Positions 1-63,088 of a DNA stretch of 63,088 nt are shown piece after piece. Position 1 is the first letter of the stretch; each line of letters begins with the position of its first letter. Location of the stretch: positions 1 to 63,088 of the forward strand of contig JAIOPB010000019.1 in assembly GCA_021414105.1 (NCBI GenBank), read 5' to 3'. Below the pieces are notes generated by a model, which saw only the letters and a list, made by a program, of their open reading frames with translations, had not been told where the DNA came from and searched no databases. The position numbers and the translations under genes were made by a program. This DNA is from Nitrosarchaeum sp. GTDB taxonomy: Archaea; Thermoproteota; Nitrososphaeria; Nitrososphaerales; Nitrosopumilaceae.

Positions 1-156
1 CGGGTATTTGTTGCTTGTACACATGCTCTACTTAGAAATGATGCTGAAAAGAAAATTAAAAAAGCAGGAGTTACAAAAATAATTAGTACAAATACAATTC
101 CTGGAAAAACATCTTTGGTTGATGTTTCAGGTACAATTGCAAAGGCAATAATATAA
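1..156 (+). CDS. prs: Ribose-phosphate pyrophosphokinase, C-terminal fragment
   Basis: The window opens inside this gene, and the last 51 codons are readable up to TAA at 154-156. The visible protein carries the THALL segment, then a K-rich helix and a TNTIP strand-turn. This is the usual end of PRPP synthetase, whose C-terminal half is a phosphoribosyltransferase-type fold (TxAxALxxxGA region followed by TNT). The enzyme makes PRPP from ribose 5-phosphate and ATP in the cytoplasm for nucleotide, histidine and tryptophan synthesis. The stop codon overlaps the ATG of the next gene by one base, so the two are probably cotranscribed. The catalytic N-terminal half lies outside the window. Confidence 0.85.
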   Translation, partial: RVFVACTHALLRNDAEKKIKKAGVTKIISTNTIPGKTSLVDVSGTIAKAII

Positions 157-1103
157 TGCCAGAAAGTTTTTTTGTTTTATCTAAAGATAATCTAGAAATT
201 GCAATTGATGAAGTAATTTCAATTGCAAAAACATATGATAGATTCGCAAAAGTGAAAATATTATCAAATTTAGTAATAATACAATCAAAAACTAGTTGGG
301 AACAAATTGCAAAACGGGCAACTTTTGTGAAAATTTCTGGTCAAATTCTACGTAAAATGTCAGGATTATTTTTAGATGATGAAAATTTTGAAGTCTTAAA
401 AAATGCTAAAACTTTTGTTTGTAGAATAATTAATTTATCATCAAACCAATTCAACATATCTGAATTAGAAAGAGCAATGGGTGACATGATAACAAAATTT
501 TCTAAAGCTCAAGTATCTCTTGAAAATCCAGATATTACCATATATCTGATCTTTACTGAACAGGAAAATTTTTTTGGATTTTCAAAAAAAGTTGAAAGTC
601 AAAATAGACCAAAGAAAATTAAAAAATATCCACATGAATTGGATTGGAAACTTACAAGAGCAATGATAAATTTAATTGGATTAAAAGAGGGTGAAACTGT
701 TTGTGATCCATTTTGTGGTACTGGAACTACGTTGTTAGAAGCTGAATCAATGGGAATTCATGCAATTGGATTAGATTTTGATGAAAAAATGTATAATATT
801 TCGAAAGAAAATTTAGATGTAAATGGATACAAATCAAAAATAATCAAGGCAGATTTTAGTCAATTAATAAAGATGATAGATGAATTTGATGGGATTGTTA
901 CAGATTTACCTTATGGAACTGCATCTAAATCATCAGAAAATCCTGAAGAATTGATGAAAAAATTTGTATCAATCTTACCTAAACGTAAGAAAATAGCCAT
1001 TATGTGTAAAAAAGGATTTGAAAAAAAAATGAAGATTAATCCAATAAAAAAATATGAAATCTATAGGCATAAAAGCTTGACAAGGACAATTTTGATAAAA
1101 TGA
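156..1103 (+). CDS. tRNA (guanine-10 N2) methyltransferase, TrmG10/Trm11-like
   Basis: A 315-residue protein with a THUMP-like N-terminal half (about 1-150) and a C-terminal Rossmann methyltransferase domain. The SAM-binding motif DPFCGTGT is near residue 186 and the catalytic TDLPYG motif near 248. This order and the D-L-P-Y tetrad are typical of the archaeal Trm-G10 enzymes that make m2G/m2,2G at position 10 of tRNA (family knowledge). Its length is close to the family norm of about 330. It starts one base into the prs stop and overlaps the next gene by 4 bp (ATGA), so the prs-methyltransferase-RNase Z order looks like one operon of tRNA-related genes. Confidence 0.85.
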
Positions 1104-1999
1104 AACTAGTATTTTTAGGAACTTCAGCTGCTCAACCTACTGAAAACAGAGGATTGTCATGTATCTGTCTAGAAAGAGATGGTGAAATTATCATGTTTGA
1201 TGCAGGTGAAGCAACACAGATTTCTTATATGAAATCAGGTTTAGGTTGGAATAAAAAAATGAAAATTTTTGTTACGCATCTTCATGGTGATCATTGTATT
1301 GGATTATTAGGGCTACTTCAGACAATGACAATGCAACATAGAACTGAACCTTTAGAAATTTACGGACCTAATGGAATTGAAGAATTCATAGCTGCAAATA
1401 TCAAGGTACTAAACTTTGGATTATCATTTCCAGTTCTGATTACAATAGTCAGAGAAGGAATGATATTTGATTCAAAAATTTATTCAGTATATGCGTGTAA
1501 AGCTAGTCATTCAGTTATAACATACTCATATCTTTTTGAAGAAAAAGATAAGCCAGGTAGATTCAATCTAGAAAAAGCTAAAGCTTTAGAAATTCCCGAA
1601 GGTAAACTGTGGAATCAATTACAAAATGGAATAGAAGTCAAAATTGGAGAAAGAATTATTATTCCAGAACAGGTATTAGGAGAAAAAAGACCTGGTAAAA
1701 AAATTGGAATTTCAGGGGATACAATGCCAACCAAAGAATTAGAAAAATTTTTTGAAGGTTGTGATTATCTTGTGTTTGATTCAACATTTTTAGATGAGAC
1801 AAAGGAGAAAGCAGAAGAAACATACCATTCAACAGCAAAGCAAGCAGCTATGTTGAGTAAAAATGCAAAAGTAAAAAATTTAATTCTAACACATTTTTCA
1901 GCTAGATATAAAGATGAAACTAGACATTTAGAAGAAGCAAAACAAATTCATGATTCAGTTATCACGGCAAAAGATTTTCTAGAAATTGAAATAAAATAG
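1100..1999 (+). CDS. rnz: Ribonuclease Z
   Basis: A 299-residue metallo-beta-lactamase-fold protein. It begins with the [10 protein letters not shown] strand typical of RNase Z and has the zinc-binding HLHGDH motif near residue 60, a GDT at about 206, and a late LTHFSARY motif near 264. All are hallmarks of the tRNA 3' endonuclease that removes 3' trailers before CCA addition. The ATG overlaps the upstream methyltransferase stop by 4 bp. A CCA-adding enzyme is encoded 1.6 kb downstream, which completes the 3'-end maturation pair. Confidence 0.95.
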
Positions 2000-2043
2000 A
2001 CAAAAAATCTCTAATTACGGTTAAATTTTGTTATCTAATTTGA

Positions 2044-2442
2044 CTAATTTCCAAGAATTAACCAATCTATGATTCTATCAATATTAGAAGAAGTTAAGAC
2101 CACTTTTATTGGCCCTAACGGTGATTCTGCTGCTTCTTCACAGAGAGCAATAGTTCCAACAAATGCAGCTTGTTTGTTAAGATAAAACCAAGTAGAATCA
2201 TTTTCTAAATTTTTTTCAAGTTGTCGTTGATAGATTTTTTGTGATTGATTAGAATGAATAATGTCATAGATTTTTTCTAACAAATGTAAATCTTTAGAAT
2301 TTGACATAATAGAAAAATTATCAGTTTTAATTTTGGCATCTGGAAATATATTTAAAATTGCTGTTTCAATTTTTTTTGGATCTTCAGACGAATTAATTGA
2401 AGAAAGTATCTCTATCTTACAACTGATGTTAGGAGATCTCAT
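2044..2442 (-). CDS. UPF0201 family RNA-binding-domain protein
   Basis: A 132-residue protein resembling the archaeal UPF0201/COG1931 family (putative RNA-binding domain). Visible family-like features are the FPDA segment near residue 34, a long helix, and the C-terminal SPLGPI segment near 110. No catalytic motif is visible. Its start overlaps the 3' end of the UPF0200 kinase-like gene by 14 bp on the same strand. In some archaea the two families are fused into one protein (from memory), so coupled function is likely. The biochemical role is not known to me. Confidence 0.7.
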   Translation of the reverse strand: MRSPNISCKIEILSSINSSEDPKKIETAILNIFPDAKIKTDNFSIMSNSKDLHLLEKIYDIIHSNQSQKIYQRQLEKNLENDSTWFYLNKQAAFVGTIALCEEAAESPLGPIKVVLTSSNIDRIIDWLILGN

Positions 2443-2986
2443 TCATCCATCCTTCAATTATTTTGAATGTATATTCAATCAATTCATCTTTTGTTAAATT
2501 ATTGTTAGAAATTGTTTCATCAGATAAAGCAATTGAATTACTAATACCAATGCCTATTTCTCGGTTGTCTCTTTCTTCAAAATTTTCTTTTGTTTGTGGA
2601 TCATCTGATCTTCCTCTTTGTTTTAAAAACCCAAATCTTGTACTAGTGGATGCATGTATAGCAAGAAGTTTAACTGTTCCATAGTTACGTAAAACTTCTA
2701 TTTCAGCATTAGATCTTATTCCATCAATTACTATTACATTTGATTTTGAATTTTCAATTTGAGGTACTATCAATTCTGCTATTGCACCTTGACCATTTTT
2801 CTCTCGCAATTCAAGCATCAACTTACCAAGATTTGGTCCAGTAGGTTCAAGATTCCTATTCTTAGCTTCTGCTCTTACTGCATTTCCCATGTTAATGATG
2901 TCATAACCTTTGAATTTCAAACCATCAGCTATTGTTGATTTACCTGCTCCAGGCATGCCGGTTAAACATACAATTAGTTTTATCAA
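2429..2986 (-). CDS. UPF0200 P-loop NMP-kinase-like protein
   Basis: A 185-residue P-loop NTPase with a Walker A motif GMPGAGKST at residues 10-18, followed by a GYDIINMG segment and an LREKNGQGA stretch typical of the UPF0200 family, which is related to dephospho-CoA and nucleoside monophosphate kinases. An IDGIRSNAE segment near 90 is conserved in this group. It starts with TTG at 2986. It lies upstream of and overlaps the UPF0201 gene. The true substrate is not settled by sequence. A kinase function for a small metabolite is inferred from the fold only. Confidence 0.75.
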   Translation of the reverse strand: MIKLIVCLTGMPGAGKSTIADGLKFKGYDIINMGNAVRAEAKNRNLEPTGPNLGKLMLELREKNGQGAIAELIVPQIENSKSNVIVIDGIRSNAEIEVLRNYGTVKLLAIHASTSTRFGFLKQRGRSDDPQTKENFEERDNREIGIGISNSIALSDETISNNNLTKDELIEYTFKIIEGWMNEIS

Positions 2987-3061
2987 TATTAGAACAAAAA
3001 TGGGGTCTGGTCTATGAAGCTACCGGAAATTATTATAAAACATAATTAAAAGAAAATTATA

Positions 3062-3604
3062 ATGCGAGCTTTTGTAGCAATTGAAATTTATTCTAATGAA
3101 ATAATTAACTTAATTTCTAAATTTCAATCCGAAATTAACATAAATGCTAAACCTGTCGAATCACATAATCTTCATTTTACATTGCAATTTTTAGGTGACA
3201 TATCACAAGAGATCACAGAGAAAGTAATGGTATCATTAAATTCTGTTAAGTTTTCACGTTTCATGGTAAATTTCAAAGGTATTGGTGTATTTCCCAAATT
3301 AAAATTTCCAAGGGTTGTCTGGATCGGTACTGATGAAAATAGTGGAAATTCACTGATAGAATTAGCAAAAAAAGTAGAAAATGCATTAATTCCATTAGGT
3401 TTTTCTGTAGATAAACCATTTAAACCTCATATCACAGTGTTTAGAATTAAAAATAAGATTGGAGATATTAGTAAGGAATTGGAAAAATTCAAATCAATTG
3501 ATTTTGGAACACAAGAAATTACAGGGTTCAAACTTAAACAAAGTGTTCTTAGTTCAAAAGGATCTGTATATTCTGATTTAATGGAGATAAAGGCTGAATT
3601 ATGA
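3062..3604 (+). CDS. thpR: RNA 2',3'-cyclic phosphodiesterase (LigT/ThpR)
   Basis: A 180-residue 2H phosphoesterase. The two HxTx motifs are visible as HFTL near residue 38 and HITV near residue 121, with the KPH context usual for ThpR. The family opens 2',3'-cyclic phosphates on RNA ends. It begins with ATG and overlaps cca by 4 bp. The cluster ThpR-CCA transferase-kinase is consistent with tRNA end processing or repair. Confidence 0.9.
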   Translation: MRAFVAIEIYSNEIINLISKFQSEININAKPVESHNLHFTLQFLGDISQEITEKVMVSLNSVKFSRFMVNFKGIGVFPKLKFPRVVWIGTDENSGNSLIELAKKVENALIPLGFSVDKPFKPHITVFRIKNKIGDISKELEKFKSIDFGTQEITGFKLKQSVLSSKGSVYSDLMEIKAEL

Positions 3605-4932
3605 AACAAATAATTTCTAAAATTGAAAAATCTGTAATACCATCTAAAAATATAGAAAAGTCAAAAAAACAAATTGCTGATGAAGCTTTTATTTTAGTTG
3701 AAAATCAAATTAGGAACTATCCCGAAATAGTTGGATTGGAATTTGGTGGATCCTATGCTAAGGACACTTGGTTATCAAAAGAAGCAGATGTTGATATTTT
3801 TATTAAATTCAAAAAATCAGTTCCAGATGAAAAATTTACAGAGATTTCAAAAAAAGTTGGTTTTGAATCAATGAAAAAATATAATCCCTATGTTAGGTAT
3901 TCTGAGCATCCTTATGTTGAGGCTAGAATTAAGAAAACCAAAATTAATGTGGTTCCATGTTATGATGTAAATTTAGGAGAATGGAAAAGTTCTGCAGATA
4001 GATCTCCATTTCATACTAAGTACATGCAAAATGCACTTACTCCTAAAATGAGAAATGAAGTAAGAATACTCAAAACATTTCTAAAGTTAACTAAAATTTA
4101 TGGAGCAGAGATTGCAAAGCAAGGTTTTAGTGGATATGTATCAGAAGTTTTAATTTTAAATTTCGGTAGTTTTGAGAATGTAATAAAATCAATTGCAAAA
4201 ATTCAACAAAATCAAATAATTGGAGAGACATCAAAAGTATTTGAAACATCTATTATAATTATAGATCCAATAGATAGTAATAGGAACTTAGCAGCTGCAA
4301 TTTCTGATGAGAATATAGGAAAATTTATTCTTGCTTGCAGATCTTTTCAGAATAAATCTGCACTGCAATTCTTTAAACCTAAAAAATTAAAATCATCAAA
4401 AAATAACTGGGAAAATGTTCTTGTAGTGAAATTTAATTTCAAGATTAGAAGTCCAGATATTATTTGGGGACAAATTAAGAGAGCAACTACTTCGCTTACA
4501 ACTCAATTAGAATTAGGAGGTTTCAATGTTTTACGCAGTAAGCCATATTCAGATGAACAAAATGAAGCTTATCTTTTTTTCCTTTTAGAATCAACTAAAA
4601 TTCCAAAAAATTATTCTAAAAGTGGTCCTGAATTTTTTAGAGAGGATGATTGTAATAGTTTTATTTCAAAAAACATTTCAAAAACTGAATTAATGTGGAT
4701 TGGTAATGATAAAAAAATCATCTCACTTGAAAAGAGAAAGTATAATGATGTAGTAAAATTTATGACAGAATTACTAAAAAATAACCTTCAAACAGGCATC
4801 CCAAAAGGATTACAAAGTGATTTTAAGAAAGGATTTAGAGTTTCTGTGGGAAACAAAAATTTAAGCAAATCAATTAAAGAGGTAGTTTCAGATCTGATTT
4901 TAACTGATGGCGCAATCTTTCATTCCAATTAA
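3601..4932 (+). CDS. cca: CCA tRNA nucleotidyltransferase (archaeal class I)
   Basis: A 443-residue enzyme with the class I nucleotidyltransferase signature GGSYAKDTW and the ADVDIFI metal-binding carboxylates near residues 49-67. These are characteristic of archaeal CCA-adding enzymes, whose usual length is about 440. It adds or repairs CCA at tRNA 3' ends. It overlaps thpR upstream by 4 bp and the kinase gene downstream by 26 bp, so it sits in the middle of a tight three-gene operon. Confidence 0.95.
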   Translation: MKQIISKIEKSVIPSKNIEKSKKQIADEAFILVENQIRNYPEIVGLEFGGSYAKDTWLSKEADVDIFIKFKKSVPDEKFTEISKKVGFESMKKYNPYVRYSEHPYVEARIKKTKINVVPCYDVNLGEWKSSADRSPFHTKYMQNALTPKMRNEVRILKTFLKLTKIYGAEIAKQGFSGYVSEVLILNFGSFENVIKSIAKIQQNQIIGETSKVFETSIIIIDPIDSNRNLAAAISDENIGKFILACRSFQNKSALQFFKPKKLKSSKNNWENVLVVKFNFKIRSPDIIWGQIKRATTSLTTQLELGGFNVLRSKPYSDEQNEAYLFFLLESTKIPKNYSKSGPEFFREDDCNSFISKNISKTELMWIGNDKKIISLEKRKYNDVVKFMTELLKNNLQTGIPKGLQSDFKKGFRVSVGNKNLSKSIKEVVSDLILTDGAIFHSN

Positions 4933-5668
4933 AAAATTCATAAAAGAACCGTATTCAAAAATTCTTGGTTATCCAAAAGCTAGTTCACATCAACTTCAAT
5001 CAAGAATTTCTGAATTAGAAAAATTAAAAATTAAATCAATAGCATTTGTTGGACAAACTACAATTGGTAGTTTACAAATTTTAGGAAAGGGATATGTTGG
5101 AGTAGTAGTCTTAGCAAAAAAAGGAAATAATGTAATTGCATTGAAGATTAGGAGAACAGATTCTCAAAGAAGTGAAATGCGAAGTGAGGCAAAATTACTC
5201 AGATTAGTAAATACTGTAAATGTTGGACCCAAACTATATGATGTAAGTAAGAATTTCTTATTAATGGAATATCTTGATGGGGATAAAATTGGAGATTGGA
5301 TACAACATCTACAAGGTACCGGAAGTTCTAAGAAACTAAAATGTATAGTTAGGACCATTTTAGAGGATTGTTACAGATTAGATCAAATGGGATTTGATCA
5401 TGGTGAATTAAGTAGTATTTCAAAACATGTTATTGTTGGAAAATCAAGATCAACTTTAATTGATTTTGAAAGTTCAAGTGTTAATAGAAGAGCATCAAAT
5501 GTGACATCAATAACTCAGGCTATTTTTATTGGTTCAGGTATTGCCAAAAAAGTTCAAAGAATTTACAAGATTCCACCAAAACAAAAAATTATTGATGTTT
5601 TAAGAATATACAAACAAGAACAAACACGAAGAAGTTTTGATGATATTCTAAAGATACTAAAATTGTAA
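4907..5668 (+). CDS. Predicted Ser/Thr protein kinase, COG2112-like
   Basis: A 253-residue kinase-fold protein. A glycine-rich loop (LGKGYVGVVV) lies near residue 59, the VAIK-type lysine is in ALKIRR near 80, and a catalytic-loop equivalent reads DHGELS near 163. The metal-binding DFG equivalent reads IDFES near 185. The replacement of HRD/DFG by DHGEL/DFE is the pattern of the archaeal COG2112 and RIO-related atypical kinases. It overlaps cca by 26 bp. The substrate is unknown, and a link to RNA metabolism is inferred only from the operon. Confidence 0.75.
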   Translation: MAQSFIPIKKFIKEPYSKILGYPKASSHQLQSRISELEKLKIKSIAFVGQTTIGSLQILGKGYVGVVVLAKKGNNVIALKIRRTDSQRSEMRSEAKLLRLVNTVNVGPKLYDVSKNFLLMEYLDGDKIGDWIQHLQGTGSSKKLKCIVRTILEDCYRLDQMGFDHGELSSISKHVIVGKSRSTLIDFESSSVNRRASNVTSITQAIFIGSGIAKKVQRIYKIPPKQKIIDVLRIYKQEQTRRSFDDILKILKL

Positions 5669-5742
5669 TGGGGCCGGCAGGAATTGAACCTGCGACCACT
5701 AGTCCCCCAGACTAGTATCATACCAAGCTAGACTACGACCCC
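5669..5742 (-). tRNA. tRNA-Pro (GGG)
   Basis: The minus-strand sequence folds into a complete cloverleaf. The acceptor stem GGGGUCG pairs with CGGCCCC (one U-G), followed by discriminator A. The anticodon stem CUAGU/ACUAG closes the loop CUGGGGG, giving anticodon GGG at positions 34-36. The T-arm has GGTTCAATTCC. CCA is not encoded, which fits the presence of cca just upstream. No intron is visible. Confidence 0.95.
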
Positions 5743-5798
5743 TCATGTGAGAGGCACAAAATGAAATTATTAAATCGTCGGGTTAGTAAAGAGGATTA

Positions 5799-6014
5799 AT
5801 GAAAATTTGCAGTATTTGTCACAAGATTTCTGCTACTGAACAGGATCATCTTGATTGTATTCAAAAAATAAGAATAGAATTTGAAGATGAAAATTTTAAG
5901 CAAAGTATTCCTGAAAAATTAGAATTAGCAAAAGACTCTCAGAATTTGGGTGTTGAGGTAAGAGCTATTTTAGAACATCTTACAAAAGAAAATAAAAAAG
6001 ACGATTCATCATAA
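5799..6014 (+). CDS. Small Cys/His protein, hypothetical
   Basis: A 71-residue protein starting with a CSIC pair at residues 3-6, followed by a DHLDC segment at 16-20. This could form a single zinc knuckle (C-x2-C...H-x2-C). The rest is acidic and helical. The ATG follows a short AT-rich leader. It overlaps the end of the convergent flavoprotein gene by 6 bp. I do not recognise a named family. The coding call rests on length, composition and the zinc-knuckle pattern. Confidence 0.6.
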   Translation: MKICSICHKISATEQDHLDCIQKIRIEFEDENFKQSIPEKLELAKDSQNLGVEVRAILEHLTKENKKDDSS

Positions 6015-7160
6015 CCATTTTGAGAGTCGTTCTTTCTCAAATTGGATCTTTTCATCAAGATGTTTAGCTGTAGATTCAGTTAGTTTTGTTGATGGTTTAG
6101 GTTCTGAAAACATATCTACTTCAATTATGGATGCAGTATCTCTTCCTGATTCAATAAAACAACCACCCTTTCCATCAAATAATGAAGATTCTTTTTTAGA
6201 TTGTATTTTTGATATAATATTTTGTGCCACTGTTATTGCTTCTCCTTCTGCAAATATTCCTGCTTTTGGAACAGTCATTGTATCAGTAACTGCTAAAGTA
6301 GTCACATCACCTACTGCGTATACATTTTCAAATGACGTTTTACAATCTCTGTTAATTGGAATAAATCCACCATCTTTTGCTAATCCTGAATCATAAATTA
6401 TCTTAGGTGCAACGTGTGGAGGTATAGCAAGAAGTAAATCAAAATTAGCTTCTTTACCATTTTGAAAAATTAGTTTATTTTTTTCTATTAATTTTATTTT
6501 ACATGAATCATGAAAAACAATGTTTTCAGAATTTATCAAATTAAGAATTTGTTGACTGATTTCTGGACCAGCTGCAGGTAATGTTATTGGTGCTGGACTA
6601 TAGAAATGAATTTGTACAGAGTCTCTAACTCCTTCTTCTCTTAGCATAGAATCAATCAACAAGCTAGCCTCAAATGGTGCGGGGGGGCATTTGTAAGGCA
6701 TTCCCATAATTGATATGGCAATATTACCAGATTTCATATTTTTTAATTTATTATGAATTTTAGTGAGTTGGTTATGATCATAAAGATTCATTCCATTTTC
6801 TAATAGCCCTGGAATTTTTTCAGGTGCTAACACTGCACCCATTGCAATAATTAGAAAGTCATATGGTAAAATCTTAGTTGTAGTTTTAATATTTTTATTT
6901 TGAAGATCAATTTGTAGTACTTCCTCTTTTAGAAAATCAATTTCTTTTTTTGCAAGTTCATTTAGTGAACCTATTGAATTTTCAAATGTTCGTATTCCTT
7001 TGATAATCCAAAGTTTGGCAAAGCCTACCATGAACCAATCTTTTTTGTCAACAACTGTAATCTTAATTTGTGATGATGAAAGGTTATTTCTAATCTCATT
7101 TGCTGCAGCTAATCCACCGAAACCCCCACCAAGAATTAACACATGAAAGATGTCAGACAA
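6009..7160 (-). CDS. SQR/FCSD-like NAD(P)/FAD oxidoreductase
   Basis: A 383-residue flavoprotein with an N-terminal dinucleotide-binding GGGFGGLAAA motif, a second strand near 165-210, and the FAD-ribityl motif VYAVGDVT near 285. Two cysteines are placed as in sulfide:quinone reductase/flavocytochrome c flavin subunits: C in YKCPPAP near 155 and C in KGGCFIES near 331. Sulfide or persulfide oxidation at the membrane is therefore possible. Other disulfide-dependent chemistry is not excluded. It starts with TTG one base after the SDR stop, so the two form an operon. Confidence 0.7.
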   Translation of the reverse strand: MSDIFHVLILGGGFGGLAAANEIRNNLSSSQIKITVVDKKDWFMVGFAKLWIIKGIRTFENSIGSLNELAKKEIDFLKEEVLQIDLQNKNIKTTTKILPYDFLIIAMGAVLAPEKIPGLLENGMNLYDHNQLTKIHNKLKNMKSGNIAISIMGMPYKCPPAPFEASLLIDSMLREEGVRDSVQIHFYSPAPITLPAAGPEISQQILNLINSENIVFHDSCKIKLIEKNKLIFQNGKEANFDLLLAIPPHVAPKIIYDSGLAKDGGFIPINRDCKTSFENVYAVGDVTTLAVTDTMTVPKAGIFAEGEAITVAQNIISKIQSKKESSLFDGKGGCFIESGRDTASIIEVDMFSEPKPSTKLTESTAKHLDEKIQFEKERLSKWL

Positions 7161-7161
7161 T

Positions 7162-7902
7162 TTAACGATCTTGAGTAGTAGGTCTAATTAGAATTTCATT
7201 TACATTTACATGATTTGGTGACTCTACGGCATAAACAATAGCATTTGCAATGTCTTCAGCTTGTAAAGCTTCCATTTTTTTAGCATTTTCAACAAATCCC
7301 TGTAATGATTCATCTGTAATTGTGTTTGTTAGTTCTGTTGCAACTACTCCTGGTTCAATACATGTAACACGAATGTTTTTTCTTACACTGAGTTCTTGTC
7401 TTAGTCCTTCACTAAATGCAGTAATTGCGTGTTTTGTTGCACAATAAACACTACCTGCAGGAAAAACAATTCTTCCAGCAACTGATGAAATATTGATTAT
7501 ATGACCAGATTTATTTTCAAGCATATGTGTAACTACCGCTCCAGTACAATATAGTACTCCTTTGATGTTAACATCTATCATTTGATCCCATTCATCAATC
7601 TTCAAATTTTTAAAAAAACTCAAAGGCATTAATCCAGCGTTATTTACTAGAATGTCCACGGTACCCCATTTTTTCAAAACATTATCAACAAAAGAATTGC
7701 ATTCATTTTTCTTGGTAACATCTAATTTTTGGGAATAAACTTCTCCACCGTTTTCTTTAATCTTTTTTTCTAATTCAGAGAGCATATTAGTTCGTCGTGC
7801 ACCTATTGCAACTTTTGCTCCTGCTTTTGAAAGTGCCAATGCTGTAGCAAAACCTATACCGCTACTTGCTCCAGTTATGATTGCTACTTTATCTTTAATC
7901 AT
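7162..7902 (-). CDS. SDR-family NAD(P)-dependent oxidoreductase
   Basis: A 246-residue classical short-chain dehydrogenase. The nucleotide-binding motif TGASSGIG is at residues 10-17, NNAG near 87, a catalytic Ser in the INISSVAG strand, and the YCATK active site near 152. A basic residue pair after strand 2 (ARRT) favours NADP. The substrate cannot be read from sequence. It lies immediately upstream of the SQR-like flavoprotein on the same strand. Confidence 0.85.
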   Translation of the reverse strand: MIKDKVAIITGASSGIGFATALALSKAGAKVAIGARRTNMLSELEKKIKENGGEVYSQKLDVTKKNECNSFVDNVLKKWGTVDILVNNAGLMPLSFFKNLKIDEWDQMIDVNIKGVLYCTGAVVTHMLENKSGHIINISSVAGRIVFPAGSVYCATKHAITAFSEGLRQELSVRKNIRVTCIEPGVVATELTNTITDESLQGFVENAKKMEALQAEDIANAIVYAVESPNHVNVNEILIRPTTQDR

Positions 7903-8020
7903 TAAAATTCACTTAATTATTTTTAATTACAACATTGTAAAAACGTTTACTTGAATTTTTTGAAAAAAAATTAAATTTTAAATGAGATGATAGCAAGTTT
8001 ATTAGAAGAAAAACTATAGA

Positions 8021-8254
8021 ATGATTGTGAAGCCTGAAAAGTGTGCTTATTGTGGAGATATGGCAGATATGCCTTTCCAATGTAATTATTGCAAGGATCC
8101 GTTTTGTGCTGAACATCGACTTCCAGAAGAACATAGATGTGTAAAGTTGACTCAGATCAGAGCTCATAGATTTGGGGAGAAAAAAGTAATCAGAGATGGA
8201 GGACCAAATAAACAAAATGTATTCAAACGAATGTTTCGAAGATTCAAAAATTAG
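8021..8254 (+). CDS. AN1-type zinc finger protein
   Basis: A 77-residue protein whose first 50 residues form an AN1 zinc finger. The zinc ligands are seen as CAYC, CNYC, a later C in DPFC, then H-x5-H and C (AEHRLPEEHRC). The C-terminal tail is very basic (KKVIRDGG, FKRMFRRFK) and could bind RNA or DNA. Thaumarchaea and other archaea carry such single-domain AN1 proteins of unknown role. It is a stand-alone gene transcribed away from the SDR. Confidence 0.85.
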   Translation: MIVKPEKCAYCGDMADMPFQCNYCKDPFCAEHRLPEEHRCVKLTQIRAHRFGEKKVIRDGGPNKQNVFKRMFRRFKN

Positions 8255-8262
8255 ATAATAAT

Positions 8263-8547
8263 CTAATAGGGACTTTTATCAGGAGATATTTTTGCACGTC
8301 TTCCTTGATAAATTAATGCTAAAGCAAGTGCAAACATCACCATTGCAGTTAATGGGAAATTTTGAGGTGCAGGTAATACAAACCAATAATAAATTCCAAA
8401 TCCTATTGACACAGTAGCTTGTAACCAGAGTTTAATCCATTTCGGGGTTTTAGTAACTCTACTAATTGCTTCTACTGCAAATATGCCAATTACTGGATAA
8501 ATTGTATAAAAGAGAAAATCAACAACATCAACACCTGTATGTGTCAT
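8263..8547 (-). CDS. Small membrane protein, three predicted helices
   Basis: A 94-residue hydrophobic protein with probable membrane helices at about 10-28, 41-60 and 66-82 and a charged C-terminal tail (GRRAKISPDK). No family is recognised. It ends 9 bp from the convergent AN1 gene and lies downstream of the GINS gene on the same strand with a gap of about 30 bp. Confidence 0.7.
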   Translation of the reverse strand: MTHTGVDVVDFLFYTIYPVIGIFAVEAISRVTKTPKWIKLWLQATVSIGFGIYYWFVLPAPQNFPLTAMVMFALALALIYQGRRAKISPDKSPY

Positions 8548-8578
8548 AAATGAAAATAATTAGAGGTGTAATTTCTAT

Positions 8579-9136
8579 CTAATCTTCCCAACGAACTTTA
8601 GTTGCGATATTTTTAGCAATTAATGCCTGAGCATTTTCATATGGTATTGTTGCAACATCTTCTGTTTTAAAAGGTCCATATTTTTCCAAATCGGCGCCTA
8701 TAATCTCATCTACTTCCTTAAGAAATCTAATAACAACAGTCTTGGTTTTATGATTTTGAGAAATCGACTCAAGGAATTTTGATTTTCCATTAATTGTTGC
8801 AGAGAGAATCATTTCAGTTCGTTCTCTTTGTTCCTCTTCTGCATCAAGGATAAATTTTTCTTCGTCTAAAAGATTTTTAAAATCTATATTATCTGATTTG
8901 GAAATTTTGTCAAGTCTAATATTGATTAAAAGTGATGTTAGTTCTGTAGCTGTATCAATTATGGTCTCTTTGATTTTACTTTCTACTCCATCAAATTCTT
9001 GTTTTTTCAAGTCACCAATAAAGTCTGAAAGATTTCTATAGAAATCAGGATTGATTTCTTGAATTGAATCGCTTTCAGTTTCTCGTAGGACTATATGATG
9101 TAATTTGTTGAGATCGATTTCATTTGTTTCTGACAT
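8579..9136 (-). CDS. GINS complex subunit, Gins51-like
   Basis: A 185-residue protein with an N-terminal helical A domain and a C-terminal B domain. The B domain carries the recognisable GINS pattern near 153-176: YGPF, ED-A, IPYENAQALI. This domain order (A then B) is that of Gins51/Sld5-Psf1 type subunits. GINS binds Cdc45/RecJ and MCM in the replicative helicase. The location, within 12 kb of the putative origin and near both PolD subunits, fits a replication role. Confidence 0.75.
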   Translation of the reverse strand: MSETNEIDLNKLHHIVLRETESDSIQEINPDFYRNLSDFIGDLKKQEFDGVESKIKETIIDTATELTSLLINIRLDKISKSDNIDFKNLLDEEKFILDAEEEQRERTEMILSATINGKSKFLESISQNHKTKTVVIRFLKEVDEIIGADLEKYGPFKTEDVATIPYENAQALIAKNIATKVRWED

Positions 9137-9190
9137 TTCTTACCTAATCCTTAAATCTCGGATGTATTTGTGTTTGATTGAAGCATAAAA

Positions 9191-10651
9191 TTGCCCTATA
9201 AAGTTAGTCATGGAAAAGCAATACAAGTAACATATTCACCAGATGAAGTTTTTGCCAGAATTCAACATGAGGGAATTCAGTTTATAGATTTACAATTTAC
9301 TGGTCTTACTGGTCGTTTTCATCATACTACAATCTCAGCAATCACATTTACACCTGAACAAATGAGAGATGGACTGCCAAAATTAGATGGTTCATCAATA
9401 ATTGGTTTTGCTAGTGTTGATGATTCAGATCTTATTTTAAAACCAGATCCCAATACTTTTGCCATTATTCCATGGATGACTGAAAATAAGACTGCAAGAT
9501 TACTATGTGATATCTATTGGGGTGGAGATAGGGGGAGATTATCTAGAGATCCTAGAGGAATATCACAAAAAGCAGAGGAATATGTAAAATCTCAAGGATT
9601 TGATTACAGTGCTTGGGGTCCAGAAGTAGAATTTTTTGTTTTTGATAAAGTACATTGGGATGTTTTAACGCCATACAAAGGTCAATCCTATTCAATTGAA
9701 TCAAAAGAAGCTCCATGGAATAATGAAGGAACAGGATATCCTATGGGTCTTCAAGAGGGATACTATCCAAGCACTCCTTCAGATACTTTGACTCCATTTA
9801 GAAATGAATGTGTAAACATATTGAATAATGATTTTGGCATATTATGTGATAATCATCATCATGAAGTTGCTACTGCTGGACAATGTGAAATTGATATCAA
9901 ATATGACTATATGACAAATGCTGCCGATGCTGCTCAATCTTACAAATATGTAATAAAAAATGTAGCACAAAAATATGGAAAAGTTGCAACTATGATGCCA
10001 AAGCCTATTGCGATGGATGCAGGATCTGGTATGCATGTTAATGTAAGTTTATGGAAAGGAAAAGAAAATGTGTTCTATGATCCTGACGATACAGATGAAT
10101 TGAGTCAAACTGCAAAATATTTTTGTGGTGGAATTATCAATCATGCAAAAGCATTATCTGCAATTTGTAATCCTACTACTAATTCATATCATAGACTTGT
10201 TCCTGGTTATGAAGCACCAGCTTATATCGCATGGAGTGCAGGTAACAGATCTGCAATAGTAAGAGTGCCACAACATCTTAAAGGGAAAAATTATGCTAGT
10301 CTTAAGAGACTTGAATTTAGAGCTCCTGATCCTTCATCAAATCCATATCTTGTATTTGCTGCAGTAACGGCAGCTGGTATGGATGGAGTTAAGAAAAAAA
10401 TAGATCCTGGTGATCAAGTCCGTGATGATATTTTTAAAATGACAAAATCAGATAGAGCCAAAAGAGGAATAGGAGTGTTGCCAAAGAGTCTTGGTGAAGC
10501 ACTAGATGAATTAGAAAGTGATAGAAAGTTTCTCAGTCCAATTTATACAAGTGATGTAATTGATAAAATTATAGAATTAGGTAAAAGGGATCAGCGTGAA
10601 ATTGCAATTAGACCTCATCCACATGAATTTTATCTATATTTTGATATCTAA
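9191..10651 (+). CDS. glnA: Glutamine synthetase (type I)
   Basis: A 486-residue enzyme with the beta-grasp N-terminal domain and catalytic signatures GPEVEFF near 142, NHHHEVATAGQ near 220, GSGMHVN near 278 and an NRSAIVRVP ATP-site strand near 352. It makes glutamine from glutamate, ammonia and ATP and is the main ammonia-assimilation step. Start is TTG at 9191. The ATG at 9210 is out of frame, so TTG is the best start. It is divergent from GINS. Confidence 0.97.
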   Translation: MPYKVSHGKAIQVTYSPDEVFARIQHEGIQFIDLQFTGLTGRFHHTTISAITFTPEQMRDGLPKLDGSSIIGFASVDDSDLILKPDPNTFAIIPWMTENKTARLLCDIYWGGDRGRLSRDPRGISQKAEEYVKSQGFDYSAWGPEVEFFVFDKVHWDVLTPYKGQSYSIESKEAPWNNEGTGYPMGLQEGYYPSTPSDTLTPFRNECVNILNNDFGILCDNHHHEVATAGQCEIDIKYDYMTNAADAAQSYKYVIKNVAQKYGKVATMMPKPIAMDAGSGMHVNVSLWKGKENVFYDPDDTDELSQTAKYFCGGIINHAKALSAICNPTTNSYHRLVPGYEAPAYIAWSAGNRSAIVRVPQHLKGKNYASLKRLEFRAPDPSSNPYLVFAAVTAAGMDGVKKKIDPGDQVRDDIFKMTKSDRAKRGIGVLPKSLGEALDELESDRKFLSPIYTSDVIDKIIELGKRDQREIAIRPHPHEFYLYFDI

Positions 10652-10926
10652 ACTCTTCCAGTAATCTGAAAGATATAAAATAATGAAATAGATATTAGAG
10701 CAAAACCTCCACCAAGAAATATTATACGTCTTTTCTCAGAAATTGCAGATTTGTAAAGTAAAAGACCGCCTGCAAGACCAACAAATAATACAATAACTCC
10801 AATTACTACACTGTCAAAACTTGTGTTAGTGATCAGTGGATGGAAAAATCCTGAAAGTAACGCAAAAAATGCTATTAGATAGACATACTTGAATCCTGTA
10901 AGCATTTTAGATGTGGTTTTACTCAA
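10648..10926 (-). CDS. Small membrane protein, hypothetical
   Basis: A 92-residue protein with three likely membrane helices (about 11-28, 37-58, 67-86) and short loops. Start is TTG at 10926. Its stop overlaps the convergent glnA stop by 4 bp. No family is recognised. It lies upstream of, and in the same direction as, nothing obviously related. Confidence 0.65.
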   Translation of the reverse strand: MSKTTSKMLTGFKYVYLIAFFALLSGFFHPLITNTSFDSVVIGVIVLFVGLAGGLLLYKSAISEKRRIIFLGGGFALISISLFYIFQITGRV

Positions 10927-10987
10927 TGTGATTCGTAAATGAGATTATCAAATAAACTTTTGAAAAATAATTTGCTATCAAAATGAT

Positions 10988-12691
10988 TTACATCATTCCG
11001 CCCATATCAGGCATACCACCCATTCCTCCCATTCCAGGCATACCACCCATTCCTCCCATTCCAGGCATTCCGCCTTCTGCTCCAGGTGGTGGTCCTGCAG
11101 ATTTTTGTGTGGCAATAACATCATCAATTCTAAGAATCATGCAAGCTGCCTCTGCAGCTGCAGAAACAATCTGAAGTTTAACTGCTAATGGTTCAATAAT
11201 ATCACTTGACTTCATATTTCCAATTTTACCTTTCATAACATCAATTCCTGTCCATTTTTCTCCTTTCATTTGTCTAGAACGAAGAACAGTAAGGGTGTCA
11301 ATTGGATCCATTCCAGCATTTTCTGAAAGTGTTAAAGGAATTGATTCTAAAGAATCTGCAAATTTTTCAGCAGCCAATTGCTCTCTGCCTTCTAGTGATT
11401 TTGCCCAACTTCTTATTTTAGTTGCAGCATAAGTTTCAGGTGCACCACCACCTGCAACAATTTCTGGTTTTTCAATTACATCTTTTACTACCATGAGTGA
11501 ATCATGAACAGAACGTTCAACTTCATCAACTACTCTTTGAGAGCCGCCACGAAGAAGTAATGTAACAGATTTTGGATGTTTGCAACCTTCAATGAATACC
11601 CATTTGTCTTCTTCAATTTTTCTTTCTTCTACTAATTGAGCATCACCTAGATCTTTTTCAAATATATCATCTAGATTATTTACAATTCTAGCACCAGTTG
11701 CTTTTGCAAGTTTTGTAAGATCACTCTCTTTGATTCTTCTAACTGCAATGATTCCTGCCTTTGCAAGATAATGTTGAGCCATATCATCAATTCCTTTTTG
11801 ACACAAAACGACATTGGCTCCAGAACCAATTACTTTATCCACCATGTTCTTTAGCATTCTATTTTCCTCATCAAGAAATGATTTCAATTGTTGTGGGTTT
11901 GAGATGTTTATTTTAGCATCAGTTTCAGTTTTACTAATTTCAAGAGCTTTGTTAATTAATGCTATTTTTGCATCAGAAATTTTTCTTGGCATTCCACCAT
12001 GAACAATTTCTTTGTCAAGCACAATACCTTGAATAATAACAGAATCTTTAATCGAGCCACCGGCTTTCTTTTCTACTTTAATATCATCAATATCAACTGT
12101 ATATTTGTCACCTTCTTTTTCAGCAACTTCAAGAACTGCTTTCACAACAATATCTGCTAATTGATCAGAATCTTTTCTTACTAGTTTTGTTTGCATAGAT
12201 GTTTTTGCAATTTTGTTAAGAATTGTTTTATCATTTGCAGTTACAGTCTCAGCAATATCTTGGAGGAATTGTTTTGCTTTTTTAGCTGCTTTTCTATATC
12301 CATCAACTATAATTGTTGGGTGAACATCTTGATCTAAAAGTGATTCAGCATTCTCTAGAAGAGCACCAGCTAGAATGACAGCTGATGTGGTACCGTCTCC
12401 TACTTCATTATCAGTAGTCTTTGATATTTCAACGAGCATTTTTGCTGCTGGGTGTTGTACATCAATTTCTTTTAGAATGGTTGCACCGTCATTAGTAATA
12501 GTAACATCTCCCAAGGAGTCAACTAGCATCTTATCCATGCCTCTTGGACCAAGGCTGGTATGAACAATCTCGGCAATTATTTTAGCTGCTGCAATGTTAT
12601 TTTTTTGTGCGTCTCGTCCTTTGGTTTCAGAGCCGCCTTCCTTTAACAATACAACTGGCATAGTACCTTTAGAAGTTGCTTGCATACCCAT
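10988..12691 (-). CDS. thsA: Thermosome subunit (group II chaperonin)
   Basis: A chaperonin of 567 residues from the start chosen here. It shows the ATP-site motifs NDGATIL and [12 protein letters not shown] in the equatorial domain, an apical middle region, GGGAPE near the start of the second equatorial half, and a Gly-Met-rich C-terminal tail (GMGGM repeats) usual for thermosomes. It folds proteins in an ATP-driven double ring in the cytoplasm. The open frame continues to an ATG at 12709, but a TATA box at 12715-12722 would place the transcription start near 12691, so the internal ATG at 12691 is preferred (leaderless). Confidence 0.9.
11008..11061 (-). repeat. Two 27-bp tandem repeats coding the thermosome GGM tail
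   Basis: Units at 11008-11034 and 11035-11061 are identical at the base level and encode a nine-residue Gly/Met block. Partial, diverged units flank them. This is a coding repeat in the disordered chaperonin C-terminus, which projects into the folding cavity, and not a mobile or CRISPR repeat. Confidence 0.85.
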
Positions 12692-12714
12692 AGATGGAAA
12701 AATCTCCAACTCCC

Positions 12715-12722
12715 CTTTTATA
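12715..12722 (-). promoter_or_regulatory. TATA box of the thermosome gene
   Basis: On the minus strand the sequence reads TATAAAAG followed by a G-rich stretch. It lies 24-31 bp upstream of the ATG at 12691, the distance expected for archaeal TBP/TFB-directed leaderless transcription. It is only 6 bp from the ATG at 12709, which argues against that upstream start. Confidence 0.65.
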
Positions 12723-12798
12723 CGTTGCAGATCAAAAACTTGTCAATAAAATAGTCTAAAATCGGTGTTTTTAAATTGGGAAAATCAATTCGCAAAAC

Positions 12799-14121
12799 AT
12801 GGTCAAGTCAGCAAATAAAGAGTCTTACAATAAAATTTTCTCAAAGTTAAGAGAACATCACAAATGGTTTGAAAATTCTATTCCATTAATTGCAAGTGAA
12901 AACATACCAAGCCCAGCTGTTAGAGAGGCAATAATATCAGATTTTGGCAATAGATATGCTGAGGGTTGGCCTGGTGAGAGAGTCTATGCAGGATGTGTGT
13001 ACATTGATGATGTTGAGTTTGAATGTATGAAACTTGCAAAGAAGTTATACAAAGCTAAATTTGCAGATGTAAGACCTATTTCTGGTGTAGTTGCCAATCT
13101 TGCGGTATATTCTGCTTTTACAAATCCAGGTGATGTGATGTTAGCACCTTCAATTCCTGCTGGTGGTCATATTTCTCATGGTAAAAAAGAACATTCAGGA
13201 ACTGCGGGATTAGTTCACGGATTGGAAATTGAATTTTATCCATTTGATGCTGAAGAGATGACAATTGATGTTGATAAAACCAAACAAAAAGTAGAAGAGT
13301 TAAAGAAAATAAATCGTCTACCAAAGATGGCAATGTTTGGTGGATCATTATTTTTATTTCCACACCCTGTAAAAGAATTAGCAGATTTTCTAAAGAGTTT
13401 TGGTATGCATATCAATTATGATGCAGCACATGTAGCAGGATTGATTGCTGGTGGAAAATTTCAGGATCCATTACGTGAAGGTGCAGATACCATGACGATG
13501 AGTACTCATAAAACTCTGTTTGGACCTCAGGGTGGACTTGTTTTGGGCTCTGAAAAACATGAAGACGCAATAAAAAAAGCAACATTTCCGGGATTGACTA
13601 GTAGTCATCATATTCATCATATGGCAGGAAAAGCAGTAGCTTTTGCAGAAGCATTAGAGTTTGGAAAAGATTATGCCAGTCAAATTATAAAAAATGCAAA
13701 AATTTTTGCTGAAGCTCTTAGTAATGCTGGTTTCAAAGTATTAGGGGAAAGCAGAGGATTTACAGAGTCTCATCAAGTTGCTGTAAATGTTCTAGATTAT
13801 TCTGATGGTGGAAAAGTTGAAGCAGATTTAGAAAAAGCCAATATCATTGTCAATAGGCAACTTATTCCAGGTGATATTAAAGCCGGTCGTAATTATTTTC
13901 ATCCGGGAGGAATAAGATTAGGAGTTTCTGAAATTACAAGGCTTGGTATGAAACAAGATCAGATGAAAGAGATTGCATTGTATATCAAAGAAGTTGTGAT
14001 TGAGAAAAAGGATCCTAAGAAGATTCTTTCAAAAGTAAAAGCTTTCAGAAAGAATTATCAAAAAGTTCATTATTGTTTTGATAATAAACTTGGGGCATAT
14101 GAATACGTCAAATTAAGATAA
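12799..14121 (+). CDS. glyA: Serine hydroxymethyltransferase (archaeal type)
   Basis: A 440-residue PLP enzyme. Landmarks are IASENI near 31, a YAEGWPG segment, the NYDAAHVAGLIAGG strand near 210 and the PLP-lysine context STHKTLFGPQGG near 235. It interconverts serine and glycine with a folate or tetrahydropterin one-carbon carrier. It is divergent from the thermosome gene and convergent with polC, with only 3 bp between stop codons. Confidence 0.96.
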   Translation: MVKSANKESYNKIFSKLREHHKWFENSIPLIASENIPSPAVREAIISDFGNRYAEGWPGERVYAGCVYIDDVEFECMKLAKKLYKAKFADVRPISGVVANLAVYSAFTNPGDVMLAPSIPAGGHISHGKKEHSGTAGLVHGLEIEFYPFDAEEMTIDVDKTKQKVEELKKINRLPKMAMFGGSLFLFPHPVKELADFLKSFGMHINYDAAHVAGLIAGGKFQDPLREGADTMTMSTHKTLFGPQGGLVLGSEKHEDAIKKATFPGLTSSHHIHHMAGKAVAFAEALEFGKDYASQIIKNAKIFAEALSNAGFKVLGESRGFTESHQVAVNVLDYSDGGKVEADLEKANIIVNRQLIPGDIKAGRNYFHPGGIRLGVSEITRLGMKQDQMKEIALYIKEVVIEKKDPKKILSKVKAFRKNYQKVHYCFDNKLGAYEYVKLR

Positions 14122-14124
14122 GAT

Positions 14125-17100
14125 TCAACTATAATCAGTCAATAATGATTGATCGCCTTTATTCTTTCCAAAAACTAAATCGATTTCATCAGACAGCGCA
14201 TGAATTCGTCCTCTTTGGTATACACCAACATCATATTTTTCAACTAATCTCTTTGCAAGTTTAAGATATTTTTCTACAGAGCCTCTAGTTATAGTTGGAA
14301 TTAAGTTATGACCGCAGATACAAGTTTGAATCAATGGCATTCTGCGGTATGATTTTCCACAACCAGTACATCTGAAGTTTTGTCTAGCATAAGCACGAAG
14401 ATTTCCCATAATATCAGGAACTAGATGTGTGGAGATCACATTTGAAACAATTTCTGATGTATTTACTGCATCAATTAGTTCAGCATTTCTAATTTGCATA
14501 TCAAATTTATCAAGCATAGAGCCAAGTGTGGAATATGCACTACGTGATTTTGATGTAGTAAGAGAAGTTGTAGGATGTGTAAAGTAATATCCAAAAAATT
14601 GTCTTTCTGTTTCAAGACGTGATTTTATAATATCTACACAAGTAATGTCTGAGGCTTTGTTTTGTTGAATTGTTGATTTAAAGAATTCAAGTGGCAAAAA
14701 TTTAACGACTTCAAGATTGTGTGCTTGTGGTTGTGATTCATGTGGTAATACAAGTGGTTGAATTAATAATGGTGCATCCATTAATCCACCAATTCTGTCA
14801 GAAAGAAACTGTCTTGAAAAATTTAGAAGACTGTCCATCAAGAGCATAATGGAGTCAGCATCTCCATCTGCATCTCTTCTTTTAGCGGAATGCCAATTTG
14901 GAGTAGCAAAACAAACATGTGTTTCAGTATAGCCAATTATTCTTCCAACAATACCGACAGATGTATGAGGTGCTAATCCAATTATTAAATGACCAACTAA
15001 TTCGTCTGTATTTTTAACATTATAGAAATTTGATTCTTCATAAAATTTCTCTAAGAGAGTATCAATGTATTTGCATGTAGATACAAGATATCTTCCACTC
15101 TCATTTGGAATAATGACGTCTTGCATCCTAAGTTCAACTAGCTGATCTGGATCTGTTAGTGGTTTTCCATCAATATCATGAGTATAACCAAGACTGTTTA
15201 GCTTTTCAATGGATGTTCCAATCCATGATGGTTTGAATTGAGTAAGAGGGGAGTTTGTTGCATCAAAACGTACAGTTCCATCCTTGAATACTGTAAGACC
15301 AAAATTTTGACGAACTAAGCCTTTTTCCAGTGGTTCTGCAATTCTATCTTGATTGATTAACTCCTTGACTCCTTTGAGTGGTTCTTGTGCACGTAAACCT
15401 AGTTTTTCTTGTGCTATCAATAATTTTGCTTTTAATGGAAACGCCTGATGGGAGTGTGATGAGGCTTTTCGTTTACATTTTTCACAGTACGGATTATCAA
15501 GTTTATCACGACAGTTACCACAACGATAAATTATTGATGTTTTAGTGCCACAGTTTGAGCATTTTATTCCAATTGATGGCTCATTACATTCATTACAATA
15601 TCTGTTGAAAATGTTGGTGAAAAAATTATCTTGTCTTGATGCCTTTAAGAGATCTCTGGTGGGGCCTCCTTTATCATTAATTGGAAATAAGACATGTGTT
15701 GGTGGTTTCATTTGCCTAGGAGCTGCTTTTTCAGGTCTGCCTATTCTAACTCCAATTGAAGTTGAGAATTTGTTTTTAATTTGAATTCCAGATGATTTTG
15801 AAAGAATTTTTGGTGTAGATAAATCATTAATTTGTGGTTCTTGTCTAAATAACAGATTATAGAAAATTCTTGCCTCTTCTTTTTCAAGAATTATTTGAGT
15901 GTCATTCATCTTGTGTGGCACACCAAGTTTTTCAAGAATGTTTTTTTCTGTTATAGAATATTCTATAGAATTTTCATTGATTTTGTTTGGATGTAGGATT
16001 TTTGAGAGTTCTTCAGGTGATATTTGATCCCAATAATACAGATATTGTGGATGTAATGGTATTTGAAAATCTAATGATAGTTTCAATGCTTCATCTAAAG
16101 TAGGAATTTTGGTTAGAAATTGGATTAGAAATTCATCGTTTGGAGCATATTTTGCTAATTTTTCTTTTAATTCTTCAATCCAGAATTCTTCTACATATCC
16201 AGTAGGAACAAGTTGAGCATTATTTTCTAAGAAATCTCCAAATGAGATCAGGATATCACCTAAATGAAGAATCTTTTCAATTTCACCTTTGATTTCAATT
16301 CCATGTTTTACATCTTTTATTTTTACAACATCACCATTTTTTAGTCGAACAATTGGCGTATCAATAGAATCTACAAAAGCTATAGTTGCGCCTTTGCCTG
16401 GTATATCAATTTTGATTTGAGTGCCAACTGCAATGGTATGATCCAAGATCTCAGCAATCACAGGATTAATTCCTACAGCTGCAAATCCTGTATTACAAGC
16501 TCTACCATATCTTAACCTAAATCCACCAAGTTTGTTAGGCATTGAAAGAACAGATCGTCCTGTAATTACTTCACGCATTCTCTTGGCTGCGGCGTCTTCT
16601 TGATTATCTCCTGTTTGAATTGCTCCTTTTAGATCACCAAGCCATTCCCAACCATCTAATTTGTACAATTCAATTCTTTTGAGTAGTTTTTTAGATCTTC
16701 CAATTAATCCATCATTTAGAACTCTTAATGCACCTCCTCTAACTCTATCCGTTTTGATACGAGTCATTCCTTTGTGGTTTACAACTTCAAAAGGATCTGT
16801 ATCTACACCATCTAATTCTACAGGTAGATTTGATATAACATGTTCAATATCTTCATCTAGAATATGAAATTGGAAACTACTTGCTTCTCTTTCATAGATT
16901 CGAAGTTCTTCAACAAATCTACCAGTTTCATCATCAAAACAATTTGCTTGATATTTTGATAAGCCAACTGCTTTTCGTACATGATCAGCAATTAGTATTG
17001 TTACTGCTGATTCAGTTCCCCCAGCTGAACGCATTGGTCCAGCAATAGATACAGAAAGATATTCACTACTGTCTTTGTTTTTCTTTATCTTAACTTCACT

Positions 17101-17502
17101 AATTCCTTGTAATGGAGCAATTGTTACTCCCTCTGTAACTATAGCTAATCCTACTCTAACTGCTAAATCTAATTTTTGTTCTAAAGTGGCATCAGTAAGT
17201 GAATATTTTCCTAATGCAATTTCTTTTGATATAATTAATGCAGATAATTCTTTTCCGTTTATTTTTAATAATTCTCGTAAAGGTTCAGCAATATCAATAT
17301 CGTGCATTTTGGCAACTCGATCTGCTAAATCAAATGCAATTTTTGGTTCAATTATTCCTGAGGAATCTACTAGACTGGATTTTGCCAAAGCTGCATGCTC
17401 AAAAATAGTATAGGTGTCCTTTGAAAGATTAGAATAATAATCAAGGTAATAATCTGGCATCTTAATACCACTAATACGAGAAATAGCGTCATTTTCAGAC
17501 AT
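14125..17502 (-). CDS. polC: DNA polymerase D large subunit (DP2)
   Basis: A 1125-residue protein close to the usual DP2 length without inteins. Visible landmarks are the GPMRSAGGTE segment near 160, a central cysteine-rich zinc region around 630-680 with repeated CxxC pairs, the catalytic DADGDAD-type motif near 910, and a C-terminal zinc module (CTGCGKSYRR...CICGH) near 1060. It is the polymerase subunit of the archaeal replicative PolD. It starts 12 bp after the GGGP synthase stop on the same strand, so the two may be cotranscribed. The small subunit gene lies 4 kb away beside the origin. Confidence 0.97.
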   Translation of the reverse strand: MSENDAISRISGIKMPDYYLDYYSNLSKDTYTIFEHAALAKSSLVDSSGIIEPKIAFDLADRVAKMHDIDIAEPLRELLKINGKELSALIISKEIALGKYSLTDATLEQKLDLAVRVGLAIVTEGVTIAPLQGISEVKIKKNKDSSEYLSVSIAGPMRSAGGTESAVTILIADHVRKAVGLSKYQANCFDDETGRFVEELRIYEREASSFQFHILDEDIEHVISNLPVELDGVDTDPFEVVNHKGMTRIKTDRVRGGALRVLNDGLIGRSKKLLKRIELYKLDGWEWLGDLKGAIQTGDNQEDAAAKRMREVITGRSVLSMPNKLGGFRLRYGRACNTGFAAVGINPVIAEILDHTIAVGTQIKIDIPGKGATIAFVDSIDTPIVRLKNGDVVKIKDVKHGIEIKGEIEKILHLGDILISFGDFLENNAQLVPTGYVEEFWIEELKEKLAKYAPNDEFLIQFLTKIPTLDEALKLSLDFQIPLHPQYLYYWDQISPEELSKILHPNKINENSIEYSITEKNILEKLGVPHKMNDTQIILEKEEARIFYNLLFRQEPQINDLSTPKILSKSSGIQIKNKFSTSIGVRIGRPEKAAPRQMKPPTHVLFPINDKGGPTRDLLKASRQDNFFTNIFNRYCNECNEPSIGIKCSNCGTKTSIIYRCGNCRDKLDNPYCEKCKRKASSHSHQAFPLKAKLLIAQEKLGLRAQEPLKGVKELINQDRIAEPLEKGLVRQNFGLTVFKDGTVRFDATNSPLTQFKPSWIGTSIEKLNSLGYTHDIDGKPLTDPDQLVELRMQDVIIPNESGRYLVSTCKYIDTLLEKFYEESNFYNVKNTDELVGHLIIGLAPHTSVGIVGRIIGYTETHVCFATPNWHSAKRRDADGDADSIMLLMDSLLNFSRQFLSDRIGGLMDAPLLIQPLVLPHESQPQAHNLEVVKFLPLEFFKSTIQQNKASDITCVDIIKSRLETERQFFGYYFTHPTTSLTTSKSRSAYSTLGSMLDKFDMQIRNAELIDAVNTSEIVSNVISTHLVPDIMGNLRAYARQNFRCTGCGKSYRRMPLIQTCICGHNLIPTITRGSVEKYLKLAKRLVEKYDVGVYQRGRIHALSDEIDLVFGKNKGDQSLLTDYS

Positions 17503-17514
17503 AATACAATCCTA

Positions 17515-18267
17515 TTACTTGCTTCTTTGAATTGCTTTTGCTATTTCTGCTAGTTTCTTAACACTTCCACCTTTTTCTAGAAAGGTTCCAATGACTAGAG
17601 CATCAGCTCCCGCTTTGACTAGATTGGTTGCAGTTTTGATATCTCTAATTCCACCACCCACTATCAGAAATCCATTAAAGGCTTTTCTTACTGTTTTAAC
17701 CATCTCTGGTGTAACACTAGATTTTGCTCCTGAGCCTGCTTCTAAGTAGACAAATCTCATTCCAAGAAATTGTGCTGCAAGTGCATATGCTGCAGCAATT
17801 TTTGGTTTTTCAAATGGAATTCCTCTTGCAGAACCTACAAACCATGCAGAAGTTCCATCTCCAATAACCAAATATGCTGTTGGTAATGGCTCTAATCCAA
17901 ATTTGAGAACACTTGGTGCTCCTAATGCTTGTGCCTGAGTGATAAAATATGGATTTTCTGAATTCATTAATGAACTAAAAAGAATCGCATCTGCATCAGG
18001 CACTACTCCAGTGACGTTTCCAGGAAAGAGAATAATTGGTATTTTGATACCTTTTTTGATACCTTTGACTACCTGAGCCATTTCAATTTGATCCGTTGCA
18101 GATGAACCACCTACCAGTATAGCAGATGCCCCTATCTTTTCAACGTCTTGAGCTAGTTTTCGTGAAGATTCTAACTTTGAGACTTCAGAATCAATTAGTA
18201 CAAATAATAATGCATTTTTCTTTTTTAGTTCAGATTTTAGGAATGATTCAACTTTATTTCCAGTCAT
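17515..18267 (-). CDS. Geranylgeranylglyceryl phosphate synthase
   Basis: A 250-residue TIM-barrel enzyme of the GGGPS/PcrB family. The substrate-binding YLEAGSGAKSSV segment is near 175 and the phosphate-binding VGGGIRD and GADALVIGT motifs near 205 and 222. It joins geranylgeranyl diphosphate to sn-glycerol 1-phosphate, the first committed step of archaeal ether lipids. It is upstream of polC in the same direction. The isoprenoid branch gene pair for phosphomevalonate dehydratase is also in this window (59.8-61.3 kb). Confidence 0.95.
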   Translation of the reverse strand: MTGNKVESFLKSELKKKNALLFVLIDSEVSKLESSRKLAQDVEKIGASAILVGGSSATDQIEMAQVVKGIKKGIKIPIILFPGNVTGVVPDADAILFSSLMNSENPYFITQAQALGAPSVLKFGLEPLPTAYLVIGDGTSAWFVGSARGIPFEKPKIAAAYALAAQFLGMRFVYLEAGSGAKSSVTPEMVKTVRKAFNGFLIVGGGIRDIKTATNLVKAGADALVIGTFLEKGGSVKKLAEIAKAIQRSK

Positions 18268-18331
18268 AACAGGGGTTTGTAAATGACTCTTTAAAGTTTA
18301 ATTGTAGTGAGGTATACAGATTTGTATAGCT

Positions 18332-18694
18332 ATGACAGAGTTTGAAAAATCTAATTTTAATAATATTATTCGTCAAATTATCAAAAAATCATTATTTACT
18401 GAACGACAAATTGAAATTATTTTAAATCAGAAAGATCTTCTAAACTCTAAATTTACTATTACTAAAGGCGCGTATTACAGGCAAGTTGGTCAGTCTAGAG
18501 ATAAATTAATAGCATTATTCTATTCAATTATAGTTTTACGTGGTTTGGGCATACTTTTACCTGATGATATTGATGTGATATCAAAACTCTCTGAGCAGAT
18601 ACATGTGATAAATGAGAGTGATATATTCCCTGAAAGAGAAGATGAGGTCATCAATGTGATTGATAGATTGATACGTCAGGCATGTAATGTGTGA
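18332..18694 (+). CDS. Hypothetical protein of the origin-proximal islet
   Basis: A 120-residue, helix-rich protein with no cysteines in the core and no membrane segment. The middle reads as a possible helix-turn-helix (LFTERQIEIIL ... TKGAYYRQV). I do not recognise a family beyond a likely thaumarchaeal conserved protein. The ATG follows a TATA-like AT-rich region. It is the first of four small genes between GGGP synthase and the putative origin. Confidence 0.6.
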   Translation: MTEFEKSNFNNIIRQIIKKSLFTERQIEIILNQKDLLNSKFTITKGAYYRQVGQSRDKLIALFYSIIVLRGLGILLPDDIDVISKLSEQIHVINESDIFPEREDEVINVIDRLIRQACNV

Positions 18695-18783
18695 TATTAT
18701 CATTTAGAGTTGTATTATATGATTGAATTTTTTGTGATGTGAAGTGTGTTTTTGTTAATCTAAAGTGTGAAATAATATTATTC

Positions 18784-18801
18784 AATCACGATAAATCACG
18801 A
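18784..18801 (+). promoter_or_regulatory. Direct repeat AATCACGA, candidate operator
   Basis: The octamer AATCACGA occurs at 18784-18791 and again at 18794-18801, a 10-bp register that puts both on one DNA face. It lies just upstream of the membrane-anchored wHTH gene at 18816, so autoregulation is a reasonable inference. Nothing in the sequence proves it. Confidence 0.4.
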
Positions 18802-18815
18802 CATATGAATAATTT

Positions 18816-19427
18816 GTGATGTTAATAGAAATTCCTGATCCAGAAGTAATTTTAGGTGTAATAGTTTCGTTTGTTATAGGTTTAGTAGGCTTGTATAGTT
18901 ACTACAAAATACGTCCATTCATCAAAACTAAGAGTGAGATGGTAGATTCATCACAGTTGGAACGTTTAGAATATTATGAAAGACAATTAATTGATATGAA
19001 AATACGCCTAGATGCAATAGAGATACAAGGTTTTGAACAAAAAATTGAGGATCCTAATCTAGAATTAAAGCAGTTCCTAGAGAAATTAGCTAAAAATAAT
19101 CAAGTTGTGGAAAAACCTGTTGAGCCTCTAACAAAGATAGAAATTATGAATAAAGAGGAGCCTGTTTCTATTCGTATGCCTAATTTAGATCATAATAATG
19201 CAACAGATTATGTGTTGCATCTAATCACAAACAAAGCTATGACATCACGTGATATACAAATCACATTGAAGCGAAGTAGAGAGCACACTTCAAGACTAAT
19301 GAAGAAATTATTTGAAGATGGTTATGTTCAAAGAAATACCAATACAAAACCATATACTTATTCAATCACAAAAAAAGGAAAAGAAAAGATAGAAATGATA
19401 CAAGTTAATTCTATAATTGTAGAATAA
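18816..19427 (+). CDS. Membrane-anchored winged-helix regulator
   Basis: A protein of 202-203 residues. Start is GTG at 18816 or ATG at 18819. A single membrane helix lies at about 9-30 (ILGVIVSFVIGLVGLYSYY), a coiled coil at about 45-80, then a linker and a C-terminal winged helix at about 125-200 (NKAMTSRDIQITLKRSREHTSRLMKKLFEDGYV, shown in part). The MarR-like order of recognition helix and wing suggests DNA binding at the membrane. The partner or signal is unknown. A pair of direct repeats precedes it. Confidence 0.7.
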   Translation: MMLIEIPDPEVILGVIVSFVIGLVGLYSYYKIRPFIKTKSEMVDSSQLERLEYYERQLIDMKIRLDAIEIQGFEQKIEDPNLELKQFLEKLAKNNQVVEKPVEPLTKIEIMNKEEPVSIRMPNLDHNNATDYVLHLITNKAMTSRDIQITLKRSREHTSRLMKKLFEDGYVQRNTNTKPYTYSITKKGKEKIEMIQVNSIIVE

Positions 19428-19557
19428 ATTTCTGTGTTTCCCAAGATTAGTTTTAGTCTATTTTATCAAAAAACAGGGCAGAAAAGGTCATTTTTATTAT
19501 ATTTTATTAAAAAATAAAAATATTAAATTATATATATTATTAAATTATAATAGCATT

Positions 19558-19719
19558 ATGTCAGTACAAGAAAATGAGGTATTAGTAAAAATCACGTCTG
19601 CTGGAACCATTTCCATTCCAAAACAGTTTCGAAAATACATGGATATTCAGAAAGGAGAATATGTTAAGGTAATCCTGGGTAAGGATCGTCTCATAGTACG
19701 AAAAATTACAATTTCTTGA
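19558..19719 (+). CDS. AbrB/SpoVT-type small DNA-binding protein
   Basis: A 53-residue swapped-hairpin AbrB domain. It shows the hallmark KITSAGTISIPKQFR opening followed by a QKGEYVKV strand and a DRLIVRK strand. Such proteins act as dimeric regulators or antitoxins. There is no obvious toxin next to it, and the neighbour on the other strand is a winged-helix-like protein. A TATATATTA element lies about 25 bp upstream of the ATG, so a leaderless transcript is likely. Its end overlaps the convergent gene by 14 bp. Confidence 0.85.
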   Translation: MSVQENEVLVKITSAGTISIPKQFRKYMDIQKGEYVKVILGKDRLIVRKITIS

Positions 19720-20107
19720 TTTGTTGTTGTTTTTGACTAAGTTTTATGGCCTGATAAGTCCATTCACGACCAGTTCTAATCCTATCCATCTTACCTTTAG
19801 TAGAGAATCTGGACAAATATGTAGAGATTATACTAAGTTTAACAGGTTCGTTATATTCATCTTCATATTTTTCAAGTATGTTTGTAGATGTGAACTTTCC
19901 CATTGGGAAGAATTTGTCTACAATATGCCATATTTTGGAGCCTATTGAATCCATATTGGTGGTCTCTTGTTCTTCTTCTATATTCATTAAATCCATCATT
20001 TCAAATATTTTTAGAACCTTCTCCCTAGTGACATTACCCTCTAATTTTATGTCATATCGTGCTCCATCTGTATCTTCCATATCAATTCGAATACGTTTCT
20101 TAGCCAT
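19706..20107 (-). CDS. Hypothetical protein with winged-helix-like C-terminus
   Basis: A 133-residue protein with an N-terminal beta hairpin (KRIRIDMEDTDGARYDIKLEG) and an acidic helix. The C-terminal part (about 60-125) reads as a winged helix, with a TSTNILEKYEDEY helix, a STYLSRFSTKG recognition-type helix and a basic wing (KMDRIRTGREW). No family name is recognised. It reads away from the putative origin, and its promoter lies among the TGTTAACA palindromes, which could be its operators. Confidence 0.65.
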   Translation of the reverse strand: MAKKRIRIDMEDTDGARYDIKLEGNVTREKVLKIFEMMDLMNIEEEQETTNMDSIGSKIWHIVDKFFPMGKFTSTNILEKYEDEYNEPVKLSIISTYLSRFSTKGKMDRIRTGREWTYQAIKLSQKQQQIKKL

Positions 20108-20192
20108 CTTTGAGATCTATGAGGATCTGATGTTAACAGTTCAATTGATCCCAGAATATTTGTTAACTAGGAGGTTTGTTAACATTGACTGC

Positions 20193-20207
20193 CTAGGCCG
20201 TGCCTAG
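20193..20207 (+). repeat. Inverted repeat CTAGGC-CGT-GCCTAG
   Basis: A perfect 6-bp inverted repeat with a 3-base spacer in an otherwise AT-rich stretch, followed by a T-rich run on the + strand. It could be a protein site in the origin or a weak terminator. Confidence 0.45.
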
Positions 20208-20268
20208 TGTGTTTTTTGTTATTAACAACGTCAATAATCATACCATTTCTTATCCCCCCCTAACTCAT

Positions 20269-20291
20269 GCCTGGAATGGAAATAAAGGGGT
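20269..20291 (+). repeat. ORB-like box 1
   Basis: A 23-bp element with core CTGGAATGGAAATAAAGGGG ending in T. The TGGAAA-T-AAAGGGG half matches the archaeal origin recognition box core bound by Orc1/Cdc6 (family knowledge). It is identical to box 2, in the same orientation, with start points 62 bp apart. Confidence 0.75.
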
Positions 20292-20330
20292 CTGTTTTAG
20301 GATATTCACAGTGTTAACATCAATCTTAAC

Positions 20331-20353
20331 GCCTGGAATGGAAATAAAGGGGT
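20331..20353 (+). repeat. ORB-like box 2
   Basis: An exact copy of box 1 over 23 bp, with unrelated flanks. Identity is confined to the box, which supports selection for protein binding rather than recent duplication. Confidence 0.75.
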
Positions 20354-20432
20354 AAAAATGACCTTTTTGGAAGTTTTCTTAACAAGAAATTAACAATTTG
20401 TTAACATTAGATTTAGTTTAGATTAAACCCAC

Positions 20433-20447
20433 ACACCTTCCTTTCCA
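20433..20447 (-). repeat. Weak inverted ORB-like box
   Basis: The minus strand reads TGGAAAGGAAGGTGT, which matches 12 of 15 bases of the box core TGGAAATAAAGGGGT. It faces the two strong boxes across 80 bp and borders the AT-rich tract. Inverted boxes flanking the unwinding element are common in archaeal origins, but this one could be chance. Confidence 0.3.
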
Positions 20448-20600
20448 CTCTATCTTTTTCTTTAATTTTTTTTTATTGAAAATCTAAATCTAACTAAAAA
20501 TAATTAATTACAAACTAAACTAGAATAACTATTCTCTTCTTTACTCTCTAAATTCAAATATCATTATGTTACTAATGAGTAGAAACATAGGTGTGTGAGT

Positions 20601-21803
20601 ATGTCCGATCCAATTGATAGATTACTTGATGCAGCTGAGTCTGGTAAATCAATAATTAAAAACAGAGATATTCTTCATTTTACATACATTCCCAATACCA
20701 TTCAACATAGAACTTCAGAACAGGAACAGGTAACTCAATCATTACTGCCTATCCTTAAACATTCAAGACCTTCAAATTTACTAGTATATGGTAAGCCAGG
20801 AACTGGAAAAACCCTTGTAGTTAAAAAAGTACTTAATAAAATTCAAGACAGGGTAGAAAAATCAAAATTCCCAATCAAATTAGTTTATTCAAATTCTAAA
20901 GAAGAAACAACTCTTTATGGATTATTGGTAAGTTTTGGGCGGCAATTAGGGATAAAAGATGATAAATTACCAAGTACAGGTCTAGCAATTAGTGAAGTCT
21001 TCAAACGAATACTAACCAGTATAGATGAATCAAAAATTAATGCAATCTTTGTTATTGATGAAATTGATTATCTTGCACAACTAGTATCAAAAACAGGCAA
21101 AGACATCTTATACCAACTAACTAGAGCAAATGAGCGTCTAAAACAAGGCTCGTTGACTTTGGTAGGAATTTCAAATGATCTTACATTTAAAGAAAAACTC
21201 GACCCTAGAGTAATTAGTAGTCTAGGAGAAGAAGAGGTAGTTTTTACAAATTACAATGTAGAACAAATAAAAAAAATATTAGAGGAACGAATCAAAGAGG
21301 CATTTATTCCAAACTCAGTGGCAGACTCAGCATTGAACCTTTGTGCAGCCTTGGCTGGTGGTGAACATGGGGATGCCAGAAGAGCAATTGACTTAATTCG
21401 CGTTGCAGGAGAAATTGCCGAAAGACAACAATCAGATAAAGTTACAGAAGATCATGTAAGAGAAGCATCTCTAAAAATTGAAGAAAATAAAGAAGAAACA
21501 TCCCTAAAATCATATCCTCTTCATGAAAAGCTCGTTATTCTTGCAATAATGAAGGCAGGTGGTTCATCTACGGGAGAGATTTATTCATCTTACAAAGGAT
21601 TGTGTAAAGTAGTAGGACGAGATGAATTGACACAAAGACGAGTTACTCAAATGCTTAGTGAAATCGAATTATCTGGAATTATTACAGGAAGACTAGTTCA
21701 CCAAGGAATACATGGAAGGACAAAAAAATACAAACTTACAATCTCATCTGAGATGATCAAAAAAACCTTCAAAGACGATCTAACTTTGCAGGATATTGTT
21801 TAG
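20601..21803 (+). CDS. cdc6: Orc1/Cdc6 replication initiator
   Basis: A 400-residue AAA+ initiator with Walker A GKPGTGKT near 62, Walker B FVIDEIDYL near 152, a sensor segment LVGISNDL near 192 and a C-terminal winged helix at about 310-390. The frame opens upstream at GTG 20595, but ATG 20601 (MSDPIDRLL) is the natural start. It binds ORB elements and loads MCM. The ORB-like boxes lie 250-330 bp upstream. Its last 24 bp overlap the convergent PolD small subunit gene. Confidence 0.95.
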   Translation: MSDPIDRLLDAAESGKSIIKNRDILHFTYIPNTIQHRTSEQEQVTQSLLPILKHSRPSNLLVYGKPGTGKTLVVKKVLNKIQDRVEKSKFPIKLVYSNSKEETTLYGLLVSFGRQLGIKDDKLPSTGLAISEVFKRILTSIDESKINAIFVIDEIDYLAQLVSKTGKDILYQLTRANERLKQGSLTLVGISNDLTFKEKLDPRVISSLGEEEVVFTNYNVEQIKKILEERIKEAFIPNSVADSALNLCAALAGGEHGDARRAIDLIRVAGEIAERQQSDKVTEDHVREASLKIEENKEETSLKSYPLHEKLVILAIMKAGGSSTGEIYSSYKGLCKVVGRDELTQRRVTQMLSEIELSGIITGRLVHQGIHGRTKKYKLTISSEMIKKTFKDDLTLQDIV

Positions 21804-23231
21804 TTTATTAGAATTATAATTTTCATGATAAACTTTGAAAGTCTTCAAATTTACCATAAGTGCTATCCCTGGATTTGGAGTCATTCCAACACTGGCTTGA
21901 AAGGGAGTCTGCTTTTGCCAAGAACCAGAATTTAATAAAAGAATTCCTTTGTACATATCCAGTTCTGCCCTGTGGACATGACCAACATGGAAAATATCTG
22001 GAATCTCATCAATTACCATTAAATCTTCTATTTCAGGTGCAATTGGGGTTTGGCTACCATAAATTGGACTAAGATGTCTTGCTCTAAGAAGATGTTTCAT
22101 TACATTTGTAGGCTTGTCATAACTTAGACCTGGCGTAGTTTTTACAATATCATCAATACTTTGACCATGAAACATCATTACCTTTACCCCATTCAAAGAA
22201 ACAACAGCTGGATTTCCAACCATAAACACATTCTCTTTTTCCCACAATTTGGAATTGTATTTTTTTGGGATTGCTGGTTGTGGTAATGCCCTACGTCCAG
22301 GATCATGGTTTCCTGGCATAATGAATATTTTGATGTAATTAGGAATTTTACTGAGAAGTTCTTCGACTTTTTTTAATTGCTCTTCGATGGTTTGACATAC
22401 TAATTCTTTATCTTGATTTGGATAAATTCCAACTCCATCTACCAAATCCCCACAAATTAACACAAAACGAATTTTCCTTGCTATTGGGTCTGGACTAGAT
22501 AACCATGATACAAATTCGGTAAATTCCTCTTCCATGAAGTATTTACTACCAATATGCAGATCTGAGAGAAAAGTTGCATATGTTTCAGTTTCAGACCTGT
22601 TTGAGGCTTGATCAGGAATATCAGGCGAAATCAAATCTTTAATGATAAAGCCTGCATTTTTTCCAAAACCTATTCGTGCCATAATAAATTGATCACTAAG
22701 TAATGAGCCTGCGGTTTTTTGCAATTCAACATCAAAAACAATCCCTTCAAATGAACCTGAGGGATCTTCTAAGACTATTTTTGTTATATTTCTCTCAGTA
22801 CTTCTAGTAGTTACCAAACCACAAACATACATGTCATCATCAGATTTTATAGTCTTAACAGAAGCAATTGACTTTAACATTCTTGATTCTGGCCTATCTG
22901 AGATTATTCGTTTTAGTTTGTTAAAACGACTTGAAAAAAGAGCATTATACCCATTTACTCCCTCACCAGTAGTAATTTTCAAAGTCGGGTCAAAGATTAT
23001 CTTATGATCATTTTGTAATGTTTGGTCCTCTTTAATTCCCAAATAAACCTCTAGGTCATCTTGATTAATTTGAAACAATTTTTGTTTTGTTTTCTCACGA
23101 ACAATTTCTTTAATTATTTTTTCTAGACTTTTTACATCCACATTCTCTAAAAACTTGAATGCATCAGGATGAATTTGGAACCCTTTATTCAATGCATAAT
23201 TCAAAGCAACAGTAAGCTCCTTTTTCATCAT
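21780..23231 (-). CDS. polB: DNA polymerase D small subunit (DP1)
   Basis: A protein of about 483 residues with an N-terminal helical region, an OB-fold (about 140-215) and a C-terminal calcineurin-type phosphodiesterase. The motifs DLHIGS, GDLVDG, GNHDPG, FHGQS and GHVHR are all intact, so the 3'-5' proofreading exonuclease should be active. It pairs with DP2 encoded at 14.1-17.5 kb. The frame runs to TTG 23234, and ATG at 23231 or 23228 is the likely start. Confidence 0.96.
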   Translation of the reverse strand: MMKKELTVALNYALNKGFQIHPDAFKFLENVDVKSLEKIIKEIVREKTKQKLFQINQDDLEVYLGIKEDQTLQNDHKIIFDPTLKITTGEGVNGYNALFSSRFNKLKRIISDRPESRMLKSIASVKTIKSDDDMYVCGLVTTRSTERNITKIVLEDPSGSFEGIVFDVELQKTAGSLLSDQFIMARIGFGKNAGFIIKDLISPDIPDQASNRSETETYATFLSDLHIGSKYFMEEEFTEFVSWLSSPDPIARKIRFVLICGDLVDGVGIYPNQDKELVCQTIEEQLKKVEELLSKIPNYIKIFIMPGNHDPGRRALPQPAIPKKYNSKLWEKENVFMVGNPAVVSLNGVKVMMFHGQSIDDIVKTTPGLSYDKPTNVMKHLLRARHLSPIYGSQTPIAPEIEDLMVIDEIPDIFHVGHVHRAELDMYKGILLLNSGSWQKQTPFQASVGMTPNPGIALMVNLKTFKVYHENYNSNKLNNILQS

Positions 23232-23306
23232 CAAAGAATGTTTTTTGGTTTAATTAAATCTGTATCCATACCCAACCCTCAAATATTGTTTCTAGTTAAT
23301 GATAAC

Positions 23307-23843
23307 ATGTCTAAGACTAGGATAATTGCATTTTTCATATTTATGGGATTATTTGCAGCAACTTATCAAATAGGATCAATGTCTCAAGTTAGTGAAGAAG
23401 AGGCAAATACATTCATGTCTGAATTTAAAAAATTAGTTACAGACATTGATGCAGTAGGAATTTTCCTTCATAACTCATCTGTATCATTACCAATGTTTAT
23501 TCCTGGATTTGGAGTTGCATGGGGATTATTTTCAGCTTGGTCTACTGGCTTTGCTTTTTCAGCAATAACTTCAATTACACCAGAATTGGCAAAAGTTCCA
23601 CCACTTGCAATTCTCTTTCTTTCACCATTTGGAATCATGGAACTTACTGCATACTCTATAGCAACATCTAGAAGCTTCATGCTAATCAAAGCAATATCTA
23701 AAAAAACCAACCTAATTCCATTTCTTAAACCAACGGTTATAGAAATTGGAATAGTGGTAGGACTTCTTTTGGCAGGTGGATATTTAGAAGATTATATGAT
23801 AAAACTAGTTCAAGACGACAGTATTGGTCTGCCTATTTTTTAA
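23307..23843 (+). CDS. SpoIIM/DUF95-like membrane protein
   Basis: A 178-residue integral membrane protein with helices at about 6-24, 62-83, 96-118 and 148-165. A short FMSEFKKLV amphipathic region and the GFGVAWGLFSAWSTGFAFSA-type glycine-rich helix are seen in stage II sporulation protein M-related archaeal proteins. The open frame extends 46 codons upstream into the divergent polB start region, but ATG at 23307 (MSKTRIIAFF) gives a normal N-terminus. Role unknown, perhaps membrane remodelling or transport. Confidence 0.65.
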   Translation: MSKTRIIAFFIFMGLFAATYQIGSMSQVSEEEANTFMSEFKKLVTDIDAVGIFLHNSSVSLPMFIPGFGVAWGLFSAWSTGFAFSAITSITPELAKVPPLAILFLSPFGIMELTAYSIATSRSFMLIKAISKKTNLIPFLKPTVIEIGIVVGLLLAGGYLEDYMIKLVQDDSIGLPIF

Positions 23844-23928
23844 TTCCAAGAAAAACCCACGGATTTGCCTAATCAGTCTAAAATAATTTAGTAGTAAATT
23901 ATAAACCAAATTAAATAGAAAATCTAGT

Positions 23929-24837
23929 ATGAATACTATTACAGTACTCTTAATGTTACTTGTTTTTTCAGGATTTGCTTTTAGTGACTCTTTTGCAACA
24001 ATTTCTCCAAACAGTGCTTTTACTTTAGAAGGATCAGGATACGCAGTAACAGAAGACACGATAAAAATTTCTGAAATTGATCTAGTATTATCTACACAAA
24101 AACAAACAGGAAGTAGTGTTAAATCTTCAATTGAGGATGGATTCATTACTTTAGATGATCAAGATTTTCTAGCTACTGAACTAGAGGCAACAATATTGCG
24201 TGAAGGTAACTACATCAGAGTTAATGGAGTTGCTGAGAGTGATACTGGCGATACAGCATCCATTAGATTTTTTGGAAGACTAGTTGAAGAAAGTAAGACT
24301 GCATCAGTTTATGGATTTACAGGAAGAATAACAATTGATGATAATGATTACAAAATAATATACACAGCAAAACTATCAGAGCTCTCAAAAATTAAACCCA
24401 CATCAACAGAATCTAAAACAGATGAAAAACTTACAATTCATATTCTTAAAGGTTCATCAACTCAAGGTGTAGGTACATACATTGATGTTGGAGCAGCGTC
24501 AGAATCAACTAATTCATTAAACCTTAGATATTTTTCACAAGATAGAATTTCAATTGAGCCAGGAACAACAATTACTATTGTAAATGATGATGTGGTATCA
24601 CATAGTATTCTTAGTGGAACAGAAAATGACAATGATCGTTATAATCAATTTACTGCTGATGGTAGAATTTCAACTGATAAAATATTACCAGGTCAATCAA
24701 CTAACATTACATTAGATAATGCCGGATTTTACAGATTGTATGATCCAGATTACCACTGGATGAAAATTGTGGCCTATGTATTTCCAAATATTGAAGATAA
24801 TTTGATTCTTGGGCAAGGAAAAAACCTAGGTAACTAG
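23929..24837 (+). CDS. Exported protein with cupredoxin-like domain
   Basis: A 302-residue protein with a signal peptide (about 1-20, ending at FSDSFA). A beta-rich N-terminal domain lies at about 25-155, and a C-terminal cupredoxin-like fold at about 185-290 (ISIEPGTTITIVNDD, HSILSG, GFYRLYDPDYHWMKI). Blue-copper domains in this phylum are common, but here the usual ligand cysteine is not seen before the H-W-M, so copper binding is uncertain. It is extracytoplasmic. Its stop overlaps the convergent cbiE stop by 4 bp. Confidence 0.7.
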   Translation: MNTITVLLMLLVFSGFAFSDSFATISPNSAFTLEGSGYAVTEDTIKISEIDLVLSTQKQTGSSVKSSIEDGFITLDDQDFLATELEATILREGNYIRVNGVAESDTGDTASIRFFGRLVEESKTASVYGFTGRITIDDNDYKIIYTAKLSELSKIKPTSTESKTDEKLTIHILKGSSTQGVGTYIDVGAASESTNSLNLRYFSQDRISIEPGTTITIVNDDVVSHSILSGTENDNDRYNQFTADGRISTDKILPGQSTNITLDNAGFYRLYDPDYHWMKIVAYVFPNIEDNLILGQGKNLGN

Positions 24838-25550
24838 TCTTTCCACTGCCATTTGTAATTCATATATGAATCCAAAACAAACTGATTGAAAACCATTACA
24901 GACAAATCAGAAAATTCTCTCCCTTCCAAATCTTTTACAGTTCCAACAAAACTAGTTTCATTTTCAGTGGTTAATGCTTCAAAGACATGAACTTTCATAC
25001 TTTCTGTATTAAAGCCATTATTTTTTAGGTATATTGCAATTTCAGATGGCATAAAATGCTTGTCAGGTTGTTTAGGCCACGGTCTTGGAACTAAGATTAC
25101 ATTATATCCATCAATCAATGCTTTTTGCAATTCTAGTTTCTTTTCTTCAATTGGAGTTGTTACATGCATTGTAATTACTTTGGATTTGTCAAGTGGTACT
25201 CTTGCTTTTGATGCAGCAACTTGGATTGAACTTATTCCTGGAATTATTTCTATTTCACCAAAAATCTCAATTAATCTATCTACAACTTCAGATTCTGAAA
25301 AATTAACATCACCTGTAAATGGAATAACTAGAGAACGATCGCCCAATTCTGCAAGAATTTTTTGATAAGATTCCTCTTGATTGTTCATGGTAATCTCATA
25401 GATTTCCTTACCTAGAAGTAAATCTTCAATTGTTTTTAGCGTGTATTTGTAACCAATTACTACATCGCAGTTCTGTATTATTTCTTTTACAATTTCAGTA
25501 ACATATTTTGGCGAACCTGGCCCTACACCGACAGCATAAATTTTTCCCAA
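24834..25550 (-). CDS. cbiE: Cobalt-precorrin-7 C5-methyltransferase
   Basis: A 238-residue tetrapyrrole methylase with the N-terminal GVGPGSPKY SAM-site motif and the IPGISSIQ motif near 103. Its length and the absence of a second domain fit CbiE alone, without CbiT. It methylates C5 (and, with CbiT, C15) in anaerobic-type cobalamin synthesis, which thaumarchaea are known for. TTG start. It follows the 163-residue hypothetical gene after 2 bp on the same strand. Confidence 0.85.
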   Translation of the reverse strand: MGKIYAVGVGPGSPKYVTEIVKEIIQNCDVVIGYKYTLKTIEDLLLGKEIYEITMNNQEESYQKILAELGDRSLVIPFTGDVNFSESEVVDRLIEIFGEIEIIPGISSIQVAASKARVPLDKSKVITMHVTTPIEEKKLELQKALIDGYNVILVPRPWPKQPDKHFMPSEIAIYLKNNGFNTESMKVHVFEALTTENETSFVGTVKDLEGREFSDLSVMVFNQFVLDSYMNYKWQWKD

Positions 25551-25552
25551 TT

Positions 25553-26044
25553 TTACTTTGTAAATTTTTGCCTGTCTTTAATATATTGCACAAAAGGTTC
25601 CCAATCCACTTTCATGTACTTTGTAGGCTCTTTAATTGGATATTTTACCCAATCTTGGGCAATTGCATATTGATATTTTTGTCGTTTACCATCTTTTTCA
25701 TATTCTAACAGTAAGATGCTGCCCCATTCCTTTTCCTCATGTGTAATATTCAAAATATCATCAAATGATAACTGTGTATTTTTTCCATTTGCCATATCTT
25801 CTGCTAGATTACTTTCTTCGTAACCATCATGGCGAATCATAGTATTTTTTGATTTTAAGAAATTGATAACTTGTCTTTGCCTAATAGCCTGCCACCACTT
25901 CATTTTGGCTTCTGTCTTGTGGATAAACATCAAATGTTTGTCAGTTAAAATTAACATGCCTTCTTTTCCTCCAACTGAAAAGAATTTTTTTGCTTCTCTC
26001 CATACTGAAACCAAATGCGCTTGAATCTTTTCATCAGGTTGCAT
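25553..26044 (-). CDS. Hypothetical protein, possible PH/GRAM-like fold
   Basis: A 163-residue soluble protein. The segment at 28-48 (GMLILTDKHLMFIHK) resembles the strand pattern of GRAM/PH-like domains that bind lipids or peptides, and strands continue to about 125. This is a fold guess only, and no family is recognised with certainty. It precedes cbiE by 2 bp, so it may be cotranscribed, but there is no functional link to cobalamin visible in the sequence. Confidence 0.6.
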   Translation of the reverse strand: MQPDEKIQAHLVSVWREAKKFFSVGGKEGMLILTDKHLMFIHKTEAKMKWWQAIRQRQVINFLKSKNTMIRHDGYEESNLAEDMANGKNTQLSFDDILNITHEEKEWGSILLLEYEKDGKRQKYQYAIAQDWVKYPIKEPTKYMKVDWEPFVQYIKDRQKFTK

Positions 26045-26116
26045 ATTGATTTATTATTTTAACTTGTTAAAAACCAATACAATTAGCTTTTAAGTGAGAT
26101 ATTATGAGAAAATTTA

Positions 26117-27643
26117 TTGAAAAAAATTCTGGTCATAATATCTCTGTCTTTACTTTTAATTAATTTAGGAAATCAGTCATTTGCAGAATCTGATGATATA
26201 TTAGTAATTTTACATACTAATCTTGGAAAAATTGTGATAGAGCTTTTCTCAAATGATGCTCCAAATCATGTTGCCAATTTCATTAAATTATCTGAAAACG
26301 GATTCTACGATGGTACAATATTTCATAGAATAATTCCTGGATTTATGATTCAGGGTGGAGATCCAAATACAAAAGATGGAGATAAGAGCACTTGGGGAAC
26401 TGGAGGACCTGGCTATTCTGTAAATGCTGAATTTAATACAATAAAGCATAATCGTGGAATTGTCTCAATGGCAAGATCAACTGATCCAAACAGTGCTGGC
26501 TCTCAATTTTTTATAGTTCATAAAGATTCAAACTTTCTTGACGAACAGTATACTGCCTTTGGTAGAATTGTAACAGAAGAAAGTTTTGAAACACTTGACA
26601 AGATTGCTTCAGTGGAAACAGGAGACAAAGATATCCCGGTAAATACTGAACAAGTAAAAATTACAAAAGCTGAACTTGTGGTCCGTTCTGATGTACCTGA
26701 TTTACTTGAGCTATCAGATCCTGAAAGAATTACTATACCAATTACAAGTTCTTCAGGTAGTCAGCTTTATGAAAATAAAGCACTAGATATTGTCTTTAAT
26801 GCACCTGAAGGCTGGTTATTACAACAACCAGAAAAAACTGATGAAAACTCTCCCGATGTAGTTGCTGTAGGACCTAAAGTTGGGCCCATTAATCCAGTAA
26901 TTTCTCTGACCATTACTAATGCCAAAGGAAAAAGTCTAGATGACTTGATCCAAGAAAAAACTGAATTTCTAAAGAACGCACTTGCATCAGGCAATTTAGA
27001 AATTATCTCCCAAGAAAAATCAACAATTAATGGAAAACAAGCATATGTTACTAATGCTAGAGGTTTTTTCCAAAGTAAGGGAGAATCATACAATGTACAA
27101 TTCAAAGAGGTAATCATTTCAACTACTGAAAAATTTTATACTTTTGCATATAGTAATGGAGTAGACAACTTTAATGATCAAATTTCTAGATTTGAAGAAT
27201 CTGTTAATTCTTTTAAAATAACATCTGAACCAATTAAAGACACAATAGATGATTTTTCAGGTAAAACTGAAGAAAAAGGAGGTGGCTGTTTAATTGCTAC
27301 TGCTACATATGGCAGCGAACTAGCTCCACAAGTACAACAACTACGAGAGCTAAGAGACAATACTATTCTTACAACACAGTCAGGAACTGCATTTATGACT
27401 GGATTTAACCAACTATACTATTTATTCTCACCAACAATAGCAGATTTTGAAAGAGAACAACCAATTTTCAAAGAAGCTGTTAAAGTAACATTAACACCCA
27501 TGTTAACAACACTATCAATACTAAACTATGTCAATATTGATTCAGAACAAGAAATGTTAGGATATGGTATGGGAATTATTTTGATGAATGTTGGAATGTA
27601 TTTTGTAGCACCTGCTATGATAATTCAGAGACTAAGAAAATAA
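26117..27643 (+). CDS. Exported cyclophilin-type peptidyl-prolyl isomerase with CFI-like box
   Basis: A 508-residue secreted or membrane-bound protein. Order: signal peptide 1-23; cyclophilin domain at about 28-195 with FHRIIPGFMIQGGD and AGSQFFI motifs intact; a beta-rich middle domain at about 225-375; a CLIATATYGSELAPQVQQL box near 394; and a hydrophobic C-terminus at about 440-503. CFI-type boxes occur in exported archaeal proteins near a membrane anchor. It may assist folding outside the membrane. TTG start, since the nearby ATG at 26104 is in another frame. Confidence 0.85.
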   Translation: MKKILVIISLSLLLINLGNQSFAESDDILVILHTNLGKIVIELFSNDAPNHVANFIKLSENGFYDGTIFHRIIPGFMIQGGDPNTKDGDKSTWGTGGPGYSVNAEFNTIKHNRGIVSMARSTDPNSAGSQFFIVHKDSNFLDEQYTAFGRIVTEESFETLDKIASVETGDKDIPVNTEQVKITKAELVVRSDVPDLLELSDPERITIPITSSSGSQLYENKALDIVFNAPEGWLLQQPEKTDENSPDVVAVGPKVGPINPVISLTITNAKGKSLDDLIQEKTEFLKNALASGNLEIISQEKSTINGKQAYVTNARGFFQSKGESYNVQFKEVIISTTEKFYTFAYSNGVDNFNDQISRFEESVNSFKITSEPIKDTIDDFSGKTEEKGGGCLIATATYGSELAPQVQQLRELRDNTILTTQSGTAFMTGFNQLYYLFSPTIADFEREQPIFKEAVKVTLTPMLTTLSILNYVNIDSEQEMLGYGMGIILMNVGMYFVAPAMIIQRLRK

Positions 27644-29002
27644 TTACCAAACATCGTCAACTTCATCAAGAACTTTGTATTCTTTTTCTGTCTCACGTTT
27701 CATGAGCTTCAGTCTTGAAATATCTCTATCAAATAACAGATCAATTGCCCAATCTATGAAAACTCTAATTTTTTTATCAGGTAATGTAATTTTTGAAAGG
27801 TATACATTTCTCCAAATAAGCCAAGCTAAGAATCCAGAGATATTCATTCCCAAAAATGTTGCAATACCAGTTCTTTTTCCAATTATTGCCATTTGTCCCT
27901 TGGAACGATATTCGAATTTTTTCTTCTCTAAATTTTTAATTAGGGCATGAAGATTATGAGCTGCAATTTTAGCTTGTGCTTCTGCAAGTTGTGCAGTAGG
28001 TGCAAACGGTCTATTTGTTTTAGGATCCATAAACAATGCACAATCACCAATTGTAAAAACTCCAGGAAATTCTGGAACTTCAAGAAAATCATTTACAATA
28101 ACTTTGCCTTTATCAGTTTTGAACATTGATCTTTTAATTGTATTAACAGGTGTAACACCTGCAGTCCAAATCAATGTTTTAGTTCTGATTACAACTATCT
28201 TTGATTCATCCATAGGATCTTTTGGATTCTCATCTAATGATTTTATAGTGACTTCTGTTCCATCAAAACTTGTAACTGCAGTTCTTAGTCTGATATCAAT
28301 ACCTCGTTCTATCATCTTTTGTTTTGAAAATTCAGCTAACTTTTCATTAAAGCCAGGAAGAATCATCGGAAGAGCTTCTAAAACTATTACACGAATATCA
28401 CTTTTGTGAATTGTCGGATAATGTTTTCTTGCATCTAGTAGGAAATCCATCAACTCTCCTGCAGTTTCAATTCCAGCAAATCCTCCCCCCACTACAACAA
28501 ATGTCAAAAAACTATTTCGAAGAATAGGGTCTGTTTCATTTTCAGCTTGCTCAAGCACATCTATTACTCTATTTCTTAGCATTACTGCATCATTGAGGGT
28601 CTTCATTGTGTAAGCATTTTTTTCTACATCTGCCATTCCAAAAAAGTTGGTTTCACTACCTAATGCAACTACCAAATAATCATAATGAATTGAAAAGCCT
28701 CTTTTTTCACTAGTACCCCATAGTGTTACAAGTTTTCCAAAAGGATCCACATTTTTTATTCTACCCTCATAAAATTTTGTCTTTTTACAAATTGCTCTAA
28801 TAGGCATTACAATATGTCTTGTTTCAATCATACCTGATGCTACCTGAGGTAACATTGGAGTAAATAACAGAAAATTATCTTCACTTATCATTACCAACTC
28901 GATTTCAGAATTATTTCCAAAATACGACTCTAATTGTCTGGCACATTCTACTCCCGCAAACCCTCCTCCTAAAATAACTATTTTTTTCTTATTTCTGGCC
29001 AA
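27644..29002 (-). CDS. Type II NADH dehydrogenase-like flavoprotein
   Basis: A 452-residue FAD/NAD(P) enzyme with GGGFAGVECA at residues 12-21, a second nucleotide motif VVGGGFAGIETAGE near 169 and TIGDCALFMD near 316. The C-terminal region has a hydrophobic stretch (about 385-405) and basic amphipathic segments suited to membrane attachment, as in NDH-2. It could pass electrons from NAD(P)H to quinone without proton pumping. TTG start. It is convergent with the cyclophilin gene with no spacer. Confidence 0.85.
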   Translation of the reverse strand: MARNKKKIVILGGGFAGVECARQLESYFGNNSEIELVMISEDNFLLFTPMLPQVASGMIETRHIVMPIRAICKKTKFYEGRIKNVDPFGKLVTLWGTSEKRGFSIHYDYLVVALGSETNFFGMADVEKNAYTMKTLNDAVMLRNRVIDVLEQAENETDPILRNSFLTFVVVGGGFAGIETAGELMDFLLDARKHYPTIHKSDIRVIVLEALPMILPGFNEKLAEFSKQKMIERGIDIRLRTAVTSFDGTEVTIKSLDENPKDPMDESKIVVIRTKTLIWTAGVTPVNTIKRSMFKTDKGKVIVNDFLEVPEFPGVFTIGDCALFMDPKTNRPFAPTAQLAEAQAKIAAHNLHALIKNLEKKKFEYRSKGQMAIIGKRTGIATFLGMNISGFLAWLIWRNVYLSKITLPDKKIRVFIDWAIDLLFDRDISRLKLMKRETEKEYKVLDEVDDVW

Positions 29003-29078
29003 TTATATCATACTCTAAAATTACTGAATATATCCTATGAGATCAACTTTCTCGATACATCGTAAATAATTTCAGAAT

Positions 29079-29744
29079 TTATCCAATTCTGACTATGTCA
29101 GAATGAAGTATTTCATATGCTCTAGAAGCATCTTTCTCATTTAGAATTATGATTATACTGTCTTGGCTGAAAAATGCATTTACAAGTTCTATTCCATTAT
29201 CATGTAAAATCTCTGCAACATAAGATACTACATCTGATTGATTTTGGTTTGCTGGAATTGAAATTCTAATCTTTGCAAGACCCGTACTAAACATACTTTC
29301 CCTATTTGGTATATTTTCAAAGATTTGTCTAATGCTTTCCATGTCTTCTGTAAAGAATCTAAATGAATCAGATAATCTAAAAAATTCATAATTGCTAGTA
29401 ATTTTTGAAAATTTATCTAAAATTAATGTGGGATCCATCTCTGCAGAATCTTTTTTTGAAAATTTAATATCCATCATTCCATCAGTTAATACAAGTCTTG
29501 CATTTTTCAAAACAGATTCTTCTTTGATATTCTCTTTGATTTCAAATGAATCAGCATATCGTTTTATGGCAACTACAATTGTATTGAGATTCACAGAACC
29601 GCCTAAGACCTTTTCAATTTCCGGCTGAATCTTTACGGCCAGTGCTGTATAATTAACCAAGTCCATCTTCATACAATCATAAATTGAACGATTTCTAGTG
29701 ATAATTTCCCTGACTATTTCAGGAATAGACATAATCCTCATCAA
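29079..29744 (-). CDS. ACT-domain-like regulator, hypothetical
   Basis: A 221-residue protein. The N-terminal part (about 1-70) is helical with IRxAx-type spacing like small regulators (IPEIVREIITRNRSIYDCM). The middle is a DGMMDIKFSK strand region, and the C-terminus (about 145-215) reads as an ACT-like beta-alpha-beta fold (DNGIELVNAFFSQDSIIIILNE, in part). Aspartokinase-type ACT modules bind amino acids. I cannot name its effector. It is divergent from hsp20 and shares the operator-containing intergenic region. Confidence 0.6.
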   Translation of the reverse strand: MMRIMSIPEIVREIITRNRSIYDCMKMDLVNYTALAVKIQPEIEKVLGGSVNLNTIVVAIKRYADSFEIKENIKEESVLKNARLVLTDGMMDIKFSKKDSAEMDPTLILDKFSKITSNYEFFRLSDSFRFFTEDMESIRQIFENIPNRESMFSTGLAKIRISIPANQNQSDVVSYVAEILHDNGIELVNAFFSQDSIIIILNEKDASRAYEILHSDIVRIG

Positions 29745-29777
29745 ACATAATTATATGATGTCAGTTATAATAGCATT

Positions 29778-29793
29778 ATGTAAGAATTTACAT
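29778..29793. promoter_or_regulatory. Palindrome ATGTAA-GAAT-TTACAT upstream of hsp20
   Basis: A perfect 6-bp inverted repeat with a 4-base spacer. It shares its half-site ATGTAA with the second palindrome 38 bp downstream. The two probably form a double operator for hsp20, the ACT-domain gene, or both. Confidence 0.55.
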
Positions 29794-29807
29794 AAATATC
29801 CATAATA

Positions 29808-29816
29808 TTTATATAA
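29808..29816 (+). promoter_or_regulatory. TATA box of hsp20
   Basis: TTTATATAA lies about 30-38 bp upstream of the hsp20 ATG at 29847, so transcription should begin a few bases before the start codon. Confidence 0.55.
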
Positions 29817-29833
29817 TGTAATATACATTACAT
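29816..29833. promoter_or_regulatory. Palindrome ATGTAATATACATTACAT at hsp20
   Basis: A 7-bp inverted repeat with a 4-base spacer. It begins at the last base of the TATA box and reaches almost to the expected transcription start. This is the typical place for a repressor that blocks RNA polymerase recruitment. Confidence 0.6.
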
Positions 29834-29846
29834 ATAGCAGATAAAT

Positions 29847-30344
29847 ATGACAATATTTGATGATGAATTTGATAGAATCTTCAAGAAAATGTCAAGCTCT
29901 TTTTTTAATATAGATGACATAACCGAAGAATTCAAGGGAAGAGGTTCCAACTCCAGTCCATTTTATTATGGCTATACAATGACTGTTGGTCCTAACGGAA
30001 AGCCTGTTGTAAAAGAGTATGGAAATGTAAAACCAGAATTACTTCCATCAACTGATACCAGAGAACCAATTGTAGATGTAATTGCAGATGAAAAAGAAAA
30101 ACTGGTAAAACTTGTAGCCGAGATACCAGGAGTTGAAAAAACAGATGTTAAAATTCTTGTGCAAGACAAATTTGTAGATATTTCTGCAGAACATGGTGAA
30201 AAGAAATATCACGTAAAAGTTCCAATCAAACACAAAGTTGATGAAAACTCTGCAAAAGCTTCTTACAAAAATGGAATTCTTGAACTAGTTTTCAAGTTAA
30301 TTGAAGATGAGAAGCCAAAAGGCAAAACGGTGGAGGTTGAATAA
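29847..30344 (+). CDS. Small heat shock protein Hsp20
   Basis: A 165-residue small heat shock protein. A divergent N-terminal arm lies at 1-60 and an alpha-crystallin domain at about 68-155. The domain has DEKEKLVKLVAEIPGVEK and the KNGILELVF strand that ends the fold (A-x-x-x-n-GvL motif). It binds unfolding proteins as oligomers. Cdc48 is encoded 26 bp downstream in the same direction, so a protein quality-control operon is likely. Two palindromes precede it. Confidence 0.9.
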   Translation: MTIFDDEFDRIFKKMSSSFFNIDDITEEFKGRGSNSSPFYYGYTMTVGPNGKPVVKEYGNVKPELLPSTDTREPIVDVIADEKEKLVKLVAEIPGVEKTDVKILVQDKFVDISAEHGEKKYHVKVPIKHKVDENSAKASYKNGILELVFKLIEDEKPKGKTVEVE

Positions 30345-30370
30345 ACCCCACTAATTTTTATGGAGAAAAA

Positions 30371-32518
30371 ATGAGTGAAATTATTTTAAAAGTAATTGAA
30401 ATTCCACAACAGCATGTTGGAAGAGGAAGAGCTATAATTGATCCTAAAATAATTGAAGATGCTAAGTGGAAACCAGGACAAATTTTAGAATTAACACACA
30501 ACAAAAAAACACATGTAAAACTTTGGCCTGGTTCTCCTGAAGAATACGGTACTGGTATTATCAAAATTGATGGAATGACTAGACAAAATATTGGAGCTGG
30601 AATTGGTGATAATATTTCTATAAAATCAGTAGAAGCTGCTGCTGCTGAACAAATTACTTTATCTCCAACTGAAAAATTACCTATTGATGAAGAACAATTA
30701 CATGATGTCATGATTACAAATTTCCAAAATTATGTTTTTACTGTTCATGATTCAATCCAACTACCAACTCAAATGGGTGGAAAAATACAATTTGTCATAA
30801 CTAATACAAAACCGTCAAAACCAGTAATTGTAACTGAAAGTACAATTTTCAAGCTTGGTCCTATGACAAAAGCAATTGATTCAACTATTCCACGAATTAC
30901 ATATGATGAATTAGGAGGTTTAAAAAATGAAGTTCAAAAAATTCGTGAGATGGTAGAATTGCCCATGAGACATCCAGAATTATTTGAGAAAATAGGTGTA
31001 GAAGCACCAAAAGGCGTGTTATTATACGGTCCTCCAGGAACAGGAAAAACTCTATTGGCAAAAGCAGTTGCTGGTGAGACCAGTGCTCACTTTATTTCAC
31101 TTAGCGGGCCTGAAATTATGGGAAAGTATTATGGAGAAAGTGAGGAAAGAATCAGAGAGATTTTTAAACAAGCAGAAGAAAATTCTCCAAGTATCATATT
31201 CATTGATGAAATTGATTCAATCGCCCCAAAACGAGATGAGGTTTCTGGAGAAGTTGAAAAAAGAATTGTTTCTCAACTTTTGACATTAATGGATGGTATG
31301 AAAAGCAGGGGTAAAGTTGTAGTTATTGCAGCTACTAACAGACCGGACTCAATTGATCCTGCTCTTAGAAGACCAGGTAGATTTGATAGAGAAATTGAAA
31401 TTGGAATTCCAGATGACGAGGGAAGATATGATATTCTCTCAATTCATACACGTGGAATGCCAATTGATGAAAAAGTAGATCTCAAACAAATTGCAAAAGT
31501 AACACATGGATTTGTAGGAGCTGATCTTGAAATACTATCCAAAGAAGCAGCAATGCGATCTTTACGAAGAATTTTACCCGAAATTAATCTTAGTGAAGAA
31601 AAAGTTTCTACAGAAATTCTTCAAAAAATTAAGATTACAAGTGATGACTTTAGAGATGCATTAAAAGAAGTAAGACCAAGTGCATTACGAGAAGTCCAAG
31701 TACAAATTCCAAATGTTGACTGGAATGATGTAGGTGGTCTTGATGAATTAAAAGAAGAGTTACGTGAAGCTGTGGAATGGCCAATTAAACACAAAGAAGC
31801 TTTTGAGTATGTCGATGTAGAAGCACCAAAAGGAATTTTACTTCATGGTCCTCCAGGAACAGGAAAAACAATGATTGCAAAAGCATTGGCAACAATGACT
31901 GATTCTAACTTTATCAGCATTAAAGGTCCGGAGTTACTCTCAAAATGGGTAGGTGAATCTGAAAAAGGAGTAAGAGAAATTTTTAGAAAAGCTCGTCAGG
32001 CAGCACCATGTATAATATTCCTTGATGAAGTAGACGCACTTGTACCAAGAAGAGGTAGTGGTGATTCAAGTTCACATGTTACTGAAAATGTTGTCTCTCA
32101 AATTCTCACTGAAATTGATGGACTAGAAGAACTACACAATGTCTTGATAATTGGTGCTACAAACAGACTTGATATTGTTGATGAGGCATTACTTAGACCT
32201 GGCAGATTTGATAGAATTATTGAGGTTCCAAATCCAGATTCTAAAGGCAGAGAACAAATATTCAGGATTCATTCCAAAAAGAAACCACTAGCAAACGATG
32301 TCAACATAACAAAAATTGTTGAATTAACAAACGGATTTAGTGGCGCTGAGATGGCTGCTATAACAAATAGAGCTGCCATTCTTGCATTGAAAAGACATGT
32401 TAACACAAAATCAGAAAATATCAAAGACATCAAAATAACACAGCAAGATCTACTTGACTCCATTGATAAGGTAAAGCCTAAGAAAAAAGAGTCACATATG
32501 ATCCAATCCATAAAATAG
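30371..32518 (+). CDS. Cdc48/VAT AAA+ ATPase
   Basis: A 715-residue protein with an N-terminal double-psi barrel and four-stranded beta domain (1-180) followed by two AAA modules. Each module has a GPPGTGKT Walker A (near 216 and 492) and a Walker B ([12 protein letters not shown] and [13 protein letters not shown]). It unfolds proteins for degradation or remodelling. It starts 26 bp after hsp20. A small acidic protein gene follows at 32549. Confidence 0.96.
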
Positions 32519-32548
32519 TCTAAATACTATGAAGGATGACTCCAAATT

Positions 32549-32767
32549 ATGAAACTCTATCTTGATTTTGAGCCATGCAAAGAATGCAACACCATGATGA
32601 ATGAACTAAGCAGTCCTGAAATGTTATTTGCAGATGCAAAGAAAAGAGCTGATGAATCTGCAAAATTCCTACGACATCTCACATATAATCACAATGAAGT
32701 AGTACAGGCTGTAATGGAAGATCTACCTAAACAAAAAAGAGATCAAGAGTTTGATTTCTTTAAATAA
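32549..32767 (+). CDS. Small hypothetical protein after cdc48
   Basis: A 72-residue protein with one cysteine pair (PCKEC near residues 9-12) and a helical remainder (AKKRADESAKFLRHLTYNH). It lies 30 bp after cdc48 and could be its cotranscribed partner. No family is recognised. Confidence 0.6.
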   Translation: MKLYLDFEPCKECNTMMNELSSPEMLFADAKKRADESAKFLRHLTYNHNEVVQAVMEDLPKQKRDQEFDFFK

Positions 32768-32781
32768 CTAATATTCATCTA

Positions 32782-32895
32782 TTAGCCTGATCTAATATGA
32801 AAATTAAAACAACATTGGCATTCTTTTTTAATGCATTCTAAATCAATACCATGATTACATATTCCACATTCACAATGAATTAATTTTACACTCAT
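32782..32895 (-). CDS. Cysteine-rich microprotein (37 aa)
   Basis: A 37-residue frame, ATG at 32895 and TAA at 32782-32784, lies 4 bp after the TFB stop on the same strand. It contains HCECGIC near residues 7-13 and a second set (C-I-K-K-E-C-Q-C-C) near 21-29. That gives seven Cys plus two or three His, enough for one or two zinc sites. The position and the Cys density argue for a real gene. No family is recognised. Confidence 0.5.
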   Translation of the reverse strand: MSVKLIHCECGICNHGIDLECIKKECQCCFNFHIRSG

Positions 32896-32899
32896 TTTG

Positions 32900-33823
32900 T
32901 TAATCTTCTATAATTTTGAGTGTTTTTCTAATTAACGCCACTCTGTTTCTTATAGTGACATCACTAACTCCAGATTCCTTTGAAAATTTCTTTTGACTGA
33001 TTTTTTCTCCATTAATTATACATGCAATATACAAAGAAGCAGCTGCTTGTGCTACAGGATGTTTTCCTGCAATTATTTCCTCAGATTCACAACGTTTTAG
33101 GATATCAAATGCATCTCGCTTTGTTTTTTCTTTTAAATTCATATTATTTGAAATCTTGGAAATAAACGATGAAATATCATATTGATTTAGCTTTAATCCA
33201 AGTTTTTTGATAATTGTTCTTAAATCTCTAGATAGAATTCTTCTTTCAATGTTTCCTGCATTAGCAATATCATCTAACGTTCTAGGTATGTTATTCTCTC
33301 TACATGCAGCATACAAAGATGCAGAAACCAAAGAGGCCATGGTTCTACCTCTTGTGAGTTTTGCACTAACCGTTTTTCTGTAAATATATGCCGCACTTTC
33401 AACTACGTTATCAGATATTCCTAGTTTCGTCTTCATTCCATTCAATAAAGTAAAAGCTTTACTTAACGTTGCAGTTGATCGTGACTTACTTCTCTGATCC
33501 CATACACGTAGTCTATTAAATTCATATTTTGTTTTACTTGATAAAGCATTACCTGAAAAATCTTTGTTTACACCAATTACAGTTGATAATCCTTTATCAT
33601 GCATTGTTAATGACGTCGCAGGACCTGTTCTTGTTAACTTCATGAAATCTTCTTGACTGTAACCATTACTTTCATGTGAAGTATCAGCTATGTTTTGCAC
33701 TAGGACAAGACCGCATCCCCCACAAAACATTTCTCCCCTCTCAGAGTCTGTTATTATGGGATAGGTTTTGCAAGTATCTAGTTGACACTTGACATCATAC
33801 TCATTCGAATAATTTTCTAACAC
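32900..33823 (-). CDS. tfb: Transcription initiation factor B paralogue (TFB)
   Basis: A 307-residue TFIIB-type factor with an N-terminal zinc ribbon, a B-finger region (TGPATSLTMHDKG near 50-63) and two cyclin repeats. It directs RNA polymerase to TATA/BRE promoters. The first zinc knuckle is C-x4-C (CQLDTC) rather than the usual C-x2-C, while the second is a normal CGGC. A second TFB is encoded at 40.8-41.8 kb, so promoter-set specificity by paralogue is likely. A Cys-rich microprotein follows it. Confidence 0.9.
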   Translation of the reverse strand: MLENYSNEYDVKCQLDTCKTYPIITDSERGEMFCGGCGLVLVQNIADTSHESNGYSQEDFMKLTRTGPATSLTMHDKGLSTVIGVNKDFSGNALSSKTKYEFNRLRVWDQRSKSRSTATLSKAFTLLNGMKTKLGISDNVVESAAYIYRKTVSAKLTRGRTMASLVSASLYAACRENNIPRTLDDIANAGNIERRILSRDLRTIIKKLGLKLNQYDISSFISKISNNMNLKEKTKRDAFDILKRCESEEIIAGKHPVAQAAASLYIACIINGEKISQKKFSKESGVSDVTIRNRVALIRKTLKIIED

Positions 33824-33932
33824 TACTAGATAGTATTATTATTAATACAATAAAAATAGATTGAAACAGGTAATTTTATAACTAAAATTAAACTTTGATT
33901 ACAAAAAATTCCTCCAACTTTGTTAAAAGTAA

Positions 33933-33951
33933 TTTCTATTTAGTATAGAAA
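33933..33951. repeat. Inverted repeat TTTCTA-N7-TAGAAA
   Basis: A 6-bp inverted repeat with a 7-base spacer in the AT-rich gap upstream of the TFB gene. It may be an operator, but this composition produces such pairs easily. Confidence 0.25.
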
Positions 33952-34016
33952 CTACATTGTAATAAATGTTAAAAATAAAATTTATTAAGCAAAATTAAAA
34001 ATATGAACAAAGCAAA

Positions 34017-34211
34017 CTATTCTTTTCTAATAGACTCTAAAGAGTGACCACGATTAACAATCATCTGAGTGATTGCCTCAGTTGTATACTCAATTCCATG
34101 CTCTTCTGCAAAATGTACTCTTAATTTTTCGAGTAATGCAATATTCTTTGCTCCATCTAAAACAAAATCACATTCAAACCCATAATCCTGACATTGTAGT
34201 TTAAGCGTCAT
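34017..34211 (-). CDS. DUF1059 family small protein
   Basis: A 64-residue protein with the DUF1059 pattern: a C-x5-C pair early (CQDYGFEC), a helix with KLRVHFAEEHG, and a final IREE-type helix. Function of the family is unknown to me. A second DUF1059 protein is encoded at 52018. It is a stand-alone gene. Confidence 0.75.
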   Translation of the reverse strand: MTLKLQCQDYGFECDFVLDGAKNIALLEKLRVHFAEEHGIEYTTEAITQMIVNRGHSLESIRKE

Positions 34212-34347
34212 TCATTCTGCACAAACTATTGAACCTATAAAAATCCTAAGTTTTATGTTCAAAATAGCTAGACATTAGTCTTGATATGAATAAAAAATCA
34301 TGACTAAATAACACTAATAATCTCTAGTAATACAAAATTAGAAGTAA

Positions 34348-34728
34348 ATGAAAGGTTTAGAATTTGTATTTTTAGCAGTAGGATCTGTACTTGGAGCTTT
34401 TCTAAGATATAAAATCACAGAATCTCCATTATTGTTTAATACTTTACCTCTTAATGTTTTGATTGTCAATGTTCTTGGGGCATTTATCCTAGGGATGTTT
34501 GTCATTTTATCAGAACAATGGAATCTCGATGGAAGATATTCACTCTTAACTGCAATCGGTTTTTGCGGTTCACTTACTACCATGTCGTCATTTGCACTTG
34601 ACTCTAGTAATCTATTAGATAATCATCATTATGGTACTCTAGCTGTTAATCTTGTAGCAAACATAGGACTATCTATTGGTGCATTAATTGGTGGAAAATC
34701 ATTAATGGCTGCTATAGTAAATGGTTAA
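34348..34728 (+). CDS. crcB: Fluoride channel/exporter CrcB (Fluc)
   Basis: A 126-residue membrane protein with four helices and the Fluc signatures GAFLRY near 17, NVLGAFILG near 40 and GFCGSLTTMSSFA near 70 (canonical GfcGg-TTFSTF pattern). It exports fluoride as a dual-topology dimer. No fluoride riboswitch-like fold is apparent upstream. It is encoded as a single gene. Confidence 0.92.
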   Translation: MKGLEFVFLAVGSVLGAFLRYKITESPLLFNTLPLNVLIVNVLGAFILGMFVILSEQWNLDGRYSLLTAIGFCGSLTTMSSFALDSSNLLDNHHYGTLAVNLVANIGLSIGALIGGKSLMAAIVNG

Positions 34729-34773
34729 TCATCTGTAAAAATTTGTTTATACTTTTACTAATTATTCGTTAGT

Positions 34774-35004
34774 TTAGACTAATTCGCCTAGAAAATGAAC
34801 AACTTTGTTTACAACAATCACTGTTCTATCTTTAGGAACATGAAATAGTTTTTCTGAGTTATCTGATGATTGAATTATTAACTTAGAATAAGGATCCTTA
34901 AGAGATTTGTATAGAACTCCTCTGTCTCCTACTGATTGAGACCAATGTGTACCTTGTAAAAATGATATGGTTTCAAATTTAATGACGTGATAAGAAAAAA
35001 CCAT
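34774..35004 (-). CDS. Hypothetical protein, 76 aa
   Basis: A small beta-rich protein (KLIIQSSDNSEKLFHVPKDRTVIVV) without membrane segments or cysteines. No family is recognised. It lies downstream of the 115-residue hypothetical gene in the same direction with a 33-bp gap. The start is ATG. Confidence 0.5.
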   Translation of the reverse strand: MVFSYHVIKFETISFLQGTHWSQSVGDRGVLYKSLKDPYSKLIIQSSDNSEKLFHVPKDRTVIVVNKVVHFLGELV

Positions 35005-35037
35005 TTAGAATTCACTGTTATTTTTGCATTCTAGTAA

Positions 35038-35385
35038 TTATTTGAAGAACTGATCTATCTTATCTCTATATTTGTAAGCTATTTTTGCAAACTCTGAAAA
35101 GTCTTCAGCTGTTGGATATTTCATTCTCATTGCATATTGATTAATAAAAACAGATATTGCACTACCTACAATTAAGTTGTAAATTCCATCTGCTAAATTT
35201 TTTGAATAAGGAAATACTATTTTGATGATAGGAAGATATGTCTCAGTCTGAGAAATCATTAATTTGATATTTTTTTCAACGTATTCTTGAATGTCATCTG
35301 GAATTGCCATAACTATTACTGGGATTGATTTCTTATAATGTTTTATTATATAGCATAAATTAGATATGAACTGGTCATTTTTCAT
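35038..35385 (-). CDS. Hypothetical protein, 115 aa
   Basis: A helical protein with a partly hydrophobic centre (KNLADGIYNLIVGSAISVFINQYAM). No family is recognised. It is probably cotranscribed with the 76-residue gene that follows. Coding is supported by length and normal amino acid balance. Confidence 0.55.
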   Translation of the reverse strand: MKNDQFISNLCYIIKHYKKSIPVIVMAIPDDIQEYVEKNIKLMISQTETYLPIIKIVFPYSKNLADGIYNLIVGSAISVFINQYAMRMKYPTAEDFSEFAKIAYKYRDKIDQFFK

Positions 35386-35514
35386 TTAAACAACTATTAA
35401 AGGAAAATTTTAATCAGTTTATACCAAACAAAAATATCAAATTATAAACAACCGAAAATACAACAATTGCAACAAACCAAATTGAATTTATAACACCAAA
35501 AGGAATTTTGGTTA

Positions 35515-35811
35515 TTGACTGAACTAAACAAAAAAGTGTTTGGAAGAATCACTACAAAAGAAATCATAGGAGTAACCCCCGCAATTCCTGATACAAAGAA
35601 ATTACTAGAAAATGAATTCCAAAACTTGATTAACGAACTTAAATCCCAAACCAAAGATGATTTGAAAAAATTATTAAAAGAACAACAAATAGCAAATAAA
35701 CACATCAATAGTAGACCCGGTGCCATGGCTCTGGCACAAGACAAAATTCGATTATTTACTGAATATAATCAAAAATATATCCAAATTATTAATGAAAAAC
35801 TAAATTCTTAA
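35515..35811 (+). CDS. Hypothetical helical protein, 98 aa
   Basis: A charged, largely helical protein with a likely coiled coil (about 25-65: LENEFQNLINELKSQTKDDL and so on). TTG start at 35515, with no ATG near by. Its stop overlaps the convergent gene by 4 bp. No family is recognised. A thaumarchaeal conserved protein is plausible. Confidence 0.55.
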   Translation: MTELNKKVFGRITTKEIIGVTPAIPDTKKLLENEFQNLINELKSQTKDDLKKLLKEQQIANKHINSRPGAMALAQDKIRLFTEYNQKYIQIINEKLNS

Positions 35812-36764
35812 TTTTTATCTTTTTTCTTTTTTGATCTATTTTTTGTAGATTTTCTATTTTTACTAATTAATAATGAAATAATTGCCCCAGCTGGAATTCC
35901 TATTATTGTTCCAATGCTTACATAAGGCGCTATAAAGAAATTACCAACCCAAATCCCACCATCTGTTGTTAATTCCATAAATGTTCTAGGTCGTAATATC
36001 GTAGAAACAACCTGTGATTCACTCTTTTCCTCTCCCATGTCATTAGTATATGTGACTATGATGTGAAATGGCAATTTGTATTCTGTATTCACTTTCTCAA
36101 TTGGAGAAATAATTCTTGAAGTAACTGTGACTGGAGAATTTTTTTGTATAGTTGAAAATGAATGCAATGTTTCTCCTCTGAACTGAATATCTATAGGAGG
36201 AATTATCTCAACATTTACATTCGTAATTTCTATGTCTTCTGAAATTATTTCTATAATAAATGGAAATTCAGCATTTGTAAAAATCGCTTCTGGTATAGTG
36301 GTATGAATTATTACACTTGGCTCTTCTTTTAGAACTATTGGTATTGCAATATCATGAACAATCGGTTCTTGTGGTTCTTTGTTATTGCTTACTAAAACTT
36401 GAGAATATTTTACATTAAGAAAATGAATTCCTGGATTAATATCTGATGAAATTTTAAAATCTATATTTTCTCCATATGAGCCACTTTGAGATAATTTGTC
36501 TATTCTTATGCTATTATCTGAAACTGGAATTATTGCATTGTCTTGACTGGTAAAGATAAATGAAATGTCTTGTTTGTCTTCCCAACCATTATTTTTAATT
36601 AGTATCGAAATTGACATTATTCTTCCAATTATGGACTCATCTGGGTGTGTTAACTGAATATCCATACTTCCTTCCATGCTTTGATTTATCATCTCTCCAT
36701 ACACATTTGGCAGTAAAACAAAACTCCAAAATAGAAAAAAATACAACATCTTAATGATCTTCAT
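35808..36764 (-). CDS. Exported, membrane-anchored beta-rich protein
   Basis: A 318-residue protein with an N-terminal signal peptide (about 1-23) and two Ig/CARDB-like beta domains (about 30-145 and 150-265). A C-terminal membrane helix at about 282-300 is followed by a very basic tail of Lys, Arg and Ser. This is a typical archaeal surface protein arrangement with its bulk outside. Its role is unknown (adhesion or S-layer associated by inference). Confidence 0.7.
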   Translation of the reverse strand: MKIIKMLYFFLFWSFVLLPNVYGEMINQSMEGSMDIQLTHPDESIIGRIMSISILIKNNGWEDKQDISFIFTSQDNAIIPVSDNSIRIDKLSQSGSYGENIDFKISSDINPGIHFLNVKYSQVLVSNNKEPQEPIVHDIAIPIVLKEEPSVIIHTTIPEAIFTNAEFPFIIEIISEDIEITNVNVEIIPPIDIQFRGETLHSFSTIQKNSPVTVTSRIISPIEKVNTEYKLPFHIIVTYTNDMGEEKSESQVVSTILRPRTFMELTTDGGIWVGNFFIAPYVSIGTIIGIPAGAIISLLISKNRKSTKNRSKKKKDKN

Positions 36765-36805
36765 TATATTTTACCTGAAATTCTTCCATAACCCTGTTTT
36801 TCTTA

Positions 36806-36819
36806 GAGAGAATTCTCTC
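36806..36819. repeat. 14-bp perfect palindrome GAGAGAATTCTCTC
   Basis: A perfect palindrome without spacer in the gap between the surface protein and hemerythrin-like genes, just upstream of the former. A candidate dimer-binding site. No proof of function. Confidence 0.4.
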
Positions 36820-36900
36820 ACACATATCTCATATACTAATTTGTAGAATTTAAGATATCACCTTTTATTTTAGAAAAGATTCTACTCTTGATATTAAGAA

Positions 36901-36920
36901 AAATTACCCATGAGTAATTT
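36901..36920. promoter_or_regulatory. Inverted repeat AAATTAC-N6-GTAATTT
   Basis: A perfect 7-bp inverted repeat with a 6-base spacer, about 37 bp upstream of the hemerythrin-like gene start. It overlaps where an upstream activator or repressor would bind. Confidence 0.45.
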
Positions 36921-36956
36921 TGTAAACTAGATACACATTAAATCATCATAAACAAT

Positions 36957-37508
36957 TTGATATCATTGAGTGCAACTGACTCTTTACGGGAAGACCACAA
37001 GCAGATCAAACGTCTAGAAAAAATAATCATAAAATGTTACAAGAATCTCTATGACGGAAAGGACATACCACTTGGTGATATTGAAAAAATAAATCTAGTA
37101 ATTGCAGAATTCCTAGACTCTATCCATTACTCAAGAGAGGAAGATTCGTATTTTCCATGTGTGGCAAGCTATGATCATCTAAAAGAAGAGATAAGAAATC
37201 TGATGATAGAGCACGAGTTTTCGCGAAGGATTGCAAAAAACATATCAACACATCTGACACGTTGGAAGAACGGAGAAGATGCAAGAGAACCTGTGGCAAG
37301 ATTTCTTAGAACATATTCAATTTACCTTATGGACCACATGTCAAAAGAGGAACAATTCTTTGATAAGGCCGAAAGCGAAGTAATATCAAAAGAAGAAGAG
37401 ATGGAGATGTTTGAGCAGTTTCGTTCTGTTATGGCAATTACAAAAAAGATGCAAGAGATGATCAAAGAAATTGAGTATCTTGAGAAACGTCCTTGGTTTC
37501 TAACGTAA
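36957..37508 (+). CDS. Hemerythrin-like HHE domain protein
   Basis: A 183-residue four-helix-bundle protein with the iron-ligand pattern of HHE domains: DHKQI near 14, IHYSREE near 60, MIEHEFSRR near 87 and DHMSKEE near 127. It may carry a di-iron centre that binds oxygen or NO, or store iron. Start is TTG at 36957 (or TTG at 36966). This gene and the cysC that follows use more G/C-ending codons than their neighbours. Confidence 0.8.
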   Translation: MISLSATDSLREDHKQIKRLEKIIIKCYKNLYDGKDIPLGDIEKINLVIAEFLDSIHYSREEDSYFPCVASYDHLKEEIRNLMIEHEFSRRIAKNISTHLTRWKNGEDAREPVARFLRTYSIYLMDHMSKEEQFFDKAESEVISKEEEMEMFEQFRSVMAITKKMQEMIKEIEYLEKRPWFLT

Positions 37509-37541
37509 GCTCTTTAAGACCTATTTGAGAAATTTCAAATT

Positions 37542-38057
37542 ATGAAGCCTTTTGTTTTATGGATGACTGGCCTACCATGTTCAGGTAAGACTACAATTGT
37601 TAGAGAGCTACAAAAAGACATTCCAAATCTAGCAATGCTTGATGGAGATGAGCTAAGAGAGTGGTTTTCACCAAAAGACTTTTCCAAGGCAGGAAGAGAT
37701 GAGCATAACAAAAGAGTAGCTCATCTGGCAAAATTATTACTAAAACACGGTGTTCCATCTGCAGTATCTCTTGTTTCCCCATACAAGGAAAACAGAGACA
37801 ATGCAAGAGAGATCATCAATTCAGGTGACCAGTTTGCTGAATGTTATGTCAAATGCTCAATTGAGAAATGTGAGCAAAGAGATGTCAAGGGAATGTATGC
37901 CAAAGCAAGAAGAGGCGAGATCAAAGGATTTACAGGAATTGATGATCCCTATGAGGCTCCACAGAATCCAAACTTGCTAATTGATACAGAACACGAGTCA
38001 TTAACAGATAGTGCAAAAAAGGTAAAGGAATTTCTTAAGAAAAGAAACCTAATTTAG
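37542..38057 (+). CDS. cysC: Adenylylsulfate kinase
   Basis: A 171-residue P-loop kinase with GLPCSGKT Walker A near 10, the LDGDELREW motif near 33 and the VSPYKENRDNAR helix near 78, all standard for APS kinase. It turns APS into PAPS. It lies 33 bp after the hemerythrin-like gene and is convergent, with 9 bp overlap, to cysQ, whose product removes the PAP by-product. The C-terminal IDTEHESL strand is normal. Confidence 0.92.
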   Translation: MKPFVLWMTGLPCSGKTTIVRELQKDIPNLAMLDGDELREWFSPKDFSKAGRDEHNKRVAHLAKLLLKHGVPSAVSLVSPYKENRDNAREIINSGDQFAECYVKCSIEKCEQRDVKGMYAKARRGEIKGFTGIDDPYEAPQNPNLLIDTEHESLTDSAKKVKEFLKKRNLI

Positions 38058-38864
38058 TTTTTTAAATTCTTTAACTATTTTATCATGAATCAATCCATTA
38101 GTTACTAAAATTCCATTTTGATGGTTTACTATTTTGTTATTGTATGTAATGTCATTACCGGACATATCAGTCATTTTACCACCCGCTTCAGAAATTAAAC
38201 AATATGATGCAGCTGAATCCCATTCTTTCATCTTATTTGTTGTAGTAATGTATGCATCTGCTTCTCCTGAACTAATCTTCCCTACTTTTAGTGAACTTCC
38301 TATACTAGTAAAATTTTTGATCCCTAATTTTTTGATAAACATTTTTTCTTTTTCTGAAAGATGATGTCTTGAACCAACTGCTTTACATTTTGAAAGTTCT
38401 GAAACTTTTGTAACTGATATTTCCTCCCATTTGCCTTTTGAAAACCTAAAAGCACCCCTGCCTTTTTGTGCTGCAAAAATAGTTTTTTCTGTAGGCCAAC
38501 CAATAACACCTATGATTGGTTTTTTATTTTTTATCAGTGCAATCATTACAGTAAATTCTCCAGTTTTGTCTATAAAATCAGAAGTGCCATCAAGAGGATC
38601 AACTATCCAAATAATTTCCTCCGATAATCTCTTCTGATCATCTTTATCTTCTTCAGATAAAATTTTATGATTTGTTTTTGATAAAATAGCCTTAATGATT
38701 TCATTACTTTTTAGATCAGCTTCTGTAATTGGTGAATCATCACTTTTAGTGAATGTTTGGTATTTACCTTCATATATTTTTAAAATTGAATTTCCTGCTT
38801 GATATACAGCCTCAATAGCCACATCTAATTCTGGCATTTTGTCTAAAACTGGAATGTTTTTCAT
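38049..38864 (-). CDS. cysQ: 3'(2'),5'-bisphosphate nucleotidase CysQ-like
   Basis: A 271-residue inositol-monophosphatase-family enzyme. The metal-site motifs are complete: ITEADLKSN near 43, SEEDK near 70, WIVDPLDGTSDF near 87 and KEWDSAASYC near 213. The neighbour cysC makes PAP clearance the likely role. Inositol phosphatase activity is possible. It ends the minus-strand set that begins with the SDR at 39878. Confidence 0.82.
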   Translation of the reverse strand: MKNIPVLDKMPELDVAIEAVYQAGNSILKIYEGKYQTFTKSDDSPITEADLKSNEIIKAILSKTNHKILSEEDKDDQKRLSEEIIWIVDPLDGTSDFIDKTGEFTVMIALIKNKKPIIGVIGWPTEKTIFAAQKGRGAFRFSKGKWEEISVTKVSELSKCKAVGSRHHLSEKEKMFIKKLGIKNFTSIGSSLKVGKISSGEADAYITTTNKMKEWDSAASYCLISEAGGKMTDMSGNDITYNNKIVNHQNGILVTNGLIHDKIVKEFKKLN

Positions 38865-38874
38865 TGATAATTAC

Positions 38875-39081
38875 CTAGGTAGTTAACTCTGGCTTTAATG
38901 TCCAGACGACTCCTAGGACAATAAATGGAATTGACATTATTCCGATAATTGCAAGTATGATGTTAAATTGAGATTCTGATACCTGCGGATTATTGACTAT
39001 CCAAGGTAATGGCAATGTAATGACTACCCAAATTATTCCTAATAAAATAATTAATTTGGCCTTTTTCTTTCTATCTGTCAT
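38875..39081 (-). CDS. Small two-helix membrane protein
   Basis: A 68-residue protein with a basic start (TDRKKKAK) and two predicted membrane helices at about 10-27 and 41-60. It lies between the SDR gene and cysQ, 10 bp before the latter. No family is recognised. Confidence 0.65.
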   Translation of the reverse strand: MTDRKKKAKLIILLGIIWVVITLPLPWIVNNPQVSESQFNIILAIIGIMSIPFIVLGVVWTLKPELTT

Positions 39082-39122
39082 TATTCTCAGTATTCTTTGA
39101 GCAGTATTAAATCCATGTGAAT

Positions 39123-39878
39123 TTACTTGATTGATTCTCCGCCATCAACTGTAAGTATTGCCCCTGTTGTCCAGGCAGCGTCATCGGAAGCAAAATACAA
39201 GATTGCTTTCGCTACTTCTTCTGGTTGACCAATTCTGCCTATGGGATGCTCATTATTCATAAATTCCCTATCTTTTTCAGTTTTTAAAAATGGTTTTGTC
39301 ATATCTGTATCAACTACACCAGGACAAATACAATTAACCCGAATTTTGTATTTTGCATATTCTAATGCCCAACATTTTGTAAGAATAATTAATCCTGCTT
39401 TTGCTGCAGAATATGCATCTGCATTAAATCCTTGATATGCTTTTAATCCTGCATCTGATGAAATATTGATTATTGATCCTGATGTTTTTTGTAAATGAGG
39501 CATTGCTGCTTTTGTAAATCTAAATTGTCCTGTAAGATTCACATCCAAAACATCATTCCATTCGGATTCATCAATTTCATGTAATTGTTTTATCTTTGGA
39601 AAAATTCCTGCATTATTTACTAGAATATCTAATTTACCAAATTTCTTAATAGTTTGTTCTACAACTTTTTTAACATCATTTTCATTTCTAATATCAGCTG
39701 TTATTCCTATTGTATTTGAAAGCTGACTAACTGCATTTTCTAATCTCTTCGAATCTTTTGCTGTTATGACTACATTTGCACCATTTTCAGCAAAAATTTT
39801 TGCAGTTGCAAATCCAATACCTCTACTTCCACCAGTTACAATTGCAACTTTACCAGATAGTTTCAACGTTTTTTTCAA
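39123..39878 (-). CDS. SDR-family oxidoreductase, FabG/glucose dehydrogenase-like
   Basis: A 251-residue classical SDR with TGGSRGIG near 14, NNAG near 88, the catalytic Ser in IINISSDAG, YSAAKAG near 154 and the GAILTVDGGES C-terminal segment. The AxDS context after strand 2 does not settle NAD versus NADP. Substrate unknown. TTG start. It leads a minus-strand group of three genes ending with cysQ. Confidence 0.85.
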   Translation of the reverse strand: MKKTLKLSGKVAIVTGGSRGIGFATAKIFAENGANVVITAKDSKRLENAVSQLSNTIGITADIRNENDVKKVVEQTIKKFGKLDILVNNAGIFPKIKQLHEIDESEWNDVLDVNLTGQFRFTKAAMPHLQKTSGSIINISSDAGLKAYQGFNADAYSAAKAGLIILTKCWALEYAKYKIRVNCICPGVVDTDMTKPFLKTEKDREFMNNEHPIGRIGQPEEVAKAILYFASDDAAWTTGAILTVDGGESIK

Positions 39879-40235
39879 TAAATTTCGTAATTTATAGCTC
39901 TTTAAACTAATATAGAAATTTACTTTTCATATTTGTAGGATGAATTCTATAATTTGAAAATAATTTTATCATTTCATAAATCATTCTTCAAAACCTAACT
40001 GTTTTCAAGAATTTCATCAAGTACTATCAACATCTAATAATAAATCAAAATATCATGTAACATTATTTTCTTTCACATTATCTCTGTTGAATTTTTTAAT
40101 TTTCTAATTATTTTGATATAATTTTTTCCAAATCTTTGGGTTAACTAGAAGCATAAAATTTTTCATAAAACTCTATAAGATATTATAATTTTTCATACTA
40201 AATCTTAAATAATTGAAGTAACTACAATAAATAAT
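39879..40235. other. Gene-free AT-rich spacer
   Basis: About 360 bp with no open frame of useful length, no tRNA and no strong inverted repeat. The last 30 bp carry the promoter of the candidate ncRNA. Apart from that I see nothing assignable. Confidence 0.6.
40205..40211 (+). promoter_or_regulatory. TATA box of the candidate ncRNA
   Basis: TTAAATA lies about 25-31 bp upstream of G40236, where the folded part begins, as expected for an archaeal promoter. Confidence 0.5.
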
Positions 40236-40368
40236 GCCGAAGGATATAATTCCTATCGACTAAAGTGGCGTTACCCCGCAGAACGGAAAAGGTAATCAGG
40301 CGTTTTAACGACCTGACCACGAGAGGAAATCTCTCACAGTTCTGCAGTAAAGGGGTAAACGCCTTTTT
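40236..40368 (+). ncRNA. Candidate structured ncRNA with poly-U end
   Basis: About 133 nt that fold well in an AT-rich gap without coding capacity. P0 is a hairpin at 40238-40258 with loop UAUAAU. P1 pairs GGCGUUACCCC (40267-40277) with GGGGUAAACGCC (40352-40363), 11 bp with one bulged A. P2 pairs GCAGAAC (40278-40284) with GUUCUGC (40339-40345), separated from P1 on one side by AGUAAA. Inside are hairpins P3 (40296-40316, UCAGG/CCUGA) and P4 (40321-40335, GAGAG/CUCUC). P1 is followed by UUUUU, a terminator-like end that fixes the + strand. It is not tRNA, 5S, SRP or RNase P RNA as far as I can judge. Confidence 0.75.
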
Positions 40369-40798
40369 AATTTTCAATAATATCCACCGATACTGGACCT
40401 AATTCATTCCCATTCGGATTAATTTCAATGGATATTACCTGTTGAGCTGGAACTGAAATTGCTTTTTGTCCATCATAATCCCAAGTATAATACTCTGATA
40501 TTCCTGTTTGATGTAGAATCCCTTTCAACTTGAAATTTTCAGAAAAATTATAATTTTCTCCTTTTAATAAAATAGTTAGAGATTGAGGACTATCACCATT
40601 GGGAACAAATCTGAAAAGATAATCTCCTTTATTCACAGTAAATGTATTAGAATAAATTCCATTTTTGTATAAATTAGGATCTGCCAAAGTAGCATGAAAA
40701 ACTACATTACTATTTTCCATATCATCCTGACTAAACGATAATCCTATTACAACTACTATCAACACTATAGGAATGATGATTATTATTTTTTTATTCAT
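40367..40798 (-). CDS. Exported or anchored hypothetical protein
   Basis: A 143-residue protein with an N-terminal hydrophobic helix (about 4-22) after MNKK, then a beta-rich soluble part. It may be lipid- or helix-anchored outside the cell. No family is recognised. Its stop lies in the U-run of the convergent ncRNA. Confidence 0.65.
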   Translation of the reverse strand: MNKKIIIIIPIVLIVVVIGLSFSQDDMENSNVVFHATLADPNLYKNGIYSNTFTVNKGDYLFRFVPNGDSPQSLTILLKGENYNFSENFKLKGILHQTGISEYYTWDYDGQKAISVPAQQVISIEINPNGNELGPVSVDIIEN

Positions 40799-40840
40799 TT
40801 AAGCTAAATCATTAATTCTATTATAAAAATAAATTTCTAA

Positions 40841-41752
40841 TCATAGCTCCAAAGCTTCTTTCAGACCCTTGTATCTATTTCTTATAGTTACTTCTGTAAC
40901 TCCTGCCGCAACTGCAATATCTTTTTGAGTTTTATTTTCACCATTTATTACACAAGACAGGTATAATGCTGCAGCGGCTAATCCCATTGGATCTTTTCCT
41001 GCAGAAAGTTCAATTTTAGTAGCTTGATCTAAAATCTCCACTGCCTTTCTTTTTGTTTTTTCTGATAATTCTGCAATACTAGATATTCTTGAGATGCATC
41101 TAATAGGATTTACAACTGGCATTTTCAGATCTAATTCTCTTAATAATAACCTGTAACATCTTGCAATGTCTTTTCTCTTAATATTAATTCCATTTGCAAC
41201 ATCTGTTAACGTTCTTGGAGTTTCAGTATTTCTACATGCAGCATAAAGAGATGCTGCTATAAGACCTGGAATTGAACGCCCCCTGACAAGCCCTTTGTCA
41301 AGTGCTTTTCTGTAAATATATGCTGTCTTTTCAATAACAGCATCAGATAATGCAAGTTTTGTTTTTAGCCTATCTAATTCGCTAAACGCCTGTCTAAAGT
41401 TTCTGTCAACGGGTTCGTGAACTTGACTTCTATTGTCCCATGTCCTTAGTCTTTCAATTGTGCTCTTCATTGATGCAGTGAGTGGTTTTCCAGTAGCATC
41501 CTTATTTTGAGGATTAATTATGGTGGCCAGTCCCATATCATGCATAGCCAAAGAAGTTGGCGTACCTGTCCTGGTTCTATTATCCCCCTCTTCTTTAGAA
41601 AATGCTCTCCATTCTGGTCCTTCTTGTTCTACTCTATCCGTAGCAACAAAACCACACTTGGAGCAAAACATCTCCCCAGTATTAGAATCAGTCAAAATTG
41701 CTCCCTTGTTACAACGTTGACATCTATCACTAGAACCAACACTTTGAGCCAT
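40841..41752 (-). CDS. tfb: Transcription initiation factor B paralogue (TFB)
   Basis: A 303-residue TFIIB-type factor with a canonical C-x2-C...C-x2-C zinc ribbon (CQRC and CSKC near 12-37), a B-finger region TRTGTPTSLAMHDMG, and two cyclin repeats. Compared with the TFB at 32.9 kb it keeps the standard zinc knuckle and a longer B-finger loop. It is divergent from a C2H2 microprotein gene. Confidence 0.93.
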   Translation of the reverse strand: MAQSVGSSDRCQRCNKGAILTDSNTGEMFCSKCGFVATDRVEQEGPEWRAFSKEEGDNRTRTGTPTSLAMHDMGLATIINPQNKDATGKPLTASMKSTIERLRTWDNRSQVHEPVDRNFRQAFSELDRLKTKLALSDAVIEKTAYIYRKALDKGLVRGRSIPGLIAASLYAACRNTETPRTLTDVANGINIKRKDIARCYRLLLRELDLKMPVVNPIRCISRISSIAELSEKTKRKAVEILDQATKIELSAGKDPMGLAAAALYLSCVINGENKTQKDIAVAAGVTEVTIRNRYKGLKEALEL

Positions 41753-41841
41753 AAATTCAGAAATTCATCTTCATCCTATACTTAAAAAGATTTGACATAC
41801 AAAATTGGGTAGATTTTCTGAATTTAGGCTTAAAAAAAATA

Positions 41842-41849
41842 TTTAAATA
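41842..41849 (+). promoter_or_regulatory. TATA box of the C2H2 microprotein
   Basis: TTTAAATA lies 28-35 bp upstream of the ATG at 41877, giving a near-leaderless transcript. Confidence 0.5.
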
Positions 41850-41876
41850 CAATTTTTTTATCCACACAGACATAGA

Positions 41877-41981
41877 ATGGTAAAATGTCCCCTATGCGGA
41901 GAGTCGCTAAATAACAACTCTGTGATTCCAAATCACATACAAAAAATCCATCCACAAAGAATATCAATCCTAAATCTCTAG
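41877..41981 (+). CDS. C2H2 zinc-finger microprotein (34 aa)
   Basis: A 34-residue frame from ATG 41877 to TAG 41979-41981. It has the pattern C4-x2-C7-x12-H20-x4-H25, a full C2H2 finger with little else. A TATA box stands at the proper distance. Similar single-finger proteins are known in archaea, and regulation of nearby genes is possible. It lies divergent from TFB and upstream of the CdvB paralogue. Confidence 0.65.
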   Translation: MVKCPLCGESLNNNSVIPNHIQKIHPQRISILNL

Positions 41982-42067
41982 GAAAGACGTTCTTGTTAGT
42001 AATATTTTATTTACTGTTAAGCAATGTTTACACTTGAAATTAAGTACAAATCACAAGATCAAATTCA

Positions 42068-42706
42068 TTGTCAGATTTACAAAATAAATGGAATAAACAA
42101 CAAAAACCAGGGATTACCGATAAAATCAATGATACATTTAATCCGAAAGGAGCATTAAAACCTAAAATCCAAAATGGAATCAAAAAATTACAGACACAAA
42201 TTGCCAAACTTGATTCAATGATTGTAAAATTAAATGAAAGAGATAGTAAACTTTTCAAAAGAATAGTTGAAGCAACTCAGTTACATGATGTGAGTACAAG
42301 TAGAATTTTATCAAAAGAATTAGTAGAGGTAAGAAAAACTACAAAAATTTTAGGTAATGCAAGAATAGCATTAGAACAAATTGAATTAAGATTAACAACT
42401 TATCATGATCTTGGAGATACTGTAGTTACTATAATGCCTACAATAGGTTTGATGAAGAATCTTAAATCATCTATTGTAAAATTCATGCCAAGTGCTGACC
42501 AAGAAATTAATCAGATGGCACAAATGTTAGGTGGATTTATGACTGATAGTTTCTCAAGTGATGCTACATTTGGAATGGATGAAACAACCAATTCTGAATC
42601 CGAGAAAATTCTACAAGAGGCAGCAGCTGTAGCTGAAAGTTCCGTTGGAAATAGATTTCCCTCAATGCCTACAAACACTAAGACTTCTAAAAGTAAATTT
42701 TTCTGA
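42068..42706 (+). CDS. cdvB: ESCRT-III/CdvB paralogue
   Basis: A 212-residue Snf7-like protein. A basic first helix (KPKIQNGIKKLQTQIAKLDSMIVKL, read in part, near 32-55) and a second long helix (IVEATQLHDVSTSRILSKEL) with the conserved A-x-x-IxLEQIELRL segment near 105 match CdvB proteins, which assemble into filaments for cell division. The C-terminus lacks a clear wH (ESCRT-IIIB) domain and shows a short acidic, Ser/Thr-rich tail, as in paralogues CdvB1/B2. TTG start at 42068. CdvA and CdvC are not in the window. Confidence 0.75.
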   Translation: MSDLQNKWNKQQKPGITDKINDTFNPKGALKPKIQNGIKKLQTQIAKLDSMIVKLNERDSKLFKRIVEATQLHDVSTSRILSKELVEVRKTTKILGNARIALEQIELRLTTYHDLGDTVVTIMPTIGLMKNLKSSIVKFMPSADQEINQMAQMLGGFMTDSFSSDATFGMDETTNSESEKILQEAAAVAESSVGNRFPSMPTNTKTSKSKFF

Positions 42707-42724
42707 TACCTAAAATTCTAAATC

Positions 42725-43219
42725 TTAACTTTCTAGAGGCTCTCTGGACTCTTTAATTTTCTTAATTCTGTTACCTTCATTGTCGATTATTCTATCAATT
42801 CCAGATAACCTATCTCTTAAATTATTGATAAGTGAGCCTACCTCATCTGCCTCATTTTCAACTTGTTGTCTCTTATGAGCCAGTTCTTTAATCCCTCTAT
42901 TTTCCTCTTCAATGTACTGACTCACTTTCTCTAATTTTTCTTTTAGATTTTTAATATCTACAGATTCTTCTTCAATATCTTTCTCTAAAACAGTTCTCTT
43001 ATCTTTTAGATTTTTTATCATTAACCCTACATAGTCAATGGCTTCTTCTAATTTGGCACGTTTATCCATTAATTCTACAATTCCAATTTCTCCTGCTGTT
43101 TCATTAGATGATGTTCCTCTGGATTTCATATTCAAATTTTCATTGGTAGTTCTTTCTTCAGTCATCTCTCCGCCTTCTTCCTTCTTGAATTTATCAAACA
43201 TTTTATGATCTCTTTTCAA
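42725..43219 (-). CDS. Coiled-coil protein
   Basis: A 164-residue protein. The first 50 residues are acidic and disordered, and about 60-155 is a heptad-like coiled coil (KRAKLEEAIDYVGL, DKRTVLEKDIEEE, KEKLEKVSQYIEEE, ...). ATG at 43219 or the internal Met at 43201 (MFDKFKKEE). It is convergent to the CdvB paralogue with 18 bp between stops. Structural or scaffold role inferred. No family is recognised. Confidence 0.6.
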   Translation of the reverse strand: MKRDHKMFDKFKKEEGGEMTEERTTNENLNMKSRGTSSNETAGEIGIVELMDKRAKLEEAIDYVGLMIKNLKDKRTVLEKDIEEESVDIKNLKEKLEKVSQYIEEENRGIKELAHKRQQVENEADEVGSLINNLRDRLSGIDRIIDNEGNRIKKIKESREPLES

Positions 43220-43469
43220 AATGAGAATAAAAAGTTATTATGAATCTCAAAGCTGACCTAGTGACTGATTTTTTGATCATTGAAAAGAAAAATGGTGGCT
43301 ATACCACCAAAAATTGAATTTCTAAACTCTATTAGAATTATAAAAAATTTCCCAAGTTTACTATTGGCTAATATGAAACGGTATGATACTAATCTACATA
43401 TCAGGACTTAGTCTAGAATTAATCAAATAACCAACCTTTGTCTACATCTCTGTTATATTTCTAGAAAAT

Positions 43470-43610
43470 ATGATTCTGTATCTAATTTCTTCATCAATTA
43501 TTCTTTGTATTGTGTATACGATTCTTAGATACAGAATCAATTTCACGCTATCAATATTCAACTTGTTCTCAATTTTTATAATCCTCCAAATTTTTCTCAA
43601 GTTTCTTTAA
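43470..43610 (+). CDS. Possible small membrane protein (46 aa)
   Basis: A 46-residue frame (ATG at 43470, TAA at 43608-43610) that reads as two hydrophobic segments around a basic loop (YRINF). It could be a true membrane microprotein, but AT-rich DNA easily yields such frames, so the call is weak. It contains the 15-bp inverted repeat. Confidence 0.3.
   Translation: MILYLISSSIILCIVYTILRYRINFTLSIFNLFSIFIILQIFLKFL
43471..43539. repeat. 15-bp inverted repeat
   Basis: TGATTCTGTATCTAA at 43471-43485 is the exact reverse complement of 43525-43539. The spacer is 39 bp. In RNA it would form a long stem, in DNA a paired operator. Confidence 0.5.
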
Positions 43611-43857
43611 AAAACACTATTTTGACATGGATCTTATGGATTGAATGTGCTCAGCCAATGTTTCACCATCTGTTCTTTATATATTAAAACTCGCTAAAAT
43701 CAATCAAAAATCATCAAAAACTTCTCAAAAATAATTTTTTCTTGAGTTTTTAAAAAATTTGATTTTTATGTAAAAATTTTAGGCATATAAAAATTTGAGA
43801 TTTTCTCTCACCGCAGTAATTTTTGCTAAAATTATTAATTTTAAGAGATGAAATACC

Positions 43858-43877
43858 CGTTCCGCCATGCGTTCCGC
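43858..43877 (+). promoter_or_regulatory. Direct repeat CGTTCCGC, candidate operator
   Basis: CGTTCCGC occurs at 43858-43865 and 43870-43877, spaced 12 bp apart. It is directly followed by CTTTAAAG at 43877-43884, a probable TATA box 44-51 bp upstream of the wHTH gene. The GC-rich pair in AT-rich DNA suggests a protein site, possibly autoregulatory. Confidence 0.5.
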
Positions 43878-43927
43878 TTTAAAGTTTCAAAATGTCCCTC
43901 ATTAACCAATTAATCCTATACTAACAC

Positions 43928-44215
43928 ATGTCAAAACAACAATACAGGTCCGAAATGGGCATAATGGGTGACATCTTAGACGTAACTGCCGATGGTGGTC
44001 GTACTGGAGTCATTGTATCTGCAATCTCTCGCAAAGCCAACCTATCTCACTATGCAGTACTAGACAAATGTGAGAAACTGGTAGAAGCAGGCTTAGTCGA
44101 GTCAGTCAAAAACGACAGGAATAGAGTCTTCTTGATTACTGAAAAGGGACTACAATTTTTCCAGGAATTCAAGAGATTCCAGGGACTTGTCGAAAGTATG
44201 AATTTGAGGTACTAG
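43928..44215 (+). CDS. Winged-helix transcription regulator (ArnR1/Sso10a-like)
   Basis: A 95-residue protein with a single winged helix (about 8-80): a GDILDVTADGG opening, ISRKANLSHYAVLDKCEKLVEAGLVE as helix 3 region, then a wing (DRNRVFLITEKG) and a final helix for dimerisation (FFQEFKRFQGLVESM). This is the archaeal Sso10a/ArnR1-like type. It is the first gene of a three-gene operon with 2 bp to the next gene. Confidence 0.8.
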   Translation: MSKQQYRSEMGIMGDILDVTADGGRTGVIVSAISRKANLSHYAVLDKCEKLVEAGLVESVKNDRNRVFLITEKGLQFFQEFKRFQGLVESMNLRY

Positions 44216-44217
44216 CC

Positions 44218-45249
44218 ATGAACCCAGAACTCGTACCTGTTAGAGAAGAGTCTATTCGAGAAGATGGAATGCTTTTTGTAAGGACTGATGGTATTCTCGA
44301 AACAATGGTTAAGGCACCTTTGATACTTGCTGGCTTAATTATTGTAGCAATAGTGATGCCTCTTCAGACCTCATTCAGCTCTACTCGAACTCTTGAACTT
44401 GTCATTTACTCTGATGGATCCACACATGTATCTACACAGATAGACGTGGATCCATTAGAACCTGATTTTGAGCTTGATTTGTTTGGTAAATCAATAGATA
44501 ATTTTGTTGCAGTAGGGGATGCTGGATTTTTGTTATCTGAAGAAATAATTGAAGACAAAGCAATAATTGACACACTTGGTTCATCAAGTATTATAATTGA
44601 TTATGATATTCATGACTTAATTTCAAAAGAAGGACGAGTTTGGACATTCTCATTTGATTCTCCATCTGATTACACATTACTAATGCCAAAAAATTCAGTC
44701 ATAGTTGGAATAAGTGGTTTACCAAACAATATGGAAATAATAGATGAGCAAACAAAGCTAGATCTTACTACTGGATTATCTGAAATAAACTACATCTTTG
44801 GTGCACCAATAAATCCAACTACTCACAAACCTACAATTCCAGACGAATCATTATTTAATTATGTTAATGTTGCAGTTATTGTTGGCACAATTATAGCTGC
44901 AGTAATAGGTGGAGTATTAATACTAAAAAGAAAGCAACAAAAATCCTTACCATCAATTATACAAACAGAATCTATTTCTGAAAAAAAAATTGAAACAAAA
45001 TCTATTGACACAGAAACTATATTCAGTTTTAGACCTGAAATGCGTGAAGATGACAAAGAGATTGTGAAATTTATTTCTAATAATGGAGGTCAAGCACTTG
45101 AAAGTGAATTAAGAAAGAAATTTCTTCAACCAAGAACTACTATGTGGAGAGCTGTAAAAAGATTAGAGAGATTAGGAGTTATCGAAATTGATAAAAAAGA
45201 CTTACAAAATTTAGTAAAACTAAAAAAAGATTTGGAGGAAGAGAAATGA
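44218..45249 (+). CDS. Membrane-anchored wHTH regulator with external domain
   Basis: A 343-residue protein with a cytoplasmic N-terminus (1-33) and membrane helix 1 (about 34-52). An external beta-rich domain (about 55-215, with ISxxxGxxWTFSF and DLTTGLSEINYIFGAP) precedes membrane helix 2 (about 218-238). A linker leads to a cytoplasmic winged helix (about 275-335, KFISNNGGQALESEL to VIEIDKK). This is the layout of a one-component sensor that binds DNA (COG2512-like). ATG is 2 bp after the upstream regulator stop, and its end overlaps the next gene by 4 bp. Confidence 0.8.
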   Translation: MNPELVPVREESIREDGMLFVRTDGILETMVKAPLILAGLIIVAIVMPLQTSFSSTRTLELVIYSDGSTHVSTQIDVDPLEPDFELDLFGKSIDNFVAVGDAGFLLSEEIIEDKAIIDTLGSSSIIIDYDIHDLISKEGRVWTFSFDSPSDYTLLMPKNSVIVGISGLPNNMEIIDEQTKLDLTTGLSEINYIFGAPINPTTHKPTIPDESLFNYVNVAVIVGTIIAAVIGGVLILKRKQQKSLPSIIQTESISEKKIETKSIDTETIFSFRPEMREDDKEIVKFISNNGGQALESELRKKFLQPRTTMWRAVKRLERLGVIEIDKKDLQNLVKLKKDLEEEK

Positions 45250-46244
45250 AAAAAATAACCTCATTTGTATTGCTAATTTTAGTATCTAGTATGGTTCTAG
45301 GTGGTATGACTAATACTGTTCAAGCCCAAACTGATCCGTCTATTCTTTTAAAAATTGCAAAACATGCCCAGAAACAACTTGAAAATCAGATAAATCAAGA
45401 CTCATCAGATAAAATAAAACAACTTTTCAAAGATGGTGCACAACAAATTAAGGCCTTGGAAGAATCTCTTAGAAATAATGAAATTGATTTAGCAAAACAA
45501 CATTTTCTTTCTGCAATGAGAATATTCAAAGAAGTGTCTCAACAATTATCAATCAATCAATCTTCCCAAGCAGAAATGGCTACACTTAAAGCTACAGCAG
45601 AAGATCCTTCCGCTGATCTTCTTAGAATGCAAAACTATGTTGATAATCTCAAGACAATTGCTAAAAAATACAATACATCAATTGATTTTTCTGAGCTAGA
45701 CGATCTCTTTGTAACAGCAAAAAAACAGATCATAGATAGGCAATTTGATGATGCATTACAAACAATTAGCAAAATTAAACAAATTACTGTAGATTTCAAT
45801 AACAAAATTCGTGAATATGCATCTCAACAAGAGCAATCCCGTGCTAAAGAATATGCCCAAAAATACTTAGAACAACTGGATAGATTAATTGAAAATGCAA
45901 AGAACAAAGGCTTATCTGAAGATATTATCCAAAAACTTGAAACAGCTAGAGAAAATCTCTCCTCAGCAACAAACCCACATGAGATAATCAAACAAGTAAG
46001 AGAAATCATATCAATTAAAGAACAATTTGAATTAACAAAAAATGATCGACTAGAATCTAGAGTTATGCAAATTGAAAAAATATTATTTACATTATCTAAC
46101 TCTGATAAATTAAGTCAAACTGATCTAGAAGATGCTAAAAAAACACTTCAAACCATTAAACGCTATTTATCTCAAGGTGAATTTGAAACGGCAAATGAAT
46201 TATTACGATCATTGGCAACATTACTAGAACAATTTCAAGATTAA
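45246..46244 (+). CDS. Exported helical-bundle protein
   Basis: A 332-residue protein with a signal peptide (about 1-27, ending at QAQ) followed by a wholly helical, Gln/Lys-rich body with several hydrophobic heptad segments. There is no membrane helix. It overlaps the membrane regulator gene by 4 bp (ATGA), so the two should be translationally coupled. It might be the ligand, sensor cofactor or target of the regulator (inference). No family is recognised. Confidence 0.7.
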   Translation: MKKITSFVLLILVSSMVLGGMTNTVQAQTDPSILLKIAKHAQKQLENQINQDSSDKIKQLFKDGAQQIKALEESLRNNEIDLAKQHFLSAMRIFKEVSQQLSINQSSQAEMATLKATAEDPSADLLRMQNYVDNLKTIAKKYNTSIDFSELDDLFVTAKKQIIDRQFDDALQTISKIKQITVDFNNKIREYASQQEQSRAKEYAQKYLEQLDRLIENAKNKGLSEDIIQKLETARENLSSATNPHEIIKQVREIISIKEQFELTKNDRLESRVMQIEKILFTLSNSDKLSQTDLEDAKKTLQTIKRYLSQGEFETANELLRSLATLLEQFQD

Positions 46245-46290
46245 TCATCTTATCATAAACTTCATATACATTTTCTAAACAGAATTGAAC

Positions 46291-46485
46291 ATGGCTTCTA
46301 AGGCAATTACTGTTGGTGTAGGAATTCCAATGATCGTAGTTGGTGCTTTGATAGCGTGGTTATGGGCTCCATTACAAGGTGAAATGCAAAACACAGTAGA
46401 ATTTGTGGGAAGCTTGATTGGGATTTTAGGAGTAGTTTTCTTTATTTCTGGCTTATTCTATACAAAAGAACCTGTAATGCATTAA
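46291..46485 (+). CDS. Small two-helix membrane protein
   Basis: A 64-residue protein beginning MASKAITVG. Helix 1 is about 5-24 (GIPMIVVGALIAWLWAP) and helix 2 about 36-56. The frame extends to a TTG at 46285, but ATG at 46291 is preferred. No family is recognised. It lies 46 bp after the exported helical protein and may be in the same transcript. Confidence 0.6.
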   Translation: MASKAITVGVGIPMIVVGALIAWLWAPLQGEMQNTVEFVGSLIGILGVVFFISGLFYTKEPVMH

Positions 46486-46529
46486 TCAAAACTCATTGAA
46501 TAAATAATGAAAAAAATTACCACAATTAC

Positions 46530-47243
46530 TTGAAAGTTAGACTATTTGAGATATTTACATCAGTCGAAGGAGAAGGAATTCTTTATGGTACAAAAACGCT
46601 TTTTGTTAGATTAGCTGGTTGTCCATTTACTTGTTTTTATTGTGATACCAAAGAATCACTTCCACTTGATTCTGGAAAAGAATACACAATTGAGGATGCA
46701 TGTAAACTAATAGATTCTAATCTCAAAAATCAGACATATAAAGTAAATTTCACAGGTGGTGATCCATTAATTCAACATGATGCAGTAGCTGAACTTGCAA
46801 AATATATTCAAACTAAAAAAATTCCAACATATCTCGAATCATCATGCTTTGATTCTGACAGATTCAATCACGTATTACCCTTTATTGATATTGTTAAAAT
46901 AGAATTTAAGACAAAAGATTCTGATTTTGTAGATTCTAAACACTATGAAAGATTAATTGATAATGCAATGAAATGTCTTCAATCATCTGTTGCATCTAAA
47001 AAAACTACATATATCAAAATAGTTGTAAGCTCCAAAACTAAATTAGAAGATTTTAAAGATTTGGTTGATAAAATATTTCATATTATTTCAAAGCAAGACA
47101 TTGATGGATTCATTATACAACCAACATATGGTATTGCAGAACCTTCATTAGATCTGCTACTAAATTTGTATGACATAGTTTATCCACATTACATTGATGT
47201 CAAAGTTGTACCTCAACTTCATAAATTCATTGGAGCACCATAA
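46530..47243 (+). CDS. queE: 7-carboxy-7-deazaguanine synthase
   Basis: A 237-residue radical SAM enzyme with the QueE CxxxCxxC cluster motif (CPFTCFYC, near 31) and the SVEGEGI opening that binds the pterin substrate. The TGGDPL motif near 76 is the SAM-binding glycine-rich region. It makes CDG for 7-deazaguanine tRNA modification (archaeosine). TTG start at 46530, because the upstream ATG at 46507 runs into a stop. Confidence 0.93.
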   Translation: MKVRLFEIFTSVEGEGILYGTKTLFVRLAGCPFTCFYCDTKESLPLDSGKEYTIEDACKLIDSNLKNQTYKVNFTGGDPLIQHDAVAELAKYIQTKKIPTYLESSCFDSDRFNHVLPFIDIVKIEFKTKDSDFVDSKHYERLIDNAMKCLQSSVASKKTTYIKIVVSSKTKLEDFKDLVDKIFHIISKQDIDGFIIQPTYGIAEPSLDLLLNLYDIVYPHYIDVKVVPQLHKFIGAP

Positions 47244-47294
47244 TCTTACTTCCAGCCTAGAAATCAGATTAGGTTCAAATACTAGAAAAAATCT

Positions 47295-47864
47295 GTGAAA
47301 ACATCAATGGATAAAGAACGTGTAAAAAAACTCGTTAGAGAACTAATCATAGAAATTGGTGAAGATCCTACACGTGAGGGTCTTAAAGATACTCCTGAAA
47401 GAATTGCAAATATGTATCAGGAAATATTTGATGGATATGAGTCTGATTCTGAATTATCAGTACAATTCTCTGAAGATTCTGATGTAGTTATTGCACGTAA
47501 TATTCAGTTTTATTCGATGTGTGAACACCACATGTTGCCATTTTTTGGAAAAATTCACATAGCATATTCTCCTAACGGCAGAGTTTTTGGAATCTCAAAA
47601 CTGGTAAGATTAGTTGAAAAATACTCTAAAAGACTACAAATTCAAGAACGACTAACCAAAAATATAGCTGATGAATTATTTGCTCAGGGCGTAAAAGGAG
47701 TAGTAGTTTTAGCTGATGCAGAACATTTCTGTATGAAAATGCGTGGAGTTAGAAATGATGCAATACTTACCACATCTGCATATAGAGGAATTTATGAAAA
47801 TAGGGAGGAAAAAGAGAACATTATGACTATGATTAGACGACGTACCTCCGACATATCACTTTAG
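47295..47864 (+). CDS. folE: GTP cyclohydrolase I
   Basis: A 189-residue type IA enzyme. The zinc ligands appear in SMCEHHMLPFFG near 76 and HFCMKMRGV near 147, and a substrate-site IAYSPNGRV-GISKLVR segment lies near 92-108. It makes 7,8-dihydroneopterin triphosphate, the first step of queuosine/archaeosine and pterin synthesis. Start is GTG 47295 or ATG 47307. It follows queE by about 50 bp. Confidence 0.95.
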   Translation: MKTSMDKERVKKLVRELIIEIGEDPTREGLKDTPERIANMYQEIFDGYESDSELSVQFSEDSDVVIARNIQFYSMCEHHMLPFFGKIHIAYSPNGRVFGISKLVRLVEKYSKRLQIQERLTKNIADELFAQGVKGVVVLADAEHFCMKMRGVRNDAILTTSAYRGIYENREEKENIMTMIRRRTSDISL

Positions 47865-47907
47865 GTTCTCCTGAAAAATTAAATAATCAATCTTTTAGAC
47901 AAAAACC

Positions 47908-48159
47908 ATGGGAGCTAATCCTAATGTCCACATTCCAAAAGAATCATGGCCTAATTGGACATGGTATGCAATTGAATTTGGAATTGTTATTGCAATTTCA
48001 ATGTTAGTTTCAAGAGAAATTACCAATTCCATACAAGGACTAACTCCAGCAATCCAAAATTATGTATTCATGGGAATTGTTGGTGGAATATTCTTTATTT
48101 GGTATATTATAATTAGAAATTTTGTTTTCAAAAAGAAGATTCTTGATAACAAATACTAA
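47908..48159 (+). CDS. Small membrane protein, 83 aa
   Basis: Two predicted membrane helices, at about 16-34 (WYAIEFGIVIAISMLV) and 51-70 (YVFMGIVGGIFFIWYIII), and a basic C-terminus (KKKILDNK). No family is recognised. It ends 1 bp from the convergent queC stop. Confidence 0.65.
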   Translation: MGANPNVHIPKESWPNWTWYAIEFGIVIAISMLVSREITNSIQGLTPAIQNYVFMGIVGGIFFIWYIIIRNFVFKKKILDNKY

Positions 48160-48160
48160 A

Positions 48161-48835
48161 CTATTTTAGATATTTTGTTTTGTCTATAATACCAGCTTTT
48201 TGAAAGGCTATTTTTCTATTATTACAAGATTCACAACTACCGCAATGATATTTTTTGTTGGAATAACAACTCCATGTTTTGAAAATGGAATTACCCAAAG
48301 TTTTGAAACCACTTTTTAGTAAGTCACTTTTTGAAAGACCCTCACGATACGGTGACCATATTTTGATATTTTTTCGTAATCCTGAATTTATTCCATCAAT
48401 CTCACCTTGATTAAAAGCTGATTCTAGCTTTTTTGCAAATATTGGTCTGCAATCAGGATAGTGTTTATCACCTGTATGCGCACCATATGCTACAAATGGT
48501 GCATTAAGAGTAAACGCCCATGCTGAAGCTACTGATAGAAATACTGCATTTCTAATTGGAACAACAATGGAATAATCAAACTGGCTTGGAATTTTCCTCT
48601 TTGAACTAGTCAAAACATTAGAATCTCCATACAATTCTTTCATAAAACCAATATCGATAATTTTATGCTGTTTTAGTCCAAGCTTCTTTGCAAAAGTTTT
48701 TGCTGCAACAATTTCTCTGTTTGCTTTTTGACCATATGAAAATGAAATTCCATAAAGATCATACTTTGATTTCAGATAACTAACTACACAAACTGAATCT
48801 ACTCCACCACTAAACAAGATAACTGCTTTTTTCAT
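48161..48835 (-). CDS. queC: 7-cyano-7-deazaguanine synthase
   Basis: A 224-residue PP-loop ATPase with LFSGGVDSV at residues 7-15 and a C-terminal zinc site (C-x8-C-x2-C-x2-C: SCYSNKKYHCGSCESC). It converts CDG to preQ0 using ATP and ammonia. With FolE and QueE it gives three of the steps to preQ0. No QueD/PTPS is seen in this window. Sits downstream of thrB with a 16-bp gap. Confidence 0.93.
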   Translation of the reverse strand: MKKAVILFSGGVDSVCVVSYLKSKYDLYGISFSYGQKANREIVAAKTFAKKLGLKQHKIIDIGFMKELYGDSNVLTSSKRKIPSQFDYSIVVPIRNAVFLSVASAWAFTLNAPFVAYGAHTGDKHYPDCRPIFAKKLESAFNQGEIDGINSGLRKNIKIWSPYREGLSKSDLLKSGFKTLGNSIFKTWSCYSNKKYHCGSCESCNNRKIAFQKAGIIDKTKYLK

Positions 48836-48851
48836 AACTTCACTTTCTTGA

Positions 48852-49775
48852 TTATTTTTTTATTACTAGTGCACCCTTACTTGGTTTACAAATTACAGTT
48901 TGACATTTGGTATTTGCTGATGCAAATCCTCTAGACATTGCTAAACTTATCTTCTTTAAATCTGCTGAACTCTTTGAAAATGCAATTACTGAAGGACCTG
49001 CACCACTAATTGTCACACCAAATGCACCAGCCTTGAGAGCATTTTCTTTAACCTTGGCAAATCCTGGTATCATGTGTTGTCTTGCAGGCTCTACGATCAC
49101 ATCTTTTATGGAATCTCCTATCAACTTGGGATCTTTTTTCATAAATCCTGCAACAATTGCTGCAGCATTTGACAAATTTGCAATACTGTCAACCAATCTG
49201 ACTTTTTTAGGTATTACACCTCGTGATACTTTGGTTTTCTTTTTTGGAACCTTAAGTTTTGGAACTGCAACACACATTCTTAGATTCATTGGTGGTCTAA
49301 TCTTGATTACATTTAGAGGGTTTGTCCTTACTATTACAAATCCTCCCAATACTGATGCTGCTACATTATCATAATGAACAGAACCTGCACTGGCCTTTTC
49401 TCCAGATCCAGCAAATTCTACAAGCGTGTTTTCATCTAATTTCAATTCATACATTTTATCAAACGCAATTACAGTAGCTGCTGCTGAAGCTGCACTACTA
49501 CCCATTCCAAATCCTGCAGGAACACCCTTTTTGATTTTAATTTCTATACCATCTTTTATTTTGAATTTTTTTATCATGTTTTTAACAACTAATCCCGCTG
49601 TGTTGTTGTCTGGATTTGTTGGAATATTATCTTCAGTGACTATGCTTATCCCACTTTTCTTTTTTGTTAAAGTAACTTCATCAAAAAAAGCATCAACTGC
49701 TAATCCAAACACATCAAATCCTGGACCCAAATTTGCAGTAGAAGATGGTGCTCTTACAGTAACCTTTGATGCCAC
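48852..49775 (-). CDS. thrB: Homoserine kinase
   Basis: A 307-residue GHMP kinase. Landmarks are the N-terminal APSSTANLGPGFD motif, the ATP loop PAGFGMGSSAASAAA near 87-101 and a C-terminal FGVTISGAGPS near 252. It phosphorylates homoserine on the way to threonine. Start is GTG, overlapping the GPN GTPase stop by one base. Confidence 0.93.
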   Translation of the reverse strand: MASKVTVRAPSSTANLGPGFDVFGLAVDAFFDEVTLTKKKSGISIVTEDNIPTNPDNNTAGLVVKNMIKKFKIKDGIEIKIKKGVPAGFGMGSSAASAAATVIAFDKMYELKLDENTLVEFAGSGEKASAGSVHYDNVAASVLGGFVIVRTNPLNVIKIRPPMNLRMCVAVPKLKVPKKKTKVSRGVIPKKVRLVDSIANLSNAAAIVAGFMKKDPKLIGDSIKDVIVEPARQHMIPGFAKVKENALKAGAFGVTISGAGPSVIAFSKSSADLKKISLAMSRGFASANTKCQTVICKPSKGALVIKK

Positions 49776-50533
49776 TAGTCTTCTACCTCTTCGCCCAAGT
49801 TAAGAATTCTGCTTAGTGCTCCCTCCAAGTTTACTAATCCTTCCCCCGTAACATTAGAAACTGGAATCAAACCTTGAGCAAAACCGCCTAGATTCAAACC
49901 TCGCAAAATATTTGTAGTTAAACTGTATGTCTCTCCATCTGCCTCTTTGGCAATGGCATTCTCTAATAATTTTAAATTACTTGACCACTCTAAAATATCT
50001 TTTAGTTTAGAACCTATTAGATCTGTTTTGGTAATGATGTTAATTGTTGGCAAATTCAAGCGTAATCTTATTGATGTTGCAAGAAGAGCAATTGAGACAA
50101 AGTTTACTGGTGTAGTAATTAATGCACCGTCAAAAAGAAATATGTTTGTTTTTTCTTCAGATGAAATATTTTCTACAACAAAGCGACCACTAGAACGATA
50201 TGCAAATAATTCAATTTGACCAGGTGTATCTACAATTAGATAATCTGGATTTACTTTACCAATATGCTCTTGAATCTCATCAATCTTAGAAGCAATTAGG
50301 TCATTTGCCATGACTACAGCACCATTTGGACCTAGATCATATTTTTGCATTATATCTATAACATCGACATAATCTCTAACATCAATATCACATGTATAGG
50401 GTAAATTCCTAACACCAGGATCCAAATTCAATACAGCTGCAAATGCACTATTTTCTGTATAATACTCATACAGTTTAGATGTTAAAAGAGATTTTCCTGC
50501 TCCTGCTGTTCCTGTTACAAAAATTGATTTCAA
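49775..50533 (-). CDS. GPN-loop GTPase
   Basis: A 252-residue G-protein with the P-loop GTAGAGKSLL near 7, the GPN motif in LGPNGAV near 70 and a TKTD-type base-recognition segment in INIITKTDLIG near 163. Archaeal and eukaryotic GPN proteins act as dimers and have roles in RNA polymerase II/III assembly (eukaryotes). The archaeal role is less sure. Start is TTG at 50533. It overlaps thrB by one base. Confidence 0.92.
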   Translation of the reverse strand: MKSIFVTGTAGAGKSLLTSKLYEYYTENSAFAAVLNLDPGVRNLPYTCDIDVRDYVDVIDIMQKYDLGPNGAVVMANDLIASKIDEIQEHIGKVNPDYLIVDTPGQIELFAYRSSGRFVVENISSEEKTNIFLFDGALITTPVNFVSIALLATSIRLRLNLPTINIITKTDLIGSKLKDILEWSSNLKLLENAIAKEADGETYSLTTNILRGLNLGGFAQGLIPVSNVTGEGLVNLEGALSRILNLGEEVED

Positions 50534-50663
50534 TACTATCTAAATTTTCTTTCTTGGCTTATATTTCAAACTAGTCACTTTTGATCTTGCTTCTTCAAAA
50601 TATACCATAATGGCAATCAATAACTAACTAAAATTCCAACTGATCTATAACTTGTAGCATTAC

Positions 50664-50826
50664 ATGAAATTTGTGATTCAGAAATCTATTGATGAAAAAG
50701 AGACACATCTAAAAGAACTAGTTATCAAATTATTAGAAGAAAAACTTTTCAGACTATGATCTTTTGGATTCATTATTTGCTGAAGTCAAACAAGAAATTC
50801 AAAAAAACTGCCAACTAACTAGCTAA
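50664..50826 (+). pseudogene. Frameshifted small gene (about 54 aa if repaired)
   Basis: The frame from ATG 50664 (MKFVIQKSIDEKETHL...) stops after 31 codons at 50757-50759. A second frame, shifted by one base, continues with DYDLLDSLFAEVKQEIQKN to TAA at 50824-50826. The two halves join into one helical protein. The break lies near the AAAAACTTTTC run. It could be a decayed gene, a sequencing error or a programmed shift. No family is recognised. Confidence 0.45.
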
Positions 50827-50925
50827 TTTCTTAGTTTTTCAAAATTTGTGCCTAGATACAGGCATTCAATATTGTTACTAAAATTTAGTCAACTTTCATA
50901 TTTGAATCTATAAAAAAAATTATCG

Positions 50926-51942
50926 ATGAATTGGAGAATTATCGCTATTCCTGCAACTCTTATTCCTATTTTCATTATAGCGATTCAATTTGATATAAAA
51001 TTTGAAGATGTAATGGCAATTGGAGTTATTCCATTTGTAGCAGCCGTAATTGCCATGATGATAAAACTAGGTCTTCAAGGAATAAAATTTGCATACATTG
51101 CACACAAATATCTTGGGAAATTCGATTCTTTTTGGAAGTTATGTGGTGTTAGAATTGGAAGTGAATTTATCAAATTTACCACTCCGATGTTTGTGGGTGC
51201 AGAATTTGTTATAATTTACTATTTACATAAAAAAGGAGTTGCACCTTCAAAATCTACTTGGATTGCAATAATGGATATAGTCACTGAAGTTTTTGCAGGA
51301 GGCTTGTTATCAATTATGGCCGGCATTTTTGCATTGATGAATGGAGCATATGTTGTGGGCGCTATAATTTTAGGAATTAGCATTACTGTAACTTCATTAT
51401 GGATGGTTCTGTTCTTTTTATCTTCTAAGAGAACTTTTCAAGTTCCAAGGATCTTTGTTAGTTTAACTAAACGATTTGTTAAAGTAAAGGGAGAAAAATA
51501 CATTGAGCAGACTAATTCCTGGATGGAAGAAGTTTGTACAATGAGTAGACAAAATCTTAGAACAACAGAATCAAAAAAAGTCTTTACTATCTCTTTTCTA
51601 TTCTCGCTTGCCTCTTGGTCATTTTATGGAATATCATTTATGATAATTGCAATGGGAACAGAATACATGATTGGTATTTTTGATTCAATCATGGCCGTAA
51701 TGGGTGCAAATGCAATTGGAAACCTACCAATCACATTAGGTGGTTCTGGATTGGCAGAGTTTGGCATTGTTGCATATCTGAATAACTTGGATCCATTCAA
51801 TCTTACTATCTCTCAAGGAACAGTTGCATGGGATGCAGTAATTGGTTGGAGAATTGCTACTTACTATGTACCTATTTTGATAACTTGGCTTTTACTGGTA
51901 AAACTAGCCTTGAGTAAAATCCCAAAGAAAGAAAAATTATAG
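50926..51942 (+). CDS. Lysylphosphatidylglycerol-synthase-type flippase-like membrane protein
   Basis: A 338-residue integral membrane protein of the UPF0104/LPG-synthase-transmembrane type, with about eight helices and the pattern GSEFIKFTTP near 77, the long GANAIGNLPITLGGSGLAEFG segment near 268 (partly shown) and a final W-x-x-RI-TYY helix. Members move lipids or glycolipids across membranes. A glycosyltransferase gene lies 2 kb away, but a link is not shown. Confidence 0.75.
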   Translation: MNWRIIAIPATLIPIFIIAIQFDIKFEDVMAIGVIPFVAAVIAMMIKLGLQGIKFAYIAHKYLGKFDSFWKLCGVRIGSEFIKFTTPMFVGAEFVIIYYLHKKGVAPSKSTWIAIMDIVTEVFAGGLLSIMAGIFALMNGAYVVGAIILGISITVTSLWMVLFFLSSKRTFQVPRIFVSLTKRFVKVKGEKYIEQTNSWMEEVCTMSRQNLRTTESKKVFTISFLFSLASWSFYGISFMIIAMGTEYMIGIFDSIMAVMGANAIGNLPITLGGSGLAEFGIVAYLNNLDPFNLTISQGTVAWDAVIGWRIATYYVPILITWLLLVKLALSKIPKKEKL

Positions 51943-52017
51943 AAATCATTCTAATCCAAAATGCTAGTACGCATAGTTGATCAAAAAAGTTATCTATTTT
52001 GTGACATGTTCATAATT

Positions 52018-52194
52018 ATGGCAAAAAAATTTGCTTGTGGTGATGTTGTAAATGGTTGTGGTTGGTCTACAACTGCAAATGATGAAAATGAGCTGTTTCA
52101 AAAGATATCTGAACACGCCAAAAACAATCATGATATGACTAGTATTCCCAATGAGATTATTCAGAAAGTGAAATCTAAAATCCAAGAAGTTTAA
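52018..52194 (+). CDS. DUF1059 family small protein
   Basis: A 58-residue protein starting MAKKFACGD, with two cysteines in CGDVVNGCGW, a HAKNNHD helix and a VKSKIQE tail as in DUF1059. The frame extends upstream to ATG at 51961, but that N-terminus is unlike the family, so ATG 52018 is chosen. It is the second member in the window (see 34017). Confidence 0.75.
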   Translation: MAKKFACGDVVNGCGWSTTANDENELFQKISEHAKNNHDMTSIPNEIIQKVKSKIQEV

Positions 52195-52308
52195 TTCATG
52201 TCTCACTATTTGACAGTCAGAAAAAATCAGCAAATATCATATCAATTTGATTTTATATGGCAAAATAAGCATAGAAACCACTTTATCTTTTAACGAATTT
52301 TTTGATTT

Positions 52309-53109
52309 ATGGATTTTAAAGATAAAATTGTACTAATCACAGGTGCTTCATCTGGAATAGGTAAAGAAGTTGCTATACAATTTGCCAAAAAAGGCTCCAA
52401 TGTGATTTTAGTTGCACGAAGAAAACAAAAATTAGAACAAATAGCTGATGATCTAAAAAAATTCAACATCTCTACTATGATTTGTGAATGTGATGTTTCT
52501 GATAAATTACAAGTAGAGAAAATGTCCAAACTTGTTTTAGAAAAATATGGTTCTATTGATATTTTAGTAAATAATGCTGGTTTTGCAATTTATGGTTCTG
52601 TTTTTGATTTAACAACTGAAGAAATTGAATCACAGATGGCAACAAATTATTTTGGTATGATTTACTGTATTAAAAATTTTCTTCCATCAATGCTTGAAAA
52701 AAAATCTGGACATATTGTTAACGTGGCTTCTGTTGCCGCAAGTTTTGGTTTACCTGGAATTGCATCTTACTGTGCATCAAAGTTTGCAATGTTGGGTTTT
52801 TCAGAAGGTCTAAAACATGAGCTTAATAGAACTGGTGTTGGAATAACAGTTGTAAGTCCAATAATGGTTCGAACTGACTTTTTTGATCATCCTTCTTTTA
52901 AAAAAATGCCAAAATATTCGCCACTATCTATTAGTGATAAAACAGTCACAAAAGCAATCTTAAGAGCTGCAAATTCACCACGATTAGAAATTATAGTTCC
53001 TTCAGTAGTTCGCGGTGCTGTATGGATGAAAAATACATTTCCATATTTGATTAATCCTATTTTGGGTATGGCTTTTAAAAAACAATTAAACTCTAAAACA
53101 AAAAACTAG
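52309..53109 (+). CDS. SDR-family oxidoreductase
   Basis: A 266-residue classical SDR with TGASSGIG near 11, NNAG near 87, NVASVAA, and the YCASKFA active-site motif near 152. An R-R-K after strand 2 favours NADP. The basic C-terminal tail is longer than usual. Substrate unknown. It is convergent with the acidic protein gene at 53112. Confidence 0.85.
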   Translation: MDFKDKIVLITGASSGIGKEVAIQFAKKGSNVILVARRKQKLEQIADDLKKFNISTMICECDVSDKLQVEKMSKLVLEKYGSIDILVNNAGFAIYGSVFDLTTEEIESQMATNYFGMIYCIKNFLPSMLEKKSGHIVNVASVAASFGLPGIASYCASKFAMLGFSEGLKHELNRTGVGITVVSPIMVRTDFFDHPSFKKMPKYSPLSISDKTVTKAILRAANSPRLEIIVPSVVRGAVWMKNTFPYLINPILGMAFKKQLNSKTKN

Positions 53110-53111
53110 CT

Positions 53112-53555
53112 TTATTCTTCTAATTCTTCATCTACAGATGCGCTAGATCCTACATCAAGTAACTCCATTTCTTTTAATTCAAATTGATATATTGCATTCA
53201 TATCGATTTCTTTTTCTTTTTGGAGGTACTCTGCTACCTTTTTACTTAATGGTGCTTTATGTTGATCAAAAATAAACTCGTAGACTACTCCTTTTTCTAA
53301 ATCTGATGTTTTAATTTTTTTTGATAAATCAAATGTAACTATATGTCTACCATCTTCAATTGGATCATATACTTGCGCGTCAATTTTATTGTCTGAACCA
53401 TAAATTTCAAGAATATATCCAGCTCTTTTTAGCTCTTCTGGTTTCTCAAACTTTGCATTTTGAATTTCATCAGAAACCCAATCTGGAATGTCATCCTTTT
53501 TAGATGATTTTTTTTCTTTCTTAGTTGATTTCTCTTCGTCTGTCTTTTTTACCAT
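53112..53555 (-). CDS. Acidic/basic hypothetical protein, 147 aa
   Basis: The first 25 residues are a disordered Lys/Glu/Ser-rich arm, and the rest is a beta-rich domain with an acidic tail. No family is recognised. It lies 12 bp after the zinc protein gene in the same direction, so the two could be partners. Confidence 0.55.
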   Translation of the reverse strand: MVKKTDEEKSTKKEKKSSKKDDIPDWVSDEIQNAKFEKPEELKRAGYILEIYGSDNKIDAQVYDPIEDGRHIVTFDLSKKIKTSDLEKGVVYEFIFDQHKAPLSKKVAEYLQKEKEIDMNAIYQFELKEMELLDVGSSASVDEELEE

Positions 53556-53567
53556 AAAATAACAACT

Positions 53568-53876
53568 CTAGTCTAATTCTTTGTCTTTCTTGCTTTTTTG
53601 CCACCATTCCAGATAATCATCTTGTTTATCTTCGCGTGTCTTCTCTTTTTGATTTAGTCTGTATTTGATGTCAGAAACTTGTTCTCGCGTAGCATACAGT
53701 CCACATCTCTTACAAATGAAATGTTTTGTAGCAGAATCCATTTTCATAGGAATTTCCACTTGATCAAATAACTTGAATAAATCATCTCTGCCTCTATTCT
53801 CTTCTGCAGTTTCTGCTTCATATTTTGCTTGAATTTTCTTTCTCTCTCTTGCAGTACATTCTGGACAGTTAGGCAC
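53568..53876 (-). CDS. Small zinc protein, 102 aa
   Basis: A 102-residue protein with two CxxC pairs, CPEC near 4-7 and CKRC near 54-57, which could form one zinc ribbon across a helical middle. The C-terminus is rich in Lys/Glu/Asp. GTG start at 53876. Function unknown. It precedes the acidic 147-residue protein. Confidence 0.6.
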   Translation of the reverse strand: MPNCPECTARERKKIQAKYEAETAEENRGRDDLFKLFDQVEIPMKMDSATKHFICKRCGLYATREQVSDIKYRLNQKEKTREDKQDDYLEWWQKSKKDKELD

Positions 53877-53939
53877 TAATAATTTGGCTTAATTTTTTCC
53901 ATAAAAGCGTTCCCACGTTATTATTTGATCGATTTAAAA

Positions 53940-54006
53940 TCTGACACGCGGATTTTATCGTCATCCCTTGCGGTCCGTTCGCCCATCGAACATCCCGCGT
54001 GCCAGA
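53940..54006 (-). ncRNA. Candidate GC-rich structured RNA (about 67 nt)
   Basis: A GC-rich island in AT-rich DNA between two minus-strand genes. The ends pair over 12 positions (53940-53951 with 53995-54006). One pair is A/C if read on the + strand but G-U if read on the minus strand, which favours minus-strand transcription. Inside are a GUUCG/CGAAC hairpin (loop AUGGG) and CC-GCAA-GG. After the 3' side of the stem comes AUUUU. It resembles a small guide-like RNA in size, but I cannot assign it. Confidence 0.6.
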
Positions 54007-54031
54007 TAAGTAGAAATTTCAAAATAAAGTA

Positions 54032-55267
54032 TTATTTCTTTTCTTCTAGGATATTTGCTGCTATCTTTGCTGTATTTTCTGCTCCATTAGGATCAAAATT
54101 CTTGGAAAAATCAACCAAATTCTCTTCAAATTTATTATAATTGTCTTTAATTTTTGAAATAGCCTCAATAACTTGCTTTGTCTTAACTGCTAGCACTCCA
54201 AGATTTTTCTCCTCAGCCCATTTGATGTTATTTGTATGTTCATCATAAATCGGAATACCAATTATTGGTTTTGCTTTTCCTCCAAGAATTTCACCCATTA
54301 CAGTATGAGATCCATTTACTACAGCATATTTACTTAAATTCAAGACAGTTTCTTTTTCTTGCTCTGATAGAAAACCAATATCAATTTGAATCCAATCAAT
54401 TTTTTTCTCCAAAGCATTAGATATGGTGTATTTTTTTCCATCTTTTCCCAGAACAGAATCAATTGTTGGTTGATTTTTTGCATGAGAAATAATTCTTTTT
54501 TCATTTTTCATTTCGTTTTGATGAAATACCTGTTCATATCTCTGACCTGTTCCATCATTAGTAGATTTGTTTCCAGTTCTCATCCAATATCCAAATTCTG
54601 AGTTTTCTATGAGTTTTTCAAGATCAGAAGTTGATTTTTTCTCAATATTGGCACTAGTAGTAAAATGACCAACATAAGTTACTTTTTCTTTTACATCTTT
54701 TGTGAAATTTAGATTGTATTCACACATAGTATAGGGAGGAGGGGAATCTGCCACAAGAATTCTGGAAGCTTTTGCAATTTGTTTTGAAACAAAAACTACT
54801 GCTGGATAAAAATAAGATTTTGATCTATACAATTTCGGTCTAAACTGATTTGTTATGAACAAACTTGGAGTTTGGCGATTTTTTGCTATAATATTTGAAC
54901 CCATGTCTCCATCATTAATTACAAGATCAAATTTTTCATTATCGTATAATTTTCTTTCTTGTCTCAAGTAACTTGTAACTTGTTTTACAAGAGGAGGGTT
55001 TTTTGAAACTGGTAGCAGTAAATTTAACAGTGACAATAAAACACTTGGTCCAAACTTGCCATCAATTGGAGTTGGCATCAATATCTCATGGATTTGATCT
55101 TTATGATTAGGAAATTTTTCTAGCAATTTCTGATAAACATGATCTTTGCTTGAAAAATGAACTTCAAATTTTTCTTTTATATGATTACCTAACACTGCAT
55201 TTAGCCTCATCATTCGGGAATAGTGACCACTTCCCCATGGATAGATGAATTCACCGATTTTTAACAC
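54032..55267 (-). CDS. Glycosyltransferase, GT1/MGT-like
   Basis: A 411-residue protein with two Rossmann-like halves. The start carries WGSGHYSRM, which suits a nucleotide-sugar transferase opening. The C-terminal half shows VNGSHTVMGEILGGKAKPIIGIPIYDEHTNN (partly shown, near 313-343), the acceptor/UDP-binding pattern of this fold. The sugar and acceptor are unknown. GTG start. The ThiI-like gene precedes it by 40 bp. Confidence 0.7.
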   Translation of the reverse strand: MLKIGEFIYPWGSGHYSRMMRLNAVLGNHIKEKFEVHFSSKDHVYQKLLEKFPNHKDQIHEILMPTPIDGKFGPSVLLSLLNLLLPVSKNPPLVKQVTSYLRQERKLYDNEKFDLVINDGDMGSNIIAKNRQTPSLFITNQFRPKLYRSKSYFYPAVVFVSKQIAKASRILVADSPPPYTMCEYNLNFTKDVKEKVTYVGHFTTSANIEKKSTSDLEKLIENSEFGYWMRTGNKSTNDGTGQRYEQVFHQNEMKNEKRIISHAKNQPTIDSVLGKDGKKYTISNALEKKIDWIQIDIGFLSEQEKETVLNLSKYAVVNGSHTVMGEILGGKAKPIIGIPIYDEHTNNIKWAEEKNLGVLAVKTKQVIEAISKIKDNYNKFEENLVDFSKNFDPNGAENTAKIAANILEEKK

Positions 55268-55307
55268 AGATTACAATCCTCAAATGCCGTTTAAATTCTC
55301 AGTGATT

Positions 55308-56426
55308 TTATTCTAGAGAATCAAGGATATCATGCACATTATTTGGTCCTATTTTGACAGTGATACTTTTCTTTGATTTTAGCGCAAAATCTATGTCTTT
55401 GTTTGAAAAATTTGGTATTTCATTTGAATTAATTATAAATAATTTTTCTAACTTTGGAATTTGTTTTTCCAATCCGATCTCTTTGGCTTCTTCAAAAAGT
55501 TTGGTGTCTACACCGCTTAATGGCATTATTGGTAATACATCTTTTTGAAATACACGTTTCATTGAATAATCAATAAAATTTGTAGAAAATATCAATGGAG
55601 ACAATGCAAGAGATACATGACTTATCTTATTTGACTTTGCTTCATGAAGCATAATTTCTAATATGGAATTTACAAAGATTAGATAGTTTCTGGTTCCTGT
55701 TTGATTAATTTTAACATTAAAAAATTCTAATACAACTTTTTGTTTTACTAGTCTTGGAATTATCTGATTGATCATTTTAGCTAAATTCATTAATTCTGAT
55801 TTTTGTCTATAACAGATAATTATTTTTGAATCGAATCCTTGTTTTATTGTTTCAAAACAAGAAATTGCTGAAATCTCATCATAAACACTGCATATAGCAT
55901 TTTTATTTTGTGATTGATATGGTATACCGCCCTGACCTTTATCTGAAAAAATACAAACATATGCATTATTTTTTGTTAGATATGTGTACAGTAATTTATC
56001 AAAATTTTCTTCTGTCCCAGGACGTGCACCCATGTTAGCTTTTTTTTCTATAATGCTAGATGTTGCAGCAATTTCTATGTCTTTTGTAAAAAATCCTTTT
56101 GATGTTCCTTCAACTTTAACAAGAAATCTTTCTCCCTTTAAGAGCAAGTTTCCACCTACTGTAGTAATTTCTGATACAACTTTTTGAAAATCATTTTTTA
56201 CCTGCCTGGCAATAGCTATTTTTTCAATACCAAAAAGTAAATTGATTGCAGATGATGAAAACACAGGGTCATTTGCATCTACTAAAATGACATCTCCATC
56301 ACGTTTTATTGATTTGTATGCTTGATTTTGAATCTTTAGAATTTTTTTAATATTTATGATTAATTGTGGAATTTTATTTTTAGAGAAAACTGTTGGAAAA
56401 ACTACTACATAAGAAATATCTTCCAT
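55308..56426 (-). CDS. ThiI-like THUMP protein with degenerate PP-loop
   Basis: About 372 residues from ATG 56426. The frame opens upstream at TTG 56480 (390 residues), which lies next to the TATA-like element and is less likely. A THUMP-type region lies at about 60-160 (KANMGARPGTEENFDKLLYTYLTK), followed by GQGGIPYQS as in ThiI. The PP-loop that should read SGGxDS is replaced by CSVYDEIS, so ATP use for thiouridine transfer is doubtful. LSGVDTKLFEEAKEIG near the C-terminus matches ThiI-like proteins. Confidence 0.65.
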   Translation of the reverse strand: MEDISYVVVFPTVFSKNKIPQLIINIKKILKIQNQAYKSIKRDGDVILVDANDPVFSSSAINLLFGIEKIAIARQVKNDFQKVVSEITTVGGNLLLKGERFLVKVEGTSKGFFTKDIEIAATSSIIEKKANMGARPGTEENFDKLLYTYLTKNNAYVCIFSDKGQGGIPYQSQNKNAICSVYDEISAISCFETIKQGFDSKIIICYRQKSELMNLAKMINQIIPRLVKQKVVLEFFNVKINQTGTRNYLIFVNSILEIMLHEAKSNKISHVSLALSPLIFSTNFIDYSMKRVFQKDVLPIMPLSGVDTKLFEEAKEIGLEKQIPKLEKLFIINSNEIPNFSNKDIDFALKSKKSITVKIGPNNVHDILDSLE

Positions 56427-56482
56427 CTCTTCTTTTTTGAAATATGCCTGTTTATAATTTAGGATAAAAAATTTGGGCAATC

Positions 56483-56492
56483 AATATAAAAC
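56483..56492 (+). promoter_or_regulatory. TATA element between cysH and the ThiI-like gene
   Basis: CAATATAAAA lies about 21-30 bp upstream of the cysH GTG at 56513, so cysH may be leaderless. The opposite strand reads TTTTATATT, so the same element may also serve the divergent ThiI-like gene. Confidence 0.5.
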
Positions 56493-56512
56493 AAAACAAT
56501 TCAAGTGTATTT

Positions 56513-57229
56513 GTGAAAAAATTTACCCAAGAACAAGTAGATCAACTTAATTCAAAAATAAAGACAATAAACGAGGCTCTTCAATGGGTCTCTGATAATC
56601 TTCACCCACGAGTTGCAAAAGCATCGAGTTTTGGTGCAGAGGATGCAGTAATTATGGATATTATGCTCAAAATTAATCCCAAGTTTAGATTCTTTACATT
56701 AGATACAGGACGACTACCTCAAGAAACCTATGACATTATGGATATTGTAAGAAAAAAATACAACATAACAATTGAGGTTTTGTTTCCTGATACTAAGGAA
56801 GTTGAAGACATGGTTAGAGAAAAAGGAATGAATCTTTTCTATGAGAGTGTGGAAAATAGAAAACTATGTTGTGAAATCCGCAAAGTACATCCAATTAATA
56901 GAATGTTATCTACACTAGATGGCTGGATTACTGGATTAAGGCGTGATCAGACTGAAGTAAGAAAGGATGTCAGTATTTTCCAAATAGATCATGGACATGG
57001 TGGAATTTTAAAAATTAATCCAATAATAGATTGGACTTGGGATCAAATTCAAGATTATATCAAGAAAAATAATTTACCATACAATAGTCTTCTTGACAAG
57101 GGATATCCAAGTATTGGATGTGAGCCATGTACTAGAGCAATTAAACCTGGAGAAGACTTGAGAGCAGGACGTTGGTGGTGGGAACAAGGAGGGAATAAAG
57201 AATGTGGCCTTCATATAGACCATAAATAG
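56513..57229 (+). CDS. cysH: APS/PAPS reductase of the [4Fe-4S] type
   Basis: A 238-residue thiol-dependent reductase. It has the SFGAEDAV nucleotide-loop near 40, RKLCCEIRK near 121-129 and GCEPCTR near 202-208, which together form the CC...CxxC iron-sulfur cluster typical of APS reductases. It ends with the catalytic ECGLH. It reduces activated sulfate to sulfite. Start is GTG at 56513. It precedes sat by 10 bp. Confidence 0.92.
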
Positions 57230-57239
57230 GGAATTTAGT

Positions 57240-58379
57240 ATGTCTGATAATTCAATTAAGCCACATGGAGGAAAACTGGTAAATAGAATTACCAAAACTG
57301 ATCCATCTGGATTATACTCGATATCAATTTCTGAAGACCTTGCAAATGATGTTGAAAACATTGCAGATGGAATTTTTAGTCCTCTTGAAGGGTTCTTGGG
57401 GAAAAAAGACTATGAAAATGTCATATCAAAAGGTAGATTAGCAAATGGTTTGGCTTGGACAATTCCAATAGTCCTTGATGTAGATGAATCTACAGCTGCA
57501 AAAATGAAAAAAGCCGGCAAAGTATTACTGAAGAATCATCAGGGTTTGGGCATTGCAATCTTGCATGTAAAGGAGACATTTACCTTTGATAAAGAAAAGA
57601 CTGCAAAGGGAGTATACGGAACAACTGACTCTTCACATCCTGGTGTTGCAAAGACAATGTCTATGCAAAATTTTCTAATTGGTGGTAAAATTGATTACAT
57701 TGCAAGACCTGAAGAGACTGAAATTAGAAAATACAGATTAACTCCTTTGCAAACACGAGAGGCATTTGCTAAGGCAGGATGGAAGACAATCGTGGCTTTT
57801 CAGACAAGAAATCCTCCACACGTAGCACACGAGATGCTTCAAAAAACATCTATCACAACAAGAGATGGAGTATTTGTAAATCCAGTAATTGGCAAGAAAA
57901 AATCTGGTGATTTTGTAGACGAGGTAATTGTAAAATGCTATGAAACTATGATTAAACATTATTATCCGGAAAATAGATGCAAGCTTGGAACTTTGCATAC
58001 TGAGATGAAGTATGCTGGACCAAAAGAAGCAATACACCATGCAATTATGCGGCAAAACTATGGATGCTCACACATCATTATTGGTCGAGATCATGCAGGA
58101 GTTGGAACATTTTATGATCCATTTGCAGCACAAAAAATCTTTGATGACTATCCAGAATTAGAAATATCTCCTATATTTTTCCCAGCATTTTTCTATTGTA
58201 GAAAGTGTCTAACATATACAAATCCAAAGGCATGTCCACATGATGATGATGCAAAAGAGCAGATTAGTGGAACCAAGCTAAGACAAATGATTGATGATGG
58301 TAAATCTCCTTCTGAATTTATCTTAAGACCCGAAGTCTCAAAGGTAATTCTAGATTATCCGCACCCATTTGTTGATTAG
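57240..58379 (+). CDS. sat: Sulfate adenylyltransferase (ATP sulfurylase)
   Basis: A 379-residue enzyme with [11 protein letters not shown] near 184, the GRDHAGVG motif near 280 and a zinc-like set CRKC...C near 320-333, as in bacterial/archaeal Sat. It forms APS from sulfate and ATP. With cysH in an operon it gives direct APS reduction. ATG start. CysC and CysQ are encoded 19 kb away. Confidence 0.96.
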
Positions 58380-58409
58380 GTATTTATTCACTCAAACTAG
58401 ATTTAGCTC

Positions 58410-59078
58410 GTGAAGTATCTCCTTGCATTAATTTTACTTTCTGTATTTGTCATATCACCTGTTTTTGCAGAAGAATCAAAGAATCCCACATTAATTATTG
58501 ATACAATAGAAATTCCATCATACGAATTTAATAAAATTCTTCGAGACGCAATTATTATTCCGATGCAAAGAACACATGCAATAAGCTGGCAAGTTACCAT
58601 TGATAACAATCTTGTATATGCAAACCCTGATGGAAATGCAGTTTTGAGAATCTATGACAGAGATAATCCTGAGAAATTAGTTGAAATAGGTATGGGCTCA
58701 CAACCAGATGAAAAATTCTGGATTGCAGTACAGACTCCTAAAGAGGGATATGTTGTTGTGCATAGTGACTTGGAGAGAGGATGGTCTCCCTCATCTAAAA
58801 CAATCGTATCATACACTGAAAGAGCAGGATTAACAGTTAACAACGGTGCAAGAATAGTAGTATCTAATCTTGATATCGGCATATTTGCAATTGATTCCTA
58901 TTCTGTTCATGGAATGGAAAGCCCTACTGATCCACCCGCAGTAAATTCTGGAAGTATGATTCTCGAATTTATTTCAGGAGATCCTGCAAAGAATCCATTT
59001 GCATTATTTCCATTTTATGTGGCTGCAGGAGTTGGAACACTGGTAGGCGTTTTATATCTAACTAAGAAGCGTTCTTAG
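58410..59078 (+). CDS. Exported, membrane-anchored beta-rich protein
   Basis: A 222-residue protein with a signal peptide (1-20), a beta-rich external part that includes repeated Asp/Tyr/Gly strands, and a C-terminal membrane helix (about 199-216) followed by KKRS. GTG start at 58410. It lies 30 bp downstream of sat but has no visible link to sulfur. No family is recognised. Its last 17 bp overlap convergent nth. Confidence 0.7.
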   Translation: MKYLLALILLSVFVISPVFAEESKNPTLIIDTIEIPSYEFNKILRDAIIIPMQRTHAISWQVTIDNNLVYANPDGNAVLRIYDRDNPEKLVEIGMGSQPDEKFWIAVQTPKEGYVVVHSDLERGWSPSSKTIVSYTERAGLTVNNGARIVVSNLDIGIFAIDSYSVHGMESPTDPPAVNSGSMILEFISGDPAKNPFALFPFYVAAGVGTLVGVLYLTKKRS

Positions 59079-59736
59079 TTTTGTAATATTTGCAATCTCT
59101 TTTGATTTTACACACACTACACATTGGTGATACTGGTTTGCAAATATTTTGACCATACATTACAAAAGTATCATTAATTTCAATCCAGTATTTTTTTGGA
59201 ATCTTTTTCATTAGTTCCTGTTCTGTTTCTTCAGGAGTTTTTGTATCTACTAATCCCAATCTATTTGAGATTCTGTGAACATGAATATCTACCGGAATAG
59301 CTGGTTTGTCAAATGCATAAACTAGTACACAGTTTGCAGTCTTTCTTCCAACTCCTGGTAGTTCTATTAATTTTTCTAAACTATCTGGAACTTTTCCTTT
59401 GTACTTGGAATCAATAATTTTAGCAACCTCGATTATTCTTTTTGATTTCACATGATAGAAACCAATTGACTTTATAATTTTTTCAACATCTTTTGTTTTT
59501 GCATTGGCAAGTTCCTTTACATTTTTGTATTTTGAAAATAATGCTTTGACTGCTTTTGTTGTAGTCTCATCTTTTGTTCTTGCTGAAAGTATTGTTCCAA
59601 TTAAAATGCTAAATGATCCAGTCTCTGCTTCATGCAGCTCTCTTAATGCAGTCATTCTTGGAGGCTTTACAGAAGTCATAGTATCCATCATTCCACGAAG
59701 AATTTTTTGCATCTCTGTAGGGAATTTTACGTACAA
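59062..59736 (-). CDS. nth: Endonuclease III
   Basis: A 224-residue HhH-GPD glycosylase. The hairpin-helix-hairpin LPGVGRKTAN with the catalytic lysine is near 128-137 and the catalytic Asp in PVDIHVHR near 149-156. The cluster motif C-x6-C-x2-C-x5-C (CKPVSPMCSVCKIKRDC) near 200 holds a [4Fe-4S]. It removes oxidised pyrimidines. TATA-like sequence upstream is weak. It is divergent from the phosphomevalonate dehydratase genes. Confidence 0.95.
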   Translation of the reverse strand: MYVKFPTEMQKILRGMMDTMTSVKPPRMTALRELHEAETGSFSILIGTILSARTKDETTTKAVKALFSKYKNVKELANAKTKDVEKIIKSIGFYHVKSKRIIEVAKIIDSKYKGKVPDSLEKLIELPGVGRKTANCVLVYAFDKPAIPVDIHVHRISNRLGLVDTKTPEETEQELMKKIPKKYWIEINDTFVMYGQNICKPVSPMCSVCKIKRDCKYYKTKNAS

Positions 59737-59768
59737 GTATTATATCTGTAATAGTCAAACTAGTACTG

Positions 59769-60923
59769 TTGGAGTTAACAAAAGAAGAAGAATCTGCACT
59801 AAAAGGCGAACAAGGCGAAATTATGCAGATGGCATACAGAATTTTGGTTGCAACAGGTGAGGCAACAGACTCAGAGAAACTAATTCCTATTGAATGGGCA
59901 CATCTTTCTGGTGTAAACTATAATACAATTGGAGATGCAGGCGAGGAATTCTTATCTGGTATTAGTAAAAATGCTAGAGTCAAAGTCAAAACCACTCTTA
60001 ATCCAATGGGATTTGACATTGATAATGTATCAAATTATCATCTAGATGATAATTTTATTTCAAAACAACTCTCCATTAGAAAATCATATGAAACAATGGG
60101 AGTAACCCCATCATTTTCCTGTATTCCGTACGAAATTTTTGATATCCCAAAAGAAGGAACGCAAGTATCTTTTGCAGAAAGCAATGCCGCAATTCACGCA
60201 AATTCGTTTGATAATCTAAAAACTAACAAGGAAAGTGCATTTAGCGCACTTGCAAGTGCAATCACTGGAAAAAGTCCATACTCTTCACTAAGAAAAGAAG
60301 ATTCACCAAACCTAACAATTAGAATGAAGATAGATAATCCAAATGATCTAACATATGGAATGCTTGGATTTTTTGCAGGCAAAGTTGGAAACAACTCTGT
60401 AAATATATCTGGTGTCGGAGAGATGGACAAACGTAGCTGCAAAGCATTGTGTGGTGGAATGGGAACTTCGGGTACATGTGCTAAATTTCTTTTTGGTGAC
60501 GGAGATCCTGGTTGTGAAAAAGTGGATTTTGATAAAAAAGAGATGAATGACATTCATGATGAGCTAAATACTGCAGAAAAGGGCGATCTAATTACACTTG
60601 GCAGTCCCCAGTTAGGTCTAGAAGAAATATCTGATCTTACTAGTAAACTAAAGGGCCGTTCCTTTAAAAAAAGATGCATGATATTTTGTCCTAGAACAGT
60701 AAAGGAGCAAGCAAGAAAAATTGGCTACACTAATGAGCTGGAACGAGCCGGATGTGAAATTCTTGCTGATTGCTGTACATGTCTTACTCCTTTGATCAAT
60801 AAAGATAATGTTGATTCAGTCACTACAAACAGCATCAAAGGAGCATACTATTTGAAAAATTCTAATGGTGTAGATGTCAATCTAAAATCATTCTCTCAAA
60901 TAATTGAAGATGAGACAAGATGA
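59769..60923 (+). CDS. Phosphomevalonate dehydratase large subunit (aconitase X catalytic)
   Basis: A 384-residue AcnX-type protein, matching the archaeal enzyme that makes trans-anhydromevalonate 5-phosphate in the modified mevalonate pathway (established in Aeropyrum by others). Seen: TSGTC near 234, TPSFSC near 119, and the cysteine-rich ADCCTCLTP near 338, likely cluster ligands. TTG start at 59769. Its end overlaps the small subunit by 4 bp. The Cys-rich segments are intact. Confidence 0.9.
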   Translation: MELTKEEESALKGEQGEIMQMAYRILVATGEATDSEKLIPIEWAHLSGVNYNTIGDAGEEFLSGISKNARVKVKTTLNPMGFDIDNVSNYHLDDNFISKQLSIRKSYETMGVTPSFSCIPYEIFDIPKEGTQVSFAESNAAIHANSFDNLKTNKESAFSALASAITGKSPYSSLRKEDSPNLTIRMKIDNPNDLTYGMLGFFAGKVGNNSVNISGVGEMDKRSCKALCGGMGTSGTCAKFLFGDGDPGCEKVDFDKKEMNDIHDELNTAEKGDLITLGSPQLGLEEISDLTSKLKGRSFKKRCMIFCPRTVKEQARKIGYTNELERAGCEILADCCTCLTPLINKDNVDSVTTNSIKGAYYLKNSNGVDVNLKSFSQIIEDETR

Positions 60924-61306
60924 AAATTCTAGTTCAAGGAAAAACACAAGGAATAATCCTAAAATCACAACATCCAATTAATTTTCTAGGTACGGTTGAT
61001 AAAAAAACTGGAATAATTAGCGACAAAAATCATGATCTCTTTGATAAATCCATCAAAGACAGCATTCTAGTATTTCCAAACGGTGTTGGAAGCAGCGTAG
61101 GTGCATACACCATTTACTCTATCAAATCTAATAATACTGCACCACTTGCAATGATTTGTCAAAAAGCAGATCTTACTGTTGCAACGGGTTGTGCTCTAGC
61201 TAACATTCCACTTGTAATAGTAACTGACGAGAAATTTCTATCACTTCAAACTGGACAAAAAATTTCATTAGATACTGAATCTCTTAATCCTATAACATTT
61301 CTCTAG
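60920..61306 (+). CDS. Phosphomevalonate dehydratase small subunit (DUF126)
   Basis: A 128-residue swivel-domain protein of DUF126. It contains the FPNGVGSSVGAY segment near 52 that closes over the AcnX active site. Start ATGA overlaps the large subunit stop, a classical coupled pair. It ends 17 bp into the convergent AMMECR1 gene. Confidence 0.9.
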   Translation: MKILVQGKTQGIILKSQHPINFLGTVDKKTGIISDKNHDLFDKSIKDSILVFPNGVGSSVGAYTIYSIKSNNTAPLAMICQKADLTVATGCALANIPLVIVTDEKFLSLQTGQKISLDTESLNPITFL

Positions 61307-61901
61307 TAACTATTCCATTTGGTTTTTCTTCTTTGAAAACTATTCCTTCAAATTTTTGAATCTCTGTATCTGGGTTTTTCCAATAATTTTTTGGCAATCC
61401 AGCTTTTTCACATGTATATTCTAGAAATTCTTCTTCATTCCATCCATATTCAATTGGAACTTGTGGCAAAAGCAAACCAGAATAAAATCCATGTTTTACA
61501 ATCAATCCGTCTCTTCCTACTTTGATTTGAGATAGATATTCCTCGGGTTTGCTCACAACAATTTTCTTGGGTGGTGTAAGTACAGTTACTTCAAATGTAA
61601 TTGAGTCCAGTTCTTTATGTTTCACGGGAGGAAATCTTGGGTCTTTTGTTGCAGCTGAAATTGCTGCATCTTCTAATGCACTAAACAATAATTTATCTGG
61701 CAATGGATATCCAATACAACCCCTTAATCCTAGAGTGCTATTCAAAGTTACAAATACACCTGATTTAAAAGAAAAATTATTTTTAAATTCTTTTTCTAGT
61801 TTTGGCTTTGTGCCATTTTTTAGATATTCAGTAACTATTACCCTTGCAGTCTTTACAAGAATATGACCGTCATCTTCTGATAGATTGTTGTAATCTTTCA
61901 T
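61290..61901 (-). CDS. AMMECR1 domain protein
   Basis: A 203-residue AMMECR1 family protein (TIGR00296 type) with GLRGCIGYPLP near 58, the LxxAAISAATKDPRFPP segment near 79-96 and HGFYSGLLLPQVPIE near 137. This domain is conserved from archaea to man, but its function is not established. It overlaps the Mut7-C gene by 32 bp. Confidence 0.93.
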   Translation of the reverse strand: MKDYNNLSEDDGHILVKTARVIVTEYLKNGTKPKLEKEFKNNFSFKSGVFVTLNSTLGLRGCIGYPLPDKLLFSALEDAAISAATKDPRFPPVKHKELDSITFEVTVLTPPKKIVVSKPEEYLSQIKVGRDGLIVKHGFYSGLLLPQVPIEYGWNEEEFLEYTCEKAGLPKNYWKNPDTEIQKFEGIVFKEEKPNGIVTREML

Positions 61902-62382
61902 TGACCTTACCTACAAACTCTTGCAGATTTTTAATATGTGTACCTTCCCAATAGATCTGATTGCAATGCTTGCATATCCAAAACTTGTCATTTAATTTTA
62001 AGACTCCTTGAGGGATTTTTTCCTTTATGATATCTTTATCAACTGATTTCGTAACTGAATTACATTTGGGACATCTTGCAGTGTCTCTATTTATCTGAAT
62101 TCTTTTCAAATTAATAATATTAATTATTTCTAAAAACTGTTCGACTTCATCTTCTTTTATGATGTGAACTGATCTCATGCCAAGTTTTTGTGCTTTTTTA
62201 ATCAATTCTTCATCCTTTGAGATGATTATCCTTTTTTCTTTTCTTGCATTGTCAATTAACTTTTCATCATAAATATCTGAGAAATACTGTGAATCATAGC
62301 CTAGTAATCTTAATTTCCTTGCAATATTTCCCAACATTGCATCTACAAAAAATATAGGTTCAATTTCTGCTTTAAGCGGCAT
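61870..62382 (-). CDS. Mut7-C RNase domain protein
   Basis: A 170-residue protein. A PIN-like N-terminal Mut7-C (DUF82) fold (FVDAMLGNIARKLRLLGYDSQ, in part, near 11-31) leads with acidic residues D13 and later D/E residues likely to bind metal. The C-terminal zinc ribbon has CPKC near 104 and CKHC near 140. Predicted RNase. It overlaps rqcH by 11 bp, which points to translation quality-control context. Confidence 0.85.
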   Translation of the reverse strand: MPLKAEIEPIFFVDAMLGNIARKLRLLGYDSQYFSDIYDEKLIDNARKEKRIIISKDEELIKKAQKLGMRSVHIIKEDEVEQFLEIINIINLKRIQINRDTARCPKCNSVTKSVDKDIIKEKIPQGVLKLNDKFWICKHCNQIYWEGTHIKNLQEFVGKVNERLQQSIRR

Positions 62383-63088
62383 CTCCTATACCTATTTCTG
62401 TAATCTGACTTGCTCCTGCTGGAAGAGCACGAACAAAATCATCTATGCTTATTTTCTTTGCAATCTCTTCTTCTAGTTTTAAAAATTCTAGTCTGATTTT
62501 TTTTGCAGCATCTACCATTTCTGATCCATGTGGCTCAATTATGGCATAACAAATAGAATTTTTTTTAATAGGTTCAGGAGGGCCACATGTCACAACATAG
62601 TCTTCTCCTTGTGGTATAATTCCAACAGCCAATTTGAGAGTAGATATCTTGACAAAATTTCGTTGTCCTTCAATGGTAAATGATCCTTTTGGAAGAAATT
62701 CTCCGCTTGGGGCTGATTTTTTTACTTGTTCTGGTTCTACCCAATATGCGCTAACACCATACATGCCTTCTCTCCATGCTCTGCTAAAACAAACAGTTGC
62801 ATGAGCAACTTCATTCAAACTAGCAGTAGGTGGATTTACTGCATTCTTTAGAATGAAAAAAGGAGATCCAAAAATATCACCATGAAATATTTTGTCATTT
62901 TTTTCTAAATGTTTTCTTACTACAGCAGAATTTGAGGGAGCATCTCTGCCACCTATTGCAAGAATTCCATCTGATGTGAAAAACCATCTATATCTTTCAT
63001 ACCAATTCTTTTTTCTAATCTCTGCAAACGAAACTGAATCTTTTTCTGTTTCAGCTTTATTTTGTAACTTTGCTAATTTTTTCTGCGT
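62372..63088 (-). CDS. rqcH: RqcH/NFACT protein, C-terminal part
   Basis: The gene runs off the right edge and 238 C-terminal residues are visible, continuous to position 63088 without stop. The NFACT-R core is seen: WYERYRWFFTSDG, GGRDAPSN, HGDIFGSPFFILKN and ATVCFSRAW (Trp of the R domain), then a C-terminal tail. RqcH adds Ala tails to stalled nascent chains on large ribosomal subunits. It is upstream of Mut7-C and AMMECR1. Confidence 0.92.
   Translation of the reverse strand, partial: TQKKLAKLQNKAETEKDSVSFAEIRKKNWYERYRWFFTSDGILAIGGRDAPSNSAVVRKHLEKNDKIFHGDIFGSPFFILKNAVNPPTASLNEVAHATVCFSRAWREGMYGVSAYWVEPEQVKKSAPSGEFLPKGSFTIEGQRNFVKISTLKLAVGIIPQGEDYVVTCGPPEPIKKNSICYAIIEPHGSEMVDAAKKIRLEFLKLEEEIAKKISIDDFVRALPAGASQITEIGIGDAA

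Follow-up and report, generated by a model that had tools for sequence, protein, structure and literature searches.

A structured RNA family of Nitrosopumilaceae with a maintained leaderless open reading frame that may engage the ribosome

Analysis of an intergenic region of Nitrosarchaeum sp. points to a structured RNA family of about 135 nt that is nearly universal in the Nitrosopumilaceae and that is absent both from Rfam and from the literature we searched. At its 5' end the RNA carries a leaderless open reading frame (ORF) of eight or nine codons, whose start and stop are maintained while the encoded amino acids drift at close to the neutral rate. On the evidence of sequence comparison, we consider it probable that ribosomes engage this small RNA and that a short run of translation, ending against the closing helix P1, gates or protects a trans-acting body. 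The window, by which we mean the whole 63,088-nt stretch of DNA that was analysed, contains one copy of the RNA; feature coordinates below refer to its forward strand unless stated.

Results

From the AUG onward, the window RNA is predicted to fold with a minimum free energy of -49.8 kcal/mol, compared with -29.9 +/- 3.2 in 200 dinucleotide-shuffled sequences, all of which fold less well (z -6.3). An earlier, sequence-only reading of this region had proposed five helices, P0 to P4, and all of them exist, with compensatory changes among 90 distinct homologues. In that set 35 of the 37 pairs have changed on both sides, and both-side changes across P0-P4 occupy 343 cells, as against 72 in shuffled and 29-87 in slid controls. 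For the 91 aligned matches (90 distinct), whose alignment was fitted to the covariance model and so favours the structure, 90.3% of cells pair and the covariation score is 0.353, compared with 0.161 shuffled and no more than 0.070 slid. An independent MAFFT alignment of 14 copies agrees with the fold from the model-fitted alignment. Judged by these comparisons, the RNA is a fold with all five helices, and the covariance search that the reading had suggested recovers homologues whose stems covary across the family.

The first hairpin, P0 (40238-40243 with 40253-40258), lies entirely within the ORF; it shows both-side changes at all six pairs, with 78% of cells paired, and taken alone reaches -7 kcal/mol (z -2.9). 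The closing helix P1 (40267-40277 with 40352-40363) begins 3 nt past the stop codon and has changed on both sides at 10 of 11 pairs, its outermost G-C pair being lineage-specific. Inside it, P2 (40278-40284 with 40339-40345) pairs the conserved strands GCAGAAC and GUUCUGC, with 96% of cells paired and both-side changes at 7/7 pairs. The two remaining hairpins are P3 (40296-40303 with 40308-40316; 8/8 pairs changed on both sides) and P4 (GAGAG-GAAAU-CUCUC, 40321-40325 with 40331-40335; 96% paired, 4/5 pairs changed on both sides), the latter being the most conserved sequence element of the RNA. The three-way junction that had been described is present, as is the asymmetric bulge AGUAAA between P1 and P2 (40346-40351), which occurs in most copies with variable length and sequence. 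If the 5' strand of P1 in the window were masked, for example by a ribosome, its 3' strand could form an 8-bp hairpin, AAAGGGGU/GCCUUUUU (40346-40368). By eye, this alternative is found only in near relatives of the window and is absent from distant genera, and it was therefore set aside.

Upstream of the RNA lies the TATA box TTAAATA (40205-40211), at -29 to -23 from the AUG. It is near-invariant in homologues, some of which have ATAAATA, and in 123 of 129 copies an 8-mer TATA box precedes the start codon by 29-30 nt. In archaea, such spacing places the start of transcription at or next to the AUG, and we infer that the transcript opens with the AUG (40234-40236), or very nearly so. The 5' end had previously been set at 40236, so that the start moves about 2 nt upstream. 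This start is placed by the TATA spacing; transcription from the G of the ATG would remove the codon. At the other end, a U5 tract (40364-40368) overlaps the stop codon of a convergent 143-aa ORF (40367-40798, minus strand). Across 128 copies the first 4 nt past P1 are 62-82% T against a background of 33%, and the 12 nt past P1 are T-rich. Judged by sequence comparison, the RNA is a free-standing gene with its own promoter and U-rich 3' end.

The gene gap of about 490 bp given for this locus measures 488 bp, between ORFs at 39123-39878 and 40367-40798, both on the minus strand. The convergent 143-aa ORF begins with a hydrophobic N-terminal stretch and matches nothing in Pfam, and the convergent arrangement with an ORF of this type is retained in most genera. 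The copy at this position (A) is flanked by a minus-strand gene on one side and a convergent ORF of ~140-170 aa on the other, with the TFB gene coming next in many genomes; the stop codon of the neighbour lies within about 11 nt of the RNA end in most genera checked. More broadly, a sense gene is next downstream in 7 of 42 neighbourhoods, in three of these within 150 nt, and the window's own neighbour on that side is convergent, with its end at the U tract. That so few copies have a sense gene close downstream bears out the proposal of a free-standing, probably trans-acting thaumarchaeal RNA.

The ORF itself (ATG CCG AAG GAT ATA ATT CCT ATC GAC TAA, 40234-40263, encoding MPKDIIPID*) contains P0 and had been overlooked. 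All 129 distinct copies possess such a frame: its start triplet lies close to the place set by the promoter, and a stop follows 8-12 codons later; the length is 8-9 codons in 127 of them, and the other two are displaced to 10 and 12 codons. The start is ATG in 121 copies, GTG in 5 and TTG in 3, leaving its T and G invariant, and the stop is TAA in 77, TAG in 34 and TGA in 18. TGG is never seen at the stop position, although the column frequencies predict 4-5 cases. A tree built from the RNA body, with the ORF left out, requires some 24 changes of stop type, all from stop to stop, plus six length changes. In the absence of selection, just one in six to one in three stop-codon changes would yield another stop; the counts from the tree and from the minimum-spanning comparison are approximations. 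In 127 of the 128 copies measured, 30-35 nt separate the start from P1; the spacer differs in steps of one base, the ORF in steps of a codon, and the stop codon stays near-fixed 3-4 nt ahead of P1.

The peptide behaves differently from its frame. Single-base codon differences comprise 34 synonymous and 115 nonsynonymous cases, a synonymous share of 0.228 against a neutral expectation of 0.253. Paralogues within one genome encode the unrelated peptides MPKDIIPID, MSISVSTE and MQKRANSNK. MPKDIIPID is common to many type A copies, and K-D pairs or a D/E at the end turn up repeatedly. Maintenance of the stops while the amino acids drift neutrally suggests that decoding is selected and the peptide is not. 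The sample leans to intact copies, as these were found by an RNA similarity that includes the ORF columns, and hairpin P0 accounts for part of the conservation of the ORF and also limits synonymous change. Four copies (L096, L104, L106 and L140) were read by eye, L104 with its TTG start being the least regular, and two identical sequences with a weak TATA match (L065 and L163) stand outside the 129; by eye they carry the ORF MPMDINSID*.

Copies found later, and only by a second covariance model (R2), conform to the same plan: 15 of 18 have an ORF of 8-9 codons starting at the TATA-defined position, nine being of type C (below), with peptides such as MQKRANSNK*, MQNRVNYNE*, VQKRVKSNK* (from a GTG start) and, by eye, MPVNSKND*. 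The exceptions are L208, with no clear short ORF (by eye at best a 13-codon frame from a TTG), L215, with four codons (by eye), and L217, which is probably a false match and not a member; L212, for which the extraction missed the match, and L209, whose E value of about 1 is not credible, were left out of this check. A pattern of box, spacing, ATG, 8 codons, TRR and GC, applied without any RNA model, retrieved five sites in four genomes, all of them family members, and none in a reversed control. The usual stop is lost in L100 (4625-4750), L102 (14621-14743) and L208, where the next stop comes 1-5 codons on, at or inside P1. With a leaderless ORF in nearly every copy, the RNA is not simply non-coding. 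The earlier description of a small regulatory or architectural RNA is therefore supported in part: it survives as regards a trans-acting RNA, is incomplete in lacking the ORF, and finds no support for an architectural role.

A DNA search detected copies in 23 of 61 genomes, namely the window's own and 60 relatives. The covariance model R1, built from 14 copies, found the RNA in 221 of 250 Nitrosopumilaceae genomes, in 125 of the 131 good ones and in 17 of 22 genera, often in two copies. R2 added weaker copies and a third, divergent type (C) in most Nitrosopumilus and Nitrosarchaeum genomes; the usual number is 2-4 copies per Nitrosopumilaceae genome, with up to four in genus g9 at a laxer threshold. 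The window's genome has three: A in the window, B at G000:C43:18841-18969 (plus strand) and C at G000:C33:4750-4874 (minus strand). Named records with the RNA belong to Nitrosopumilus, Nitrosarchaeum, Nitrosotenuis, Nitrosomaritimum and related MAGs. In several genomes of genus g9 (L095, L107, L110, L112, L102) types A and C lie ~8-10 kb apart, possibly from an old local duplication, and L101 (g15) has two tandem copies, 309 nt start to start.

Outside the family, lenient filters with R2 or R3 gave no copy among 24 genomes from the order's other families (three genomes from further families of the class were included in the R3 set), and order- and class-wide searches with stricter filters (R1, R2) gave none outside Nitrosopumilaceae. 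The RNA is therefore lineage-specific or has diverged past detection. Two contigs labelled Hyphomicrobiales and Chitinophagaceae (L198, L201) carry thaumarchaeal copies, probably through binning contamination. IMG/VR viral contigs yielded no match to three exact patterns, which divergent copies would escape.

Type C (L232, the copy C above, together with L216, L226, L227, L229-L231, L233 and L234) has the same 5' ORF and P1, the latter kept with covariation, and inner hairpins of its own. Its conserved motifs are ACAUGUUAUC, in most Nitrosopumilus/Nitrosarchaeum copies, GAAAAA and CUAUACAG. The register of the P0 hairpin differs in this paralogue, and the hairpin takes in the stop codon and has a GC in common with P1; 98% of its cells pair, with little covariation.

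The sequence-only reading had matched the RNA to no known family, and Rfam 15 likewise returned no match for the window at the gathering threshold, for the local stretch at E up to 10, or for 18 divergent homologue loci at E up to 1. A tmRNA was considered and rejected, as ARAGORN finds none in the window and Rfam gives no match. Literature on small RNAs of thaumarchaea and ammonia-oxidizing archaea and on related terms does not describe the RNA; early marine metatranscriptome small-RNA work lies outside that coverage.

Discussion

The position and persistence of the ORF enabled us to propose a model in which ribosomes seem to act on the RNA rather than use it for a useful peptide. In this model, a ribosome would initiate at the AUG without a leader, melt P0 for entry, run 8-9 codons and terminate with its leading edge in the 5' strand of P1. 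A ribosome with a stop codon in its A site covers roughly 9-12 nt beyond it, a stretch that here takes in most of the P1 5' strand. In length the ORF roughly equals one ribosome footprint, which implies one ribosome at a time. With the footprint reaching P1 and P0 melted, translation and P1 would constrain each other. Because the peptide drifts, it is likely the translation event itself that is useful, whether as a gate on P1, as a ribosomal pause or as a shield for the 5' end. Translation could open or hold P1, or protect the 5' end, and how active or how long-lived the trans-acting body (P2-P4 plus the 3' strand of P1) is would then follow ribosome availability. We infer the gating of P1 from a geometric argument only.

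Of the other explanations, a dual-function sRNA or tiny mRNA is unlikely. There the peptide of 8-9 aa would be the product, as a signal or regulator, and the structured part a stabilising 3' region or a second function. Maintenance of the ORF and the recurrence of MPKDIIPID and of K-D or terminal D/E would suit it, and leaderless small ORFs are known on archaeal regulatory RNAs such as the M. mazei sRNA154 (20 aa, PMC11456600). However, the near-neutral drift and the unrelated peptides of paralogues in one genome speak against a selected product, and identical peptides mostly mean identical DNA except at the stop, as constraint on the RNA predicts. Although a small ORF is maintained, the peptide is not under purifying selection, and the RNA does not qualify as dual-function. 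An untranslated structural RNA, in which the ATG is an initiator element and the stop a purine-rich linker past P0, we regard as improbable. P0 is indeed a covarying hairpin overlapping the ORF, and an initiator might require the invariant T and G; yet the three stop codons interchange some 24 times without ever giving TGG, the spacer takes single-base indels while the ORF keeps frame, and the divergent paralogue retains the ORF with its hairpin in another register.

Two cis-acting readings fare worse. It is very improbable that the RNA is the 5' part of a longer transcript, with a leader peptide controlling read-through at P1 and the U tract. The short ORF, the ribosome-openable stem and the U tract are the parts of an attenuator, and in the window a masked P1 5' strand frees the 3' strand for another hairpin. 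The copies nevertheless stand at unrelated genomic places, and with no sense gene directly downstream of most of them, or of the window's RNA, membership of the attenuators, and of riboswitches, fails. The least credible reading, and one we would hardly entertain, has the RNA act in cis on the convergent 143-aa ORF, as its terminator or antisense RNA. The closeness of the neighbour's stop to the RNA end at copy A fits this, whereas B, C and additional paralogues share the architecture at other loci, with other neighbours wherever listed.

The ribosome-engaged reading has partial parallels. Like the M. mazei (Methanosarcina mazei) sRNA154, a proposed dual-function RNA whose leaderless ORF encodes a peptide reported to be highly conserved (PMC11456600), this RNA is archaeal, free-standing and putatively regulatory, and bears a small leaderless ORF towards the 5' end. 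Compared by description and Rfam only, it differs in lineage, in its 8-9 codons, in its unconserved peptide and in a stop near-fixed a few bases before the closing helix. Ribosome profiling in Haloferax volcanii found sRNAs with ribosome occupancy, mostly lacking coding evidence (PMC12482152). As in the part of that report available to us, small RNAs here would meet ribosomes without a clearly useful peptide, although engagement in our case is deduced; that part reports no shared ORF architecture, whereas here the ORF is defined and conserved, and known from sequence alone. Leader-peptide attenuators similarly set a short ORF before a stem that a ribosome would disturb, but most copies here control no cis downstream gene. 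In the axe-txe minigene, as far as the available portion of the source describes it, translation rather than its product matters (PMC8708949). Such use of a very short ORF for the effect of its translation is what we propose, in an independent structured RNA gene as opposed to a bacterial operon.

More tentatively, and with rather less confidence than in ribosome engagement as such, the RNA might be a free-standing switch: a leaderless nine-codon ORF without a meaningful peptide would admit one ribosome, open or hold P1, and report ribosome or energy status to the trans-acting body, which could make it a new kind of regulatory RNA. The Nitrosopumilaceae include some of the ocean's most abundant archaea, and nearly all genomes of the family carry this RNA. 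An ORF that is maintained while its peptide drifts allows the part that ribosomes play on small RNAs to be tested directly in archaea.
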